From: Arthrobacter sp. NicSoilB8
GTDB lineage: Bacteria; Actinomycetota; Actinomycetes; Actinomycetales; Micrococcaceae
Assembly: GCF_019977355.1 (NCBI RefSeq)
Contig: NZ_AP024655.1
Span: forward strand, 992,001-1,056,000
DNA length: 64,000 nucleotides
Reading direction: 5' to 3'
In this document: in pieces, positions 1 through 64,000 of the stretch
Layout: each line of letters opens with the position of its first letter
Numbering within the stretch: the first letter of the stretch is position 1
Translations under genes and position numbers: made by a program
Notes under the pieces: generated by a model
Seen by the model: only the letters and a program-made list of their open reading frames with translations
Database searches by the model: none
What the model was told of the DNA's origin: nothing

Positions 1-1619
1 TCGTCGGGCCGGGGCTGGCCACCGCCTCGGCCTGCGGCAACATGTTCGCGTCGCCCGCGGCCGGCCAGGTCTATCGGGTGGCCAAGGCCGCCAACGCCGG
101 CGGCGGCGTGCTGCTGAGCTACGGCAACTACGCCGGCGACGTCCTGCACTTCGGCCAGGCCCAGCTGCGCCTCAACGCCGATGGCATCGAGACCCGCACG
201 GTCCTGGTCACCGACGACATCGCCAGCGCCCCGCTGGACCAGATCGAGAAGCGCCGCGGCATCGCCGGGGACCTGACGGTCTTCAAGATCGCCGGCGCCG
301 CCGCGGAAGTGGGACTGAGCCTGGACGACGTCGAACGGCTGGCCATCCGGACCAACTACCGCACCCGCTCCCTCGGCGTCGCCTTCGACGGCTGCACCCT
401 GCCTGGCGCGGAAGCCCCGCTGTTCTCCGTCCCCGCCGGGCACATGTCCCTGGGTCTGGGCATCCACGGTGAACCGGGCATCTCAGACCACCCCATGCCC
501 ACTGCCTCTGAACTGGCCGAGCTTCTCGTCAGCAGGCTCCTGGCCGACAAGCCGGACGACGCCGGCACCCGCGTGGTCGCGATCGTCAACGGCCTCGGCA
601 CGGTCAAGTACGACGAGCTCTTCCTGCTGTTCGGCAAGATCGAGAAACTCCTCACCAAGGCCGGGCTCACCGTCGTGGAGCCCGAATGCGGCGAACTCGT
701 CACAAGCCTGGACATGTCCGGACTCTCCCTGACCCTGCTGTGGCTGGACGAGGAACTCGAGCAGTACTGGGCCGCCCCGGCGGACACGCCCGCGTTCCGC
801 AAGGGAAACCTGGCGCCCCGCTCCCGCCGCGAACTCGCCGGGCCGGAAGCCGAGGAAGCGGCCGACGTCGAACGCCCCACCGCGGCGGCGGCACCCCTCG
901 GCCGGCTGGCGGCCGACCTCCTTGGCCAGACCCGGGACGTGATCGTTGAGCACGAGGAAGAACTGGGCCGGCTGGATGCCATCGCCGGCGACGGCGACCA
1001 CGGGATCGGCATGCGCCGCGGCGTGGACGCGGCGGTCGCGGCGGCTGAGCAGGCTGCGGCGAACGACGGCGGCGCGTCACCCGCGCGCGTCCTGACCGCC
1101 GCGGGGGAAGCCTGGAGCGAACGCGCTGGCGGCACCTCGGGCGCGCTCTGGGGCTCGGCGATCATCGCCGCCGGACAGGCCCTGGGCAACCAGGACAGCT
1201 ACAGCGGCGAGGACGCAGCCGCCGCGGTCACGGCCTTCGTTGATGCGATCACCGCGCTCGGCAAGGCCGATCTGGGGGACAAGACCATGGTGGACGCCCT
1301 CGTGCCGTTCCGGGATGCCTTCCTCACCGCGTTCGACGGCGGCGCAACGGTGGCCGGCTCGCTCGCCGCGGCGGCAGCCGCCGCCACAACGGCCGCAGAC
1401 CGGACCGCCGAGTTGCGTCCGCTCAAGGGCCGGGCGCGCCCGCTCGCCGAAAAGAGCCTTGGCCACCCGGACCCCGGGGCCGTGTCCTTCGCCCTCATCG
1501 CCACCCGGATTTCTGCACACACCGACACCCCAGACACCAACACTTCAGACACCGGCACTTTGCCGACAGCGTCCCGGCTCGCCAACTCCGAGCCGGCGGA
1601 ACAAGGAGCACAAGCATGA
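1..1619 (+). CDS. DhaK-DhaL fusion kinase, probably L-erythrulose kinase (5' end outside window)
   Basis: The open frame runs in from the window edge (reading from base 3); the first internal Met is at 42, so the N-terminal half of DhaK is missing. The visible DhaK part contains HGEPGI (about residue 142 from that Met), whose His covalently binds the keto substrate. The DhaL part, from about residue 285, has the Mg-ATP motif DGDHG and the glycine-rich GGTSGALWG. Fused DhaKL enzymes phosphorylate dihydroxyacetone or, as in mycobacterial LerK, L-erythrulose. The neighbours (RpiB-like and TIM-like isomerases) favour the C4 sugar. The 3' end overlaps the next start by 4 nt (ATGA), so translation is probably coupled. 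A Thr/Asp-rich tail (about residues 487-510) is not part of the DhaL fold. Substrate is inferred. Confidence 0.9.
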
Positions 1620-2098
1620 GCACAGCAACAGGCTGGCGCGTCGTCATCGGCAACGATGAGGCCGGCGTCGAATACAAGAACGCGCTGAAGGCGCTGCTCG
1701 AAGCCGATCCCCGCGTGGCTTCCGTCCAGGACATCGGAGTCGGCGCCAACGACTCCACCGCCTATCCGCACGTGGCCGTCGATGCGGCCCGCAAAGTCGC
1801 CGAGGGCGACGCCGACCGGGCGCTGCTGATCTGCGGCACCGGCCTCGGCGTGGCCATCGCAGCCAACAAAGTCCCCGGCATCCGCGCCGTCACCGCCCAC
1901 GACAGCTACTCCGTGGAGCGCTCGGTCCTGAGCAACAACGCCCAGGTCCTCACCCTCGGCCAGCGCGTCATCGGCCTGGAACTCGCCAAGAAGCTCGTGA
2001 GTGAATGGCTGGGCCACCGCTTCGACGAAAACTCCTCCTCCGCCGCCAAGGTGGACGCCATCTGCTCCTACGAGCCCGACTACACGAAGGCAGTCTGA
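1616..2098 (+). CDS. RpiB-family isomerase, probable erythrulose-4-phosphate/erythrose-4-phosphate isomerase
   Basis: A 160-residue RpiB/LacAB-fold protein with the family phosphate-binding segment [15 protein letters not shown] (catalytic Cys in LICGTG) and the conserved [10 protein letters not shown]...LGQRVIG segment. AAGGAG lies 7 nt upstream of the ATG. RpiB proper isomerises ribose 5-phosphate, but RpiB homologues beside DhaKL kinases and TIM-like isomerases (DerI/EryI type) convert D-erythrulose 4-phosphate to D-erythrose 4-phosphate, feeding the pentose phosphate pathway. It overlaps the kinase gene by 4 nt and the next gene begins 2 nt after its stop, so these are one operon. Family assignment is firm; the C4 specificity is inferred from context. 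Confidence 0.88.
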
Positions 2099-2100
2099 CC

Positions 2101-3147
2101 ATGACCGAATCAACAAACCCCGCCGCAGCTTTTGAAGCGAACACAGCAACGAACACAGCAGCGAATACAGGAACGAACGGCGCCGGCGCCGTCAACGCCG
2201 CCCGCAGGATCGCCGTCGTCGGCTCCGGCTACATGGGCGGCGGGATCGCGCAGGTCCTGGCCCTCGGCGGCGCACGCGTCGCACTGGCCGATGTGTCCGC
2301 CGAAGTGGCGCAGAAGAACTTCGAGCGGCTGCTGGCGGAATCGGACGAATTCGTTGCCGCCGGGCTGTTCCCGCAAGGCTCAACGGAGGTGCTCAAGGAA
2401 AACCTGTGGGCCGCCAAGGACATCGAGGAAGCCGTGGCCGACGCCGACTTCATCGAGGAAGCCGTTCCCGAAGTCATCGCGATCAAGCACCAGACCCTGG
2501 CCCGGATCAGCGCCGCCGCCCGCCCGGATGCCATCATTGGGTCCAACACCTCCACCATTTCGATCGCTGAGCTGTCCGAGCCCGTCAGCCACCCGGAACG
2601 GTTCCTGGGCGTGCACTTCTCGAACCCCTCACCGTTCATTCCCGGCGTCGAAATCATCCCGCACGCCGGCACGTCGGCGGCCACGGTCGGCACCGTCCGC
2701 GAGCTGGTGCACGCCGCGGGCAAGCAGACCGCCGTCGTCAAGGACGTCACCGGATTCGTGCTCAACCGACTCCAGTACGCGCTGTTCCACGAGGCAGCGC
2801 AGCTGGTTGAGCAGGAGATCGCGACCGCGGAGGACATCGACACGCTGGTCCGCACCACCTTCGGCTTCCGGCTGCCGTTCTTCGGACCCTTCGCCATCGC
2901 CGACATGGCCGGGCTGGACGTCTACAACTTCTGCTACAAATCGCTCCAGACCGACTTCCCGGAACGCTTTGCGACGCCGAAAATCCTCACCGACCTCGTG
3001 GAGGCCGGCAAGCTGGGCACCAAGTCCGGCGCCGGGTTCCTCAACGTCCCGGCCGAGCGCACGCCGGAACTGATCGCGTACCGGAACAAGGCGTATGTCG
3101 CCATGCAGCAGCTGCTGGAGGACCTCGGTCCGGCCCCCATCAACTGA
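2101..3147 (+). CDS. 3-hydroxyacyl-CoA dehydrogenase-like NAD oxidoreductase of a sugar or sugar-acid operon
   Basis: A 348-residue, two-domain dehydrogenase. The Rossmann nucleotide motif GSGYMGGGIA is at about residues 41-50, NTSTISI and HFSNPSPF follow in the active-site region, and the helical C-terminal domain includes KSGAGF. The 30 or so residues before the Rossmann fold are low-complexity Asn/Thr/Ala repeats. The ATG at 2101 was chosen because it starts 2 nt after the preceding stop. The superfamily includes fatty-acid oxidation enzymes but also L-gulonate/threonate 3-dehydrogenase and carnitine dehydrogenase. Nothing else here concerns acyl-CoA, so I infer a hydroxy-acid or polyol substrate, for example oxidation of a branched or C4 sugar acid before decarboxylation to erythrulose. 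Confidence 0.85.
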   Translation: MTESTNPAAAFEANTATNTAANTGTNGAGAVNAARRIAVVGSGYMGGGIAQVLALGGARVALADVSAEVAQKNFERLLAESDEFVAAGLFPQGSTEVLKENLWAAKDIEEAVADADFIEEAVPEVIAIKHQTLARISAAARPDAIIGSNTSTISIAELSEPVSHPERFLGVHFSNPSPFIPGVEIIPHAGTSAATVGTVRELVHAAGKQTAVVKDVTGFVLNRLQYALFHEAAQLVEQEIATAEDIDTLVRTTFGFRLPFFGPFAIADMAGLDVYNFCYKSLQTDFPERFATPKILTDLVEAGKLGTKSGAGFLNVPAERTPELIAYRNKAYVAMQQLLEDLGPAPIN

Positions 3148-3198
3148 TCCATCCGGCCTTCGTCTTCACGGCACTTTTCGCTTTATCAAGGAGCACCC

Positions 3199-3966
3199 AT
3201 GAGCACTTTCCCCGCAGAACGCACGGCGATCATCACCGGCGCCGTGTCCGAGCGCGGCATCGGCCGCGCCACCGCCAACTACCTGGCGGCGCAGGGCTGG
3301 AACATTGGCATCATCGACCTCGACGACGCCCGCTGCAAGGCAACCGCCAAGGAAGTGGCCGCCGAGCACGGCGTCAAGGCCTACGGCGCGGGCGCCAATA
3401 TCGGCGACGAGGCATCGGTCCGCGCGGCCATTGACGAGATCGAGGCCGAACTGCCGCAGGTTGTGGCCCTCGCCAACGTGGCCGGCGTCAGCTCCCCGGT
3501 CCCGTACCTGGACCTCGACGCCGCCGAATGGGACCGGGTGCTCGGCATTAACCTCAACGGCGTCCATTACGCCACCCGCCGCGTGGCCGAGTCCATGGTC
3601 AAGAACGGCATCGGGAGGATCGTCAACATCTCCTCCGTTTCCGCCCAGCGCGGCGGCGGCACTTACTCCAAGACGCCGTACTCGGTGGCCAAGGCGGGCG
3701 TGATCGGCCTGACCCGGTCCACCGCCCGGGAACTGGGCCCCTACGACATCACGGTCAACGCTATCTCGCCGGGCCCCATCGACACCGACATCATGGGCGG
3801 AACGCTCAGCCAGGAACGCAAGGACGAACTCACCCAAGACCTCGTGGTCAACCGCGTTGGCTCCACCCGGGACATCGCAGCAGCCATCGCCTTCCTCATC
3901 AGCGAGGACGCCGGATACATCTCCGGCCAGACGCTGAATGTGGATGGCGGACTCTACATGCACTAA
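3199..3966 (+). CDS. SDR-family dehydrogenase
   Basis: A classical 255-residue short-chain dehydrogenase. It has the cofactor glycine motif TGAVSERGIG (residues 15-24), NVAG at about 93, a catalytic Ser in ISSVSA and the YSVAK Tyr-Lys pair at about 160, ending in the usual SGQTLNVDGG. AAGGAG precedes the ATG at 3199. In the erythritol/threitol/erythrulose setting such enzymes oxidise a polyol to the ketose, or reduce a keto intermediate; which applies here cannot be read from the sequence. It is in the operon 51 bp after the 3-hydroxyacyl-CoA-dehydrogenase-like gene and 13 bp before a tiny membrane-protein gene. Confidence 0.88.
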   Translation: MSTFPAERTAIITGAVSERGIGRATANYLAAQGWNIGIIDLDDARCKATAKEVAAEHGVKAYGAGANIGDEASVRAAIDEIEAELPQVVALANVAGVSSPVPYLDLDAAEWDRVLGINLNGVHYATRRVAESMVKNGIGRIVNISSVSAQRGGGTYSKTPYSVAKAGVIGLTRSTARELGPYDITVNAISPGPIDTDIMGGTLSQERKDELTQDLVVNRVGSTRDIAAAIAFLISEDAGYISGQTLNVDGGLYMH

Positions 3967-3979
3967 GGAAGAAGTCTCC

Positions 3980-4108
3980 GTGGCACAACACAGCCAACCC
4001 CCCGCCACCGGCGGATTCGCAACCTGGAGCAAAGGGCGGAAGATCTATCTCGCCGTCGGGGTCCTGGCCTGCCTGGCCGGGGTCCTCATGATGGCTTTTT
4101 CACGCTAG
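3980..4108 (+). CDS. 42-residue single-pass membrane protein, possible small partner of the downstream MFS carrier
   Basis: GTG start preceded by AAGGAAGAAG at a good distance. The predicted peptide has a polar N-terminus (many Gln/Pro/Gly), a basic WSKGRK segment, then one hydrophobic helix (IYLAVGVLACLAGVLMMAF) and a basic C-terminus: a positive-inside anchor. It lies 13 bp after the SDR and 100 bp before the MFS gene, on the same strand. I recognise no family. A second 42-residue one-helix gene sits directly beside another MFS carrier at 15573, which makes an accessory-subunit role attractive. It could instead be chance, since 42 codons is short, but ribosome site, topology and operon position agree. 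Confidence 0.6.
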   Translation: MAQHSQPPATGGFATWSKGRKIYLAVGVLACLAGVLMMAFSR

Positions 4109-4208
4109 CAGGCGTTCCACCGCGGTTCCACGCACCTGCTTCATCCGCTCGTTCAGCTGTTCTACCTTCCTGATCTACTCAAACTGATTCACTCAATGAG
4201 GAGTTTTG

Positions 4209-5558
4209 ATGTCCGTAGCAACCCCATCCACCAGGGAGCTCCTGGAGACGCCGGTCCTGAAATCGGCCATTTCCAAGGCCTCCCGGCGGCTCATGCCGAT
4301 GCTCGTCATCCTGTACGTGGTGGCCTTCCTGGACCGCACCAACGTGGGCTTTTCCGAGGCGGCGCTGGGCGTGGACAAGGGCATTAGTGCCGGCGCCTTC
4401 GCCCTCGGCGCCGGGATTTTCTTCATCGGCTACGCCCTGTTCGAGATCCCCAGTAACCTGCTCCTGACGAAATTCGGCGCCAAGGTGTGGCTGGCCCGCA
4501 TCGCCATCACATGGGGCATCGTCTCCGCCTGCTTCGCGTTCGTGCAGGGCGAGACGTCCTTCATCATCCTGCGCTTCCTGCTGGGCGTGACCGAGGCCGG
4601 GCTTTTCCCTGGCGTCATCATGTTCCTGGCTGCGTGGTTCCCCAACAAGGTCCGGGTCAAGATGTTCGCGATCTTCTACCTGGCCCAACCCTTCTCCCAG
4701 ATGATGGGCGCACCGCTGTCCGGCTGGCTCATCAACATCGGCGACCAGGTCCCCGGCGTCCAGGGCTGGCAGGTCATGTTCTTCGTCGAGGGCATGCTGG
4801 CGGTCCTGGCTGGCATCGCCGCGTACTTCTTCCTGATCAACAGCCCGCAGGACGCCAAGTTCCTGGCCAAGGACGAGAAGAAGGCGCTCCTGGACGTCAT
4901 GGCGCTCGAGGACACCGTCAAGGAAGAAACCGGCCCCCGGGGCGTGCTCGCCGCCATGAAGAACGGGAAGGTCTGGTACTTCACGGTCATCTATTTCTGC
5001 CTGCAAATCGCCGTCTACGGCGTCACGTTCTACCTGCCGCAGCAGGTCGCGCAGCTGACCGGGCAGAAGGTGGGCCTCGCCGTCGGGCTCATGGCGGCCA
5101 TCCCGTGGTTCTTCGGCATCTTCGCCTGCTACTTCATTGGCAGGGCGGCCAACACGGTGGTCCGCCGACGGGTCTGGGGCACCGGGCTCTTCATCTCCAC
5201 CGGCCTGTGCATCTTCGGCTCGGCCTGGGCCGGGGCCAACCACATTCCGGCACTCGGCATCATCTTCATCAGCCTCGCGGTCTGCAGCTTCCTGTCCATC
5301 GGCCCCATCGCCTGGTCCTACCCGACGGCGTTCCTCACCGGTACGGCGGCAGCCGCAGGCATCGGCCTGATCAACTCGCTCGGCAACCTGGGCGGCTTCG
5401 TCGCTCCGATCCTGCGGACCTCCGTCAACCAGATGACCGCGTCCGACACCGGAACCATGGGTGTCTACGCCCTCGGTGTGCTCCCGTTCCTGGCCGCGGC
5501 GATGATGTTCGCCACCAAGCGGTTCAAGAACAAGGCCGACGACCTGCTGGAGCACTAG
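4209..5558 (+). CDS. MFS transporter, anion:cation symporter (tartrate/sugar-acid carrier-like) family
   Basis: A 449-residue, twelve-helix major facilitator. The ACS-type loop-2 signature FLDRTNVGFSEAALG and NLLLTKFGAKVWLARI, then RFLLGVTEAGLFPGVI, are typical of tartrate, glucarate, phthalate and threonate permeases. GAGGAG lies 5 nt before the ATG at 4209; an in-frame TTG just upstream is less likely. Family members usually move organic or sugar acids with protons. That would suit an operon that oxidises a sugar acid to erythrulose, better than it suits a neutral polyol. The actual substrate is inferred. Confidence 0.88.
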   Translation: MSVATPSTRELLETPVLKSAISKASRRLMPMLVILYVVAFLDRTNVGFSEAALGVDKGISAGAFALGAGIFFIGYALFEIPSNLLLTKFGAKVWLARIAITWGIVSACFAFVQGETSFIILRFLLGVTEAGLFPGVIMFLAAWFPNKVRVKMFAIFYLAQPFSQMMGAPLSGWLINIGDQVPGVQGWQVMFFVEGMLAVLAGIAAYFFLINSPQDAKFLAKDEKKALLDVMALEDTVKEETGPRGVLAAMKNGKVWYFTVIYFCLQIAVYGVTFYLPQQVAQLTGQKVGLAVGLMAAIPWFFGIFACYFIGRAANTVVRRRVWGTGLFISTGLCIFGSAWAGANHIPALGIIFISLAVCSFLSIGPIAWSYPTAFLTGTAAAAGIGLINSLGNLGGFVAPILRTSVNQMTASDTGTMGVYALGVLPFLAAAMMFATKRFKNKADDLLEH

Positions 5559-5621
5559 CAGTTCCTCCGGATCAGCTCACGTAGGCTCTCAGCGGCCTGG
5601 ACCAAGCAGAAAGCACCCGCA

Positions 5622-6470
5622 ATGCAGCACACCCCCAACAGTCCGGCCACCCGCCCCAGCATCCTGGTGGGTGTCAGCACCAAGATGTACCTGGGCTACC
5701 GGGACAGCCTGGACTGGCTGGAGCGGCTGCGCCATGAAGTGGACGCCCGTCCGGCCCTCGCGGCCGGGCGGGTTGTCCCGTTTGTGATTCCGTCCTTTCC
5801 CGTCCTGCCGGCCGCGGCCCGCATCGTGGCGGGGTCACCGCTGCTGCTGGGGGCCCAGAACTGCGGCTGGGCCGACGGTCCCTGGACCGGGGAGGTGGCC
5901 CCGTCCATGCTCGCTGAACTCGGCGTCAGCCTGGTGGAAATCGGCCATGCCGAGCGCCGCCGGCACCTCGGCGAGGATGCCCCCATGGTGGCCCTCAAGA
6001 CCCGGGCGGCCGACGACGCCGGACTCACGCCCTTGCTGTGTGTGGGGGAGACCGAGCGCGGGGAGGCGGGCGCCGCGGCCGACCATGTGTACCGCCAGAT
6101 CGAATCGGCCGTCGACGGCGAGTGGGATCGTGCCGCCCGTCTGGTGGTGGCCTACGAGCCCGTCTGGGCCATTGGCGCGGCCGAGCCGGCAGCCGCTGCT
6201 TACGTGTCCGACGTCGTCCGCAGGCTCCGCGGTCGGCTCGCCGAGGCAGGGGTGCCGGGGCTGCCGGTCATCTACGGCGGTTCGGCCAAGCCGGGGCTGC
6301 TGCCCATGCTCGAGGGCGTCTCCGGCCTGTTCCTGGGCCGGTTCGCGCACGACCCCGTGAACTTCGGGCGCGTGCTTGACGAGGCACTGCTGCTGGCGGA
6401 GCCGGGTCTAAGCGAGGGAGTGTTGATGGCTGGAGCCGTCCGGGGCCCCGCGGGACATGTCCAGCCCTGA
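5622..6470 (+). CDS. Triosephosphate-isomerase-like enzyme, probable L-erythrulose-1-phosphate isomerase
   Basis: A 282-residue TIM-barrel protein with all three catalytic elements: Lys in STKMYLG (residue 21), His in EIGHAERR (about 109) and Glu in AYEPVWAIG (about 178), and the phosphate-binding YGGSAKP. The first motif is STKM rather than the NWKM of glycolytic TIM, as in LerI/EryH enzymes that turn L-erythrulose 1-phosphate into D-erythrulose 4-phosphate. The natural C-terminus is near DEALLLAEPG. The last 20 or so residues and the stop codon are written by the invading tandem repeat that begins at 6453. It is the final gene of the operon, 63 bp after the carrier. Confidence 0.87.
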   Translation: MQHTPNSPATRPSILVGVSTKMYLGYRDSLDWLERLRHEVDARPALAAGRVVPFVIPSFPVLPAAARIVAGSPLLLGAQNCGWADGPWTGEVAPSMLAELGVSLVEIGHAERRRHLGEDAPMVALKTRAADDAGLTPLLCVGETERGEAGAAADHVYRQIESAVDGEWDRAARLVVAYEPVWAIGAAEPAAAAYVSDVVRRLRGRLAEAGVPGLPVIYGGSAKPGLLPMLEGVSGLFLGRFAHDPVNFGRVLDEALLLAEPGLSEGVLMAGAVRGPAGHVQP

Positions 6471-6907
6471 CTGCGCGCAATGGACATAATGCCGCAGTGT
6501 CCCGTGGCCGACGCCAAGAATGAGCATGTCCCTCGCAGCCGCCGCCGAGGAATGAGCATGTCCCGCGGGGTGGCTTGGCAAAGAGCGGACATGTCCAGCC
6601 CTGACTGCGCGCAATGGACATAATGCCGCAGTGTCCCCTGGTCGAAGCCAAGAATGAGCATGTCCCGCGGGGTGGCTTGGCAAAGAGCGGATATGTCCAG
6701 CCCTGGCTGCGCGCAATGGACATAATGCCGCAGTGTCCCCTGGTGGAAGCCAAGAATGAGCATGTCCCTCGCAGCCGTCGCCGAGGAATGAGCATGTCCC
6801 GCGGGGTGGCTTGGCAAAGAGCGGATATGTCCAGCCCTGGCTGCGCGCAATGGACATAATGCCGCAGTGTCCCCTGGTGGAAGCCAAGAATGAGCATGTC
6901 CCGCGGG
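6453..6907. repeat. Tandem repeat, 134/102/134/85-bp units rich in GGACAT/ATGTCC half-sites
   Basis: Four head-to-tail units begin at 6453, 6587, 6689 and 6823, each with GGACATGTCC or GGATATGTCC. Each unit also holds GGACATAATGCCGCAGTGTCC (a split inverted repeat) and one or two copies of ATGAGCATGTCCC followed by GCGGG. The 102-bp unit differs from the 134-bp unit by exactly one 32-bp internal period bounded by the ATGAGCATGTCCC copies, as expected from recombination between them. The array fills the space between two convergent genes and supplies the stop region of the upstream gene. Long open frames across it are by-products of the repetition. It could be a protein-binding array, a terminator region or amplified ends of an insertion element. 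Confidence 0.93.
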
Positions 6908-6929
6908 CTGACCGGGTGGCGGGCGAAGC

Positions 6930-9900
6930 CTAGGAAGCCACCGACCTTTGGCACAGGCCGATGAACCCGCCCAGCTGTTCCAGGCCCTCGGGGTGGGCGG
7001 GGAGGTAATTTGTCAGTTCGGGTGCCCGGACCACGACGGCGCGCCACTGGCCGCGGGACACGGCCACGTTGATCCGGTTACGCGAGAGCAGGAATTCCAT
7101 GCCGCGCGGAGCTTCGGCCACCGCGGAGCACGCCATGGACACGATCACCACCGGGGCCTCCTGACCCTGGAACTTATCCACGGTCCCTACCCGGACCCCG
7201 GAGAGATTCGCGGCGTCCAAGGCATCGCGGATGACGTTCACCTGGGCGTTGTAAGCCGCCACCACGAGGATGTCGGCGGCGTTGAGCGGCCGGATTCCTT
7301 GTTCGGAATGCCAGGTCAGATTCAGGTGTCGCCGCACCTGGCGGACGACCTCGGCGGCTTCCTCGTCGGACGAGGTGATGTTGCCGCTGTGCTCCACCAT
7401 GACGGTTTCGATCCCGGCCGGAACCCCATCGAGCCGCCGGAAGTCAGCGGCGGGGGCTGAGCGAAGCTTGCCCTCATAGGAGAGGTCGGAGACGGCCCGG
7501 CACAGCTCCGAGGTCATCCGCCACGAATCGGCCAGGAAATAGCCAAGTTCCGGCGGAAGCGTGGCATGGCCGGCGGAAACCCAGCCCAGGGCGGACTCGT
7601 CCACAGGCTCGGGGTGTGCGCCCTGGCTGACCTGCGGCAGTTGCTGGGGATCTCCGAGCAGGAGCAGCCGGCTGCTGGCCTGGGCCACGGCCAACGTATT
7701 AGCCAAGGAGAACTGTCCGGCCTCGTCGATGACCAGCAGGTCCAGGGACCCGGCAGGGACATTTGCCCCGGTCATGGTCCATGCCGTGCCGCCGATGAGG
7801 GCGCCGCCGGGCGAGCCGAGCAGGCGCGCCACATCCTTCGCCGAGCGCTGCCCCCAAGGAAGGGGCTCCGCGTGTTTGACCTCCTTGGCGACGACGGAGG
7901 GATCAACGCCGGCCTTGTCCACAGCGGTCTTGAGCAGGTTTTCCACCACCGCGTGGGACTGGCCCACGACGCCGACTTTCCATCCCCGGGCAACCAGCCG
8001 GGCGATGACGTGCGATCCCACATAGGTCTTGCCGGTGCCGGGCGGGCCCTGCACCGCCACGTAGGAGCGGTCCAACGCTTCGACGGCCGCCGTGATCGCG
8101 TCAATGAACCGGTCCGGGCCCTCACCTGGTGTTGGCAGCAGCGCCCCGGAAGTCAGCCGCGGCGGAACCCGGCGGACCAGATCCAAGGCCGGATGACGCG
8201 GGAAAGCGGGCGGTGTGCGCTGCAATGCCGCGGTGACGGCGGAGGCCAGGGCGGCCAACGCGTCCTCGAGGCTCTTGGTCTGGATGGGCTGGTCTTCGGT
8301 CAGCGCGACGGGGACCTGGGTGTACGGTTCGATGCCCTTGCGGAGCTTGTCCCGGATGATGACGGTGTCCGTGCCGTCCTCGTGCCCCAGGTCCAGGACT
8401 TCGGTACCGAACCAGCCGTTGCGCCCGGTCCCGTTGATCCCCGTTCCCTCGAGCCCGGCTGGAAGCGGCGGCTCGTACATGCGGAACCATGTGCTTCCCT
8501 CACGGAGGTCCGAGCCCGGGCTGACCGTGCCGATCAGCTTCACCCGCCGTTCCGGCAGCTTGGCACCGTCCTTCCACCAGTCCTCGAGCACCTCGGCATC
8601 CTCAACCAGGAAGACGTTGCGGTCCTGCTGGTGATGGGTGTCCGGGCCGTTCTCGCACCGGTCGAAGTGCGCCCACCAGAATGCCTTCCGCTCCCTGCGG
8701 TGGTAGCTGACCGCCGCGGCCAGCATCGCAACGGCCTTCCGGTCATCCTCAGACAGGCCGACGCCGGGACCCGCCAGTTCGGCCAGTGCCGCTTCAATTG
8801 GGTCCAGTTCGGCCGAAACCGGTCCGGAATCAGCACCGGTGCCACCGGCCCCGGACGCGGCTGCAGCGTGCGCCCCGTCGCCGCCGCCCGGCTTGATCCC
8901 GCGCTCCTTCGCCAGCCCGAGCAACCAGTTCCGCAGCTCCAGTGTGGAGAGGCAGTCGTATTCGTTGTAATCGGAGATCCCGGCGAGGATGGCCGCCGCT
9001 TCCTCGGTCCGGCCGTCGTCGCGCGCATCGCAGTAATGGGCGTAGGCAACCACCGAGGCGCCGGCGTCTTTCACATCCCCGGAACGCAGATTCGTCCCCA
9101 TATAGAGCGGCTCGAGTTTCTTGATGCTGTAGGAATTCTCGGAGATCCGGATGCTGTTCCGGACGGTCTGGTAGAGGTCCACCAAAAGCCCCTCGCGCAG
9201 CCACGAGTCGACGGTGTCCTCTCCGGCAACGTGCATCACCGAGAGCTTCCGGAGTGCCGTCTTTTCATACGCCGCATAGTGGTAGACGTGCATGTCCGGG
9301 TAGTCCTGTCGGCGCTTCTGCACATAGTCGAGGAAGTCGAGAAACGCCTGCTTCTCCGCCTCCCGGTCGTGGGCCCAGAACGGCCTGAAAACCCCCGGGA
9401 CGCCGGGGCCCGTCGGTGCCTCGATGACGCCGAACAGGTACTCCAAACCCCACACTCCAGTGGCGCCTTCCTGCCACAACGGATCGCCCTCGAAGTCAAA
9501 GAAGATGTCCCCTTCGCTGGGCGGGGGCAGCTCGGCCAGCGTGTTTTCCGGCATGACCGCAAAGCGCATGGTGTGATCCTCGCCGTCCTTGAGGAACCGC
9601 ACTGCACCGTCTGCACGGCCGGTTCCGCTTTGCATCCGGGCCTGATCCTGCAGACGCAGCTGCGAGGCATTGGGTTTCACCAGGGTGGCTTCCGCGAGCT
9701 CACGGACCGTGCGAAGGCCATCGGCGCGGAGTTTCTTGCGCTGCGCCGAATTCATCCGCGCCACGAGCAGCAGGTCATCGGTGGCTTTGACCTGCTCCTG
9801 GCAGTAGTCGCAGCGCCCGCAGGCGGTGAGCCCGGGCGCACCCCAGCTCACCGTTCCCGGTTGTGCGATGTGCGCGGCGGTCAGCGCGAGGAATCGCTCG

Positions 9901-10547
9901 CGCCGTTCGCGGAAGACCGGCAGGATCTCCGAAAGTCTGTGGTGGCTGCGGACGTAGTCGAAGCCTCCGCCCGGGAGCGGGACAGTAGCGCCAAGCACCA
10001 AGGTCACGGTCTGATCGGGCGTGATTCCGGCCTTCAGGAGCTGGTCGCCGTAGGCCGCCAGCTGCAGCAGCGCCGTCACCTTGGCATGGCGGGCCAGCTT
10101 GGTGTCGAACACGGCGTAGCTACCGTCCGGCTGCCGCACCAGGAAGTCGGAGCGGCCATGGAACTGGCCATCGAAGAAAGCCGCTTGGAAGACGACGTCG
10201 GCGCCCGCCCGCAGCGCCTCGATGGACTCGGCGTGCTTGGCCGCCAACGTGGCGCGGTCCATGGCTTCAGCCGGGGCGACGTCGTAAACCCCGTGTCCGG
10301 TGACCCGATCCCAGTGACCGAACTCCGCGACGAACCTGTCGAGGACCCTGTGCTCGTGGAGGTCCCCCAACACGGCGGCATGCTGCAGCATCTCGTCGTC
10401 ATCGAAGACCGCTTGAGGCGAGCGGCCCAGCTTCTCGTCGAGCTTCCGGAGCAGCTGGTACTCGCAGCTCGCGGCCACCACAAGATCGCTCGCTGAATAG
10501 ACCAGGTCCGGTGATGAGCCTGGCACCTGAGGTTCAAGAAAAAACAC
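6930..10547 (-). CDS. TM0106-type RecB-like nuclease fused to a superfamily 1 DNA helicase
   Basis: A 1205-residue multidomain protein. Residues 1-250 form a RecB/Cas4-like nuclease, with the DTK motif of the catalytic core near 146 and a CGRCDYC cysteine cluster near 242, suggestive of an iron-sulphur site. Around 345 begins an RNase H/DEDD-like segment (FFDFEGDP). The C-terminal third is an SF1 helicase: Walker A GPPGTGKT near 835, Walker B VIDEAGQF near 938, GDPQQLPQV, and a late VDKFQGQE...INVAVSRG motif. A low-complexity Gly/Ala stretch (about 555-580) links nuclease and helicase. The start is GTG, preceded by a G-rich site. Likely role: DNA repair or end processing; no defence-island partner is nearby. 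Confidence 0.87.
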   Translation of the reverse strand: MFFLEPQVPGSSPDLVYSASDLVVAASCEYQLLRKLDEKLGRSPQAVFDDDEMLQHAAVLGDLHEHRVLDRFVAEFGHWDRVTGHGVYDVAPAEAMDRATLAAKHAESIEALRAGADVVFQAAFFDGQFHGRSDFLVRQPDGSYAVFDTKLARHAKVTALLQLAAYGDQLLKAGITPDQTVTLVLGATVPLPGGGFDYVRSHHRLSEILPVFRERRERFLALTAAHIAQPGTVSWGAPGLTACGRCDYCQEQVKATDDLLLVARMNSAQRKKLRADGLRTVRELAEATLVKPNASQLRLQDQARMQSGTGRADGAVRFLKDGEDHTMRFAVMPENTLAELPPPSEGDIFFDFEGDPLWQEGATGVWGLEYLFGVIEAPTGPGVPGVFRPFWAHDREAEKQAFLDFLDYVQKRRQDYPDMHVYHYAAYEKTALRKLSVMHVAGEDTVDSWLREGLLVDLYQTVRNSIRISENSYSIKKLEPLYMGTNLRSGDVKDAGASVVAYAHYCDARDDGRTEEAAAILAGISDYNEYDCLSTLELRNWLLGLAKERGIKPGGGDGAHAAAASGAGGTGADSGPVSAELDPIEAALAELAGPGVGLSEDDRKAVAMLAAAVSYHRRERKAFWWAHFDRCENGPDTHHQQDRNVFLVEDAEVLEDWWKDGAKLPERRVKLIGTVSPGSDLREGSTWFRMYEPPLPAGLEGTGINGTGRNGWFGTEVLDLGHEDGTDTVIIRDKLRKGIEPYTQVPVALTEDQPIQTKSLEDALAALASAVTAALQRTPPAFPRHPALDLVRRVPPRLTSGALLPTPGEGPDRFIDAITAAVEALDRSYVAVQGPPGTGKTYVGSHVIARLVARGWKVGVVGQSHAVVENLLKTAVDKAGVDPSVVAKEVKHAEPLPWGQRSAKDVARLLGSPGGALIGGTAWTMTGANVPAGSLDLLVIDEAGQFSLANTLAVAQASSRLLLLGDPQQLPQVSQGAHPEPVDESALGWVSAGHATLPPELGYFLADSWRMTSELCRAVSDLSYEGKLRSAPAADFRRLDGVPAGIETVMVEHSGNITSSDEEAAEVVRQVRRHLNLTWHSEQGIRPLNAADILVVAAYNAQVNVIRDALDAANLSGVRVGTVDKFQGQEAPVVIVSMACSAVAEAPRGMEFLLSRNRINVAVSRGQWRAVVVRAPELTNYLPAHPEGLEQLGGFIGLCQRSVAS

Positions 10548-10650
10548 GGTGCCCCCGTCGTTGCTGCGCTCTGTTAGTTGACCGCTGAGGAGCCGGGTCC
10601 GGCCCTCCGTTGTTCAAGCTATCAAAGCCCTCTGACAATCAAGCACTAGC

Positions 10651-10720
10651 CAGGAGCCAGGAGCCAGGAGCCAGGAGCCAGGAACCAGGAGCCAGGAACC
10701 AAGAACCAAGAACCAAGAAC
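10651..10720. repeat. Heptanucleotide repeat, ten CAGGAGC/CAAGAAC units
   Basis: Ten consecutive 7-bp units that drift from CAGGAGC through CAGGAAC to CAAGAAC. They lie in the 232-bp divergent gap between the nuclease-helicase and SOUL genes, so unit number changes the promoter spacing. The rest of the gap shows nothing I can name. Confidence 0.95.
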
Positions 10721-10779
10721 CTGTAAAGAGGCGAGGTACCGCTGGTTCCTGTCGGAAGCTAGGCGTAGGGTCTGAGTTC

Positions 10780-11394
10780 ATGACCGAACAGCAGCCCTTT
10801 GAGCTCGTCCAGCGGTTCGCGCACTTCGAGCTGCGCCGCTATCCCGAGTACGTCGTGGCCGAAATACAGGTCAACGCGACGTTTGACCGGGCCGGGAATG
10901 CTGCCTTCCGGCACCTGTTCAACTACATCAGCGGCGGCAACACCGCCCGCCAGAAGCTGGCGATGACGGCCCCGGTGGTTCAGGAACGGGGTTCTTCGCA
11001 GAAACTGGCGATGACCGCCCCGGTGCTCCAGAGCGGTCCGCTGCCCGGAAGCGACGAGTCCGCTGATTTTGTCGTTGCCTTTGTGCTCCCCGCCGGCCTG
11101 ACGGCGGAGACGGCACCGGTCCCAGCGAACTCCGACGTCAAGGTCCGGACCATCCCCGGGTCCCTGGCGGCTGTGCAGCGGTTCTCGGGCAGCGGGTCGG
11201 AAGCTGCCTTTGAACGGCACAATACCGGCCTCCAGGCGGCACTCGTGCTGGCCGGGCTGACGGCGGTGGGGCCGCCGCGGTTTGCCCGCTTCGATCCGCC
11301 CTTCAAGCCATGGTTCCTCCGCCGGAACGAGGTCGTCCAGGATGTCGAGCCGCCCGAGTCCGGATCCGGCACTGCCGGGGCAGGACATGGGTAA
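10780..11394 (+). CDS. SOUL family (heme-binding-like) protein
   Basis: A 204-residue protein of the SOUL/HBP family: YPEYVVAEIQV near the start, the hallmark KLAMTAPV segment present twice (about residues 63 and 77), and the C-terminal RFDPPFKPWFLRRNEV. No signal peptide, so it is cytoplasmic. SOUL proteins bind heme or other tetrapyrroles in eukaryotes; the bacterial role is poorly known. The duplicated KLAMTAPV looks like part of the normal fold rather than an insertion. The start ATG lacks an obvious strong ribosome site. It precedes tex by only 15 bp, possibly in one transcript. Confidence 0.85.
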   Translation: MTEQQPFELVQRFAHFELRRYPEYVVAEIQVNATFDRAGNAAFRHLFNYISGGNTARQKLAMTAPVVQERGSSQKLAMTAPVLQSGPLPGSDESADFVVAFVLPAGLTAETAPVPANSDVKVRTIPGSLAAVQRFSGSGSEAAFERHNTGLQAALVLAGLTAVGPPRFARFDPPFKPWFLRRNEVVQDVEPPESGSGTAGAGHG

Positions 11395-11409
11395 GGCAAA
11401 ATAGACAGG

Positions 11410-13989
11410 GTGACTCAACTCCCGCAGCGCCCTTCCCCAGCAGCTCCCGCAGCCACTTCCGCACCGCCCCAGCCGGCCACGCGTGCAAAGGCAGCGTCGC
11501 CAAAGGCAGCGCCGCCAAAGGCAGCGTCGCCCCAGGCCACATTGCCGCAGACCCAGGAATCGGGCATCGCCGCCCAGATCGCCGGCGAGCTCGGCGTGCA
11601 GGCCTGGCAGGTCAAGGCCGCGGTGGACCTGCTCGACGCCGGATCCACCGTGCCGTTCATCGCCCGGTACCGCAAGGAAGCCACCGGGACGCTGGATGAC
11701 ACCCAGCTGCGCGACCTGGAGGAGCGGCTGCGGTACCTCCGCGAACTCGAGGACCGGCGCCGGACCATCCTTGAGGCGATCGCCGCGCAGGGCGCACTGA
11801 CCCCGGAACTGCAGGCCGCCGTCGTCGGGGCCGACACGAAGTCGCGGCTCGAGGACATCTACCTCCCGTTCAAAACCAAGCGGCGGACCAAGGCGCAGAT
11901 CGCCCGCGAGGCCGGGCTGGAACCGCTCGCCGATGCGCTGCTGAAGCGCCCGGAGCTGGACCCGGACCGCGAGGCTGCCAAGTACCTCAACGCCGACCAC
12001 GCAATCGGGGACGCCGCCGCGGCCCTCGCCGGTGCCCGGTCCATCCTGGTGGAGCGCGTCGCCCAGGACCCGGACCTGGCCGAAACGCTGCGGGAGCGGC
12101 TCTGGACGCAGGGCCGGATGGTCTCGCGCGTCAGGAAGGGCAAGGACGCCGAAGGGCAGAAGTTCAAGGACTACTTCGAGTTCTCCCAGCAGCCGTCCGG
12201 AATGCCGTCGCACCGCGTCCTGGCGCTCCTGCGAGGAGAAAAAGACGGGGTGCTGGAGCTGGACCTCGCCGAGGCTGAACCCAACGACGACGCCGCCCTC
12301 ACCGCCGCGCGCGGCCGTTACGAGGCGGCCGTGGCCAGGTTCCTCGGGGTTGCCGACCGCGGCCGGCCCGCCGATGCCTGGCTCCTGCAGACGGCCCAGA
12401 CGGCGTGGCGCTCGCGGGTCCTGGCACGGCTGACGGCGGATCTGCGGAGCCGGATGTTCGCGGCCGCCGAGGATGAGGCCGTGCGCGTGTTCGCCGCCAA
12501 TCTGCGCGACGTGCTGCTCGCCGCGCCGGCAGGGAACCGCGCCACCTTGGGCCTGGACCCCGGACTGCGCACCGGGGTGAAAGTCGCGGTGGTCGACGGC
12601 ACCGGCAAGGTGGTCGCGACGGACACCGTCTATCCGCACGCCCCGGCCCGCAAATGGGACGAGGCGCTGCGGACCCTCGTGGGTCTGGCGAAGAAACACG
12701 GCGTGGAACTCGTCGCGATCGGCAACGGCACGGCGTCGCGGGAGACGGACAAGCTCGCCGGGGAACTGCTCAAGCAACTCTCATCCGGCTCAGACAGCAA
12801 ACCGCAGAAGATCGTGGTGTCCGAGGCCGGGGCGTCGGTTTATTCGGCCTCGGCGCTCGCCGCGGCCGAGCTGCCGGGCATGGATGTATCCCTGCGCGGC
12901 GCCGTCTCGATCGCCCGGAGGCTGCAGGACCCGCTCGCCGAGCTCGTGAAGATCGAGCCGAAGTCGATCGGCGTCGGGCAGTACCAGCACGACGTCACGG
13001 CCGCGAAGCTGGACCGCAGCCTGGATGCGGTGGTCGAGGACTGCGTGAATGCCGTGGGCGTCGACGTCAACACAGCATCGCCGGCCCTGCTGAGCCGGGT
13101 GGCCGGCGTCGGGCCGCTGCTGAGCGAGAACATCGTGGCCTACCGGAACGAGCACGGCCCGTTCACCAAGCGGAGCGAGCTGAAGAAGGTCCCACGGCTG
13201 GGCGCCAAAGCGTTCGAGCAGTGCGCGGGCTTCCTGCGGATCACCGGGGGAGCGGAGCCGCTGGATGCCTCCAGCGTGCACCCGGAGGCCTATCCCGTGG
13301 CGCGGAAGATCAAGGCGGCCGCCGGGAAGGCGCCGGCCGCGGGAAGCTATGCGGCGCTGAACCCGCAGGACTTCGTGGACGGCTCCTTCGGCCTGCCCAC
13401 CGTGCAGGACATCATCGCCGAACTTGAAAAGCCCGGCCGCGACCCCCGTCCGGCCTTCGCGGCCGCAGCGTTCTCGGAAGGGATCGAGAAGATCTCCGAC
13501 CTCAAACCGGGCATGGTGCTGGAGGGCACCGTGACCAACGTGGCGGCCTTCGGCGCGTTCGTGGACATCGGGGTGCACCAGGACGGGCTGGTGCACGTGT
13601 CCGCGCTCGCCAACCGGTTCGTCTCCGATCCGCGCGAGGTGGTGAAGTCCGGGCAGGTGGTCAGGGTCAAGGTTCTGGAGGCGGATCCGGAACGGAAGCG
13701 CATCTCGCTGACGCTAAGGCTCGACGACGAACCGGCAGCTTCCGGGGGCGGCGCACCGTCCTCCAGGCAGCAACAGCCGCGGCAGTCCGCCGGCCGGCCC
13801 GGCGGGTCCAGGCCTGACGCCTCGCGTCAGGCGCAGCCGCAGGCCCAGAGGAAAGCGCAGCCCCAGGGCCCAGGCGAGGCAGGGCGGCAGTCCCAGCCGC
13901 AACGGTCAGCGTCCCAGGCAAGGCCTGCGCCGGCGCCCGTCAACACCGCGATGGCCGAGGCGCTCAGGAAAGCAGGCCTCGGCAAGTAG
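11410..13989 (+). CDS. tex: Tex-family RNA-binding transcription accessory protein
   Basis: An 859-residue Tex protein with the standard order. The helical Tex N-terminal domain contains VPFIARYRKEATGTLDDTQL (about 78-97). A YqgF/RNase H-like domain (LGLDPGLRTGVKVAVVDGTG, near 380) is followed by helix-hairpin-helix repeats (VDVNTASPALLSRVAGVGP, near 555). An S1 domain (LEGTVTNVAAFGAFVDIG, near 700) precedes a Gln/Pro/Arg-rich basic tail of about 85 residues. A Lys/Ala/Pro repeat (PKAA/PQA) occupies residues 20-45 before the fold. Start GTG at 11410. Tex binds nucleic acids and affects transcription; the disordered basic ends would add nonspecific RNA or DNA affinity. Confidence 0.95.
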   Translation: MTQLPQRPSPAAPAATSAPPQPATRAKAASPKAAPPKAASPQATLPQTQESGIAAQIAGELGVQAWQVKAAVDLLDAGSTVPFIARYRKEATGTLDDTQLRDLEERLRYLRELEDRRRTILEAIAAQGALTPELQAAVVGADTKSRLEDIYLPFKTKRRTKAQIAREAGLEPLADALLKRPELDPDREAAKYLNADHAIGDAAAALAGARSILVERVAQDPDLAETLRERLWTQGRMVSRVRKGKDAEGQKFKDYFEFSQQPSGMPSHRVLALLRGEKDGVLELDLAEAEPNDDAALTAARGRYEAAVARFLGVADRGRPADAWLLQTAQTAWRSRVLARLTADLRSRMFAAAEDEAVRVFAANLRDVLLAAPAGNRATLGLDPGLRTGVKVAVVDGTGKVVATDTVYPHAPARKWDEALRTLVGLAKKHGVELVAIGNGTASRETDKLAGELLKQLSSGSDSKPQKIVVSEAGASVYSASALAAAELPGMDVSLRGAVSIARRLQDPLAELVKIEPKSIGVGQYQHDVTAAKLDRSLDAVVEDCVNAVGVDVNTASPALLSRVAGVGPLLSENIVAYRNEHGPFTKRSELKKVPRLGAKAFEQCAGFLRITGGAEPLDASSVHPEAYPVARKIKAAAGKAPAAGSYAALNPQDFVDGSFGLPTVQDIIAELEKPGRDPRPAFAAAAFSEGIEKISDLKPGMVLEGTVTNVAAFGAFVDIGVHQDGLVHVSALANRFVSDPREVVKSGQVVRVKVLEADPERKRISLTLRLDDEPAASGGGAPSSRQQQPRQSAGRPGGSRPDASRQAQPQAQRKAQPQGPGEAGRQSQPQRSASQARPAPAPVNTAMAEALRKAGLGK

Positions 13990-14102
13990 CCTTCTCCACT
14001 CTTCCCGCCACCCTCCCGCCTGCCTTACCGTTCATCGCGCTCCTGCTACCGCTTGGCGCAAAAATACGACGCTTGCTTATCATCTGCACCATGATTGCCG
14101 GA

Positions 14103-14132
14103 GGCAACGGTCCCCGTCGGGGGTCTCTTGCC
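14103..14132 (+). promoter_or_regulatory. Leader hairpin upstream of the OFA transporter
   Basis: GGCAA (14103-14107) pairs with TTGCC (14128-14132), with an inner CCCC/GGGG stem around a three-base loop, 45 nt before the transporter start. A possible promoter (TTGGCG at 14053, TATCAT at 14078, 19-bp gap) would place it in the mRNA leader. It matches no riboswitch class I know; it may be only a tex terminator. Confidence 0.4.
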
Positions 14133-14176
14133 CCAGATGCCGGACACCGAGGTCGTTGACGAGCAGGGGAGCATTT

Positions 14177-15571
14177 ATGGGTTGGCTGGACCGCGAACGA
14201 ACCATCGCACCGCCGGGATTCAACCGGTGGCTTGTGCCGCCTGCAGCGCTCGCCGTGCACCTGTGCATCGGCCAGGCGTACGCGACGAGCGTTTACAAGA
14301 CGGCGCTGGTGAAGCACTTCGGCGCCGGCCTGACCGAGATCGGCGTGATCTTCTCCATCGCGATCGTGATGCTGGGCCTCTCGGCCGCCGTCATGGGCAC
14401 CTGGGTGGACAAGAACGGGCCGCGCAAGGCAATGTTCACCTCCGCCGTGTTCTGGGCCAGCGGCTTCCTGATCGGGTCCCTGGGCATCTTCAGCGGGCAG
14501 CTCTGGCTGGTGTACCTCGGCTACGGGGTGGTCGGCGGCATCGGACTGGGGATCGGCTACATCTCGCCGGTGTCCACCCTGATCAAATGGTTCCCCGACC
14601 GGCCCGGACTCGCCACCGGCATGGCCATCATGGGCTTCGGCGGCGGCGCCCTGATCGCCAGCCCCGTCTCCACGGCGCTGCTCAAGCTGTACGATCCCAA
14701 CTCCGGTGCCAAAGGCTGGGTGGCCAGCGGCGAGTCGGTGGGCAAACTCTTCCTGACCCTCGCCGTCGTCTATCTGGCCTACATGATGTTCGGCGCCTTC
14801 ACCATCAAGGTCCCGGCCGAGGGCTGGACGCCGGCAGGCTTCGACCCCGCCAAGGTCGGGACCGCCGCGCTGGTCACCACGGAGAACGTCTCCGCCCGGA
14901 ATGCGGTCAAAACCAGGCAGTTCTGGCTTGTCTGGGTAGCCCTGTTCTGCAACGTCACGGCAGGCATCGGCCTCCTGGAGCAGGCCGCACCGATGATCCA
15001 GGACTTCTTCCGCCAGCCCGACGGCACCTCGCTGGCCAGCGCCGCCGTGGCCGCGGGTTTCGTGGGGCTGCTGTCCATCGGCAACATGTCCGGGCGCTTC
15101 GCCTGGTCCGCCACGTCGGACGTCACCGGCCGCAAGCGCATCTACATGGTGTACCTCGGCGTCGGCGCGCTGCTCTACACCGTGCTGGCGCTGGCCGGCT
15201 CGACCTCCACCGTCCTCTACGTCGCGCTCGCGTTCGTCATCATCTCCTTCTACGGCGGCGGGTTCGCGACCGCCCCCGCCTACCTGCGGGACCTCTTCGG
15301 CACGTTCCAGGTCGGCGCCATCCACGGCCGCCTCCTGACGGCCTGGTCCGCCGCAGGCGTCGCGGGGCCGCTGATCGTCAACGCGTTCCTGGACGCCCAG
15401 GGCAAGCCCGGAGCGCTCAACGCCGCGTCCTACCAGCCGGCCTTGCTGACCATGGTGGGGCTGCTGGTGATCGGCTTCGTGGCGAACCTGCTGGTCTCGC
15501 CGGTTGACGCGCGCTTCCACGAGCCCCATCCCGGCCGCGTCCGGTCCGAAGAACCCGCCATGGAGGCCTGA
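14177..15571 (+). CDS. OFA-family MFS transporter (oxalate/formate antiporter-like)
   Basis: A 464-residue twelve-helix carrier with OFA-family features: an N-terminal WLVPPAALAVHLCIGQAYATSVY helix, GWVA-containing periplasmic loop, a long central loop ending before KTRQFWLVW, and NMSGRFAWSATSD. AGGGGAG lies 7 nt before the ATG at 14177, which is better than an in-frame TTG 21 nt upstream. The family moves monocarboxylates and dicarboxylates (oxalate, formate, pyruvate or lactate types). It is followed one base later by a small membrane protein that is its usual companion, then by a gamma-glutamyltransferase-like gene. The solute is unknown. Confidence 0.9.
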   Translation: MGWLDRERTIAPPGFNRWLVPPAALAVHLCIGQAYATSVYKTALVKHFGAGLTEIGVIFSIAIVMLGLSAAVMGTWVDKNGPRKAMFTSAVFWASGFLIGSLGIFSGQLWLVYLGYGVVGGIGLGIGYISPVSTLIKWFPDRPGLATGMAIMGFGGGALIASPVSTALLKLYDPNSGAKGWVASGESVGKLFLTLAVVYLAYMMFGAFTIKVPAEGWTPAGFDPAKVGTAALVTTENVSARNAVKTRQFWLVWVALFCNVTAGIGLLEQAAPMIQDFFRQPDGTSLASAAVAAGFVGLLSIGNMSGRFAWSATSDVTGRKRIYMVYLGVGALLYTVLALAGSTSTVLYVALAFVIISFYGGGFATAPAYLRDLFGTFQVGAIHGRLLTAWSAAGVAGPLIVNAFLDAQGKPGALNAASYQPALLTMVGLLVIGFVANLLVSPVDARFHEPHPGRVRSEEPAMEA

Positions 15572-15572
15572 G

Positions 15573-15701
15573 ATGAGCACTTCACAGACACCGGTGACAC
15601 CGTCCACCGGAAAATTGGTCATAGCGTGGGCGCTGGTCGGCGTGCCGCTCGCCTATGGCGTTTACGAGACGCTTACCCGCGTGGCGGCCCTGTTTGGCTG
15701 A
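15573..15701 (+). CDS. MFS transporter small subunit (42 residues)
   Basis: A 42-codon gene starting one base after the OFA carrier stop, with GGAGG upstream (inside the carrier end). It has a short Ser/Thr-rich N-terminus and one helix (LVIAWALVGVPLAYGVYETL). The conserved-looking WALVGVPLAYGVYETL fits the small single-pass proteins commonly annotated as MFS small subunit next to OFA-type carriers. Probably an accessory that stabilises or modulates the carrier. Assigned from recollection of the family and from gene position. Confidence 0.78.
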   Translation: MSTSQTPVTPSTGKLVIAWALVGVPLAYGVYETLTRVAALFG

Positions 15702-15747
15702 CACCGGGGTCACAGAAGCCGTCCGTGACCGCCCGCCCGCGGCTCGG

Positions 15748-17562
15748 GTGCCGTTCACGCCCCCGGCGGCGTTCACCACCCGCCCCACGCTCCAGGGCAC
15801 CTTCGGGATGAGCGCCTCCACACACTGGCTTTCGACGGCGGCTGCCCAGGCAGTGCTGGAGCGCGGCGGCAACGCCTTCGACGCCGCGGTGGCGGGAGCG
15901 TTCGTGCTCCACGTCGTGGAACCGCACCTCAACGGGCCCGGCGGCGACATGACCGGGATCTTCGTCACCGCGGAAGATCCGGACAAACCGATCGTCCTGA
16001 TGGGCCAGGGGCCGGCGCCGGCCGGGGCCACCGTGGAGCACTACGCCGCCGAAGGCCTGGACCTCGTTCCGGGCTCGGGTGCCCTGGCCGCCGCGGTGCC
16101 TGCCGCCGTCGACGCCTGGCTCCTGCTGCTGCGTGACCACGGGACGTGGGAGCTGGACGCCGTGCTGGACTTCGCGATCGGCTACGCGCGGGACGGCCAC
16201 CCGATGCTCGGCCGGGTTGGATCCACCATCGCGGCGGTGTCCGCAATGTTCCGGACGCATTGGCCCACCTCGGCCGAGCTGTGGATGCCCGGTGGGCGAA
16301 TCCCGGCCGAGGGTGAGCTGGTGTGGAACCCGGCCTATGCCCGCACGCTGGAACGGCTCGTGGAGGCCGGAGTCAAAGAACCCACCCGCGAGGCCGGAAT
16401 TGATGCGGCCCGGCGCGAGTGGCGGGAGGGTTTCGTGGCCCGCGCCATGGTGGATTCGGTGCAGGCCCCGCACCGGCATTCCTCGGGCACGGATCACTGC
16501 GGGGTGCTGGCCCTGGCGGATCTGGCGGGCTTCGAGGCCGGGTATGAGGCGGCCGTCACCATGGAATTCCGCGGCCACACGATCGCCAAGACCGGGCCGT
16601 GGGGCCAGGGGCCGGCGCTGCTGCAGACCCTGGCCATCCTCTCCGGGTTCGAAGACCGCTTCCTTGATCCGTCCACCGAATTGGGGGCGCACACCATCCT
16701 GGAAGCGCAGAAGCTCGCCCTCGCGGACCGGGAAGCGTACTACGGCGACACGGATGTGCCGCTGGACTACCTGCTGTCGGCGGAATACTGCGCCGGCCGC
16801 CGCGATCTGATCACGGACCGGGCGTCCCACGGCTTCCGGCCCGGCATCGTGCCCGGACGGGAACCGTATCTACCGCCGCTGCGCACCGACTACACGCCGC
16901 CGGCGCTCGCGGGGCATGCCTCCACGGCCGGACTCGGCGTCGGCGAGCCCACCGTGACATCCGCGGGGGAGACCCGGGGAGATACCTGCCATATCGACGT
17001 CGTGGACCGCTGGGGCAACATGGTGTCGGCCACTCCGTCCGGCGGTTGGCTGCAGTCCTCCCCTGCGATTCCGGAGCTGGGCTTCTGCCTGGGTACCCGG
17101 CTGCAGATGACCTGGCTGGAGCCCGGGACGCCGTCCACACTGACGCCCGGCAAACGCCCGCGCACCACCCTGACGCCCACTCTCGTGCTGCGGGACGGTC
17201 ACGCCGTGGCCGCGCTGGGTTCGCCCGGCGGCGACCAGCAGGATCAATGGCAGCTGCCGTACCTGCTGCGGACGATCGTGGGCGGGTACTCGCCGCAGCA
17301 GGCCATCGACGCTCCAACGTTCCATACGACGTCGATGCCCGCGTCGTTCTGGCCCCGCACCTGGGAGCCCGGCGGCGCCGTCGTCGAGGACCGGCTGGGT
17401 GAGGACGTCATCGAAGGGCTGGAGCGCCGTGGGCACCTTGTCACCCGGGCCGGTGACTGGACGCTGGGGCGGCTGTCCGCCGTCGTGCGGGATCCCGAAA
17501 CGGGGGTCCTGCAGGCCGCGGCGAATCCGCGGGGTGCGCAGGGGTACGCCGCGGGCCGGTAA
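15748..17562 (+). CDS. Gamma-glutamyltransferase family enzyme
   Basis: A Ntn-hydrolase of the GGT family, about 604 residues from GTG 15748. The family start FTTRPTLQGTFGMSASTHWL and GGNAFDAAVAGAFVLHVVEPHLNGPGGD opens the chain. The autoprocessing site is at DTCHIDVVD, where Thr (about residue 413) would become the N-terminal nucleophile of the small subunit, followed by GNMVSATPSGGW. No signal peptide is seen, so it is probably cytoplasmic, unlike E. coli Ggt. An ATG at 15655 would overlap the small-subunit gene and adds non-family residues, so I prefer 15748. Position after the OFA carrier suggests hydrolysis of an imported gamma-glutamyl or amide compound; inferred. Confidence 0.85.
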   Translation: MPFTPPAAFTTRPTLQGTFGMSASTHWLSTAAAQAVLERGGNAFDAAVAGAFVLHVVEPHLNGPGGDMTGIFVTAEDPDKPIVLMGQGPAPAGATVEHYAAEGLDLVPGSGALAAAVPAAVDAWLLLLRDHGTWELDAVLDFAIGYARDGHPMLGRVGSTIAAVSAMFRTHWPTSAELWMPGGRIPAEGELVWNPAYARTLERLVEAGVKEPTREAGIDAARREWREGFVARAMVDSVQAPHRHSSGTDHCGVLALADLAGFEAGYEAAVTMEFRGHTIAKTGPWGQGPALLQTLAILSGFEDRFLDPSTELGAHTILEAQKLALADREAYYGDTDVPLDYLLSAEYCAGRRDLITDRASHGFRPGIVPGREPYLPPLRTDYTPPALAGHASTAGLGVGEPTVTSAGETRGDTCHIDVVDRWGNMVSATPSGGWLQSSPAIPELGFCLGTRLQMTWLEPGTPSTLTPGKRPRTTLTPTLVLRDGHAVAALGSPGGDQQDQWQLPYLLRTIVGGYSPQQAIDAPTFHTTSMPASFWPRTWEPGGAVVEDRLGEDVIEGLERRGHLVTRAGDWTLGRLSAVVRDPETGVLQAAANPRGAQGYAAGR

Positions 17563-17606
17563 CGGGGGCGGGAGTGCGTAGCGCTGGGCTGAGGAATGCC
17601 CGCTTC

Positions 17607-18659
17607 CTAGCCGGAAGCCTTGAGCCCGTCCATGAAGCGGAGCGACTCGGCAACGATCTGCTGCTGCGCCTCGTTGCGGCTGATGCCCGGCTCGCCGTCT
17701 CCGGGCTGCTCACCGTAGTCACCGAAGAACGCGTGCACGCCGCCCACGACCGTTGTGTAGGTTGTGGTTGGCGGGAGCAGGGACCTGGACGCCGCGATTT
17801 TGTCCGGGGTGCTCAGGCCATCGTTTGAGCCGGAGATGGAAAGCACCGAGAGGCCCTGCGCGTCGGCCATGCTCTCTGCGGGGTACGAAGCAAAGAGCAG
17901 CAGCCCGGCGACGTCGTGATTCGACGCCGCAAAAGATGACGCGCTCACGCCACCCAGCGAATGACCACCGACGGCCCAGGAAACGATCTCAGGATGCCGG
18001 TCCATGGCCACGCGGGCCTGGTTGGTGTCCAGCAAGGAGACGCCAAGGGGTTCTTTCAGGATGACAACAAGGTGACCCGCGGCCGCGAGCGGCTGCAGCA
18101 GGTCCTGATAGGCGTGCGCGTCCACCCTGGCGCCGGGGTAGAAGACGAGGCCCGTAGTGGCTGTGCCCGCAGGGGCAAGGGTGATCGACGTGGCGTCTTC
18201 TGTAGCGCTTGACCCGGCTGGCGCGGTCGCGGCGGGTCCATTGGCCGGGACCGTCGTCTCACGGTCGGGTTGGTGGGGGAACGGGCTGAGCCACATCAGC
18301 GCCGCCACGAAACCGAGGATCGTGAGCCTGCCTGCGATCCCGCGGACCAACTGCCACGTGGAAATATCACCGCTTCGCTGCTTATTGGCGCCGAACACCC
18401 AGCCTCTGGCCAGCATCAGCGCCCAAAAAATCCCCAATGCGACGGCGGCCGCCAGGAGAGTCGGCAGGGCGGGATGGCCGCCGGGGACGGCAGGGTTGCC
18501 GAGCAGCATCCAGAGCGGGACCACTATCAGGGCGGCCGCCGCGAGAGCGCCGCTCCAGTTCAGGATCGAGGACTTCCAAAAGGTGGGGTTGGGCCTTGTG
18601 GGGACGGGAACGGGGGTTTCGGTGGGGTTCGCAGGACGAAAAGGCTGGCCTTCCTTCAC
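17607..18659 (-). CDS. Membrane-anchored alpha/beta hydrolase
   Basis: 350 residues. Two or three hydrophobic helices occupy the first 130 residues (SGALAAAALIVVPLWMLL, LLAAAVALGIFWALMLA, LTILGFVAALMWL). A Ser/Thr/Ala-rich linker leads to a compact alpha/beta-hydrolase domain: GLVFYPGARVD, nucleophile Ser in GGHSLGG (about 233), Asp in SNDGLS and His in GGVHAFFGDYG. This is the Abhydrolase_5 type. The catalytic domain probably lies outside the membrane. Substrate unknown. Start is GTG with a weak upstream site. It sits 73 bp from the end of the AarF kinase gene on the same strand. Confidence 0.8.
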   Translation of the reverse strand: MKEGQPFRPANPTETPVPVPTRPNPTFWKSSILNWSGALAAAALIVVPLWMLLGNPAVPGGHPALPTLLAAAVALGIFWALMLARGWVFGANKQRSGDISTWQLVRGIAGRLTILGFVAALMWLSPFPHQPDRETTVPANGPAATAPAGSSATEDATSITLAPAGTATTGLVFYPGARVDAHAYQDLLQPLAAAGHLVVILKEPLGVSLLDTNQARVAMDRHPEIVSWAVGGHSLGGVSASSFAASNHDVAGLLLFASYPAESMADAQGLSVLSISGSNDGLSTPDKIAASRSLLPPTTTYTTVVGGVHAFFGDYGEQPGDGEPGISRNEAQQQIVAESLRFMDGLKASG

Positions 18660-18731
18660 TGCTTGATGATATCTCCATGGCGGCGGAACCCGACGGTGGC
18701 CGGGCGCGAGAAACCCCCGTCACCGGCCCGA

Positions 18732-20444
18732 TCAGGGGCCGCTGCGCCCCACCCACAGCCCATGCAGCAGCGGAAGCGCCGACGCGATCATCAGGACATT
18801 GCCAAGCACCATGTCATCCGCGCGGACCACGGAGCCGGAAATCAGCAGGGCGCCGAAGATCAGCGCCGCTGCCGATCGCTGCACCGTGCGGTCAAGCCGT
18901 CCCAGCTGCCGCTCGAGGCGCGGATTGGCCATCGACAGTGAACCGTCCTCGAGCCGGGTGAGCAGCCCATCCAGCCGTTTCGGCAGACCCAGCACCATCC
19001 CGGCGGCATCGAGCGCCTGCTGGGCAACGTCCTGCACGATGTTGCCGCGCTCGTCGCGCAGCAGCTGCGCCGCATAGGGTTCGACCGAGTCCCACAGATT
19101 GAACCGGGCGTCCAGTGAGCTGCACACCCCAGAGGTCAGAGACATGGCCCGGATGATGAGCAGGAAGTTTTCCGGGAACTGGAAGGGCAAGGACCGGACA
19201 GTGTCACCGAACTCCACCGCGAACTCCCGGAACTCTCGGGGGTCCACTTCGCGCAGCTCGGCGAAGCCCAACCCGCCAAAGCGGGCGAAGAGGTGCGTCA
19301 TTGCCCGCTCAAGCTCCACTGTGTCCGCCGAGGGCACCAGCACACCGACGTTCCGGATGGCGGCCACCAGACCCTTGCCGTCACGCGAAGCGGCCGCGAT
19401 GAGCAGCTTCCGCAGACCGCTGCGTGTGCTCGGCGGGATCTCGCCCATCATGCCGAAGTCGATGAAGGTCAGTTTCCAGGGGTGCGCTGCGGATGGATCC
19501 GTAGCCGGCGTGACAAAGATGTTGCCCGGGTGCGGATCGGCGTGGAAGAACCCGGTGGTGAACATCTGGTCGAACATCACGGAGGCAAAAACCGGGGCTA
19601 CCTGCGCCGGGTCGATACCGGCAGCCAGCAGCGCCACCGAGTCCGTGATTTTGATCGCTGTCACGTCTTCGAGGGTAAGCACGCGGCGGGTGCTTCGCTC
19701 CCAGACGACGCCGGGCACCTCCACCCGGGCGTCATCGGCAAAATCGACCCCGAACCGCTCCGCATTCGCCCCCTCATTCAGGTAGTCGATTTCCTCAAGG
19801 CTGGTCTGCGCAAACTCCTCGACCAGGGCGGGCATGTCAGCACGATCGGACACCAGGCGCACGTGGCTGAGCCAGCCGCCCACTTTGCGCAGTGCCGCCA
19901 GGTCGACGTCGACAATGGCGTTGATGCCCGGCCGCTGTACCTTCAGAACCACGCGGTCGAGACCGGTGTCGGCGGCGTCGTCCGGGCGAAGCCTGGCCCG
20001 GTGCGCCTGCCCGAGGGACGCCGCCGCGATCGGTGTCTCCTCGACCGAGGCGAACAACCGCTCCAGCGGCGCGCCCAGCTCAGCTTCGGCGAGGGCTCGG
20101 ATCGCGGAGAACGAAACCGGAGGCACCTCGTCCTGCAGCCCCTCGAGTTCCTTGGTGATCTCGGGCGGCAGCACGTCGAGCCGGGACGACAGGAACTGTC
20201 CGACTTTGATCATGAGGCCGCCGAGGTCCACCGCCAGCGCATGGAAGCGCTGCGCGAAGCGCCGCATCCTCTTCGCCCTGGTGCGCTCGGCAATCCTCAC
20301 CAGCCCGATGCGGGGGAGGAGCAGCTCAAACCACCAGGTCACCGCGAGATGCCACGCGGCGAAACGCAGGATGCGGCGGTAACGGGTCCGGTGGTTCCCG
20401 GCGCCGGGGACCGTGGCTGCCCGGTCCCGGCGAACCGACGTCAC
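18732..20444 (-). CDS. ABC1/AarF/UbiB-family atypical kinase
   Basis: 570 residues. Family motifs in order: KVGQFLSSRLDVLPPE (KxGQ motif), AAASLGQAHRA (Ala-rich loop), VVLKVQRPGI (ATP-binding Lys), EEIDYLNEGANA, FFHADPHPGNIF and the metal-binding FIDFGMMG. Two C-terminal hydrophobic helices (near 515-565) suggest membrane attachment. UbiB proteins support quinone lipid metabolism, probably as ATPases. A GTG start at 20444 lies 5 nt after the PadR stop, so it is the second gene of a padR-aarF operon and is likely under PadR control. Confidence 0.88.
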   Translation of the reverse strand: MTSVRRDRAATVPGAGNHRTRYRRILRFAAWHLAVTWWFELLLPRIGLVRIAERTRAKRMRRFAQRFHALAVDLGGLMIKVGQFLSSRLDVLPPEITKELEGLQDEVPPVSFSAIRALAEAELGAPLERLFASVEETPIAAASLGQAHRARLRPDDAADTGLDRVVLKVQRPGINAIVDVDLAALRKVGGWLSHVRLVSDRADMPALVEEFAQTSLEEIDYLNEGANAERFGVDFADDARVEVPGVVWERSTRRVLTLEDVTAIKITDSVALLAAGIDPAQVAPVFASVMFDQMFTTGFFHADPHPGNIFVTPATDPSAAHPWKLTFIDFGMMGEIPPSTRSGLRKLLIAAASRDGKGLVAAIRNVGVLVPSADTVELERAMTHLFARFGGLGFAELREVDPREFREFAVEFGDTVRSLPFQFPENFLLIIRAMSLTSGVCSSLDARFNLWDSVEPYAAQLLRDERGNIVQDVAQQALDAAGMVLGLPKRLDGLLTRLEDGSLSMANPRLERQLGRLDRTVQRSAAALIFGALLISGSVVRADDMVLGNVLMIASALPLLHGLWVGRSGP

Positions 20445-20449
20445 CCCTG

Positions 20450-20995
20450 TCAGCCCTGGGCGAGGATCGCGTACAGCCGGCGGCGTGCGTCATCGAGCAC
20501 CGCCACGGCTTCTTGTACCTGCTCCGGCGTCCCGGTGCGTCCCACCTGGGAGGCGGCTTGTGCGAGCTCGACGCCCGCCTTGGGCAGCGCCGCGAACCCC
20601 GCGCCCGATGCTGGACCTGCCGACTCCCAGGGCGCTGACATGCCGGCGCCCGCTACCTCCTCGCGGCCCGCCTCCGTCAGGGAATAGATCTTGCGGCCGT
20701 TGGACTCCTCAGCGCGGATAATTCCCTCGTCGGCCAGCAGCTGAAGGGTTGGATAGACGGAGCCAGCGCTGGGCTTCCAGGTCCCGCCGCTGCGTTCCTC
20801 GATTTCACGAATGATCTGATACCCGTGCATCGGCCGCTCGGCGAGCAGTGCCAGAACAGCCGAGCGCACCTCGCCGCGCCCCGCCCGGGATCCCGAGCGC
20901 TTCTCAAACCTCGAACGCAGCTCCTCGACGGCCTGCCACATGCTGTCGACATTGTTGCCTCGAAATCCGCCTGCCGGGTGTAAATTGCGCATCAT
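20450..20995 (-). CDS. PadR-family transcriptional regulator
   Basis: 181 residues from the ATG at 20995, which has GAGGAG 5 nt upstream; the frame is open further but without a site. The PadR winged helix spans about 45-125: SAVLALLAERPMHGYQII, then GSVYPTLQLLADEGIIR and the wing RKIYSLTEAGREEV. A C-terminal helix (about 150-180) provides dimerisation. PadR proteins are usually repressors released by a small ligand. It is directly upstream of aarF and immediately downstream of a threefold repeat overlapping the likely promoter, so autoregulation of the pair is probable. Confidence 0.9.
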   Translation of the reverse strand: MMRNLHPAGGFRGNNVDSMWQAVEELRSRFEKRSGSRAGRGEVRSAVLALLAERPMHGYQIIREIEERSGGTWKPSAGSVYPTLQLLADEGIIRAEESNGRKIYSLTEAGREEVAGAGMSAPWESAGPASGAGFAALPKAGVELAQAASQVGRTGTPEQVQEAVAVLDDARRRLYAILAQG

Positions 20996-21016
20996 GCTCT
21001 CCTCGGGAAGACCGCG

Positions 21017-21043
21017 AACGATATACAACGATAGTCAACGATA
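21017..21043 (-). promoter_or_regulatory. Triple AACGATA operator over the padR promoter
   Basis: AACGATA occurs at 21017, 21027 and 21037, exactly one helical turn apart. On the coding strand this reads as three TATCGTT units. TTGGTT, 17 bp, then TATCGT gives a plausible -35/-10 whose -10 is the farthest unit, so bound protein would cover the promoter and start site. The array ends 21 bp upstream of the padR start codon. Confidence 0.7.
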
Positions 21044-21502
21044 CATCCGAAAATTTGCGAAACCAAGAGCGCCGGCGGCCCGCTCAAGGGGCCAAAAAGC
21101 TGGCCCCTCACAGCTAGCCATGGCGGTTTTTGGGGTGGTGAGCGCCGGCCGCGGAACTCCCCGGGCTGGGGCCGGGGATGACTGAGGCGCCGATGACGGC
21201 CCAGGGGTCGGTCTGGTCGGTGGGGCGGGCTGCGCGCCAGCCCGGTGCCGTCCACGCCTCCCCGAGCCCGGCGACACCACCAGGCCACGAAAGGACCTGT
21301 TCACCGCCGCTGGGCTTCTCTTTGGATTAGGCGGCTGCCGTTTGCGCCTGCTGGTTGATGCGAAATCTTGCGCGGCTGCCGGCGTCGCACGGGTTGCCCC
21401 CGCCCGGCCCGGACTTTGGCCCTGACCTTGACCTGGACTTTGGCCCTGACCTTGACCTGGACGTGCGAACTGCGAGGCCCGGCGGGGTCGCGGCCGCCGT
21501 GG
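21044..21502. other. Non-coding stretch with a 24-bp duplication
   Basis: No supported gene between the padR operator and the HNH gene. A 24-bp unit beginning GGACTTTGG is repeated back to back at 21411-21434 and 21435-21458 (TGACCTTGACCTGG-type sequence). The remainder is G+C-rich with no clear hairpin or promoter. Confidence 0.6.
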
Positions 21503-23785
21503 CTATGCGGCCGTGCTGAGGTTTGCGGGTTTGAAGTAGTGGTTGCGGCGGGGCTGTTGGTGCGGGTCGAGGTGGGGCGGCGGGATGAACCAGGGGATCC
21601 CGGTCCGGACTTGGATGCTCCAGTGTTCCTTGTGGATCACGTGGTGGTGATGGGAGCAGAGCAGGGTGCCGTTCTCTGTCCCGGAGGTTCCGCCGCTGGA
21701 CCAGTAGGTGATGTGGTGGGCCTCGCACCAGGGGGCGGGCATAGGGCAGCCGGGGAACGCGCAGCCCTGGTCGCGGGCGATGAGGGCTTTGCGGAGGTGG
21801 GGCGGGAAGAGTCTGGAGGCCCGGCCGATGTCCAGTATCCGGCCTTGGCTGCCGAGCAGGACGGGGATGATGTCGGCATCGCAGGCGATCTTTCGCACGG
21901 TCGAGGCGGTGACGGGCCCGGTGAACAGCAGCGAGCCTGTCTGCTCCAACAGCCCCGTCCGCTGCAGCATCCCAGTGCCCGGCAGCATCCCGGTGCCCGG
22001 CAGCGTCCGGGGTGCGGCGTCCTCCGGGCCGGCCGTTCCAGCGTCCGCGGTGCCTGCCGTGCCAGCGGTGACGGCAGGGTTCGTGCCGAGCCGGGTGAGC
22101 AGGTCGCGGTAGTCGATGGTGACCATGACCTGGGGGCGCAGGCCGCCCGAGGCGGGGAGCCGGCCCGACGCGAGGGCGAGTTTGCAGGCGCCGACGAGGC
22201 CGTCGAGCAGCCGCTGCGGCCGGGTGCGCAAGTCCAGGCAGCCGGTCCCGGGATCCTCCTCCGGCGCCGCAGGAGCCCCCGAAGAAATCTGGCGATCCGA
22301 AGCGGGATGAGCCTCGGAAGCCGGATCTGCCGGGATGCCCGCAGCCGTCGAAACGGCGGGCCGGGAATCGCAGGCCGAGACACCGCCGGCAGCGGAAGTC
22401 CAGCCCGCGGCCGTGCCGGCGGCAGAACCCCGGCCTGTGGCCGCATTGTCTTCGGCCGCGGAGCCCCAGCCGGTGGCGGGTCCGGCGGTGGAACCCCAGT
22501 CGGCGGCAGAGCCCCAGCCTGTGGCCGTACGGTCTCCGGCGGCGGAGCCCCAGCTGGTGGAAGACTCGACGGCGGCCTCCTCGCCCGGGGCAGAACCCCA
22601 GCCGGCGGCCGGATCTTCACCGGCAACGAAGTCCTCGTGAGGGACGGAATCGGCTTCGGGAGCCTCGGCGGCACCCATGGCCGGGGATGGGGATGGGGAT
22701 GGGGATGGGGCTGAGGCCGTGGCCGTGGGCAGGGCGCCGGTGCGGGGGTTGGTGCCGGTGTTCATCACCGTGAGGAGGTGTTCGTACTGTTCGTCCGTCG
22801 CGAAGATCTCGAGATGATTCAGGCCGTGGCGCCGGCGGCGGATGAAGGTGCCCTGAAGCTGGCGCAACAGCTCCTCGCCGGGTTCCGCGCCGTCCTGGTC
22901 CATCGCATCGGTCCAGCCGCGGGCGACCCGGATGAGGAAGTCGGCGTCGTTCTCCGCGGCCGTACGCGTCAGGGCATGCTCCATCCGGGCCAAGGCCTCC
23001 GCGTCGCACAAAGGCCGGATCCGGCCCAGCGCGGCGGTGATAACCGCCGCGGCCCGGGACGCGACCTCGCCCGCGGCGACCGCGGCCCCGAGTTCCCCGT
23101 GTACAGCAGGCACCGGCTGCCCGGCCAGCCCGTGCCTGGGCAGCAGGCGCTCGGCCAGGGAAAGCCGGCGCCGTGCCTCCGCCGCGCCGATCAACAGCCG
23201 CGCCCGCAGGAACTCCACCGTGTTCCGGTATCCGTCATCCACCGGAACCTCCGCCGCCGCGGGCGACCCGGACCCAGAAGCGTTATCCACTGCCTCGGGT
23301 GGCGTGCCCGCCGAGCCGCTGACCCCGCCGTCGCTGGCCCCGCCGTCGCCGGTCCCGCCGTCGCCGGTCCCGCCGGCCGCGGCGGTGAACGCTGCCGCGG
23401 CCCCTGGCGCGTCCTCGCGCCAGCCAGTGGTCCACGACGTGCCGGTCTTCCCGCGGTCCGCCGCAGACTGCTTCCTGCTCCGGTCCACCGCGCCGGCCGC
23501 GACAACCTGCAGATACTCCACCGTGCGGGAGAGCTCCTCCACGCGCCCGGCGAAATCCGACGCCGCCTTCAACCCCCAGGACGCCGCGTCCTCCGCCGCC
23601 GTCGCGCTCACGTTTCGGAGCGCTGTCAAAGCGTCGTCCAACCCGGACGCCAGGGCCGGGACCTCGGCGGGAACCGGGCCTAAGCTTGAGCCGGGGTTTG
23701 TACCGCAGCCTGCAACGAGGCCGGTGCACCTGTCCGTGCCCTGCCCCTCGCCCTCGAAAGGAATGAAATCCCTGGCGGCTTCCAT
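21503..23785 (-). CDS. DUF222/13E12 HNH endonuclease-like protein with a repeat-expanded centre
   Basis: 760 residues. DUF222 (about 185-330) contains ARLLIGAAEARRRL and the 13E12-type AVITAALGRIRPLCD. The C-terminal HNH domain has CAFPGCPMPAPWCEAHHITYW and NGTLLCSHHHHVIH, with all metal and catalytic residues. Between them (about 370-500) lies a low-complexity tract containing many copies of a GWGSAA-like motif separated by acidic or Thr/Ala residues; near 590-640 PGTGML is also repeated. The family is multicopy in actinobacteria, with unclear function. The start ATG has no close strong site. Confidence 0.88.
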   Translation of the reverse strand: MEAARDFIPFEGEGQGTDRCTGLVAGCGTNPGSSLGPVPAEVPALASGLDDALTALRNVSATAAEDAASWGLKAASDFAGRVEELSRTVEYLQVVAAGAVDRSRKQSAADRGKTGTSWTTGWREDAPGAAAAFTAAAGGTGDGGTGDGGASDGGVSGSAGTPPEAVDNASGSGSPAAAEVPVDDGYRNTVEFLRARLLIGAAEARRRLSLAERLLPRHGLAGQPVPAVHGELGAAVAAGEVASRAAAVITAALGRIRPLCDAEALARMEHALTRTAAENDADFLIRVARGWTDAMDQDGAEPGEELLRQLQGTFIRRRRHGLNHLEIFATDEQYEHLLTVMNTGTNPRTGALPTATASAPSPSPSPSPAMGAAEAPEADSVPHEDFVAGEDPAAGWGSAPGEEAAVESSTSWGSAAGDRTATGWGSAADWGSTAGPATGWGSAAEDNAATGRGSAAGTAAGWTSAAGGVSACDSRPAVSTAAGIPADPASEAHPASDRQISSGAPAAPEEDPGTGCLDLRTRPQRLLDGLVGACKLALASGRLPASGGLRPQVMVTIDYRDLLTRLGTNPAVTAGTAGTADAGTAGPEDAAPRTLPGTGMLPGTGMLQRTGLLEQTGSLLFTGPVTASTVRKIACDADIIPVLLGSQGRILDIGRASRLFPPHLRKALIARDQGCAFPGCPMPAPWCEAHHITYWSSGGTSGTENGTLLCSHHHHVIHKEHWSIQVRTGIPWFIPPPHLDPHQQPRRNHYFKPANLSTAA

Positions 23786-23905
23786 GACTCAAGCCTAGGC
23801 GGGAGGTACGACATAATCGGGGCTTGCGGTGATGACCCGTGCGCAGTGCAGGAATCCGGCTGCCGTGCCCTGGTGATTCGGGGTCGGCGAGCATTCAGAC
23901 GGTTT

Positions 23906-24709
23906 TCACATCGCGCGGTTAAGGGCCCGTGGCCGGCCAAACTGCGTGCGGACACCGGGGGAGAAGAGGACAGATTCGGGTGGCCCCGTGACTTCGATTC
24001 CCGCCGCGGGCAGCAGTTGATCCTCAAGGCGGGTCAGTCGCGCCGGGTACAGCGGCCACGCCGAATGCGTGTTTGGAATGTAAAGGGTCCTGCCCCTGAA
24101 GCGGGAATGCAGACCGAACCGGGCCGTCAGGTGTACCGAGAGCGGGTCGGCCGCTTCGACGTCGAGCTCGGGCACGACGGCGAAATCGCTCCGGGCGCCG
24201 CCCCGGAACCGCCGCACCGAGTAACCGGCGGCCCCGCCCGACGAGCCGGCGCCGACGGCGGCACCCCCGCCCGCCCTATCGGCCCCATCTGCCGAGCCTG
24301 CGGGCTGCGCGGCGTCCCGGCCCAGATACCTCGTGCGCGACCACACGTACGGAATCCCTGCAGCCCTTGCAGCGAGCACCACAGCCAACCGCGATGCATC
24401 CAGGCTGAGGAAGACGACGCCCCGGGTACCGTCGGGTTCCCGGGAATAGAGGCGCACGTTGATCTCGGCAAAGCTCCCGAAATACGGGACACCGGGTCCG
24501 CGGCCCAGGCCCGCGCCGCGCATCCGGAAGCCGATCAGTCCCACCCAGGCAGATCCGTCAAAGCTGTCCGGAGCAACGCCCGGAGGCATGAACGGCGCGG
24601 CCACCTGATCCGGGATGCGCCAGTGCAGGAATACGGCATCGGTCCAGCGCTGATCCATGATGATTGGGGTTGGGAGTTCAGGGGCCTCCGGCCAAGGATC
24701 TAAACCCAT
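23906..24709 (-). CDS. DUF2071 (YqjF-like) protein
   Basis: 267 residues. Family features include MDQRWTDAVFLHWRIP near the start (about 18), VGLIGFRMRG, PYFGSFAEINVRLYS, and a late FGLHSRFRGRTLYIPNTHSAWPLY. A Gly/Ala insertion (about 140-168) interrupts the barrel-like fold. No signal peptide; function unknown. Internal ATG at the MDQRW position could be the real start, since family members often begin there; I kept 24709 as the longest. Confidence 0.75.
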   Translation of the reverse strand: MGLDPWPEAPELPTPIIMDQRWTDAVFLHWRIPDQVAAPFMPPGVAPDSFDGSAWVGLIGFRMRGAGLGRGPGVPYFGSFAEINVRLYSREPDGTRGVVFLSLDASRLAVVLAARAAGIPYVWSRTRYLGRDAAQPAGSADGADRAGGGAAVGAGSSGGAAGYSVRRFRGGARSDFAVVPELDVEAADPLSVHLTARFGLHSRFRGRTLYIPNTHSAWPLYPARLTRLEDQLLPAAGIEVTGPPESVLFSPGVRTQFGRPRALNRAM

Positions 24710-24742
24710 GCGATCATGTCCTCCTTAGCTGATGGGATCGTT

Positions 24743-24869
24743 CGGCACCGGCACCGGCACCGGCACCGGCACCGGCACCGGCACCGGCACCGGCACCTGC
24801 AGGTGCACGTGCACGCGGCCCGCGGCCCGCGGCTCGCGGCTCGCGGCTCGCGGCTCGCGGCTCGCGGCT
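24743..24869. repeat. Two adjoining microsatellites: (GGCACC)9 and an eight-unit CGCGGCY heptamer
   Basis: Nine perfect GGCACC hexamers (24744-24797) are followed after 16 bp by two CGCGGCC and six CGCGGCT heptamers (24814-24869). They occupy the gap upstream of the DUF2071 gene and downstream of the PEP-mutase-family gene. Copy number would alter the distance between any promoter and the DUF2071 start. Confidence 0.96.
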
Positions 24870-24945
24870 CGCCTGAGCCTGCCCGGCCCGAGCCCGGCCA
24901 GCGCTGCGCCGCCCAGTCCCCATGCCGCCCCAGTCCAGAACCGGC

Positions 24946-25734
24946 CTAGTTCAACGGCCGGGTGCCTTCCGGAAGCGCCCCGCCGGCCAGCAGCTCCGCC
25001 GTCGCGTCGACCAGTGCCGTCAGCGCGACGCGTTGCGTCCATGGGCCGTAGGAAATGCGGGCCACGCCGAGCTCCTGCAGTTTGGCCGGAGCCAGCGACC
25101 CGGGCACGTTGATGACAGACACTTTGTTCCAGCCAATACCCTCCACCAGAGCGGTGACGGTAGCCTCATCCAGCAAGCCGGGCACAAACACGGTGGCCGC
25201 ACCGACCTCGAGGAACGCACGGCCGCGCTCGATCGCATCGGCCAAAACTGCGGCGGGATCGCGGTCGCCGGCCTTGAGGAAGGCGTCGGTGCGGGCGTTG
25301 AGGACGAAGTCGATGCCCTCAGCCTCGCCGGCGCGGACTGCGGCACCCATCTGCGAAACGGCGTCGGCGAGCGGGCGCATCTGGTCTTCGATGTTGGCTC
25401 CGACGCTCCCGACGCCAATCGCCTTGCGCACTGTCTCTCCGGGGTCCCCGTAACCCGATTCGAGGTCAGCGCTAACGGGCAGCGAAGTCGCGGAGGCAAT
25501 CAGGCCGACGGCGGCGATCATCTCATCTACCGGGATGTTCTCGCCGTCTTCATAGCCGCGGGACGCAGCGATGGAGTGGCTGGCTGTGGCCAAGGCCTTG
25601 GTGCCCGGAACATCGGCCACCACTTTCGCAGTGATCGCGTCCCAGACATTGATGACCTGGAGGATCTCCGGGGCCCGGTGGAGCCTGAGCAGTTCGGCGG
25701 CTTTGGGGGCAAGAGAAAGCTCGTTTTCTGTCAT
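24946..25734 (-). CDS. Isocitrate lyase/PEP mutase superfamily protein
   Basis: 262-residue TIM-barrel protein. Superfamily motifs: VINVWDAITAKVV near 30, ATASHSIAASRGY near 50, the metal-binding PVSADLESGYGD near 88 and GANIEDQ near 112, then NARTDAFL near 146. It lacks the isocitrate lyase KKCGH loop and the full methylcitrate set, so it belongs to the broad PEP-mutase/oxaloacetate-hydrolase-like clade that cleaves or hydrolyses C-C or P-C bonds of small acids. Exact substrate unknown. Standalone transcription unit. Confidence 0.85.
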   Translation of the reverse strand: MTENELSLAPKAAELLRLHRAPEILQVINVWDAITAKVVADVPGTKALATASHSIAASRGYEDGENIPVDEMIAAVGLIASATSLPVSADLESGYGDPGETVRKAIGVGSVGANIEDQMRPLADAVSQMGAAVRAGEAEGIDFVLNARTDAFLKAGDRDPAAVLADAIERGRAFLEVGAATVFVPGLLDEATVTALVEGIGWNKVSVINVPGSLAPAKLQELGVARISYGPWTQRVALTALVDATAELLAGGALPEGTRPLN

Positions 25735-25774
25735 TCCCCGAGCCTAGCCCCGCACCAAGCCGCCCGGAACGGTT

Positions 25775-26161
25775 TCAGCCCGCTGATGCGTCTGCTGGCG
25801 CTCCCCGCTGACTCTGCCACGGCCAGCGTCCGGTGATCTCCAGCTCGAGTGAGAAGCTCAGGAAGGTACGGATGAGAACAATAATGCCCAGCACCCCAAC
25901 ACCTTCGAAAGTCGGTGTGACGGCGACCGACCGGATGATGTCGGCCGCGACCAGCAGTTCCAGTCCGAGCAGGATTGAGCGCCCGAGCAGTTGCCGGTAG
26001 GAGCGGTAAACGGACAGCGGCGCGGACCCGGCCGGGAGACGCTCTGGCTGGAATCCCCTCAGCGCCAGGGGGATGGAGACGATCGCACCGATCACCATGA
26101 CCGCCACGCCGGCGAAATCCATGAAGCTGCCGACTGTCTCAATGATGTGCTGAAGATCCAT
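25775..26161 (-). CDS. DUF1622 membrane protein
   Basis: 128 residues, three hydrophobic helices (FAGVAVMVIGAIVSIPLAL, SILLGLELLVAADIIRSV, GVLGIIVLIRTFLSFSLELEI) and a short polar tail. The YRQLLGRSILLGLELLVAADI and IIVLIRTFLSFSLELE segments mark the DUF1622 family of small inner-membrane proteins of unknown function. It lies 40 bp beyond the start of the PEP-mutase-family gene on the same strand. Confidence 0.85.
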   Translation of the reverse strand: MDLQHIIETVGSFMDFAGVAVMVIGAIVSIPLALRGFQPERLPAGSAPLSVYRSYRQLLGRSILLGLELLVAADIIRSVAVTPTFEGVGVLGIIVLIRTFLSFSLELEITGRWPWQSQRGAPADASAG

Positions 26162-26230
26162 GGTTCCCCCTCGGAAATGCGCGGTCAGGAAAGCGGTCAG
26201 AAAAGTAGTCGGTGACGTTCATGGCAGGAC

Positions 26231-27214
26231 TCAGGGGTGCCGGACTCCGGCGCCGGCAAGAATCGCCCGGTAGCCTTCGCGGAAACTCGGGTAGTGAAAC
26301 TCGAAACCGGTGCTGCGGAGCAGCCCGTTGCTGCAGCGCTTGTTGCCTCCCCTTGAGGGTTCGCCGCCCGACGTCGACGCACCGGCACCCGCCGTACCGC
26401 CGCCCGACGTCGATGTGCCGGCACCGCCGTCTTGCGCGCCGGCGCCGCCGTCTTGCGCGCCGGCGCCGCCGTCCCCGGAGGGACTAGCGGATTCCGACGC
26501 CGGCTGGGGGAGTCCCAGCTCGGCCGCCAGGAAACCAAGGACCTCGCCGAGCTCTGCCGGTTCGTTGTCGACGCCCAGATATACGGGCCCCGGAACCGCG
26601 TCCATGGTGCACAGGTGGACGATCGCGGCGGCGGCGTCGTCACGGTGGATGCGGTTGGTGAAGCGCGATGCGGACGGAATCACCGCGGATCCTCCGCGAA
26701 CCTGGTCGATCAGGCGCGTCCGGCCGGGACCGTAGATCCCGCCAAGCCGCAGCACCACCGGGGCGATGCCGGTGCCGCGCAGGCGGCTGTAGAGGAGTTC
26801 CTCTGCTTCGCGGATGGTGCGGCCCGAGAATCCGCCGGGTTCCGGCGTCGTGCCTTCATCAATCCAGCCCCCGCCGGCATCGCCGTAAACGGCGGTCGAG
26901 GAGACAAAGAGGATCCGGCGGACGTCGGCCCCGGACGCCAGGACCGCGTCCAGCACATGGGCGAGACCGTTCACGTAGGCGGCCCGGTAGGCATCTTCCG
27001 TGGGCGCATCCGCCGCAATCGCGACGACGACGGCGGTAGTGTCCGGCGGGATGGGCGGCAGTTCGCCCGAGCTCAGGTCCGCGGCGACCCCCTCGATGGC
27101 GGCCGGCAGTTTCTCAGGCGAACGACGCCACCCCACCACACGATGGCCTGCCGCCGCGAAACGCAGCCCGGCCTCGGTGCCCAGATCGCCGCAACCGGCC
27201 AAAAGTACAGTCAT
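26231..27214 (-). CDS. YeeZ-like extended SDR (NAD-dependent epimerase/dehydratase-like)
   Basis: 327 residues. The Rossmann start MTVLLAGCGDLGTEAGLRFA, SSTAVYGDAGG and LRLGGIYGPGRTRL are typical of YeeZ-type atypical SDRs. The usual YxxxK is replaced by a Glu-containing segment, as is common in this subgroup. The C-terminal part is interrupted (about 245-280) by a repeat of AQDGGAG and TSGGG units coded by near-perfect 21-bp repeats, then resumes with KRCSNGLLRSTGFEFHYPSFREGY. Function unknown. Confidence 0.82.
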   Translation of the reverse strand: MTVLLAGCGDLGTEAGLRFAAAGHRVVGWRRSPEKLPAAIEGVAADLSSGELPPIPPDTTAVVVAIAADAPTEDAYRAAYVNGLAHVLDAVLASGADVRRILFVSSTAVYGDAGGGWIDEGTTPEPGGFSGRTIREAEELLYSRLRGTGIAPVVLRLGGIYGPGRTRLIDQVRGGSAVIPSASRFTNRIHRDDAAAAIVHLCTMDAVPGPVYLGVDNEPAELGEVLGFLAAELGLPQPASESASPSGDGGAGAQDGGAGAQDGGAGTSTSGGGTAGAGASTSGGEPSRGGNKRCSNGLLRSTGFEFHYPSFREGYRAILAGAGVRHP

Positions 27215-27398
27215 GAGGCCAGTCTGCCAGCCTTCAGGGAAGCGTTGCGCACAGGCGTGAGCAAATCTTCAAGAGATCTCGTCACCCGTTGAAGACTTGG
27301 ACGGACGACGGCGGACCGGCGGCCGCCGTCGGAACGCCGCCGGAACCCGCGCCGAGTCGCGGGAAGCGTGGCGGGGGCGTTGGACTACCGGCGTTCGG

Positions 27399-28292
27399 CT
27401 ATCTTGCCGGGATCGGGAAGAAGGCCCGCGGGTCCTGAAGCAGGGCAGGGTAGTCGAATGCCGAGCGGTCCACGATCTCGTCGACCTGGAAGTTGCGGGC
27501 GAACTGGCCGTCCACGGTGATCGGACGGCCCAGGACCTTGCCGATCGCGAAGGACGTGCCGCCGTTGACCGGGACAGCCACCACGGAGTTGCCGGGAAGG
27601 GTGGTGAACGCCTCTTCCTGCTGCTGGCGCTTGCGGGTGGGCTTCTTGACGAGCTGCTTCGGGGGCAGTTTGCGTACCTTCGGGCGGCGGGAGCCGGAAT
27701 CGGCGTAGACGAACTGGTAGTCGTCGTCGGACGCAGGCTTGGCGCGTCCCACGGGCGGCAGGCTGACGGTCTTCAGCTGTTCGGGCTCGGTATCGCCGAG
27801 CGGCAGGCGGAGGACCCACATGCGCTCGCCGGCGGGATCCTCCGGCAGAAGCTCGTGCTTGGGCTCGGGCCAGACGTACTCCAGGTCGGGATCGGTGCCC
27901 GGGAAGACCTTGGAGTAGAACCGCGGGTCCTTGGCGATGAGCCTGGACCGGTGGCTGAGGTGGAGATCCTCATTGCCCAGCCACGGCGGCATCGGGATCT
28001 TGGCGGCGTAGCCGGGGTGGGCCGCCTGCGGGGCGAACTCCATGATCTTCTCGCGGGTGGTGTCCTCGCCGCCGCGCGCCGTCCACTCATCCACCATGGC
28101 GAGGCCGTACATAGTCAGCGCGGGAACGTACCCCATCCACATCCGGATAGCCGGGTGCGACTGCCAGCCGTACTCCGGGATCACCAGCGCACGCAGGATC
28201 TGCAACGCTTCAACGCGCTGCTTGCCGAGCCGCGCGCGGTCCAAAACCGCGGCGCTCTGCTGGAAATCGGGGAAGGGGAGGAAAGTCTGCAT
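27399..28292 (-). CDS. MSMEG_6728-type protein (pyrimidine-dimer glycosylase-like family)
   Basis: 297 residues from the ATG at 28292 (MQTFLPFPDF), which is the family start; a GTG 21 nt upstream is also open. The N-terminal half shows RLGKQRVEALQILRAL, HPAIRMWMGYVPALTMYGLAM and PPWLGNEDLHLSHRSRLIAKDPRFY, the conserved core related to T4 endonuclease V-like (Pyr_excise) proteins. The C-terminal 120 residues are basic and less conserved, with a KLPPKQLVKKPTRKRQQQ run. Role inferred as DNA-related; no direct evidence. Confidence 0.8.
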   Translation of the reverse strand: MQTFLPFPDFQQSAAVLDRARLGKQRVEALQILRALVIPEYGWQSHPAIRMWMGYVPALTMYGLAMVDEWTARGGEDTTREKIMEFAPQAAHPGYAAKIPMPPWLGNEDLHLSHRSRLIAKDPRFYSKVFPGTDPDLEYVWPEPKHELLPEDPAGERMWVLRLPLGDTEPEQLKTVSLPPVGRAKPASDDDYQFVYADSGSRRPKVRKLPPKQLVKKPTRKRQQQEEAFTTLPGNSVVAVPVNGGTSFAIGKVLGRPITVDGQFARNFQVDEIVDRSAFDYPALLQDPRAFFPIPAR

Positions 28293-28437
28293 CTTTCCAG
28301 TTTGAGGCCACACAGCGAAACCACCAATTGCGCAGGTCCGCGCGTGTGGATGTTCACATTTTGGAATGAAGCAGACAGTTCGTTACGGCGGGGCGTAATA
28401 TAGCAGGACCCCATCAATGCCGCCCGGAGGACACGCC

Positions 28438-29010
28438 ATGAATCCAGCCCCTGTTATGCCGTTTGTGCCCAAATACGGACAACTGCTCGGCCCGGAAGCG
28501 AACGGCATTGTGGTGCTGGAGGAGGTCATCCTTGACCCGGTGGCAGCCCGCAAGGAGCAGCACGGGTTCCGCGCCGCGATGGCGTCGGTGGCGCTGACCA
28601 TGCGGCGGATACTGGCGCTGCGCCTCTGCATCGCCGTGGTGGCGATCGCCAACTTGCCCCTCTTCCTGCTGAACACGGGGTGGTGGATTTACGCGGTCTC
28701 ACTGGCGCTGGTTGTCGGGGTCCACGCCGCGGTGTCGTGGCTGAACCGGCACGAGCCGCGCATCCGCCAGCGCCGCATGCTGGAACTGCACCTGCACCGG
28801 GAGCGGAGCGCCAACTACCGCAAGGTTCGCGACGCCGTGAAGTACGTCATCGACGCCCCGGCGCGGATGAATGAGAACCTCTACCTTGAACTCCTCGCCG
28901 CGAAGCGCGTGGCCCTGCACCTGGCCATGGGCACCGTGGCCCTGCTGGACACGAGCGACGACTCCGCCTGGAAGCTCCAGATCGTCCGCGAAATCCCGCA
29001 GGCCGCCTAA
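28438..29010 (+). CDS. Unrecognised two-helix membrane protein
   Basis: 190 residues, GGAGG 7 nt before the ATG. Two adjacent hydrophobic helices (LALRLCIAVVAIANLPLFLL and WIYAVSLALVVGVHAAVSWL, about 60-105) form a hairpin. The following 85 residues are strongly basic and helical (NRHEPRIRQRRMLELHLHRERS, then NYRKVRDAVKYVI), so the C-terminal domain is probably cytoplasmic. I do not recognise the family. It is a single gene between convergent or divergent neighbours, ending at a strong terminator. Confidence 0.75.
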   Translation: MNPAPVMPFVPKYGQLLGPEANGIVVLEEVILDPVAARKEQHGFRAAMASVALTMRRILALRLCIAVVAIANLPLFLLNTGWWIYAVSLALVVGVHAAVSWLNRHEPRIRQRRMLELHLHRERSANYRKVRDAVKYVIDAPARMNENLYLELLAAKRVALHLAMGTVALLDTSDDSAWKLQIVREIPQAA

Positions 29011-29051
29011 GCCGGCACGGCTCACCCGAGAAGCACGGCTCACTCACGTAC

Positions 29052-29095
29052 CACGACGCCGGAGCGTCCCCTTGCGGGATCGCTCCGGCGTCGTG
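29052..29095. terminator. Bidirectional terminator hairpin
   Basis: Perfect 15-bp arms CACGACGCCGGAGCG (29052-29066) and its complement (29081-29095), with a further TCCC/GGGA pairing in the loop. It sits between a rightward gene ending at 29010 and the leftward rpf gene ending at 29156. No U-tract follows, as is common in this group. Confidence 0.8.
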
Positions 29096-29155
29096 CTGTA
29101 ACGGTGACCTGTAACGGCGCCGTGCCGCAACGGCGGGGTGCGTTAGCGGGGAGCC

Positions 29156-30121
<966 letters not shown>

Positions 30122-32758
30122 TCAGCCCGCGAGCATCGTGGCCAGATACGGCGCCGTCCGGCTCGCCGTGGAACGCGCGACGTCGGCGGGCGTCCCGAGC
30201 GCCACGATCTCGCCGCCGGCATCACCGCCGGCCGGGCCCAGATCGATCACCCAGTCCGCGGCGGCCACCACATCCATGTCATGCTCCACCACAATGACGG
30301 TGTTGCCCGCGTCCACGAGCCGGTGCAGCTGCGCCATCAGGAGCTGGACGTCGGCGGGGTGCAGCCCGGTGGTGGGCTCGTCCAGCAGGTAGAGGGAGTG
30401 GCCTCGCTGGGCGCGCTGCAATTCGGTGGCGAGCTTGATGCGCTGGGCCTCCCCGCCGGAGAGTTCCGTGGCGGGCTGGCCGAGGCGCAGATAGCCCAGG
30501 CCCACCTCGCGCAGCGTCTGAAGGCTCCGCGCTGCCGCCGGCACCGCTTCGAGGAACTCAGCGGCGGCATTGACCGTCATGCCCAGGACCTCGGCCACGT
30601 TCTTGCCGCGGTAGCAGACCTCGAGGGTTTCCGGGTTGTAGCGCGAGCCGCGGCACTCGGGGCACGGGCCGTAGCTGCCGGGCAGGAACAGCAGCTCCAC
30701 GGCCACGAAGCCCTCACCCTGGCACGTCTCGCAGCGGCCGCCGGCAACATTGAAGGAGAAGCGTCCGGCGCCGAAGCCCCGGGCCTTGGCCTCGTCCGTG
30801 GCCGCGAATTCCTTGCGGACCGCGTCGAACAGCCCGGTGTAGGTGGCCAGGTTGGAGCGCGGGGTGCGGCCGATCGGCTTCTGGTCCACCTTGACCAGCC
30901 TGTCTAGCTGGTCCAGCCCGGACACGGGGCCAACGCTCAGCGGCTCGGTGGACTCACCCGCTTGGGGTTCCAGGTCCTCAGCGGTGGTTGTCGCCCCGGC
31001 GCCGGCTTCCGGATGGAGCCGCGCGCCCACAACCTCGGCGAGAACCTGGCTGACCAGGGTCGACTTGCCGGAGCCCGAGACTCCTGTGACCGCGGTCAAC
31101 ACGCCGAGCGGGAAGTCGGCGTCGAGTTCGCGCAGGTTGTGGCGGCTGATGTCGCGAAGTTCCAGCCAGCCCGCGGCCTCCCGGCGGCCGCCGGCCGCGG
31201 AAGAACTGCCGCGGCGGTGAGCGACGCCGTCGTCGTCCGTTTTGCCCGGGCCATTAGCCGGGCCGTCAGCCGGCTCGTCCGGGAACAGGAACGGCCGGGT
31301 GACGGACTCAACCACGTCGGCCAGGCCGGCCACGGGGCCGCTATAGAGCACTTCGCCGCCGCCTTCACCGGCGCGCGGGCCCACATCCACCAGCCAGTCG
31401 GCGCGGCGGACGATGTCCATGTTGTGCTCCACCACGAACACCGAGTTTCCCGAGGACTTGAGCTGGTCCAGGACTGCCAGGAGGGGCTCGGCGTCGGCGG
31501 GATGCAGGCCGGCGGAGGGCTCGTCCAGCACGTAGATCACGCCGAACAGTCCGGAGCGGAGCTGGGTGGCGATCCGCAGCCGCTGCATTTCGCCGGGGGA
31601 GAGCGTGGGGGTGGACCGGCCCAAGGCGAGGTAGCCCAGCCCCAGGTCCAGCAGCACGGTGACGCGCTGCAGGAGGTCGCGGGTAATGGCGACGGCCACC
31701 TCGTTGCCCTCGCCGGAGGACTGCTTTCGCGAGGCGGTCCCGGCCTCGGTGAGCTCGGTGGTGGGGCGGAGGATGTCCGCCAGTTCGGACATGGGGACGG
31801 CGTTGAGTTCGGCGATGGTCCGGCCGGCGAAGCTCACGGCAAGGGCGGCCGGCGTCAGGCCGCTGCCGCCGCAGACCGGGCACGGGCCGGTTTCCATGAA
31901 GCGCAGCACTCGGTCGCGCATGGTGGTGCTCTTGGAATCGGCGAGGGTATGCAGCACGTAGCTTTTCGCACTCCAGAACCGGCCCTTGTACGGCTTGGCG
32001 ACGCGGTCGCGCTGGGGCGTCACTTCGACCACGGGCTGTTCCTCGGTGAACAGGATCCAGTCGCGGTCCTTTTTCGGCAGCCTGCGCCAGGGGGTGTCGA
32101 CGTCGTGGCCCAGGTGGGTGAGGATGTCGCGCAGGTTCTTGCCCTGCCACGCCCCGGGCCACGCGGCGATCGCGCCGTCGCGGATGCTGAGCGAGGTGTC
32201 CGGGACCAGAGAGGATTCCGTGACGGTGTGCGCGATCCCGAGGCCGTGGCACTCCGGGCAGGCGCCGGCAGCCGTGTTCGGTGAAAACGCGTCGGAATCC
32301 AGCGGGCTCGCGCCGGCCGGATAACTGCCGGCGCGGGAGAAGAGCATGCGCAGCGAGTTGGACAGCGTGGTGAGGGTGCCCACCGTGGAGCGCGAACTCG
32401 GCGTCCCGCGGCGCTGTTGGAGCGCGACGGCGGGAGGCAGCCCGGTGATCATTTCCACCTTGGGGTTGTGCCCCTGTTGGATGAGACGCCGGGCGTAGGG
32501 GGCTACGGATTCGAAGTAGCGGCGCTGCGCCTCGGCATAGATGGTGCCGAACGCCAGGGATGACTTGCCCGAGCCGGAGACGCCCGTGAAGGCCACAATC
32601 GCGTCGCGGGGCACGTCCACATCCACGTTGCGCAGATTGTTCTCCCGTGCGCCGCGAACCCGGACAAAACCGTCGGCCGGATTGCCCGGAGTTGGATCTT
32701 GAATGAGAGCCGGATCGGTCGGGCGCGGCAGATCGGAAGCAAGCTGTTTACTTTGCAT
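30122..32758 (-). CDS. UvrA paralogue (UvrA2/drug-resistance type excinuclease ATPase)
   Basis: 878 residues from the ATG at 32758; the open frame continues upstream as antisense of the next gene and is ignored. Two ABC ATPase halves carry Walker A GVSGSGKSSL and GVSGSGKSTL, with zinc sites CPECHGLG, CPVCGGSG and CETCQGEG...CPECRGSR. Both signature regions are clear, YLALGRSTPTLSPGE and YLRLGQPATELSGGE; the first has Pro in place of Gly. The chain is shorter than housekeeping UvrA (about 950), and the UvrB-binding insertion seems reduced. Such paralogues are linked to drug or DNA-adduct tolerance. It is divergent from the adenine deaminase gene, 48 bp apart. Confidence 0.9.
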   Translation of the reverse strand: MQSKQLASDLPRPTDPALIQDPTPGNPADGFVRVRGARENNLRNVDVDVPRDAIVAFTGVSGSGKSSLAFGTIYAEAQRRYFESVAPYARRLIQQGHNPKVEMITGLPPAVALQQRRGTPSSRSTVGTLTTLSNSLRMLFSRAGSYPAGASPLDSDAFSPNTAAGACPECHGLGIAHTVTESSLVPDTSLSIRDGAIAAWPGAWQGKNLRDILTHLGHDVDTPWRRLPKKDRDWILFTEEQPVVEVTPQRDRVAKPYKGRFWSAKSYVLHTLADSKSTTMRDRVLRFMETGPCPVCGGSGLTPAALAVSFAGRTIAELNAVPMSELADILRPTTELTEAGTASRKQSSGEGNEVAVAITRDLLQRVTVLLDLGLGYLALGRSTPTLSPGEMQRLRIATQLRSGLFGVIYVLDEPSAGLHPADAEPLLAVLDQLKSSGNSVFVVEHNMDIVRRADWLVDVGPRAGEGGGEVLYSGPVAGLADVVESVTRPFLFPDEPADGPANGPGKTDDDGVAHRRGSSSAAGGRREAAGWLELRDISRHNLRELDADFPLGVLTAVTGVSGSGKSTLVSQVLAEVVGARLHPEAGAGATTTAEDLEPQAGESTEPLSVGPVSGLDQLDRLVKVDQKPIGRTPRSNLATYTGLFDAVRKEFAATDEAKARGFGAGRFSFNVAGGRCETCQGEGFVAVELLFLPGSYGPCPECRGSRYNPETLEVCYRGKNVAEVLGMTVNAAAEFLEAVPAAARSLQTLREVGLGYLRLGQPATELSGGEAQRIKLATELQRAQRGHSLYLLDEPTTGLHPADVQLLMAQLHRLVDAGNTVIVVEHDMDVVAAADWVIDLGPAGGDAGGEIVALGTPADVARSTASRTAPYLATMLAG

Positions 32759-32806
32759 TGATTCGACTCTATCCGCTCGGGGGAGTGCCGGGCATATCCT
32801 TACCGA

Positions 32807-33943
32807 ATGAAAACTTACGACGGCGGCGGCGCGGAAACCGGCACGCGCACCGAAGCCGGCCCTGACGCGACCGGCCCTGACACTGGCGCTGCCACTGGCG
32901 CGGCCCCTGGCGTCGACACGGGCGCGGCCCCGGAATTCGCCGAGGTTCCCGAGGGAGTGCTCTCGCTCCCGGTCGCCGAACTGCACCTGCACATCGAGGG
33001 AACCCTCGAACCCGAACTGATCTTCGCGCTGGCCGAACGCAATGGGATCCGGCTGCCCTATGCGGACCTGGACGAGCTCCGCTCGCGGTATGAGTTCACG
33101 GACCTGCAGTCCTTCCTGGACCTCTACTACGCCAACATGGCGGTGCTGCAGACCGAACAGGACTTCGCGGACATGACCCGGGCCTACCTGGGCCGGGCGG
33201 CGCTCGCCGGGGTCAAACATGCCGAGATCATGCTGGACCCGCAGGCGCACCTGTCCCGCGGGGTCTCGCTGGAGACGTGTGTCAACGGTGTGGCCTCGGT
33301 GCTGGCCACCTCGCACGACGAGTTCGGCATCTCCACCCTCCTGATCGCCGCCTTCCTGCGCGACCTCACCGAGGAATCCGCCCTTGACGTGCTGGAGAAA
33401 CTGCTCGCCATGGACGCCCCGATCGCCGGCATCGGGCTCGATTCCGCGGAAGTGGGCAACCCGCCGGCCAAGTTCGAGCGGCTTTTCGCCCGGGCCAAGG
33501 ACGCCGGGTTGCACCGGATCGCGCACGCCGGCGAGGAGGGCCCGCCGTCGTACATCACCGACGCGCTGGACATCCTCGGGGTGGAACGAATCGACCACGG
33601 CATCCGGTGCATGGAAGACCCGGAGCTCGTAGAACGGCTCGTGGACGAGCTCATGCCGCTGACCGTCTGCCCGCTGTCCAACGTCCGGCTCCGGGCCGTC
33701 GACACTTTGGCCGAGCACCCGCTGCCGGCGATGCTCGCGGCGGGCCTGAACGTCAGCGTGAACTCGGACGATCCCGCGTATTTCGGTGGCTACGTGGACG
33801 ACAACTTCGCGCAGCTGAAATCCGTGATCGGCCTGTCCGAGTTCGACTGCGTGCGGATGGCCGCGAACTCGATCCGTTCCTCCTTTGCGAGCGAGGAACG
33901 CAAGGCCGAACTGCTGGCCGAACTTGCGGCGTCAGGCCACTAA
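32807..33943 (+). CDS. Adenine deaminase of the adenosine-deaminase-like family
   Basis: 378 residues. Metal and catalytic motifs: AELHLHIEGTLEPEL (about 58), GLDSAEVGNPPAKF, HAGEEG, ERIDHGIR and NSDDPAYFGGY. HLHIEG rather than HLDG, plus the SAEVGNPPAKF motif, match the bacterial and yeast enzymes that deaminate adenine to hypoxanthine rather than adenosine. The first 45 residues are low-complexity Gly/Thr/Ala; the fold begins near SLPVAELH, where a GTG with a GAGGGAG site is an alternative start. A TATCCT box 6-12 nt before the ATG suggests a leaderless message. Confidence 0.88.
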   Translation: MKTYDGGGAETGTRTEAGPDATGPDTGAATGAAPGVDTGAAPEFAEVPEGVLSLPVAELHLHIEGTLEPELIFALAERNGIRLPYADLDELRSRYEFTDLQSFLDLYYANMAVLQTEQDFADMTRAYLGRAALAGVKHAEIMLDPQAHLSRGVSLETCVNGVASVLATSHDEFGISTLLIAAFLRDLTEESALDVLEKLLAMDAPIAGIGLDSAEVGNPPAKFERLFARAKDAGLHRIAHAGEEGPPSYITDALDILGVERIDHGIRCMEDPELVERLVDELMPLTVCPLSNVRLRAVDTLAEHPLPAMLAAGLNVSVNSDDPAYFGGYVDDNFAQLKSVIGLSEFDCVRMAANSIRSSFASEERKAELLAELAASGH

Positions 33944-33953
33944 CCCCTCCAGG

Positions 33954-34016
33954 CAGCGCGGGGTCACTTACGGCCCATCCCGAGGCGCCGGATGGGCCGT
34001 AAGTGACCCCGCGTTG
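33954..34016. repeat. 63-bp palindrome, copy 1
   Basis: 27-bp arms, 9-bp loop; the outer arm reads CAGCGCGGGGTCACTTACGG and pairs with its complement ending CCGCGTTG (one mismatch). Lies between convergent genes (adenine deaminase and aldo/keto reductase) and can act as a two-way terminator. Confidence 0.95.
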
Positions 34017-34033
34017 GGTGTCGAAGGGCGGGC

Positions 34034-35008
<975 letters not shown>

Positions 35009-35214
35009 AGGTATCTCCTCAATAGGAACTGTGGGGGCGGCCGCCGGTACCTGAGCAGGCACATGACTGGACAGGGGGACCGCACGAGGTTGGCAGACCG
35101 CTACTCTAGGCCCATCGGGCCGGGGGCACAACGTCGAGTACGCCGGCGGCCACGACGACGGGTACGACGGCTGGCATTACGGAGGATCCTCGCATCCTGG
35201 CTGCAGCTGAGAGG

Positions 35215-35277
35215 CAACGCGGGGTCACGTCGCGCCCATCCCGGGACATCACACGGGCCGTAAGGGACCCCGCGTTG
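35215..35277. repeat. 63-bp palindrome, copy 2 (degenerate)
   Basis: Same ends (CAACGCGGGGTCAC...CCCCGCGTTG) and the same 63-bp length as the other copies, but the inner stem is decayed. It lies in the 394-bp divergent gap between the aldo/keto reductase and SulP genes; the rest of the gap shows only the reductase ribosome site. Confidence 0.9.
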
Positions 35278-35402
35278 CTGTTCCTGCCGCGTCCCCTGAA
35301 TGTGCCATAGCTTTCGCCCACAGCTGCAGCCACTGCGGCGGCTGACCCGGTTCACCCTCGCCGGGGGATGTGCGGGGCGGCGTCGGACGGAAGAGTGCAG
35401 CT

Positions 35403-37136
35403 ATGACGAAGACTCGACAGCGGCGCGTGGGCCGGCTGCGCCGGGTGATGCCAGGGCTCGACGTCCCCGCCACCTACCAGAAGGAATGGTTCGGCAAGGA
35501 CGTCATCGCCGGCGTCGTCCTGGCGACGTTGCTCGTCCCGCAGGGCATGGCCTATGCGGAACTGGCAGGTTTGCCGACGATCACCGGGCTGTACACCACC
35601 ATTCTCTGTCTGTTCGCCTACGCGGTCTTCGGCCCCTCCCGCGTCCTGGTGCTGGGTCCTGACTCGGCACTCGGCCCGATGATCGCCGCGACGGTCCTGC
35701 CGCTCGTCGCCTCTGACGGGGATCCACAGAAGGCGGTGGCGCTCGCGTCGCTGCTCGCGATCATGGTCGGCCTCATCATGGTCCTCGCGTCCGTGGCCAA
35801 GTTCGGGTTCATCGCCGACCTCATCTCCAAACCCACGATGATCGGCTACATGAACGGCCTCGCGCTCACCATCCTGGTGGGCCAGCTCCCGAAGCTTTTC
35901 GGGTTCAAGGTGGACAGCGAAAGCTTCGTCGGTGACCTGGTCGGCTTCGTTCAGGGCGTAGCCAACGGCGAAACAGTGGTCGCTGCCGCTGCAGTCGGCA
36001 TTGCCGGCATCGTGTTGATCCTGTCCTTGCAACAGTGGCTGCCCAAGGTCCCCGCGGTGCTCGTCATGGTGGTCCTCGCGATCGCGGCGACAACAATTTT
36101 CGACCTCGCCGCGCGGGGTGTCTCCCTGGTCGGCGAGCTCCCGCGAGGCTTCCCGCCGTTCACCATCCCCCGCGTGGAGTTGGCGGACATCGGACTGATG
36201 TTCGCCGGGGCGTTGGGCATTGCGCTGGTGTCCTTGACGGACACGATCTCGAATTCGACGGCGTTCGCGGCGCGCTCCGGCCAAGAGGTTCACGGCAATC
36301 AGGAGATGATCGGCATCGGTGCAGCGAACCTGGCCGCGGGCTTCTTCCAAGGCTTCCCGGTCAGCACCAGCGGCTCCCGGACCGCCGTCGCGGAACGTTC
36401 AGGCTCCAAAACACAGCTCACGGGTGTGACGGGCGCCGTGCTGGTCCTGCTCATGCTCGTGCTGCTTCCCGGGCTGTTCCGGAACCTGCCACAGCCGGCT
36501 CTGGCAGCCGTGGTGATCACCGCGTCCGTGTCGCTGGCCGATGTCCATGGCACAGTGCGTCTGTGGCGCCAGAGCAAGGCCGAGTTCAGCCTGTCGCTCG
36601 CGGCCTTCCTCGGGGTTGCGTTCCTGGGTGTGCTGCCCGGTATCGGTATTGCCGTGGGCCTCTCAATTCTCAACATCTTCCGCCGGGCATGGTGGCCATA
36701 CGAGACGGTGATCGGGCGCGTTCCGGGGTACGAGGGGTTCCACGACGTGAATTTCCACCCGGACGCGAAGCACCTGCCCGGTCTGGTGATCTACCGCTGG
36801 GACGCTCCAGTATTCTTCGCCAACGTCAAGCCATTCCGTGACAACATCCGTCAGCTGGCGCGGGCCGAACCCAAGCCGCGCTGGATCCTGTTGGCGGCCG
36901 AACCGATCACGGACGTGGACACCACCGCCGCGGACGTGTTGATCGAGCTGGATCGCGAGTTGGACGCACAGGGCACCTCCCTGGTGTTTGCCGAGCTCAA
37001 ACACCGGGTCAAGGAGAAGATCGAAATCTATGGCCTCAAACAGGAAATCGATCCGCACCACTTCTACCCGACCCTCGACGCGGCCGTCGAGGCCTACATG
37101 GCTCACACGGGAGCGCAATGGAGCCCCGGGGACTGA
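35403..37136 (+). CDS. SulP/SLC26-family anion permease with STAS domain
   Basis: 577 residues. Cytoplasmic N-terminus, then the SulP transmembrane core of about 10-12 helices with PQGMAYAELAGLPTITGLYT (about 40) and GFFQGFPVSTSGSRTAVA. A C-terminal STAS domain (about 450-570) includes VDTTAADVLIELDRELDAQG. The family exchanges sulfate, bicarbonate or organic anions. No carbonic anhydrase or other partner is adjacent, so the ion is open. Single gene. Confidence 0.9.
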   Translation: MTKTRQRRVGRLRRVMPGLDVPATYQKEWFGKDVIAGVVLATLLVPQGMAYAELAGLPTITGLYTTILCLFAYAVFGPSRVLVLGPDSALGPMIAATVLPLVASDGDPQKAVALASLLAIMVGLIMVLASVAKFGFIADLISKPTMIGYMNGLALTILVGQLPKLFGFKVDSESFVGDLVGFVQGVANGETVVAAAAVGIAGIVLILSLQQWLPKVPAVLVMVVLAIAATTIFDLAARGVSLVGELPRGFPPFTIPRVELADIGLMFAGALGIALVSLTDTISNSTAFAARSGQEVHGNQEMIGIGAANLAAGFFQGFPVSTSGSRTAVAERSGSKTQLTGVTGAVLVLLMLVLLPGLFRNLPQPALAAVVITASVSLADVHGTVRLWRQSKAEFSLSLAAFLGVAFLGVLPGIGIAVGLSILNIFRRAWWPYETVIGRVPGYEGFHDVNFHPDAKHLPGLVIYRWDAPVFFANVKPFRDNIRQLARAEPKPRWILLAAEPITDVDTTAADVLIELDRELDAQGTSLVFAELKHRVKEKIEIYGLKQEIDPHHFYPTLDAAVEAYMAHTGAQWSPGD

Positions 37137-37246
37137 CGTCGTGGGCGCCGCGAGCAGGCGCCACTAGTCCTCGACGGCGAAGGCCAGGCCCCAGCAAGGG
37201 CGATAGGCCCGCCATGGGACGGCAGGGGCGAGGCCGTGTTTCCTCG

Positions 37247-38074
37247 CTAGCTGCGGATCCGATCTGATCCGGGGCGGAGCAGGACAGAGTCGATCGCGGA
37301 GGCAGGTGCCGTGCGCCATGCACCGCGGTCCAGGAGCACCGTGGTGAGAGCTGCGAGGCCGACGACGGCTAAGTAGATGAGCTCCGCCCGGTCAGCCTCG
37401 GCACCGGAGAAGCCGAAGGAACCCACTGTGAATGTGCCTTGGCTGTTGTGGAAGAGGTACGTGAGCAGCACGCTTCCGCCGGTGCGGTTGAACAGCCACA
37501 CGTAGAGGAACGTAATTGCGAACGTGCTGGGCAGCCCGATCAGGCTGAGCTGCCCGAACAGGACCAGCGGAAGGTGCCAGAGTGACACAACAATGCCGAG
37601 GAGCGCCGCCGACCGCAGCGGAGTCCATCTGGCTTGGAGCAGGGGCAGGGCATAACCGCGGAAACCGGGCTCCTCGCCCAGGGGACCGTCCAGCGGATTG
37701 ACCAGGCGCACGGCGAAGACAGCCAGGAGCCCGGACCAGGTCACCTCCGCCAGCCCGGGTGCCGGGGCGCCCAGGGCCATGTTCGCGAATCCGGTGAGCA
37801 GCGCCATCATCGCCGGGAGCAGGAGGGCCACGGCGTACCAGACCCAGCCCACCCGCCACCGGATCAGCCGCCGGCCCCACGCCCGGAAGCCGGATTTGCC
37901 CTCGGCGAGCCCAATGATGATCAGCGCCGCAGCCAAGGGACCGATCGGCAGGAATTCGAACTGCGGCATCAGCCCGGCCGCATAGAGCGGCCAGGAGCAC
38001 CAGGAAATCGCGAAGGCCAGCACAAAAAACGCCGGGAGCCGGTGATTCTGCAGCCAGACCTTGAAACGAGGCAT
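37247..38074 (-). CDS. CPBP-family intramembrane metalloprotease
   Basis: 275 residues with about eight hydrophobic helices. The CPBP/Abi motifs are present: GPLGEEPGFRGYALP (the EExxxR motif, about 143), SLWHLPLVLFG (His, about 178) and LFHNSQG (HN, about 228). Such proteases mature or degrade membrane peptides. It is a lone gene facing SulP; in Gram-positives the family often provides bacteriocin self-immunity, but no bacteriocin gene is next to it. Confidence 0.88.
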   Translation of the reverse strand: MPRFKVWLQNHRLPAFFVLAFAISWCSWPLYAAGLMPQFEFLPIGPLAAALIIIGLAEGKSGFRAWGRRLIRWRVGWVWYAVALLLPAMMALLTGFANMALGAPAPGLAEVTWSGLLAVFAVRLVNPLDGPLGEEPGFRGYALPLLQARWTPLRSAALLGIVVSLWHLPLVLFGQLSLIGLPSTFAITFLYVWLFNRTGGSVLLTYLFHNSQGTFTVGSFGFSGAEADRAELIYLAVVGLAALTTVLLDRGAWRTAPASAIDSVLLRPGSDRIRS

Positions 38075-38150
38075 GCCGACTCCTGAGGTTCCGGACGTAT
38101 ACGGCTCATTGTCGGCCCGAGGGCTCCCCGGATCCAGCGCTCCCTAAAAC

Positions 38151-38213
38151 CAACGCGGGGTCACTTACGGCCGGTTCGCGGCGCCTCCATGGGCCGTAAG
38201 TGACCCCGCGTTG
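38151..38213. repeat. 63-bp palindrome, copy 3
   Basis: 22-bp perfect outer arms starting CAACGCGGGGTCACTTACGG. AAAA precedes and TTTTT follows, so this copy is terminator-like on either strand, yet it lies between divergently transcribed genes (CPBP protease and winged-helix/X25 protein). Confidence 0.95.
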
Positions 38214-38371
38214 GTTTTTCTACTCGCGGGTAGCGGTGAGTTGGTGCTTCGCGCTCTCCGGTCGGCGCTGTCATAGTGGGTCACGACACATAGAGTTAAC
38301 AGATCCCGCTCGCAAAAACCAACCTTTCCTTGGCAAAATGCAGGTGGATCAATTGCTTCTAAAGGAGACCC

Positions 38372-39274
38372 ATGGGCGCGAACACCGCGGAAAACACCAA
38401 CCTTCGGCTGAAGGCCGTGCTGGATGTCCTCACAGAGGAGGTATGGACCGGCGAAAAACTCAACGCCGGCGCCGTACTCGGCGAGGCAATCGCACGGGTA
38501 CCGCTGAACGACCACGAACGTGAACTCCTCAGCGGCGGCATTCCCCGCGGCCACAAGACGCTGACCACCGCCACGTCGAAGCTGGTCAAGGCCGGCTGGC
38601 TGGTCAAGGGCCGCTCCGGCTGGTCCATCACCGATGACGGCCAGCGCGCCACGGTTGCTTTCGCCGAGCCCGTCGCCTTCTCTGCAGCGCTCGACGCCGG
38701 CACTCCGGTTCCGGCCGGCACCCCGCTGCCGTCTGCTCCCGCTGCAAAGCCGGCGAAGGCAACAAAGGCCGCGAAGGCAACAAAGGCCGCCAAGGCCGAG
38801 GAAGCGCCGTCGAAAACCGGCACGGTTGCTGACAAGGCCGCCAAGCTCGTCGAAGAGGCTGTGGCCCCCGTGGCCAAGGTGGTGCGGAAGCGCAAGCCCG
38901 CAGCCAAGGCCCCGGCTGCAGCCGAGACCGCGGCGGCAGCAGCGGAAGCGCCTGCCGTCAGTGTCGAAACCATCGAACAGCCCGAGGCCGTTGCGGTTGC
39001 CGGTGACTTCAACGTCCTGCTGGGCGCGCCGGCCAACTGGGCGCCGCAGTACGACGAGGCACAGATGGAACTGGACCAGGTGGACCAGCTCTGGAAGATC
39101 GCCGCGGACATTCCCGCCGGCTTCTACACCTTCAAGATCGCCCTGAACCGTTCCTGGGACGAGAACTACGGCGCGTTCGGCGTCTTCGACGGGCCCAACC
39201 ACGAGGTCCACCACGGCGGCGGCCTCCTGGTCATTCAGTACGATCACCGCACACGGGACATCGTCCTGCCGTAG
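38372..39274 (+). CDS. Winged-helix, Lys/Ala-rich linker and X25 (pullulanase-type) carbohydrate-module protein
   Basis: 300 residues, AAGGAG before the ATG. Residues 1-95 look like an Mrr-type winged helix (AENTNLRLKAVLDVLTE, then KTLTTATSKLVKAGWLVKG and RSGWSITDDGQ). Residues 105-205 are a basic, histone-H1-like run with KATKAAK repeats and VRKRKPAAK. Residues 208-300 resemble the X25 domain of pullulanases: VAVAGDFNVLLGAPANWAPQ, QLWKIAADIPAGFYTFKIALN and FGVFDGPNHEVHHG. There is no signal peptide, so a DNA-binding-like half is joined to a glycan-binding-like half inside the cell. A role in glycogen sensing or nucleoid organisation is conjecture. Confidence 0.8.
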   Translation: MGANTAENTNLRLKAVLDVLTEEVWTGEKLNAGAVLGEAIARVPLNDHERELLSGGIPRGHKTLTTATSKLVKAGWLVKGRSGWSITDDGQRATVAFAEPVAFSAALDAGTPVPAGTPLPSAPAAKPAKATKAAKATKAAKAEEAPSKTGTVADKAAKLVEEAVAPVAKVVRKRKPAAKAPAAAETAAAAAEAPAVSVETIEQPEAVAVAGDFNVLLGAPANWAPQYDEAQMELDQVDQLWKIAADIPAGFYTFKIALNRSWDENYGAFGVFDGPNHEVHHGGGLLVIQYDHRTRDIVLP

Positions 39275-39297
39275 GCATCGACACCCGATCTTCCTGA

Positions 39298-39356
39298 CGA
39301 CGCGCAAATGACCCTGCGACTCCCGAATTCGGTAGCGCTGGGTCATTTGCGCGTCG
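39298..39356. repeat. 59-bp palindrome of a second type
   Basis: CGACGCGCAAATGACCC (39298-39314) and its exact complement (39340-39356) enclose 25 bp. A stray half-arm ATTTGCGCGTC follows at 39363. It resembles the 63-bp family in design (CGCG near the end, GACCC inside) but not in sequence. It lies between two rightward genes. Confidence 0.9.
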
Positions 39357-39415
39357 CGTGCGGATTTGCGCGTCCTGAGTCTGCCCGGGGTGCCGGACCG
39401 ACCTAGCATTGCCTC

Positions 39416-40213
39416 ATGGAGACCGTCGAAGTTGCAGGCCTGCGGATCCGGTACAGGTGTGCGGGCCAGGGTCCGCCGCTGGTCCTGCTGCACGGCGCGT
39501 ACGAAGACAGCCGGATCTGGCGGCGGCAGCTCGACGCGTTGTCGGACGAATTCACTGTTTTCGCCTGGGACGCACCCGGCTGCGGCGGCTCGGACGATCC
39601 GCCGCCGGACTTCACCGGAAAGGACCTGGGCGAGGCACTGGACGGCTTCCTGCGGGAAGCGGTGCCGGGAAAGCCGCACCTGCTCGGACTATCCATGGGC
39701 TCCGGCATTGCACTGGAGCTCTACCGGGCACACCCGTCAGTCCCTGCGTCGCTGCTGCTGGTCTCGGCGTACGCGGGTTGGGCGGGATCCCTGCCGCCCG
39801 AGGAAGTGGAGCGCCGCTACGCGCAAGTGCTGGCCGAACTCGAGCAGCCGCCGGAGCAGTTCATCCCCGGATGGATGCCCACACTCTTCACCGACCACGC
39901 TGATCCGGCGGACGTGCAGGAAACCGCCGCCATCATGGCCGACTTCCATCCGGCAGGCATGCGGGCACTGCTCAACGCCAGCGCCCATGCCGACTATCGC
40001 GACGTCCTGCCGAGCATCTCGGTGCCCACCCTGCTGCTATACGGCACGGAGGATGTCCGCTCGCCGCTCAGCGTGGCCCGCGAAATGAACCGGCGGATCC
40101 CGGGCTCGACGCTCGTGACGATTCCCGACGTCGGGCACATGGCCGCCGTCGAAGCGCCGGACGCCTTCAACGCCGAGGTCCGCCGGTTCCTGCGCGGCGT
40201 TACCGCCGGATGA
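39416..40213 (+). CDS. Alpha/beta hydrolase
   Basis: 265 residues with the complete triad: Ser in LGLSMGSG (about 92), Asp in YGTEDVRSP (about 206) and His in PDVGHMAAVE (about 241). VLLHGAYEDSRIWRRQL (about 23) is the oxyanion-loop start. Cytoplasmic; it resembles general esterases or lactonases, with no pathway context. The stop lies 6 bp from the end of the convergent Pro-rich gene. Confidence 0.87.
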   Translation: METVEVAGLRIRYRCAGQGPPLVLLHGAYEDSRIWRRQLDALSDEFTVFAWDAPGCGGSDDPPPDFTGKDLGEALDGFLREAVPGKPHLLGLSMGSGIALELYRAHPSVPASLLLVSAYAGWAGSLPPEEVERRYAQVLAELEQPPEQFIPGWMPTLFTDHADPADVQETAAIMADFHPAGMRALLNASAHADYRDVLPSISVPTLLLYGTEDVRSPLSVAREMNRRIPGSTLVTIPDVGHMAAVEAPDAFNAEVRRFLRGVTAG

Positions 40214-40219
40214 TGCCCG

Positions 40220-40480
40220 CTAGAACCGGGTCGGGTCCGGCCGCGGCGGGACCGGGCCGGGGTCCGGAATCGGGAGGGGATTGGGCGTCGGGAACGGACC
40301 CGGTGCCGGTGCCGGGGACGGCGCGGGTCCGGGTACCGGCCCGGGTCCCGGCTCCGGAACCGGCGGCGGAGTGACCGGACCGGGCTCGGGCGGAAACGGG
40401 TCCCCAGGCTCCGGCGGCGGCGTCGTGGGGCCCGGATCCGGCGGAAACGGATCGGGTTCGGGTGTCGGTGGAATAGTCAT
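40220..40480 (-). CDS. 86-residue proline-rich protein
   Basis: Excellent ribosome site (AGGAAGGGAG, 7 nt before the ATG at 40480). The chain is close to half proline, with Gly, Glu and Asp in PPEPGDPFPPEP and PGPGPVPGP-like repeats; there are no hydrophobic segments, no Lys and no Cys, and the only Arg are at the C-terminus. It is probably unfolded (polyproline II) and acidic. I recognise no family. The ribosome site argues for a real gene; composition alone would not, because G+C-rich DNA easily gives such frames. Confidence 0.6.
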   Translation of the reverse strand: MTIPPTPEPDPFPPDPGPTTPPPEPGDPFPPEPGPVTPPPVPEPGPGPVPGPAPSPAPAPGPFPTPNPLPIPDPGPVPPRPDPTRF

Positions 40481-40517
40481 GTCGGGCTCCCTTCCTGAGC
40501 TGGCGTTCTAAGTGAAG

Positions 40518-40580
40518 CGGACAGTTGGAACAGTCGGACAGTTGGAACAGTCGGACAGCATGAACAGGCGGACAGCCGGA
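40518..40580. repeat. 17-bp tandem repeat after the GH13 gene
   Basis: CGGACAGTTGGAACAGT twice exactly (40518, 40535), a diverged third unit (40552) and a partial fourth that ends at the GH13 stop codon. It lies between the GH13 gene and the Pro-rich gene; no hairpin is formed. Confidence 0.93.
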
Positions 40581-42521
40581 TCAGGCGTCGCTACGCCGGC
40601 GCAGGACCCGCAGTTCCCAGGGCCGCAGCCGAATCGTGCCGCCCGCAGCAGCGGCACCCGACCCGGCAGTCGCAGCACCCGCGGAATGACCGACGTCGGA
40701 CCCGCCGCCTGACGCGGCAGTCGCGGCAGCACCGCCGTCGACTGCACCGCCGTCGACTGCACCGTCGTCGGGCGGGTAGTTGCCCAGGACGAGTTCCGCG
40801 TCAGCCCAGACCGGATCCCCGAGCTCCGCGTCGTGCTCCGCGCCGGAGAAGTTGCCCAGCACCAGCAGCCGGGTGCTGTCTGACGCGCTGTCCGAGGCGC
40901 TGTCTGACGCATTGCCTGCTGAACCGCCCCGGGACCCCGCACGTGGACCATCCAGCGCCCGGGTGAACGCGTAGATGTGCGGGTCATCGGGCAGGAGCAT
41001 GGTGAAGTTCCCGTGCGAGACCACCGGCTCCGCATGCCGCAGCGCGATCACCTTCCGGTAGAAGCTGTAGACGGAGTCCGGGTCATCCACCTGGGCGGCG
41101 GCGTTGATGTGGTTGGCATTCGGGTTCACCGCGATCCAGGGAGCTCCGGTGGTGAACCCGGCGTGCCGGGAGGCGTCCCACTGGACCGGGGTGCGGGCGT
41201 TGTCCCGGTTCAGCGGCGCGAGGGCGGCGAGGACCTCGGCGTCGGTGTGGCCAAGGTGCGTGGTGGCTTCGCGGTGGTGGTTGAGGACCTCGATGTCGCG
41301 GTAATCGCTGATTGCGCCGAACGTCATGTTGGTCATGCCCAGTTCCTCACCCTGGTAGACGTAGGGCGTGCCCCGGTGCAGGTGCAGGATGCCGGCCAGC
41401 ATCTTGGCGGAGAGCTCGCGGTACTTGCCGTCGTCGCCGAAGCGGGACACTGCGCGTGCCTGATCATGGTTGCCCCAGTACAGGCTGTTCCAGCCGCGCT
41501 CGGCCAGGCCGTCCTGCCAGCGTCCCAGGGTCTGCTTCAGCTCGGTGAGCAGGAGCTTCTTGGGCCGCCACTTGTCGCCCTCCTCCTGGTCCAGCGCCAC
41601 GTGCTCGAACTGGAACACCATGTCCACCTCGGCCCGGGCGGGGTCGGTGAACAGCACGGCTTCCTCCACCGTCACGCCGGGCATCTCGCCGACGGTCAGC
41701 AGTTCACCGGTCCGGCCGGCGAAGACCTCCCGGTGCATTTCCTGCAGGAACTCGTGCATGCGGGGGCCGTCAATGTAGTACGGTGTGCCATCGCCAAAGA
41801 GCTTGCCGTCGGCGACGGGACCGTCCGGGAGGGCGGTGTCCTTGGAGATGAAGTTGATGACGTCCATCCGGAACCCGTCCACGCCCCGGTCCAGCCACCA
41901 GTTCATCATCTCGTAGACCGCGGCGCGGACCTCGGGGTTCTCCCAGTTCAGGTCCGGCTGCTTCTTCGAGAAGATGTGCAGGTAGTACTCCCCGGTGGCC
42001 TGATCGAACTCCCACGCGGGCCCGGAGAACGCCGAGCCCCAGTTGTTCGGCTCCGCGGCCCCGCGTCCTTGCGAGGCCCCGGCGTCCCGCGGCGGCCGCC
42101 ACCAGTACCAGTCACGCTTCGGGTTGTCCTTCGAAGACCGGGACTCCACGAACCAGGGGTGCTCGTCCGAGGTGTGGTTGACCACGAGGTCCATCACCAG
42201 CTTCATCCCGCGTGCGTGCAGCCCGTCGGTCAGTTCCCGGAGCTCCTCGAGCGTGCCGAAGAGCGGGTCGACATTGCGGTAGTCGCTGATGTCGTAGCCG
42301 TTGTCGTCCTGCGGGGAAGTGTAGATCGGGGAGAGCCAGACGACGTCGACCCCCAGTTTCTGGAGGTAGTCCAGCTTGCTGATGATGCCGCGGAGGTCGC
42401 CGATGCCGTCGCCGTTGGAGTCGGCGAAGCTGCGGGGATAGATCTGATAGACGACGGCACGTTGGAACCAGTCGCGGGCAGGCGCCTCGAGCGTTTTCGC
42501 GGGGGCTTGTTCGACCGTCAT
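40581..42521 (-). CDS. GH13 alpha-glucosidase/oligo-1,6-glucosidase
   Basis: 646 residues. GH13 regions in order: DLVVNHTSDEH (I), GFRMDVINF with nucleophile Asp (II, about 217), GEMPG with acid Glu (III, about 277) and WGNHDQAR (IV, about 349). QIYPRSFADSNGDGIGDLRGI carries the calcium-loop sequence of oligo-1,6-glucosidases. No signal peptide, so it hydrolyses imported malto- or isomalto-oligosaccharides or trehalose-type glucosides in the cytoplasm. The C-terminal domain is padded with low-complexity Ala/Ser/Asp and DGGAVDGG repeats (about 545-630). Confidence 0.92.
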   Translation of the reverse strand: MTVEQAPAKTLEAPARDWFQRAVVYQIYPRSFADSNGDGIGDLRGIISKLDYLQKLGVDVVWLSPIYTSPQDDNGYDISDYRNVDPLFGTLEELRELTDGLHARGMKLVMDLVVNHTSDEHPWFVESRSSKDNPKRDWYWWRPPRDAGASQGRGAAEPNNWGSAFSGPAWEFDQATGEYYLHIFSKKQPDLNWENPEVRAAVYEMMNWWLDRGVDGFRMDVINFISKDTALPDGPVADGKLFGDGTPYYIDGPRMHEFLQEMHREVFAGRTGELLTVGEMPGVTVEEAVLFTDPARAEVDMVFQFEHVALDQEEGDKWRPKKLLLTELKQTLGRWQDGLAERGWNSLYWGNHDQARAVSRFGDDGKYRELSAKMLAGILHLHRGTPYVYQGEELGMTNMTFGAISDYRDIEVLNHHREATTHLGHTDAEVLAALAPLNRDNARTPVQWDASRHAGFTTGAPWIAVNPNANHINAAAQVDDPDSVYSFYRKVIALRHAEPVVSHGNFTMLLPDDPHIYAFTRALDGPRAGSRGGSAGNASDSASDSASDSTRLLVLGNFSGAEHDAELGDPVWADAELVLGNYPPDDGAVDGGAVDGGAAATAASGGGSDVGHSAGAATAGSGAAAAGGTIRLRPWELRVLRRRSDA

Positions 42522-42552
42522 GGGGACTCCTCAGCTGGTCCGGCAGACAATG

Positions 42553-42574
42553 GGGACAGCGCTGTTGCTGTCCC
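42553..42574 (-). promoter_or_regulatory. Inverted repeat operator candidate for the GH13 gene
   Basis: GGGACAGC, 6 bp, GCTGTCCC, 32 bp upstream of the GH13 start codon and its GAGGAG site. Size and symmetry suit a dimeric sugar-responsive repressor. No regulator is adjacent, so one elsewhere must be assumed. Confidence 0.5.
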
Positions 42575-42621
42575 GCCAACGTCTGATTATCGGCCAGTTC
42601 CCGGATGCTGGGAAGACCCCG

Positions 42622-42685
42622 CCACGTCCTGCTGCCACGTCCTGCTGCCTGGTCCTGCTGCCTGGTCCCGCTGCCTGGCCCGCTG
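42622..42685. repeat. 13-bp tandem repeat
   Basis: Five units: two CCACGTCCTGCTG, two CCTGGTCCYGCTG and a 12-bp CCTGGCCCGCTG, in the 258-bp gap between the MscS and GH13 genes. Confidence 0.93.
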
Positions 42686-42779
42686 TCCGGCGCTCCTGCC
42701 TGCCCAGTACCGTCGGACCCTGCTGTGCGGCGTAGCTATCTGGCCAGCGCCGTCGTTGCGCCGTCCAGCCGGCGCGGGA

Positions 42780-44054
42780 CTAGTTCTGGGAGGCGATGGC
42801 GTTGTCGCGGTCCTCGAACACATCCTCGCCGGGACCGGAGAAAGCCTTGGAGCGCTGGATCGCCTCAATGGACCCGGTGAACAGCTGGGAATCGTGCGGG
42901 TCCGGGTGCCGGTGGTGCTCGTCGGCGGCGGAAACCTTGCCGGGACGCTGGTACTTCGTCCCGGCGTCGGAAGTGGCGGAGGCGGCGGACCCCGGGACGG
43001 CCGCAGCGGATCCCGCCAGCGCCGAAGGCAGCGACTCGAGGCGCACGTGGGGGAGCGCCGTCGGGTGGTCCTGCTGCAGGAACAGCACGAGTTCCTCGCG
43101 GATCAGGCAGCGGAGGTCGAAGAGGGAGGCGCTGTCCGCGGCGCTGACCAGGATGCGCACCCGGACAAAGCCTGCGGTGGCGTCCGTGATCTGCAGGATC
43201 CCGACGCGCTTGTCCCACAACGGGGTCTCGGCCAGGACCTCCTTCAGTTCGGCGCGCATCGCCTCGACCGGTGCTCGCCAGTCGAGGTCGAACTCCACGG
43301 TGCCCATGACTTCGGATTGCCGCCGGGTCCAGTTCTCAAACGGGGTGGTGGTGAAGTACGTCGAGGGCAGGATCAGCCGGCGGTCGTCCCAGATGTGGAC
43401 CACTACGTAAGTCAGTGTGATCTCCTCGATCCGGCCCCATTCCTTCTGGACCACCACCACGTCGTCCACCCGGATCGCGTCCGTGAAGGCGAGCTGGATG
43501 CCGGCGAAGACGTTGACCAGCGAGGTCTGCGCGGCGAGGCCGGCGACGATCGAGATCACGCCCGCGGAGGCCAGCAGCCCGGCGCCGAGCGCCTGGATCG
43601 CGGGGAACGTCAGCATCATGCTGCCCAAGGCCACCACCACGATCAGGGCGACGCCGATCCGCCGGGCCAGGATCACCTGCGTGCGCAGCCGCCGGGCGCG
43701 GCGGTTGTCCGCGACATCCACGCGGTACCGGGTGAGGACCATCGCCTCGACGATCAGCAGCATGGCGATGGCCAGCCAGGCCAGGGAGGCGATGAGCGCA
43801 ATCAGCAGCAGATGATCCAGGGCGTGACGCCATTCGAGGTCCCCGGTGCTCGTGGCCAGCGCGATCCGGACTCCGATCAGGCATAGAGACAGGCGCAGGG
43901 GCATCCGGGCCACGCGGGACGTCTCGCGGAGTTCGGGCTTGCTGCGGTTGAGCCGGAGCACAATCTTGCGCACCAGCCAGGACAGGACGAGTCCGGCAAC
44001 CACGGCGAGGGCCATGGCCAGGAACGGCATTGCTTGTGTCAGGAACTCTTGCAT
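42780..44054 (-). CDS. MscS-family mechanosensitive channel
   Basis: 424 residues. Four or so N-terminal helices, then the pore-helix segment and MscS core (AGLLASAGVISIVAGLAAQTSLVNVFAGI, about 160-188), the beta domain (AIRVDDVVVVQKEWGRIEEITL) and a C-terminal alpha/beta domain. A hydrophilic tail of about 80 residues (350-424, acidic and Gly/Ala-rich) extends beyond the canonical fold. It releases solutes at hypo-osmotic shock. The ATG at 44054 lacks a strong site. Confidence 0.88.
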   Translation of the reverse strand: MQEFLTQAMPFLAMALAVVAGLVLSWLVRKIVLRLNRSKPELRETSRVARMPLRLSLCLIGVRIALATSTGDLEWRHALDHLLLIALIASLAWLAIAMLLIVEAMVLTRYRVDVADNRRARRLRTQVILARRIGVALIVVVALGSMMLTFPAIQALGAGLLASAGVISIVAGLAAQTSLVNVFAGIQLAFTDAIRVDDVVVVQKEWGRIEEITLTYVVVHIWDDRRLILPSTYFTTTPFENWTRRQSEVMGTVEFDLDWRAPVEAMRAELKEVLAETPLWDKRVGILQITDATAGFVRVRILVSAADSASLFDLRCLIREELVLFLQQDHPTALPHVRLESLPSALAGSAAAVPGSAASATSDAGTKYQRPGKVSAADEHHRHPDPHDSQLFTGSIEAIQRSKAFSGPGEDVFEDRDNAIASQN

Positions 44055-44253
44055 TACTTAAGCTCTAGCAAGCTTCCACGGGCAATTGAAATCGCCGGGA
44101 TGTCAACGTGCGTCTGGTCACGCCGCTGCTGGAAGTGGCGGCCGCGTACGGACCGGGCCCGGTGCCGCCGCGGATCTGGGACTTTTGACTCTAGTTTCTA
44201 CCCCCGGACCACCCAGAATGGTCGAACCACTTGCAGCCCAGGGGGAGGGTGAG

Positions 44254-45093
44254 ATGCGTCGACTCGGGACAACCGGCCCGCAAAAAATCGGCCCGTCAAA
44301 AACCGGCCCGTCAAGAATCGGCCAGCTAAGAATCGGCAGCGCAGCAGCGGCCGGCTTGCTGCTGGCGGCACTGCTCGGCGCCTGCGGTGCGCCCGCCGCC
44401 CCGGGTCCGGGCACCGCGTCGCCGTCGATGCCCACCGTACCCCCGCTGACATCAGCCCCCGCGACCAGTGGCACCGGCCCCGCCGGCGGCGCCAGTGACG
44501 TTCCGCCGATGGAGTCGCCGGCAGCACCGGTTACGCCCGCGCCGAGGGCGACGAACTGGGCGACATTCAAGACCCCGGACGGTCAACTGCAGTTCGATCA
44601 CCCGGCCGAGTGGACCGTCAAGGACCGCGGCGCCGAGGCCGCGCCCGGCGGGGTGTTCGTGGAAGTACTCAACCCGCACGGCAAGTCACTGGCCACGCTG
44701 CGGACCAACGTGGTGACGGGGTCCGAATGCACGCAGAGGATCCCGTACCAACTGCTCGATCTCGTTCCGGTTCCGGCCCTGGCCCAGCAGGGGGTCACAC
44801 CGCACTTCATCTTTGAGCTGCGGCTGTACCCGGCGGAGAAGGACCCCACCAAGGCCAACGTCATGGCGTACGGGATCAGTTCGGCACCCAAACCGTCCGG
44901 GCCCGATGCCTGCCCGATTTTCCACTTCTTCACATGGCCTCCCAGCGGAGCGTCGTTCGGCGGCGTCTACAACCCCTTCGACACCACTCCCGGCAACGAG
45001 CCCCACGTCGACACCCCCGAGGCATACCTGGAAACCGCCGAATACCAGGACATCAAGAAAATGATCACCTCGCTGCGCCCGGCGGGGCAGTAG
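44254..45093 (+). CDS. Lipoprotein, first of a tandem paralogous pair
   Basis: 279 residues from the ATG at 44254, with GGGGGAGGG upstream. Long basic n-region with GPSK/GPSR repeats, hydrophobic core and lipobox LLGAC (Cys about 46). A Pro/Ala/Thr-rich stalk follows to about 90. The outer domain begins WATFKTPDGQLQFDHPAEWTVKDRG and ends with YQDIKKMITSLRPAG. No enzyme motif. The domain resembles PsbP-like or surface lipoproteins that begin with a beta-strand around a PAEW motif. It is 14 bp from a paralogue with the same layout. Confidence 0.82.
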   Translation: MRRLGTTGPQKIGPSKTGPSRIGQLRIGSAAAAGLLLAALLGACGAPAAPGPGTASPSMPTVPPLTSAPATSGTGPAGGASDVPPMESPAAPVTPAPRATNWATFKTPDGQLQFDHPAEWTVKDRGAEAAPGGVFVEVLNPHGKSLATLRTNVVTGSECTQRIPYQLLDLVPVPALAQQGVTPHFIFELRLYPAEKDPTKANVMAYGISSAPKPSGPDACPIFHFFTWPPSGASFGGVYNPFDTTPGNEPHVDTPEAYLETAEYQDIKKMITSLRPAGQ

Positions 45094-45107
45094 GGGCGGC
45101 TGGGCTG

Positions 45108-46025
45108 ATGGCGACGCGCATGAGACGGCGGTGGGCAGCATCTACGGCCGCGTTTCCCGTTCCCATATTTGCGGCGCTGACGCTCGCATCCGTGCTGCTC
45201 GCCGGCTGCGGTGCGCCGGCGCCGCCCCTGACATCCGGGGCGGCGACGCCGGGCACAACGTCCGGACCCGCGACGTCGGCCGGCACCCCGCCGGAGACGC
45301 GGGGAACCCCGCCGTCGGACTCGCCGTCGGGCTCGTCGTCGGGAACTGCGGCGGGGACCTCTCCGGGCACAACGCCCGGAACAGCTGCGGGGACCACGAC
45401 GCCGGGCACCTCACCGACGTCGGCGGCTCCGCCGTCGTCGTCCGGCTGGAAGACGTTCACGACGTCGGACGGGACGCTAAGTTTCGACTACCCGGAGGCC
45501 TGGACCGTCAAGGATCCGGCGGGGGAGGCTCCGCTGGGCGGGGAGTTTGTGGACGTCCTGAATGCCGCCGGGAAGCAGATGGCCGCGCTGCGCACCAACA
45601 TCGTCACGGGCGCCGAATGCGGCGACAAACAGCCCTACGTGCTCATCGATTCGGAGCCGATGCAGGCCCTGGCCGAACCCGGCGCGGCGGACCACAATGT
45701 GCCGCGCTACGTCTTCGAGGGCCGCGGTGACGTCACTGCGGCGGTAGCGTCACCGCCGACGGTCGCGTCATACGGGATCACCATGATGCCGGAGGAGACC
45801 GGACCCCTGTCCTGTCCCATGTTCCAGCTCTTCCTCTGGCCGCCCAGCGGCGCGCTGTTCGGCCAGGCCTACGACCCGGCGAAGAACACGACGCCGGGGG
45901 ACCCCGGGCTGCCGTATCTGGAGAAGGCGAAGCTCTATGCCACCACGGCGGAGTACCAGGACGTCCGGAAGATGATCACGTCTCTTCGTCCCGCGGGCAC
46001 GGCGGCGTCGGAACCGGCGAAGTAG
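45108..46025 (+). CDS. Lipoprotein, second of a tandem paralogous pair
   Basis: 305 residues. N-terminal MRRR then a hydrophobic core and lipobox LLAGC (about 34), a Gly/Thr/Ser/Pro stalk to about 115, and a domain parallel to the upstream gene's: WKTFTTSDGTLSFDYPEAWTVKD, ALRTNIVTGAEC and YQDVRKMITSLRPAG. Two Cys pairs (AEC and LSC) align with SEC and DAC of its sister, so a disulfide is possible. The two genes are one operon and arose by duplication, with the stalks diverging fastest. Function unknown. Confidence 0.82.
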   Translation: MATRMRRRWAASTAAFPVPIFAALTLASVLLAGCGAPAPPLTSGAATPGTTSGPATSAGTPPETRGTPPSDSPSGSSSGTAAGTSPGTTPGTAAGTTTPGTSPTSAAPPSSSGWKTFTTSDGTLSFDYPEAWTVKDPAGEAPLGGEFVDVLNAAGKQMAALRTNIVTGAECGDKQPYVLIDSEPMQALAEPGAADHNVPRYVFEGRGDVTAAVASPPTVASYGITMMPEETGPLSCPMFQLFLWPPSGALFGQAYDPAKNTTPGDPGLPYLEKAKLYATTAEYQDVRKMITSLRPAGTAASEPAK

Positions 46026-46062
46026 CCGCTCGCCAGCCGGCCCGGCGAGGGAAGCAGCCGGG

Positions 46063-46326
46063 CTACACGGCGGGTAGGTGCCGGCGGCGGTGGCTGGCCG
46101 GTGACGGCGAGGCGTTCCTGCTGGCGTGCTGCCCGGTCCACGGGTTGCTGCGGACCACCCGGATCAGTCCGGTTCCGGCGCACTCGCGAACGGCCATGAT
46201 GCCGTTCGCCGCCTGGCGTTTGTCGTCAAATGCCCGGGAAACGGCCAACACGGTTCCATCGGCGGCGAGGAGCCGGAACCGGACGTTGGATTCCGCGTCG
46301 GTGAAGATTTCGAATTGTCCAGCCAT
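46063..46326 (-). CDS. DUF1508/YegP-like small protein
   Basis: 87 residues with one YegP repeat: GQFEIFTDAESNVRFRLLAADGTVLAVSRAFDDKRQAANGI (about 3-43), then VRVVRSN. Typical YegP has two repeats; this has one and then a basic His/Arg-rich tail, HRRRH, which may be read-through of a degraded second repeat. Start ATG 46326. Role unknown. Confidence 0.75.
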   Translation of the reverse strand: MAGQFEIFTDAESNVRFRLLAADGTVLAVSRAFDDKRQAANGIMAVRECAGTGLIRVVRSNPWTGQHASRNASPSPASHRRRHLPAV

Positions 46327-46564
46327 TATCTTGTCCTTATCTGGCAGCGGTTGCTGCTGGTGGGGGTAAGAGCACTTCCTTGTGCTGTTGCCGGATCTTC
46401 GACAAGCTGCCTCAGTGCGAGAAACCAGCCTGTCGTGAACCGCGCGTGCTCGAAAAGAGGCAAAGGTCCCTTTATGTCTGGCCGGTGAGACAAAAGCCGG
46501 GAGACTGAACGCGGGAGCCTCATGGGACCCACTCCGGGGCGGGGCCGGGCGCTACATTGGGAGC

Positions 46565-46882
46565 ATGACTGACAAGCATTCGGCGCAGTTTTCCGCGGAT
46601 ACCGGCGAGCCCGTGCGCCTGAACGCGAGGGTGTCCGGTGTGGTGCAGGCGGTCGGCTTCCGGTACTGGACGGTCCGGAAGGCCGAGGAGCTTGGGCTCA
46701 CCGGCACGGTCAGGAACAACGACGACGGCACGGTAGGCATCGTGGCCGAGGGGCCGCAGTCCGTGGTGCTGGAGTTGCGGCGCTGGCTGCGCTCGCAGGA
46801 CGCGCCGGGCCGCGTGGACGACGTCCAGGAGTCCGTCTCAGCGGCGGCGGGGGAGTTCAGCAGTTTCCGGGTGGTGTACTGA
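46565..46882 (+). CDS. acyP: Acylphosphatase
   Basis: 105 residues with a 13-residue N-terminal extension. Core motif VSGVVQAVGFRYWTVRKAEELGLTGTVRNNDDGTV holds the phosphate-binding Arg (GFRYW) and catalytic Asn (RNNDDGTV). The acidic KEGPQ-type region follows. Hydrolyses acyl phosphates such as 1,3-bisphosphoglycerate or carbamoyl phosphate. Monocistronic. Confidence 0.93.
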   Translation: MTDKHSAQFSADTGEPVRLNARVSGVVQAVGFRYWTVRKAEELGLTGTVRNNDDGTVGIVAEGPQSVVLELRRWLRSQDAPGRVDDVQESVSAAAGEFSSFRVVY

Positions 46883-47005
46883 ATCCTGGCTTCTGAAATT
46901 GCCCGTGGACTGGCCTTTGGAACCGGCCCGCGGAGTCGCGCGTCCCGTGTCTGTCAAGGACGGAAGCACCGAGGATGCGCGCGAGCTCAGCTAAGAGAGC
47001 AGAAC

Positions 47006-48757
47006 TCAGGTGCGCGTGAGCAGCCCGTGGCCCAGGACCGCTTTGCAGGACAGCGTCCGGTAGCCCTCATGGTCGAACAGCACTGTGATGAGATCGCCGT
47101 CGTGCCCCATCACCGCGCCCGGGCCCCACAAGGCATGTTCCACGCGGGAGTTCAGCGGGAACGCCCCGGCGCCGGCTATCGCCGCAGGCTCAACGGGCGC
47201 TGTACCGGCGGCGGCGGCACCGGCCGGCACAGCGCCGGCGGCGGCAGCACCGCCGTCGTGCTCGCCGCTGCGTCCTTGCAGCAGCGCGGTGCCGGTGGTG
47301 CAGGTGTCGCAGTTCCGGCAGGGTTCGGGCAGGTCCTCGCCGAAGTAGCCGAGCAGGAACTGGCGGCGGCAGCGGTGCGTTTCGGCGTAGCTGCGGATCA
47401 TCGCGATGCGGGACTTGTCCACTCGCTCGCGGGCAGCGGCGAGTCCGACGGCGCGTTCCACCACACGGGCCGGGTCGGCCGCCGGGTCCAGCGTAACCCC
47501 GGGCCGGGCGCCGTCATGGGTGGCGGTCACCGCGCCGGATTCCTGCAGCTGGTTCAGCAGGCCGGTGATCCGCCGGGCGGGGAAGGCCGTCCGTTCAGCC
47601 AGCGACTGGGGCTGGAGCGGCCGGCCCGCATCCCGCAGCACGGTGAGGACCGCCAGCAGCGCCGCCTCGTCCGGGGTATGGGTGGCGAAGAAGCGCCGCA
47701 GGCCGAGGTCCTCGGAACGGTAGTGCAGCACCGCGACGGCCGGCTGCCCGTCCCGTCCGGCGCGGCCGATCTGCTGGTAGTAGCTGTCCAGGGATTCGGG
47801 GATGTCAGCGTGGAGCACGAACCGGACGTCGGGCTTGTCGATCCCCATGCCGAAGGCGGTGGTGGCCACCACCACGTCCAGGCTTCCGTCGAGGAACTTC
47901 TCATGGACGAGCTCCCGATCGGCGGGGGTGCGGCCGGCATGATAGGCCTCGGCGCGGAGGCCGCTCCGGGCCAGCTTCGCGGCGTACTTCTCGGTGTCTT
48001 TCCGCTTGGCCGCGTACACCAGCCCGGGCCCGCGCCCGGCAGCGACCAGTGCGGTGACCTGGCCGAGGACGGCGCGGCGTTTCTCCTTGTCCTCGTGGTG
48101 GCGCAGCACCTCCAGCCGGATGTTGGGCCGGTCGAAGCCGTGGACCAGGACCAGCGGCCTGGCCATTCCCAGACGGGCCAGAATTTCCTCCCGCACCGGG
48201 GGAGAGGCGGTGGCCGTCAAAGCCGCGGTGGTCGGGTTGCCCAGGCGCTCGCGGACCTCGCCGAGCCGGAGGTAATCGGGCCGGAAATCGTGCCCCCAGG
48301 AGGAGACGCAGTGCGCTTCGTCCACCACGAACAGGGCGATGTTCAGCGCCGCGATCCGCTCCACCGTGCTGGTCTTGGCGAGCTGCTCGGGGGCGAGGAA
48401 GAGGAACGCCGCCTCGCCGCTTTCCACTGCCCGCCACGCAGCCTCCTGTTCGGCGGCGCTGTGCGAGGAGTTGACCGCGACGGCGCCTCCCGGCCCCGCC
48501 GCTTCCTTCAGCCCGTCCAGCTGGTCCTCCTGCAGGGAAATCAGCGGGGACACGACGACGGTAGGCCGCTGCAGCCGGCGGTGCAGCAGGAGCGCGGGAA
48601 CCTGGTAGATGGCGGACTTCCCATAGCCGGTAGGCATGACGGCGAGGACGTCCCGGCCGGCGGCAAGGGCCCGCATCCCGGCGAACTGGCCTTCGCGGAG
48701 GTTCGGCAGGCCAAAGGTGACGTCCGCGAGGTGGCGGAGGTCGGCGTCGTCGTTCAC
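47006..48757 (-). CDS. recQ: RecQ-family ATP-dependent DNA helicase (probable N-terminal frameshift)
   Basis: 583 residues from a GTG at 48757. Helicase motifs: MPTGYGKS (I), VVSPLISL (Ia), VVDEAHCVSSWGHDFRPDY (II), QQIGRAGRDG (VI); RecQ zinc-binding Cys residues in CRRQFLLGYFGEDLPEPCRNCDTC. An HRDC domain is not evident; the tail (about 500-583) is low complexity followed by an RQC-like end. A better ribosome site and ATG lie at 48894 in another frame, whose peptide would join this one if a single base were restored in the repeat at 48761-48840. Either the GTG is used or the gene is shifted. Confidence 0.82.
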   Translation of the reverse strand: MNDDADLRHLADVTFGLPNLREGQFAGMRALAAGRDVLAVMPTGYGKSAIYQVPALLLHRRLQRPTVVVSPLISLQEDQLDGLKEAAGPGGAVAVNSSHSAAEQEAAWRAVESGEAAFLFLAPEQLAKTSTVERIAALNIALFVVDEAHCVSSWGHDFRPDYLRLGEVRERLGNPTTAALTATASPPVREEILARLGMARPLVLVHGFDRPNIRLEVLRHHEDKEKRRAVLGQVTALVAAGRGPGLVYAAKRKDTEKYAAKLARSGLRAEAYHAGRTPADRELVHEKFLDGSLDVVVATTAFGMGIDKPDVRFVLHADIPESLDSYYQQIGRAGRDGQPAVAVLHYRSEDLGLRRFFATHTPDEAALLAVLTVLRDAGRPLQPQSLAERTAFPARRITGLLNQLQESGAVTATHDGARPGVTLDPAADPARVVERAVGLAAARERVDKSRIAMIRSYAETHRCRRQFLLGYFGEDLPEPCRNCDTCTTGTALLQGRSGEHDGGAAAAGAVPAGAAAAGTAPVEPAAIAGAGAFPLNSRVEHALWGPGAVMGHDGDLITVLFDHEGYRTLSCKAVLGHGLLTRT

Positions 48758-48760
48758 TGA

Positions 48761-48840
48761 AAGCCGGGGCGCCGGTACTTCCGGGAGCTCGGGGGAAGCC
48801 GGGGCGCCGGCATTTCCGGGAGCGCCGAGGGAAGCCGCGG
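48761..48840. repeat. Imperfect 36/35-bp repeat at the recQ 5' end
   Basis: AAGCCGGGGCGCCGG-type units start at 48761 (35 bp), 48796 (36 bp) and 48832 (partial). The one-base difference puts the coding frame before and after out of register. The missing base lies in the short stretch between GGAGC and the G-run. Confidence 0.9.
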
Positions 48841-49076
48841 CGCCGGGGCGTCCGGCCGCGACGCATCCGCGTTGGCAGCGATGGCCTCGGTCATGATTGC
48901 AGCTCCGTTGCGACAGGTGAGGTGAGGCGGGACGGCCGGGGTGCGGGCCGTTGCTTTCAGGGTAGGACATGCCGGGAGAGTTGCGAAAACCGCGACGAGT
49001 CGACGGCAGGCCCGGTCCGGCCTGAACGGGGCAAAGGACCCTCGGCAGGGAACCTGTTTCTGAGTAGGGTGGCCCC

Positions 49077-49412
49077 ATGCAGAAAATATCGGTCGATGCC
49101 CTGGCCCGGCAGCAGATTGCGGCTGCGGTGGCGGCACCCAGCGGACGTGCGGCGGATACTGCGTTTGGCGGGCACGAGAAAGTCCTGCGCCAGACCGTCA
49201 TGGCCTTCAGGGCGGGGACGCAGCTGAGCGAGCATCAGAACCCGGGCGAAGCGACCGTGTTTGTGCTCCGCGGCTGTGTGCGCCTGCGGGCCGGCAACGA
49301 ATCCTGGCAGGGGAAGACCGGGGACCTGCTGATCGTGCCGGACGGGCTGCATAGTCTGGAAGCCGAGGAGGACTCCGCGATCCTCATGACGGTGGCGAAA
49401 ATCAAGACCTGA
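49077..49412 (+). CDS. Cupin-domain protein
   Basis: 111 residues, single cupin barrel: AFRAGTQLSEHQNPGEATVFVLRGCVRLRAGNE, with conserved beta-strand motifs, and WQGKTGDLLIVPDGLHSLEAEED. The metal-binding His/Glu set is partial (His in SEHQNPGEA, His in GLHSLEAE). Unknown ligand. It is transcribed away from recQ; the two starts are about 180-320 bp apart. Confidence 0.85.
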   Translation: MQKISVDALARQQIAAAVAAPSGRAADTAFGGHEKVLRQTVMAFRAGTQLSEHQNPGEATVFVLRGCVRLRAGNESWQGKTGDLLIVPDGLHSLEAEEDSAILMTVAKIKT

Positions 49413-49483
49413 CGGCACAGCCGCAGGCGGGGAGACCGGTCGGGGCGATCGACCAGTGGCCGGATTACCGCAAGGAGCAGGAT

Positions 49484-50863
49484 ATGACTGTCATCCCCCT
49501 CGAAGAGGTTCCGGAGACCCGGCGGTGGTGGGCGAGGGCCGCCTACGCCGCGGTCTTCTTCGCGGTGGCCGTTCCCTTGGTGGCTGCCGGTTTGGCAGGC
49601 ACCATCGCACTGCTCATCACGGGGCTCGGCGCCCTGCTGGTGACCGTGGCAGCGATCTACTGGTTCCTCATCAGCCGCGGCGTGCTGCGCTGGTGTGCGC
49701 TGGCGCTCGCGGTGCTCGCCCCGCTGGTGCTGATTTTCCTGTATATCCAGGCGAGCCTGCTGTGGGAGGTGGTGCTCTCCGTTGGACTGGCGTTCGTGGC
49801 ACTGGTCTGCGCCCGCGCGGCGCTCCGGGAACCGAGGGAGGGTTCGACCATGACCGAATACCCCGCTCCCACCTGGAAACATGCCTTCCTGGTAATGAAT
49901 CCGCGGTCCGGCGGCGGCAAAGTGGTGAAGTTCGACCTCCAGCGGAAAGCTGAGGAGCTCGGCGCCGAGGTGGCGCTTCTCGAGGGGCCGGGACCGGTGG
50001 ACGTCGACGCTCTGGCCCGGCAGGCGGTGGAGCGCGGGGCCGATCTGCTCGGCGTCGCCGGCGGGGACGGAACCCAGGCGCTGGTGGCCGGCATTGCGGC
50101 CGAACACAACCTTCCGTTCCTGGTGATCAGCGCCGGAACCCGCAACCATTTCGCCCTGGATCTCGGGCTGGACCGCGAGGACCCGACGGGCTGCCTGGAC
50201 GCCCTCCGGGACGGGGTGGAGCTGCACGTCGATCTCGGCAAGATCAACGGCCGCACCTTCGTCAACAACTCATCGTTCGGCGTCTACGCCGAGGTGGTGC
50301 AGAGCCCGGAATACCGCGATGACAAAGCCGGCACCGTGCTGCAGATGCTTCCGGACCTCATCAAGGGCGCAAAGGGCGCGCGGCTGCGGGCCCAGGTGGA
50401 CGGCGTGACAGTAGACGGCCCGCAGGCCGTGCTGGTGAGCAATGGCCCTTACGGCAGCAACGACGTCGCGGGCCTGGGCCGCCGGACCCGGCTCGACCGC
50501 GGCGTGCTCGGTGCGGTGGCAATCTCTGCCTCCAGCACCCGGGAAGCGGTGGGCCTGTTGCGCCGTGCGACGAAGCGCGGCCTGATCCAGCGCACCGCGT
50601 CCGAGGTGGTGGTCGGCGCCGACGTGCCCGAGATCCCCGTCGGCGTGGACGGCGAGGCCCTGCTGATGAGCACCCCGGTACGGTGCACGGTCGAACCCCG
50701 CGCGCTGCGCGTACTGGTGCCGCGGAAACGCCCGGGCGTCCCCCCGGCCCAGCCTTCCCTGGACCTAATCCGGCTCCGTGAGCTGGCGTGGGGGCGGCAC
50801 CGGGCCGCAGTGTCCGCGCCGGCCGCTGCCCCGTCCCGGCCGGCGTCGCCCGCCGGGGAATGA
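49484..50863 (+). CDS. DAG-kinase-like lipid kinase with N-terminal membrane domain
   Basis: 459 residues. Three N-terminal helices (AVFFAVAVPLVAAGLAGTI, TGLGALLVTVAAIYWFL, LRWCALALAVLAPLVLIFLYI) precede the kinase (about 130-430). The DAGK catalytic domain has FLVMNPRSGGGK, LLGVAGGDGTQALVAG (the GGDGT motif) and VISAGTRNHFALDLG. A Pro/Ala-rich C-terminus follows. Typical of actinobacterial DgkB/lipid kinases that phosphorylate diacylglycerol or sphingoid-type lipids. Substrate inferred. Confidence 0.87.
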   Translation: MTVIPLEEVPETRRWWARAAYAAVFFAVAVPLVAAGLAGTIALLITGLGALLVTVAAIYWFLISRGVLRWCALALAVLAPLVLIFLYIQASLLWEVVLSVGLAFVALVCARAALREPREGSTMTEYPAPTWKHAFLVMNPRSGGGKVVKFDLQRKAEELGAEVALLEGPGPVDVDALARQAVERGADLLGVAGGDGTQALVAGIAAEHNLPFLVISAGTRNHFALDLGLDREDPTGCLDALRDGVELHVDLGKINGRTFVNNSSFGVYAEVVQSPEYRDDKAGTVLQMLPDLIKGAKGARLRAQVDGVTVDGPQAVLVSNGPYGSNDVAGLGRRTRLDRGVLGAVAISASSTREAVGLLRRATKRGLIQRTASEVVVGADVPEIPVGVDGEALLMSTPVRCTVEPRALRVLVPRKRPGVPPAQPSLDLIRLRELAWGRHRAAVSAPAAAPSRPASPAGE

Positions 50864-51070
50864 GCGGGCCCGGGTCTGGCCGCGATCCGCGGGGCACGTC
50901 ACGCACAGCAGTCTGTTCCGCCCCTGGGGTGTGGTCATCCGCGGTTTCCCGGGAGATCCGGGCTGGACGTCCGGCCCAAAGTTTTCCCTGCGTGACGCGT
51001 CAACAGCCCGCTGTCGCGGCATGGGTGGTCCGGTTCGATTTTGGCAGCCGCCGTAGGACAGACTGTTGCC

Positions 51071-52432
51071 GTGAGCAACTCTTCCCGGACAGGACTTGCC
51101 GTCGCTGGACTCAGCCTCGGCACGTCGCTGAACCCGCTGAATTCCTCGATGATCGCCGTCGCCCTGGTGGTGCTGCGCGAGGACTTCGGGCTCGACGTCG
51201 CCACCGTCACCTGGGTGATCACCGCGTTCTACCTCACCTCCGCGGCCGGGCAGCCGCTCATGGGCCGGCTCGCGGACCGCTTTGGCCCGCGGCGGCTGTT
51301 CCTGCTGGGCATGGCGCTCGTGGCCGTGACTTGCGCACTCGCTCCCTTCGCGCCGAACTTCGCCCTGCTCTGCGTGGCCCGGGCCTTCATGGCGCTCGGC
51401 ACCGCGACCGCCTACCCGAGCGCCGTCGTCATGGTCGCGGCGCTGGCACGGCAGGCGAACGTGAAATCCACGCGGCCGCTGGGCCGGATCCAGATGGCGA
51501 ACACCTCGGCGGCTGCCGTCGGGCCGGTGGTGGGCGGCTTGCTGGTGAGCCTGGTGGGCTGGCAGGCGCTGTTCCTGATCAACGTTCCGCTCTCGCTGGT
51601 GGCGATCTTCGTGGTCCGGCGCTTCGCCCCGGCGGACGGGGTCCGTGAGCGGGGCCGGGTGTCGGAGCTGCTGCGGGACTCGGACCTGCCGGGCATCGGC
51701 GCGTTCATCGGTGCCCTGGTGCTGGTGATGATGGCGCTCCTGAACGTGCTGCCCGCCTACCGGTGGTGGCTGCTTGGCGGCGGGCTGCTCCTCGCGATTC
51801 TGTTTGTGTGGCGGGAACTGCGGTTCAGCCCGCCGTTCCTGGACCTGCGGCTGCTGGGCCGCAACCGGCCGCTGCTGCTGGTCTACCTGGGCTTCGCGCT
51901 GTTTAACGGCGTCTACTACTTCGCGTTCTTCGGCCTGCCGCAGCTTCTGCAGACTGCCGGCGGCTACGGTCCCGGCGTCGTGGGCCTGCTCATGCTGCCG
52001 CTCGCCGCGATCTCGGTGGTCGGGACGCCGTTCGCGGTCCGCGCGATCGACAGGTTCGGCGTACGGCGGGTGCTGATCGCCGGCGTCGTGCTGCTCATCG
52101 TGGCATCGGGGGCGATGTGGCTGCTGACGGCGTCCCTGGCTGTCCCGCTGGTGCTCGCACTGACCGCCCTGCTGGGCGTGCCGTATTGCGTGGTCAGCAT
52201 TTCCTCGAGCCAGGGCATGTACCTGTCCACCCGGATGGAGGAGCGCGGGGTGGCTGCCGGGATCTTCCAGACCTGCCGCTACTTGGGGGCCATCACGGCG
52301 ACCGTGCTGATCGGCATCTTCTACGGCAGCGGCGTCACCCAGGCCAACTGGGGGCTCATGGTGTTCGTGATGCTGGGGCTGGGCGCGGTGGTGTTTACGG
52401 TGTCGCTGGCGTGGCGGGAGCGGCGCGCCTGA
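51071..52432 (+). CDS. MFS drug-efflux-type transporter
   Basis: 453 residues from a GTG at 51071; an in-frame TTG 30 nt upstream is the alternative. Twelve to fourteen helices, with family motifs LVVLREDFGLDVATVTWVI (motif-C area), GRLADRFGPRRLFLLGM (motif A) and the antiporter-type GPVVGGLLVSLVGWQALFLINVP. The last motif is typical of the DHA2 (14-helix) group. Exports hydrophobic drugs; actual spectrum unknown. It ends at a copy of the 63-bp palindrome. Confidence 0.87.
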   Translation: MSNSSRTGLAVAGLSLGTSLNPLNSSMIAVALVVLREDFGLDVATVTWVITAFYLTSAAGQPLMGRLADRFGPRRLFLLGMALVAVTCALAPFAPNFALLCVARAFMALGTATAYPSAVVMVAALARQANVKSTRPLGRIQMANTSAAAVGPVVGGLLVSLVGWQALFLINVPLSLVAIFVVRRFAPADGVRERGRVSELLRDSDLPGIGAFIGALVLVMMALLNVLPAYRWWLLGGGLLLAILFVWRELRFSPPFLDLRLLGRNRPLLLVYLGFALFNGVYYFAFFGLPQLLQTAGGYGPGVVGLLMLPLAAISVVGTPFAVRAIDRFGVRRVLIAGVVLLIVASGAMWLLTASLAVPLVLALTALLGVPYCVVSISSSQGMYLSTRMEERGVAAGIFQTCRYLGAITATVLIGIFYGSGVTQANWGLMVFVMLGLGAVVFTVSLAWRERRA

Positions 52433-52449
52433 GAGCCACCCCCAAATTG

Positions 52450-52512
52450 CAACGCGGGGTCACTTACGGCCCATCCCGGCCGACGGAATGGGCCGTAAGT
52501 GACCCCGCGTTG
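52450..52512. repeat. 63-bp palindrome, copy 4
   Basis: Outer arms CAACGCGGGGTCACTTACGG with complement ending CCCCGCGTTG, one inner mismatch. Between convergent genes (MFS carrier and PhzF), so a likely two-way terminator. Confidence 0.95.
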
Positions 52513-52551
52513 CTCTTCCGCGTGGCTCGATCCATGACCGGGCCGCACGAT

Positions 52552-53409
52552 TCAACTGATCTCGACGGCTTCACCGCTGACGACAATCCCGCCGGACGGA
52601 GGAATGTCGATGGTGAGCACACTCGGGCGGCCGACATGGCTGCCTTGGTGCACCAGCACGCGGCTTGGCGGCTCCACAAGTGAAAGCAAGCGGAGGTATC
52701 CGCCGAAGGCAGCGGCAGCCGAACCGGTGGCCGGATCTTCTGTGATGGTGCCCACCGGGAAGAGGTTGCGCGAGTCGAACTCACCCGGCCCGATCTCGTA
52801 GAGAGTCGTGACGGTGCCGGTCCAGTTCTGGTCATCCATCAGCGTGCGCATGGGATCAGGGTCGAAAACGAAGGAGTCAAAGGCCTTTCGTCCCGCGAAG
52901 ACAAGAATGGGGTGCCAGTTTCCGGCAAAAGCGATCATCGGAGGGTAATCAGGGTTCAGGTCGCCCAGGCCCATGCCGAGCAACCCGAGCAGGGTGCTCA
53001 GAACATCGTCGGGGAACTCGGACACTCGGGGCTCGACGCTCGTGAAGCTTGCCGTCACCTCCGCGCCCTGGCCTGCAGTCTCGATCGCGACGGGCCCCAC
53101 CGGGGTGTCGAAGATAAAGGTCCCCGTACCGTCACGACCCGACAGCGCGACGGCCAAAGCAATCGTGGCATGGCCGCAAAACGGCACCTCGGCGATCGGG
53201 GAGAAGTACCGAACGCGGTTTCGGCGGGAGTCTCCATCAACCCTCACCTCCGTGACAAACATCGTTTCCGCATAGCCGATGTCGGCCGCGATGGCCTGCA
53301 TCCTGGCGTCGTCGAGTCGGGTTGCGTCCAGGACTACTCCGGCCGGGTTTCCGCCGTCGGGTGTGGTGGTAAAGGCGGCATAGCGCAGTATCTCCGTGGT
53401 CTGTTCCAT
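52552..53409 (-). CDS. PhzF-family isomerase-like protein
   Basis: 285 residues with the PhzF/diaminopimelate-epimerase-like fold: YAAFTTTPDGGNPAGVVLDA, GYAETMFVTE (the conserved Glu), YFSPIAEVPFCGHATIALA and TEDPATGSAAAAFGGYL. No phenazine genes are nearby, so it is one of the many PhzF homologues of unknown substrate. It begins 39 bp after the sigma factor gene ends, on the same strand, and may be its operon partner. Confidence 0.87.
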   Translation of the reverse strand: MEQTTEILRYAAFTTTPDGGNPAGVVLDATRLDDARMQAIAADIGYAETMFVTEVRVDGDSRRNRVRYFSPIAEVPFCGHATIALAVALSGRDGTGTFIFDTPVGPVAIETAGQGAEVTASFTSVEPRVSEFPDDVLSTLLGLLGMGLGDLNPDYPPMIAFAGNWHPILVFAGRKAFDSFVFDPDPMRTLMDDQNWTGTVTTLYEIGPGEFDSRNLFPVGTITEDPATGSAAAAFGGYLRLLSLVEPPSRVLVHQGSHVGRPSVLTIDIPPSGGIVVSGEAVEIS

Positions 53410-53448
53410 TCCGACATCGTCGCACAGCGGCCCAGATGGCGGAGGCCG

Positions 53449-54525
53449 TCAAAGGCCCACCCGCGCACGGACGGATGGGCCCTCGCCATCAAACTGATAC
53501 TGCCGCAGGACGTTGGACCGGGACGGGTCCTTGAGCTTTTCCAGCGCCGCGAGCTCTATCCGGCGGATGCGTTCGCGGGTCATGCCGTAGGTTTCCGCTA
53601 CCGCGTCCAGGGTTTGCGCTCCGCCGCCTCCGAGGCCGAAACGCAGTGAAATGACCCGTGCCTCCCGGTCTTCGAGCGTGTCGAGTACTTCCAGTAGCTG
53701 CGCCTTCAGCTGGTGATGGAAAAGCGTTTCAGTTACGTCTGGGCCGGAGGAATCCAACAATTGTTCGGCCAGGGCTTCGGTTCCGCCCTGGCCGTCGGGC
53801 ACCTCAGAATCCAAAGAATAGACCGGCTTATCCAGGCTCAGCAGGCACTCCACCTTCCCGATCGAATATTTGGTCAGGCGGCGAAGATCCTCGTTGGTGC
53901 ACAGGGTACCCGTCATAGCGGAAGTCCGTTGTGCTGACCTCACTGTCTGCAGTTGCTCGATGACCTTCGCCGGCAGCCGGATCAGACGGGACTGATCAGC
54001 CAGCGCCCGGAGGATGCCGCCGCGGATGAGCAACGTCGCGTGCGTGGAGAATCTGAAACCCTTGGTGAAGTCGAACTTGCGGACAGCCCTATGGAGTCCA
54101 AGGTTTCCCTCCTGGATCAGGTCCTCAAAGTCGAGGCCCCGGTGCGTGTAGTGCTTGGCGATCGACACTACTAGCCGGAGGTTGGCGTGGAGCAGCGCGT
54201 CAGCGGCACGCTTGCCCAGCAGGACGATGGTCCGAAGCTCGTCTGCGTCCTGACCGGCCCGCGAAGTACCGTCCGCCAGGAGCTGCTCCGCGAAAAGCCC
54301 GGCCTCGATTTCCTGCGCCAATTCCACTTCCTGCTCGGCAGTGAGCAAGTCGTAATGCCTCAGCCGGCGCAGATAGTCCCCGACGGCGTCGACAGTGACG
54401 CCGCCGCTTGCCGCCAACAGTTCCGGCCAGGGAGAGCCATCAGGCTCGAATGATTCAAGGACCGAGCCAACTTCTGAGGGCGAGGAAGGCGTCGGGTCGC
54501 TCGCCTCGTGGAACGGATCAGCCAT
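53449..54525 (-). CDS. RpoD-family (group 2) sigma factor with altered -10 recognition region
   Basis: 358 residues. Region 1.2-2.1 is present (VGDYLRRLRHYDLLTAEQEVELA; NLRLVVSIAKHYTHRGLDFEDLIQEGNLGL). Region 2.3/2.4 reads FSTHATLLIRGGI at 159-171, against the usual FSTYATWWIRQAI. It thus loses the Tyr and both Trp that melt the -10 element and the Gln that reads -12 (E. coli Y430, W433, W434, Q437). Region 4.2 (TLDAVAETYGMTRERIRRIE, about 305-325) is close to consensus for TTGACA. Hence promoter choice should be normal at -35 and unusual at -10. Followed by phzF, divergent from a SnoaL-like gene. Confidence 0.9.
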   Translation of the reverse strand: MADPFHEASDPTPSSPSEVGSVLESFEPDGSPWPELLAASGGVTVDAVGDYLRRLRHYDLLTAEQEVELAQEIEAGLFAEQLLADGTSRAGQDADELRTIVLLGKRAADALLHANLRLVVSIAKHYTHRGLDFEDLIQEGNLGLHRAVRKFDFTKGFRFSTHATLLIRGGILRALADQSRLIRLPAKVIEQLQTVRSAQRTSAMTGTLCTNEDLRRLTKYSIGKVECLLSLDKPVYSLDSEVPDGQGGTEALAEQLLDSSGPDVTETLFHHQLKAQLLEVLDTLEDREARVISLRFGLGGGGAQTLDAVAETYGMTRERIRRIELAALEKLKDPSRSNVLRQYQFDGEGPSVRARVGL

Positions 54526-54555
54526 GTCATCCCCTGTCCGGCGGTTCAGGCTCGT

Positions 54556-54584
54556 GAAGGCAGACTACGTGGCCGGTGTGACAA
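54556..54584 (-). promoter_or_regulatory. Possible autoregulatory promoter of the sigma gene
   Basis: Reading leftward: TTGTCA (54584-54579), then with a 16-bp spacer TGCCTTC. This resembles the TTGACA and TACCTTC of the two SnoaL-gene promoters. Start codon lies about 30 bp beyond. Weak: one -35 mismatch and a shorter spacer. Confidence 0.35.
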
Positions 54585-54630
54585 AAACCGGCGGCCTGGG
54601 CAGACGGTGAAAGGCGGTAATCGCGGCATC

Positions 54631-54685
54631 TTGACACTCTCCAACCGCCGGAATACCTTCGGCCTTAACGGGCATTTCACCCGTT
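54631..54685 (+). promoter_or_regulatory. Promoter element A with leader hairpin (SnoaL gene 1)
   Basis: TTGACA at 54631, 17-bp spacer, TACCTT at 54654, then CGGCCTTAACG and a hairpin AACGGG/CCCGTT (54667-54672, 54680-54685). The same ordered set occurs at 60801 before the paralogous gene, the spacer being unlike. No TATAAT-like box is present at this spacing. Confidence 0.75.
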
Positions 54686-54698
54686 CCCAACAAATTTC

Positions 54699-54749
54699 AG
54701 CGCCCAGCTTTTGGGCGCTTCTGCCGGGCGCCCATGGACAGCGCCCGGC
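54699..54749 (+). promoter_or_regulatory. Two leader hairpins with interchangeable arms
   Basis: AGCGCCCA pairs with TGGGCGCT (54699-54719, five-base loop), then GCCGGGCGC pairs with GCGCCCGGC (54723-54749, nine-base loop). Because all four arms share GCGCCC or GGGCGC, arm 1 could also pair with arm 3, and arm 2 with arm 4, an attenuator-like arrangement 41 nt before the start codon. Confidence 0.55.
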
Positions 54750-54789
54750 GGACAGTTACAGCGGTCTCTTGCACCTGAAGGAGCCCACC

Positions 54790-55200
54790 ATGTCCAGCAT
54801 GTTGATCAACCGCTTCTACTCGGAGGTTCTCGCGGGCGGCAATTTCGCCCTGGTCGATGAAATGGTCACGGACGACTTCATCGACCACGAACTGGCGCTC
54901 CCCGGACAGCCGCCCGGCAAAGAGGGCGCCCGGTTCTTCGCGCACACCATCCGAACCGCGTTTCCTGACATCTCGGTCAAAGAAGCCCAGCCGACACTGT
55001 CCGACGGGGATCTTGAAGCCGCCCATGTCGTGATGACCGGCACGCACCAGGGCGAGCTGATGGGCATTCCGGCGTCGGGCAAGACTGTCGAATTCGGCGG
55101 CACCGACATCATCCGCGTCCAGGACGGCAAGATCGCCGAGCATTGGGGAAGCACGGACACCATGAGCCTGATGCAGCAGATCGGTGCCCTGCCGGAATAA
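54790..55200 (+). CDS. SnoaL-like ester cyclase-family protein 1
   Basis: 136 residues; AAGGAG lies upstream of the ATG. NTF2-like fold: LINRFYSEVLAGGNFALVDEMVTDDFIDHE, then LPGQPPGKEGARFF and GKTVEFGGTDIIRVQDGKIAEHWG. This is the SnoaL/ester cyclase family pattern, with the aspartate in the DFIDHE position. In polyketide makers such proteins close rings; in soil bacteria most are of unknown role. Transcribed divergently from the sigma factor and from the shared TTGACA/TACCTT element. Sister gene at 61018. The stop is inside the 17-bp repeat. Confidence 0.88.
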   Translation: MSSMLINRFYSEVLAGGNFALVDEMVTDDFIDHELALPGQPPGKEGARFFAHTIRTAFPDISVKEAQPTLSDGDLEAAHVVMTGTHQGELMGIPASGKTVEFGGTDIIRVQDGKIAEHWGSTDTMSLMQQIGALPE

Positions 55201-55271
55201 AGTCCCTGCCGGAATAAAGGCGTGGCCGGAATGCAGGCCCTGCCGGAATGAGGGCGCGGCCGGACCCGCGG
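55187..55271. repeat. 17-bp tandem repeat across the SnoaL-1 stop codon
   Basis: Five units of the pattern CCCTGCCGGAATAAAGK (55187, 55204, 55221, 55238, 55255). The first unit encodes the last residues and the TAA of the SnoaL gene, so the repeat grew out of the coding end. Confidence 0.9.
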
Positions 55272-55323
55272 CTGCAGCAGCCCGGATGGAGGACGACGAC
55301 GACGCCACCGAAGTGGGTGAAGC

Positions 55324-55329
55324 TATAAT
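55324..55329 (+). promoter_or_regulatory. Consensus -10 box upstream of the beta-helix gene
   Basis: Perfect TATAAT (in GCTATAATTC) with no convincing -35 at 16-18 bp. It would be read by the main vegetative sigma factor, in contrast with the two SnoaL promoters. The leader to the first start would be about 100 nt. Confidence 0.5.
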
Positions 55330-55386
55330 TCGAGGGATCTGAACGAGGTGCGGCCTGGACGGCTGTAACCCCTGAGGGAGGCAGCC

Positions 55387-55446
55387 GTGACGTTTCGCCA
55401 GCAGGGACCACGCTTCGCTCCGTCGGTTCCGCCCGCCCTATGGTGA
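55387..55446 (+). CDS. 19-residue leader peptide overlapping the beta-helix gene start
   Basis: GTG start with a strong GGGAGG site; encodes MTFRQQGPRFAPSVPPALW and stops at 55446. The main ATG is at 55440, so the stop and start overlap by 7 nt (ATGGTGA). The main start has no ribosome site of its own, so its translation is probably coupled to this leader. There is no amino-acid run of the kind seen in attenuation peptides. Confidence 0.5.
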   Translation: MTFRQQGPRFAPSVPPALW

Positions 55447-56720
55447 CCCGGCGGAGGTTCCTTACCGTGCTCGCGGGCACCGTCGTCGCAGCCTTTGGAG
55501 GCTTCATGGCCAAAAGTCAGCTGGAGGGGCCGGCGCGGGAGTCGACGCTGCGTTCACTGTCGGGAACGGTGGGGGCCGACCAACACTCCGGCTCCCGACG
55601 TGAGGAGTTTCTCGGGACGGTGAAATGCGGACGCCGCACCCTCTACGTGTCCGGTCAGGGGATGGACAGCAACCCGGGTACGGCAGAGAAGCCCTTGCGG
55701 GAGATCAATACCGCCGTCCGGCGAGCCCGGCCGGGGGACCTGATCCTCGTTGATAGCGGTACTTACGGTTACACCGAAGTGGCTGACTTCCGGGGTGCAC
55801 CCGACGCGTGGCTCGGGATCATGACCCGCAATGATGAAGCCGAAGCGGTGATATCGGTGCCCCCTCCAACGGACAACTTCGTCAACATCACGAATTCCTC
55901 ATACGTAGGACTTTTCGGCTTTGAGGTTGTGGGCGATCAAAACAATGCCAACACCAACTGCTCGGGAATCTCGGTGTACGGCGGGAGCCACCACGTTGTT
56001 CTGTGGGGCAACAATGTTCATGACTTTCCCGGTGGCGGCATCAACTGTTTTGACGCCGACGGCTCGCACGACCTCGTCGATATCAGCTACAACCGGATTC
56101 ACGGGACTTCCCGTCACAGTCCGGAGAACACTTCCGGCATCAGCATTTATGCACCCCGGGATCTTACTGGGGGTGAACTGCTCGACGGCGGCTACGGGTA
56201 CCGGGTGGTGGGGAACTACATTTACGACGTCGAATGCACTGTTGGTTTCCGGCGCGGCGGTTTCGATTATGTCACTGACGGGAACGGGATTTCGCTTGAT
56301 CTCATTGAGAGCACTTACGCCTACCGGAAACCGATCCTGGTGGAAAACAACATCATTACCGGCTGTGGAGGAAGGGCGGTGCACGCCTTCGGGACCGTGA
56401 ATACCGACGTTGTGCGGAACACCGTCATTGGGAACATGCGCACCCCCAGTCCGGCCATTTCCGGGGGCGTGGAAATGGACGGGACAGTTGACCACACGGT
56501 GCGTTTCCGAAATAACGTGATTTGCCCGCTCAACACCCCCAACAGCACCGACTCCGTGTCCACCTATGAGAACAATGTCATCCTGGGGGGAACGCAATCG
56601 GTGCCGCTGGGGAATGTAGATCTGCGGGACTGGGGTTTGAGCTACTTCGCTGGACCACTCACCATCGCCGCGTTGACCGGCGGCACGGACCCTTCGGCGT
56701 TCCGGCCCGCCGGTTCCTGA
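55440..56720 (+). CDS. Tat-exported right-handed beta-helix protein
   Basis: 426 residues. The start MVTRRRFLTVLAGTVVAAFGG is a twin-arginine signal. After about residue 65 the DUF1565-type opening LYVSGQGMDSNPGTAEKPL leads to a parallel beta-helix (about 75-410) with recurring Asn-rich turns such as SYVGLFGFEVVGDQNN, VLWGNNVHDFPG and ILVENNIITGCGGRAVH. Such proteins bind or cleave polysaccharide, like pectate lyase-like folds; catalytic residues cannot be assigned. It is encoded convergent to the glycosyltransferase and overlaps its 3' end by 79 bp. Confidence 0.85.
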   Translation: MVTRRRFLTVLAGTVVAAFGGFMAKSQLEGPARESTLRSLSGTVGADQHSGSRREEFLGTVKCGRRTLYVSGQGMDSNPGTAEKPLREINTAVRRARPGDLILVDSGTYGYTEVADFRGAPDAWLGIMTRNDEAEAVISVPPPTDNFVNITNSSYVGLFGFEVVGDQNNANTNCSGISVYGGSHHVVLWGNNVHDFPGGGINCFDADGSHDLVDISYNRIHGTSRHSPENTSGISIYAPRDLTGGELLDGGYGYRVVGNYIYDVECTVGFRRGGFDYVTDGNGISLDLIESTYAYRKPILVENNIITGCGGRAVHAFGTVNTDVVRNTVIGNMRTPSPAISGGVEMDGTVDHTVRFRNNVICPLNTPNSTDSVSTYENNVILGGTQSVPLGNVDLRDWGLSYFAGPLTIAALTGGTDPSAFRPAGS

Positions 56721-58111
56721 ATGACGCCTGCGGTTTCCGTGAGGAGTTCGCGGTTGGCATCGGTCTTTTCGGTTCGTTCCCACACCAGCCCGGTGTCGCG
56801 GAGGAACATGGTGAAGCCGATGGCGAGCGGAATGGACCACCACAGCCAATACCCCATGAGGAACAGGGGGTTGACCCGCAGCAGGAACCGCGCCCGGTCC
56901 CGCGGCCGGGTCAGCACAGGCTCGCTCATTTTCCACGCCCGGTACTGGCCGTAGCCGATCACCGCAACGGCGAGAACGATGTTCAGCACGGACAGCACAA
57001 TCAGCGGCGTGCCGATGAACTGCGTCGGTGACGTCACCGCACCCACAACGGCCCAGACGCCGACGAACAGGCCAATCGGGTTCAGGGCCAGCGACAGGCA
57101 GGGAACGAAATTCAGGCGCGCGCGGATCCGTTTGCCCAGCGGCATGCCCATCTGGATCAGTGGTCCACCCAGAGACTGGAAGAACCCCGCCATCCATCGT
57201 TTTCGCTGCGTGATTCCCTGACTGAAGGTTGCCGGAACCTCCTCCACGAGCGGGGATTCGACGACGCCCAGGCGGTAGCCGTTGGTCCACATCCGCATCC
57301 CGATTTCCGGATCCTCGATAGTGAGCCAGGGATGGAAACCGCCCACTTCCAGCAAATCGGCAACCCGGAAGAACAGGCCCTTGCCGAGCACATAGTACGG
57401 ATGCTTTCCCCCGGCAGTCATGTGCTTGTACAGCGTGGAATCCCACGAGATATGGTCCATGGCGAAGAACGATGATGCCCACGAATGCATCAGGTTGCCC
57501 GAGATGTTCGTGAACTGGATGACGTCGTAATCCTTGATGCCCTGGGCGGCCGTCTCGAAGTAGTCCTCCGGAACGATGCTGTCCGCATCGATATAGGACA
57601 GCAGCGCCTCCGGATGGCTGCCGGCGACGGTGTACATCGCCCATATCAGCTGCCGTGTTTTCTTCGGCGGCAGCTGCGTCTCCCCGGTTCGTTTCCCGGC
57701 ATGCCACCAATAAGCCTTGGGGTTGTTGTCCCATGACGAGAAGACGGCACGCCAGCTTGGGTCAGTTGTCGGCGGGACGGGCTGGATCTCCAGGAACTGG
57801 AATTCCTTCTGAAGCCGCCGCAGCGAGGCAATGGTGGTGACGTCGTCGTCGTTGGGGATGGCGACCACGCGCAACAGTTTCTTCGGATAGTGTGACCGCG
57901 ATATGCCGGTGAACGTCGTCCGCATTGTCGCTTCGAGTTCGTTGAGGACCGGGTAGAACAAGATGATAGGAGGCCCCGACGTCGACCGATGAGACTTTCG
58001 CGCGGGCCGAATCAGGTTCACCTTGAGGGTCAGGAACCAGATGGTGACGAGCAGGCTCACCAGAAAAAGCACCTGAACCACGCCATAGACGGTGAGAAGT
58101 ACCCCGTGCAT
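56642..58111 (-). CDS. Membrane family-2 glycosyltransferase
   Basis: 489 residues. N-terminal helix (VVQVLFLVSLLVTIWFLTL), GT2 domain with NDDDV, SYIDADSIVPEDYF (DxD), WLTIEDPEIG (ED) and QGITQRKRWMAGF (the QxxRW processive signature), then four to five C-terminal helices. It resembles cellulose/hyaluronan-synthase-like polymerases that extrude the glycan as they make it. ATG 58111 overlaps the upstream epimerase stop by one base (TGATG), giving translational coupling. Its last 79 bp are antisense to the beta-helix gene. Confidence 0.9.
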   Translation of the reverse strand: MHGVLLTVYGVVQVLFLVSLLVTIWFLTLKVNLIRPARKSHRSTSGPPIILFYPVLNELEATMRTTFTGISRSHYPKKLLRVVAIPNDDDVTTIASLRRLQKEFQFLEIQPVPPTTDPSWRAVFSSWDNNPKAYWWHAGKRTGETQLPPKKTRQLIWAMYTVAGSHPEALLSYIDADSIVPEDYFETAAQGIKDYDVIQFTNISGNLMHSWASSFFAMDHISWDSTLYKHMTAGGKHPYYVLGKGLFFRVADLLEVGGFHPWLTIEDPEIGMRMWTNGYRLGVVESPLVEEVPATFSQGITQRKRWMAGFFQSLGGPLIQMGMPLGKRIRARLNFVPCLSLALNPIGLFVGVWAVVGAVTSPTQFIGTPLIVLSVLNIVLAVAVIGYGQYRAWKMSEPVLTRPRDRARFLLRVNPLFLMGYWLWWSIPLAIGFTMFLRDTGLVWERTEKTDANRELLTETAGVIQEPAGRNAEGSVPPVNAAMVSGPAK

Positions 58112-59226
58112 CAGGCGCTCAGTCCCCGGCGTCGCAATTCCGCGACGGCCTCATCTTGACGGTCGATTGCCGTTTGATCCCGGACCCACTCGACGAGCTC
58201 TTTCACTCCCTGCGTGCGGAACCGGTAGACCGGCTCGAAATCCAGGAGTTCTTTCGCGGCCGTCGGATCGGCCCAGCAATGCCGGATGTCCCCGGAACGG
58301 AATTGGCCGGTGATCTCCGGCTCAATGTCCACGCCGAGGGTCTCGGCAAGGAGCGTGGCCACTTCCAGAATACTGATCGGATCCCCGATGCCGATGTTGA
58401 TGGCTTGACCGCTCGCCCGCGGGGCGGTGAGGGCGGCCACCGTGGCCCGCGCAACGTCGCTGACATGGATAAAATCCCTCATCTGCAGGCCGTCCTCGTT
58501 GACCAGGGGCCGCTGGCCGTTCAGGAGCCGGCCGCTGAAGATGGCCGCCACGCCGGTGTAAGGATTCGAGAGAGCCTGTCGCGGCCCGTAGGCGTTGAAA
58601 TAGCGCACGGCGGTGACGTCGATCCCGTAAGCGGGCCCGACAGCCAGGCAGAGGAGCTCCTGGTCCATCTTGGAAATCGCGTAAACGGACGTCGGAAACA
58701 GCGGCTTCGATTCCGCCGTCGGCACCGGCGTCAACTCCTGGCCGCAGCCGGGGCAGCGGAGTTCCCAGTCGTGTTCGCGCAGCTGCTGTTCTGACCGCAA
58801 ACGCGGGGCCTGCAGGCCGTGTTCGCTGCAGGTGTAGGAGCCCTCGCCGTAGATCGACATCGACGAGGCGACGACAATCTTTGACACCTGGTGAGGTTCG
58901 TTGGCGAGGACATCCAGGAGGAGGGCAGTCCCGCCCGTGTTGGCCTGCACGTAGCGGGAGATCTCGTACATTGACTGCCCGACGCCGACCTCGGCAGCAA
59001 GATGCACGATCTGGTCGACTCCCTTGAGCGCCTCAATCAGCTGGGCCCTGTCAAACATGTCCGCCTGGATGAAGCGGACGCCGTCCGGCACGAACTGCGG
59101 CCCCCTCTCGGCGTGTACCTGCTTGACGAGCTTGTCGAACACCACCACGTCGTGTCCCTGTCTGAGCAATATCTCCACAACATGGGAGCCAATGAAACCG
59201 GCCCCGCCGGTAACGAGTATTCGCAT
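58111..59226 (-). CDS. Extended SDR nucleotide-sugar epimerase with a Cys-rich insertion
   Basis: 371 residues. Rossmann start [18 protein letters not shown], catalytic Ser and the SVYAISKMDQE region with YxxxK. Between SSMSIYGEG (about 122) and PTSVYAISK (about 182) an insertion carries YTCSEHG and LRCPGCGQELTP, three Cys plus His, a possible zinc ribbon. Insertions with such CPxCG occur in some bacterial dTDP-sugar or UDP-sugar 4-epimerases; I cannot fix the substrate. AGGAGA lies 6 nt before the start. First in the pair with the glycosyltransferase. Confidence 0.83.
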   Translation of the reverse strand: MRILVTGGAGFIGSHVVEILLRQGHDVVVFDKLVKQVHAERGPQFVPDGVRFIQADMFDRAQLIEALKGVDQIVHLAAEVGVGQSMYEISRYVQANTGGTALLLDVLANEPHQVSKIVVASSMSIYGEGSYTCSEHGLQAPRLRSEQQLREHDWELRCPGCGQELTPVPTAESKPLFPTSVYAISKMDQELLCLAVGPAYGIDVTAVRYFNAYGPRQALSNPYTGVAAIFSGRLLNGQRPLVNEDGLQMRDFIHVSDVARATVAALTAPRASGQAINIGIGDPISILEVATLLAETLGVDIEPEITGQFRSGDIRHCWADPTAAKELLDFEPVYRFRTQGVKELVEWVRDQTAIDRQDEAVAELRRRGLSA

Positions 59227-59368
59227 CGTGATTCTCCTAAAGTTTTGGGGTGCTGTGCTTGCGGTGGCTGAATGAAGCCCGTTCCAATGACATCGATGCG
59301 CCTTTGGAGGGTCCCTTGGCGGGCGCGTTCAACACGAACGGGTGCGTTGAAAGCCGAACGCACAGACT

Positions 59369-60394
59369 TCAGGCGGTCTTGGCCAATGCATTGCCGGAGC
59401 GGATCCTCGCCGCTGCGCCCTCGAACTGGGCGCCGGCGACGGTCTTGGCTGCGGCCCGGACCTCGAGCGGCTGCGACTTGAAGAAGGACACTGTGAGGTC
59501 AAGGCCCACGCTCGTGGGGACCTGGGGCAGCCAGCCGAGCAGTGTTGAGGCGCGGGTGATGTCCGGCTGCCGGCGGGTGGGATCGTCGACCGGAAGCTGA
59601 TGGAATTCGATGACCGACGTGGAACCGGTGATCTCAAGGACCATTTGCGCGAGTTCGAGCATGGTGTGTTCCGCGGGATTGCCGAGATTGATGGGGCCGG
59701 GTTCATCGCTCAGGATCATTGCGATGATTCCCCGAATCAGGTCATCGACGTAGCAGAAACTGCGCGTTTGGGTGCCGTCTCCATAGATCGTCAGCGGGGA
59801 TCCATTGAGGGCCTGGGTGATGAAACTGGAGACGACCCTTCCATCACCGGGCCTCATCCGTGGGCCGAAGGTGTTGAAGATTCGAACGATGCCGACATTG
59901 ACTCCGCAGCTCCGCGCATAAGCCGTGGAGATAGCCTCGGCGAAGCGCTTGGCCTCGTCATAAACGCTCCGCGGGCCGATGGAATTGACGTTGCCCCAAT
60001 ATTCTTCCGTTTGCGGATGAACAGCGGGGTCACCATAGATTTCGCTGGTTGACGCCAAAACGAAGCGCGCCCCCTTTTCACGAGCCAGGCGCAGCGCATT
60101 TTCGGTTCCCCGGCTTCCGACGGCGAGCGTCTCCAGCGGGAGCCGGTGGTAATCGGGCGGAGAAGCCGGGCTGGCCAGGTGAGCGATGGCATCGAGGGGG
60201 CCGTTCAGCGTCAATTCAGCGCTGACATCCATATTGATAAACGTGAACAGCGGGTTCGTCTGGAATTTCTCGACATTTCTGGCCTGCCCGGTGGACAGGT
60301 CATCGACGCAAACAACGGTGTTACCGCTGTTGAGTAATGCTTCGCAAAGATGAGACCCGAGAAACCCGGCACCTCCGGTGACAAGAACTCGCAT
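59369..60394 (-). CDS. UDP-glucuronate decarboxylase (UXS)-like SDR
   Basis: 341 residues. Start [21 protein letters not shown]-type motifs: [64 protein letters not shown] and [18 protein letters not shown]. These match the Glu in the STSEIYGDP segment and the Arg in TRSF used for decarboxylation in UXS enzymes. It would make UDP-xylose from UDP-glucuronate for the polysaccharide. AAGGAG precedes the start. It is 142 bp upstream of the epimerase gene and begins the leftward operon. Confidence 0.85.
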
Positions 60395-60436
60395 TGTGGC
60401 TCCTTACCGTAAACGGATAGTAGGGAAGAAGTGCAC

Positions 60437-60469
60437 TTTGTCCTGCGCCGGGTTCCGGCGCAGGACAAA
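60437..60469 (-). promoter_or_regulatory. Perfect 15-bp hairpin in the UXS operon leader
   Basis: TTTGTCCTGCGCCGG (60437-60451) and its complement CCGGCGCAGGACAAA (60455-60469) flank three bases. It lies 43 bp before the UXS start codon. The stem is far stronger than a typical operator, so attenuation or mRNA protection is possible. In the other direction it would terminate nothing, as no gene is read into it from that side. Confidence 0.7.
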
Positions 60470-60800
60470 TCGAACGTTTCCCGCCTGGAGAGGAGTGCGC
60501 GAACCGCGCTGACGTTTTTATTCGTCAATTGAGACTGACACCATCCCGAAATCCCCCCAGAGCAGTTCTTTCGAGATGTGCCATCCCAATGCGTCACAGA
60601 ATTCGTAAAGTCCTCTGTAACAACCCCCATGATCTGACATTAGTAAGGCTACGAACGGGTGGGCGGTCCGGGCACCAGTAGGTAGTACCTATGTTTACTT
60701 GTAGAAATCCCATCTACTACGTGATGGTTCGCAGCCGGTACTCGCGTGGGGCGCATGTGACTACTCGGACGGCCGGGCCGGCCCAGTGTTCGTGGGCATC
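60470..60800. other. A+T-richer divergent promoter region of the polysaccharide operon
   Basis: 330 bp without a gene. Base composition is lower in G+C than the rest. TAGGTAGTACCTA at 60679-60691 is a perfect 13-bp palindrome, followed by GTAGAAATCCCATCTAC, another partial palindrome, so a regulator site is likely. TTGACG lies at about 60526 on the minus strand. I could not fix a -10. Confidence 0.5.
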
Positions 60801-60856
60801 TTGACAGGCTCGGGACCCGGGAATATCTTCGGCCTTAACGAGGCGTCTCGCCCGTT
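60801..60856 (+). promoter_or_regulatory. Promoter element B with leader hairpin (SnoaL gene 2)
   Basis: TTGACA at 60801, 17-bp spacer, TATCTT at 60824, then CGGCCTTAACG. The following hairpin pairs AACG(A)GGCG with CGCCCGTT (60837-60856). The stem bases differ from those of element A but pairing is kept, and TTCC follows in both. The start codon is 217 bp downstream of the TTGACA, so the leader is about 190 nt. Confidence 0.75.
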
Positions 60857-61017
60857 CCACACTCGTTTTTTCACACTATTACTCGGCGCTCTACGCGGAC
60901 CGCTGATGCCTGTCTTTGGGGCCAAGAACGGAAGATCCTCCGGGGTGGTCTGCGCGTGCGGCCGATGCACAACGCTGGGGGATCAAATGTCGGTCTCTCG
61001 CCCACAAGGAGTCGGAA

Positions 61018-61437
61018 ATGTCTGAAGGTGTTGGATTGATTGAGCGGTTTTACAAGGACGTCATAGAGAGCGGAAACCTCGCCCTCATTGACGAGCTGGC
61101 CACGGATGGCTACGTGGATCACGAAATGGCCCTCCCCGGGCAACCTGCCGGCAAAGATGGTGTCAAATTCTTCGTGAACACGATGCGGTCGGCTTTCCCG
61201 GATATCAAGGTCAAGGAGATCGAGCCCACGGTCGCCGCCGGAAACATGGAAGCGTGCCACGTGGTTCTCACGGGTACTCACCGTGGGGACCTGGCCGGCA
61301 TCCCGGCGACGGGCAAGAGCGTCGAGTTCGACTGCACTGACATCATCCGTGTCGAAGAAGGCAAGGTGGCCGAGCACTGGGGCACCACGGACAACCTGAG
61401 CCTCATGCAGCAGATTGGCGCCGTGGCTGTTGGCTGA
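61018..61437 (+). CDS. SnoaL-like ester cyclase-family protein 2
   Basis: 139 residues. Same layout as the sister at 54790: IERFYKDVIESGNLALIDELATDGYVDHE, LPGQPAGKDGVKFF, VVLTGTHRGDLAGIPATGKSVEF and TDIIRVEEGKVAEHWGTTDNLSLMQQIGAV. About 60% of residues appear identical between the two by eye. AAGGA precedes the ATG. Expressed from element B. Followed by a terminator. Confidence 0.88.
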   Translation: MSEGVGLIERFYKDVIESGNLALIDELATDGYVDHEMALPGQPAGKDGVKFFVNTMRSAFPDIKVKEIEPTVAAGNMEACHVVLTGTHRGDLAGIPATGKSVEFDCTDIIRVEEGKVAEHWGTTDNLSLMQQIGAVAVG

Positions 61438-61494
61438 ACTGAGCAACGAGCACAGGGCCGACGCATGCAGCGAAGCCGACGCCCGCAACAAAAT

Positions 61495-61533
61495 GGCTGT
61501 CCACGTTCCCTTCGGGAAACGCGGACAGCCTTT
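61495..61533 (+). terminator. Intrinsic terminator after SnoaL gene 2
   Basis: GGCTGTCC pairs with GGACAGCC, with an inner CGTTCCC/GGGAAACG stem around TTC; TTTC follows. It also faces the convergent deoR gene. Confidence 0.8.
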
Positions 61534-61575
61534 CGACATGGTGGTCGACGGCGATGCCGACGGCGGCGTCGTGCG

Positions 61576-62361
61576 TCAGGCGGCCTGAGCCGGTGACACG
61601 TCCACAAGTTGGACTGTCACGCCGGATTGCCTGAAGAGTTCAACCTGCTCCGGGTCCGCGCGGGTGTCCGTGACGAGGATCCAGGGGGCCGGGATCCGGA
61701 CCCAGGCATGAAAGGGCCGTTTGCCGAGCTTGGTGGAATCAGCCAGGACATAGACGGTGTTGCCTCGGCGTGCCATCAGTTCCTTAAGGCGCGTCTGGGC
61801 CTGGTCGGCCTCGCACAGGCCGGCTTCCACCGTGACGGCGTCCGCCCCAAGGAACACCCGGTCAAAGCTCATCCGTTCCAAGGCTGCCTCGGCGATGGGA
61901 CCCACGAACGTCTGGCTAAGCCCGCGGAGGCGCCCGCCCAGACAGTCCACCTGGATCCCCGGCGAGTCGGCGAGTTCCTGGAGCGTGTTGATGCCCGGTG
62001 TGGTGACGGACAGATTCTCCCTGTCCCGCAGGGCGTGCGCCATGGCCCCGACGGTCGAGCCGCCGTCGAGCAGGATATTTTCACCCTCCCTGACTTCCGC
62101 GGCGGCCCAGGCGGCGATGGCCTGTTTCTGATCGAAGGCCTCGCCGGTCCGCTGCCGCAGGGACGGCTCGGGGTGAGCGCCCAGAGCCACGGCGCCTCCG
62201 TAGGTCCGGGCGAGTTTTCCCTGCTCGTTCAGCTGGGCCAGGTCCCGCCGGATGGTGGAGGCGGTTACGGAAAAATGCCTCGACAGTTCTTCCACGGACG
62301 CCAGGCCCGTGGTCACGGCGAGGTGGTAGATCTCCTCGCGCCTGGCTTTGGCGGTAGTCAT
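61576..62361 (-). CDS. DeoR/GlpR-family transcriptional regulator
   Basis: 261 residues. HTH at 18-60 (ASVEELSRHFSVTASTIRRDLAQLNEQGKLARTYGGAV), then a sugar-phosphate sensor domain with ILLDGGSTVGAMA, VTTPGINTLQEL and VFLGADAVTVEAGLCEADQAQT. GGAGAG precedes the ATG. Probably represses a nearby carbohydrate operon in the absence of a sugar phosphate; the closest candidates are the leftward SDR/sialidase genes 110 bp upstream. Confidence 0.9.
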   Translation of the reverse strand: MTTAKARREEIYHLAVTTGLASVEELSRHFSVTASTIRRDLAQLNEQGKLARTYGGAVALGAHPEPSLRQRTGEAFDQKQAIAAWAAAEVREGENILLDGGSTVGAMAHALRDRENLSVTTPGINTLQELADSPGIQVDCLGGRLRGLSQTFVGPIAEAALERMSFDRVFLGADAVTVEAGLCEADQAQTRLKELMARRGNTVYVLADSTKLGKRPFHAWVRIPAPWILVTDTRADPEQVELFRQSGVTVQLVDVSPAQAA

Positions 62362-62470
62362 CGTTGGCTCTCCTTCACCGGCTGCTGCCGCATCCGTAGC
62401 TGTACCCGTCGGTACATTGCTGTCCTCATGCTATTCGGACCCGGCGCGCATCCGTTCACTCTGTGTCCGT

Positions 62471-63193
62471 TCATAGGGACGCGCCGCCGCAGATCACATA
62501 GTTCTGTCCCGTGATGGACTTCCCGTGGTGCCCCAGCAGGAAGCCGGCAAGCGCCGCCACGTCCTCCGGGTCCACGAGCTTGCCCAAGGCAGGCAGCTTC
62601 GGCGGTGTGGCGGCCCGGCCCGGATCGGCGAGCATCGGCGTGTCCGTCGGTCCGGGCGACAGCACGTTCACCGTGATGCCTCGCGGTGCCAGTTCCTGCG
62701 CCCAGGTCCGGCCCATGCCCAGCAGCGCGGCCTTGGTGGCCGCGTACTGGCTCTTACCGGGGGAGCCGGTGGAGGTCCGGCTGCCCACCAGGAGTACGCG
62801 GCCGCCATCCGGCATCCGCGGGACCAGGGCGTTCGCCAGGCTGCTCGCGGCCGCCACATGAACGGTGAACATACCGGCCAGCGCGTCGGGATCCAGTTCG
62901 CCCAGGATCGCGGTCCGCTGAAAGCCGGCCGCGTGGACCAGGGCATTCACAGGAGGCAGGTCCTCGACACAGGCGGCCAGGGACGCCGGGTCCGAGAGGT
63001 CCGCCCGCCGCCACAGAAAGCCCGGCCCGAGCTCGGGCCGGCTCCGGCTGAGCCCGGTCACCTGCCAGCCGTCGGCCAGCAGCCGGACGGTGATGGCCTT
63101 GCCGATGCCGGAACTGCAGCCGGTAACGACGGCGTGCGGCGCTGCCGTTGGTAGCTCAGCGGCCGCTGCTGGCTCAGCGCTCATTTCGGTCAT
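62471..63193 (-). CDS. SDR-family dehydrogenase
   Basis: 240 residues from the ATG at 63193; an ATG 9 nt later is possible. TGCSSGIGKAI (about 25), HAAG, LLVGSRTSTG with Ser and QYAATKAAL with YxxxK (about 150), then GPTDTPML. A cytoplasmic NAD(P) oxidoreductase. The start overlaps the upstream sialidase stop by 4 nt (ATGA), so the two are co-translated. Probably acts on the released sugar; inferred. Confidence 0.86.
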   Translation of the reverse strand: MTEMSAEPAAAAELPTAAPHAVVTGCSSGIGKAITVRLLADGWQVTGLSRSRPELGPGFLWRRADLSDPASLAACVEDLPPVNALVHAAGFQRTAILGELDPDALAGMFTVHVAAASSLANALVPRMPDGGRVLLVGSRTSTGSPGKSQYAATKAALLGMGRTWAQELAPRGITVNVLSPGPTDTPMLADPGRAATPPKLPALGKLVDPEDVAALAGFLLGHHGKSITGQNYVICGGASL

Positions 63194-64000
63194 CCCTGCT
63201 CTCCGTCACCAGCCCCGCGACCGCCAGGCTGGCCGCCGTCGACGTCGCCGCCCGGCGTGCTGGTCCCCTCATAGGTCCACTGGGGATCCACGCGGACGTA
63301 CTTGATGGCCTGCCGGAAGTAGGTGTACGCGATGTTGAGGGCTCCGTCCGGGCCCTGGTGAATGGACGGGTAAGAGTATTCGCGGTTCAGGCCGTCACGG
63401 GAGTTGTTGGACAGGCAGTAGCCGTCGCCCACGTCGAGGTTGCGCCGGATGGGCCAGCTGCGGCCGGAGTCCTCGGAGATCGCCAGCGTCATCGGCGACC
63501 GCGGCGTGCCCCAGAAGGCCTTCCGGTCGCCGTCGCCAGCGGCAGAGCCTGGAACCGAACCGTCGGTAACCACCGGCTCGGTGATCTGCCCCTGTTCCTC
63601 GGCGAGTCCGTCGTCGTCGATCTCGTCGTAGAGCGAGAGCCGCCGTTCGGTGGAGGCCTCGGCCCGGCTGTGGTTGTAGACCAGGGCCAGCCGGCCGTCG
63701 GCCAGGGCGGTGAACTGGATGGAGGAGTTGTTGTTCGGCAGCTCGGTGGGAACGGGCTCGCTCCAGGTGGTGCCGCCGTCGGTGGAGCGGGATTCGTAGA
63801 TCGAGTCCGCCCACCGGCTGCGGAACAGGGCCAGCAGGGACCCGTCGGCCACCGGCTGGATGTTCATGTGGACGCACCCCAGGCTTCCCGGCAGGACATG
63901 CTCACTCCAGGTGGCGCCGGCGTCGTCGGAGATCATTACGGCGCTGTCGTCGCTGTTGCCCACCCACTTCTCGCCGGGGGTGGTGATGCAGCGGAAGATC
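63190..64000 (-). CDS. Sialidase/BNR-repeat protein (5' part outside window)
   Basis: The frame is open to the window end; the N-terminus is missing. At least three Asp-box (BNR) turns: SDDAGATW, STDGGTTW and SEDSGRSW. NNNSSIQFTALADGRLALVYNHSR and YSYPSIHQGPDGALNIAYTYFRQAIKYV complete the six-bladed propeller found in sialidase-like exo-glycosidases. A low-complexity Gly/Asp tail ends the chain. Signal peptide, if any, cannot be seen. Coupled to the SDR gene downstream. Confidence 0.85.
   Translation of the reverse strand, partial: IFRCITTPGEKWVGNSDDSAVMISDDAGATWSEHVLPGSLGCVHMNIQPVADGSLLALFRSRWADSIYESRSTDGGTTWSEPVPTELPNNNSSIQFTALADGRLALVYNHSRAEASTERRLSLYDEIDDDGLAEEQGQITEPVVTDGSVPGSAAGDGDRKAFWGTPRSPMTLAISEDSGRSWPIRRNLDVGDGYCLSNNSRDGLNREYSYPSIHQGPDGALNIAYTYFRQAIKYVRVDPQWTYEGTSTPGGDVDGGQPGGRGAGDGEQG

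Follow-up and report, generated by a model that had tools for sequence, protein, structure and literature searches.

A short sigma70-like protein of Arthrobacter with eroded promoter-reading residues and apparent descent from an XPB-like helicase/sigma70 fusion

Introduction

Can a sigma factor gene be maintained after its product has lost the residues with which promoters are read? The question is raised by a gene of Arthrobacter sp. NicSoilB8, located in a 64,000-nucleotide stretch of contig NZ_AP024655.1 which was analysed as a whole and is referred to here as the window. Promoter reading defines sigma factors; a maintained sigma without it, if this is such a case, would show that the polymerase-binding half is selectable alone. 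According to PMC4496690 and PMC2613000, strands are separated with the help of Y425, Y430, W433 and W434 (E. coli numbers), Q437 and T440 act at -12 and H455 and E458 at -14, R584 and E585 act in the -35 element and R436, R441 and R451 in duplex binding; R588 was likewise taken as a contact from these accounts. An earlier note, based on the DNA of the window, had described a group 2 sigma factor in which directed change, not decay, was expected to have created a need for a different -10, and perhaps for help with melting, alongside normal -35 binding.

Results

The window protein and its altered residues

The window protein (Table 1) matched sigma70 regions 1.2, 2 and 4, all above the Pfam cut-offs, so that this feature of group 2 sigma70 factors is present. 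In a search of solved structures the top match was HrdB (E 1.1e-73), with SigA also among the best, and the sole other match in the window's own genome at E 0.001 was a SigA-like gene (46% identity) with a normal motif. The gene is flanked by a PhzF-like and a SnoaL-like gene, and further out lies an MFS gene.

Table 1. Features of the short sigma70-like gene and related elements (window positions)
Feature	Position	Strand	Basis
Short sigma70-like protein, 358 aa, ATG start, intact ORF	53449..54525	-	Open reading frame and Pfam
Region 1.2 (aa 46-79)	54289..54390	-	Pfam PF00140
Region 2 (aa 111-180)	53986..54195	-	Pfam PF04542
Region 4 (aa 280-332)	53530..53688	-	Pfam PF04545
Altered region 2.3/2.4, FSTHATLLIRGGIL (aa 159-172)	54010..54051	-	Alignment
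-35 recognition helix, MTRERIRRIELAA (aa 315-327), Q589R and K593A	53545..53583	-	Alignment
Conserved leader with AGGGG ribosome-binding-like site (54531-54535)	54526..54561	-	Alignment of 12 short and 3 fusion upstream regions
RecA-NDp/PafBC-like promoter element, TTGTCACAC-N8-TAGTCT, ATG 59 nt downstream	54562..54584	-	Sequence match
RecA-NDp-like element, TTGTCAGAG-N8-TAGCTT, upstream of TM0106-family RecB-like nuclease	10616..10638	-	Pattern match

E. coli numbering was transferred from HrdB on the assumption of a gap-free correspondence anchored at W433. In the alignment FSTHATLLIRGGIL replaces FSTYATWWIRQAIT of SigA/HrdB, which bears out the changes Y430H, W433L, W434L and Q437G read in the earlier note and adds T440L, which it did not mention. 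The flanking motifs that it reported as intact (LIQEGN, RAVRKFDFTKGF and TRERIR) are present, but further contact residues differ: H455 is replaced by Lys, Q589 by Arg, K593 by Ala and, in region 2.2, L402, presumably a core residue, by Glu. Q589, K593 and the remaining listed contacts are taken by us to be DNA contacts. Within the -35 helix R584, E585, R586 and R588 are kept, Q589 and K593 are replaced, and the helix is eroding across the clade of short copies described below.

Relatives and descent of the short form

Family members at 1e-80 or better were found in 32 of 206 genomes of the genus Arthrobacter. They comprise 13 short copies and 20 fusions, with both forms present in genome G010, where the short form (L071) and the fusion (L074) lie approximately 39 kb apart. 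In the three fusions scanned with Pfam, ResIII, DEAD and Helicase_C domains are followed by sigma regions 1.2, 2 and 4; measured from stop to stop, unbroken frames of the Arthrobacter fusions span 844-895 aa, and the sigma halves of the Arthrobacter fusions are 49-65% identical to the window protein. The best solved-structure matches to the helicase half of one fusion were archaeal XPB helicases, and no such N-terminal helicase is found in the 358 residues of the window protein. A class-wide sample of 394 genomes gave three matches at 1e-115, namely the window's genome (short form), one member of the genus and one member of another family in the order, and other genera of the family contributed at least six fusions (L094-L099) among the matches listed from 345 genomes. 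Two of these, from another genus (L098 and L099), have lost W433 and kept W434 (FSTYAYNWIWQA and FSTYAHAWIRQA), so that the melting motif has been altered a second time, separately. Another (L096, genome G449) combines a very SigA-like sigma half with an extra C-terminal tail which, in our view, resembles a NusG/KOW domain. A literature search on sigma/XPB or sigma/helicase fusions found no paper describing the fusion or the short form, and published passages on Kineococcus present the XPB helicase as a separate protein; the XPB-like helicase/sigma70 fusion is apparently undescribed so far.

In a tree of the sigma halves (40 rows, motif columns removed, the sequence F_L093 excluded) the 13 short copies form one clade (support 100/99, starred). 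This clade groups with five sister fusions (92/90, not starred) and, together with these, with the other Arthrobacter fusions (99/98, starred). The short genes and the three sister fusions that were aligned have a MADxI start in common, and an upstream block of approximately 60 bp is common to all 13 short and the five sister fusion genes, beyond which the upstream DNA diverges. All 13 short copies retain a discernible promoter-like block, and the ribosome site is present in all 12 that were aligned; two of the 13 frames are broken (L072 and L073). The short form is thus nested in the fusion clade, and its sequence marks it as a descendant of an XPB-like helicase/sigma fusion. The simplest reading would be a single in-frame loss of the helicase, with partner genes lost later. 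Downstream of one short copy (L064), both large helicase-nuclease genes known from the fusion clusters persist; within the 20 kb examined a second (L067) retains one such gene and a third (L068) a pair of small genes from the clusters.

The possibility that a separate helicase of this kind works in trans was considered and rejected. When the helicase half of a fusion (467 aa) was searched for at E 1e-20, 12 of the 13 genomes that carry a short copy, including that of the window (G000), gave no match; the sole exception was the genome with both forms, in which the match sits in its own fusion.

Fate of the promoter-reading residues

W434 is lost in all 13 short copies (replaced by H, C, F or L), of which the two with broken frames were read as pieces, and is present in all 26 fusion rows; the substitutions are therefore not a sequencing accident. 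W433, Y430 and Q437 are retained in five, four and three of the 13, respectively. The replacing residues vary from copy to copy, as position 430 holds H, Y, F or L, position 433 L, W, G, F or D, position 434 H, C, F or L, and position 437 G, Q, S, N or R. The normal FSTYATWW motif, which the earlier note had named as one half of what would speak against its reading, was found in the fusion homologues (24 of 26 rows).

Changes were counted by parsimony on the amino-acid tree, using 11 of the 13 short copies (broken L072 and L073 left out) and 17 of the 20 Arthrobacter fusions (without L090, broken; L092, long branch; L093, contig end); L089 was retained although its frame is broken ahead of the sigma half, and the six fusions from other genera were left out. 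The same sets were used for the omega estimates below. On trees of equal length (2.49 for short copies vs 2.47 for fusions), 26 changes at -35 contacts were counted in the short copies and three in the fusions. At -10 contacts the figures were 24 and 10, position 425 accounting for seven of the latter, and at region 3.0 contacts six and zero, compared with 37 and 38 for region 3.0 as a whole. Region 4.2 underwent 62 changes in the 11 short copies and 18 in the 17 fusions, which renders the normal -35 binding proposed earlier doubtful. Also more variable in the short clade (short/fusion) were regions 2.2 (19/11), 2.3 (20/12), 2.4 (22/14) and 4.1 (32/25), whereas regions 2.1 (19/35), 3.1 (63/88) and 3.2 (20/37) and the tail (18/36) were less variable.

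Among positions invariant in the fusions, nine of 11 base readers are changed in the short clade, compared with one of seven on our core list (384, 387, 402, 403, 406, 407, 409 and 413, all taken to be core-facing; Fisher P = 0.013 for base readers against core positions). Region 4.2 has 15 of 20 such positions changed, region 3.2 none of eight. On the wider list of DNA contacts the proportion changed (16 of 25) was not clearly higher than elsewhere (32 of 72; P = 0.07).

Fourfold sites on the short tree show 1.93 changes each, so that approximately four amino-acid changes per codon are expected without selection (using 2.2 nonsynonymous sites per codon). Nine of the 11 base readers show three to six changes, R584 and R588 showing none, and most of the -10, extended -10 and -35 base-reading positions thus evolve at about the neutral rate in the short clade. 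D403, Q406, E407 and N409 have not changed at all in the 11 short copies, compared with approximately 17 changes expected if neutral. Since R436, R451, R584 and R588 are likewise fixed, and R441 is present in 10 of the 11, some DNA binding may remain.

Selection on the short clade

Codon models gave an omega of 0.259 for the 11 intact short copies compared with 0.073 for the fusions (tree length rescaled per codon set). At 196 codons outside the DNA-contact list the short copies were fitted far better with omega free than with omega at 1 (lnL -3502.0 vs -3624.8). This purifying selection indicates that the short gene is not in plain decay, and the protein beyond the lost promoter readers looks to be still under selective protection. 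For DNA-contact codons omega was 0.295 in short copies and 0.019 in fusions, and for the remaining codons 0.253 and 0.085. Region 2.1 had an omega of 0.09 in short copies; in the core-facing region 2.2 constraint has also eased (0.176 vs 0.017 in fusions). The value for the five -10 readers (0.31) was not clearly different from 1 (lnL -146.1 vs -147.8). Pairwise dN/dS was 0.30-0.55 in five short pairs and 0.12-0.16 in three fusion pairs.

Near-neutral readers, four unchanged core residues (403, 406, 407 and 409), a fixed region 3.2 and an omega of 0.26 together speak against plain decay and equally against a conserved new -10 specificity. Of the directed change claimed in the earlier note, the denial of plain decay holds; the direction is not supported, as the replacing residues vary among orthologues at a near-neutral rate. 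For the same reason the proposed new -10 specificity finds no support: the alignment of orthologues, which the note had put forward as one of its checks, revealed no conserved replacements at 430, 433, 434 or 437 across the 13 copies.

A promoter element of the DNA-damage type

The RecA-NDp/PafBC consensus is given as tTGTCRgtg-8nt-TannnT (PMC5656591). The window element agrees with it in TTGTCR, in spacing and in TAnnnT, and differs in gtg. The pattern [GT]TGTCR-N11-TANNNT was found upstream of 12 of 13 short copies and at 18 of 20 Arthrobacter fusion loci, the exceptions being L068 (short), in which the first base differs, L092, which has none, and L093, truncated by a contig end; at L089, with its broken frame, the element lies 498 nt ahead of the called start. 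The full TTGTCRGTG is present at seven fusion loci (L082-L084 and L086-L089), and no match was found within 700 nt upstream of the six fusions from other genera. The short and the Arthrobacter fusion genes thus have what looks to be a RecA-NDp/PafBC-like promoter element in common.

TTGTCR-N11-TANNNT occurs at 16 sites in the window's genome, the same number as in the reversed control. Four of the 15 other sites lie at most 100 nt upstream of DNA-damage genes, namely those for a UmuD-like protein, radA, recA and a TM0106-family RecB-like nuclease, and the remainder precede other genes, among them a NUDIX hydrolase, or no identified gene. PafBC is tied to RecA-NDp and is naturally fused in Arthrobacter aurescens, as stated in PMC6789036; the window's genome contains a single frame of 685 aa in which two WYL domains are found, as expected of such a fused PafBC.

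A conventional promoter scan of 53380-54850 found none; it requires TATAAT-like boxes and is blind to a site such as that at 54631. There and at 60801, two SnoaL-like genes (54631-54670 and 60801-60840) have TTGACA-N13-GGAATAYCTTCGGCCTTAACG in common, the core being TTGACA-N17-TAYCTT. As a candidate target of the window protein this promoter was rejected: the extended motif, TTGACA-N13-GGAATAYCTTC-N-GCCTTAACG, occurs with up to three mismatches in 52 of 204 genomes of the genus, 43 of them without a short copy. It is present in nine of 13 genomes with a short copy and 43 of 191 others; in six of the nine (G000, G014, G081, G117, G129 and G150) a site is found no more than 300 bp from the short gene.

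Gene neighbourhood of the fusions

Clustering of genes at the 20 Arthrobacter fusion loci, in which names were taken from one Pfam-scanned representative per cluster, identified a NERD-UvrD gene at 17 and a complete pair of PD-(D/E)XK and UvrD-nuclease genes at 16. ADP-ribosylglycohydrolase-phosphatase (13 loci), ARPP-1 (10), NrtR-NUDIX (nine) and DUF6308 (five) also recur. The complete helicase-nuclease pair is missing at 12 of the 13 short loci. Among PADLOC models, the helicase half comes closest to PbeA, the sigma half to MzaA and the UvrD parts to GajB, and NERD-UvrD models span almost all of the NERD gene. In gene content the fusion cluster resembles a repair or defence cluster. Clusters at L074-L093 bring together NERD-UvrD and AddAB-like helicase-nuclease genes and a RecA-NDp-like element.

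Discussion

With most promoter readers free to change and several polymerase-facing parts held, the pattern fits selection for something other than promoter choice. We propose that the ancestor was an XPB-like helicase fused to a group-2-like sigma and bearing a DNA-damage-type promoter, and that an internal deletion which preserved the frame would have removed the helicase, once, in a lineage of Arthrobacter. The sigma part left behind would have retained the promoter element, the sigma regions and the RNA polymerase-facing residues, while selection would have let go of most -10, extended -10 and -35 readers and of the residues that flip -11A. Its product would most likely be made after DNA damage through PafBC, would bind either the core RNA polymerase or, irrespective of sequence, a polymerase on DNA, and would compete with SigA or keep polymerase from ordinary initiation. 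That the protein is promoter-blind, still maintained and a damage-induced ligand of core polymerase in competition with SigA is put forward with slightly less than even confidence. The narrower proposal, that it is a brake or clamp on polymerase, born when the XPB-sigma fusion shed its helicase, is offered more tentatively. Descent, residue loss, purifying selection and the common promoter-like element are legible in the sequences compared, and from these we infer damage induction, core binding and competition with SigA.

The erosion could instead belong to a working sigma of changed or very loose specificity, in which each species has its own promoters or recognition comes from an activator, the part that PafBC plays with the housekeeping holoenzyme. 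The retained arginines (R436, R451, R584 and R588), the fixation of all eight fusion-fixed region 3.2 positions and the purifying selection on the gene would suit such a factor, but its replacements vary by species at near-neutral rates, even at the melting Trp positions, erosion also extends to the -35 helix and the extended -10 residues, and the 54631/60801 motif is frequent in genomes that lack a short copy; we consider it unlikely. A similarly low probability is given to a relic in slow decay, a jobless sigma part which, its helicase and partners gone, wears away at its DNA contacts first. The raised pairwise dN/dS, the two broken frames and the helicase-nuclease pair, absent from 12 of 13 short loci and present at 16 of 20 fusion loci, are what such a relic would leave, yet omega is well below 1, four core residues are unchanged where many changes would be expected, and the promoter-like block and ribosome site persist. 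The combination of lost DNA reading and kept sigma regions is also predicted for a decoy of a non-polymerase partner, for example an anti-sigma factor, much as PhyR titrates NepR by means of its sigma-like domain. This appears the least probable of the readings weighed here, as Pfam finds no receiver domain in the protein and no anti-sigma factor among the four scanned window neighbours (SnoaL-like twice, PhzF-like and MFS).

If the protein is a maintained, promoter-blind ligand of polymerase, the 13 species that carry it would constitute a natural separation-of-function series. The XPB-sigma fusion would be a one-chain analogue of the TFIIH motor together with an initiation factor. That it carries, in Arthrobacter, the DNA-damage promoter of actinobacteria hints at a direct coupling in bacteria of an XPB-type DNA motor with transcription initiation or repair.

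Several known systems invite comparison. With HrdB/SigA and group 2 sigma70 factors the window protein has regions 1.2, 2 and 4 in common, in an alignment that runs through region 3; it differs in the replaced -10 reading and melting residues (Y430, W433, W434, Q437 and T440) and in having approximately 45 aa ahead of region 1.2, with the region 1.1 model not matched. From the Arthrobacter XPB-like helicase/sigma70 fusions, with whose sister members it has the start segment and promoter block in common, it differs in having neither a helicase half nor the residues that read promoters. The model of MzaA, from the MZA anti-phage system, also describes a longer protein that has sigma70 as its C-terminal domain; membership was rejected, the window protein scoring 257.9 bits against a cut-off of 800 for the NCBIfam MzaA model, with the match limited to the sigma part. 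PhyR combines a receiver domain with an ECF-like domain. In alphaproteobacteria, as its mimicry of sigma factors is described, the sigma-like domain functions without promoter reading, a likeness to what is proposed for the window protein, whose Pfam matches comprise sigma70 domains only and no receiver domain.
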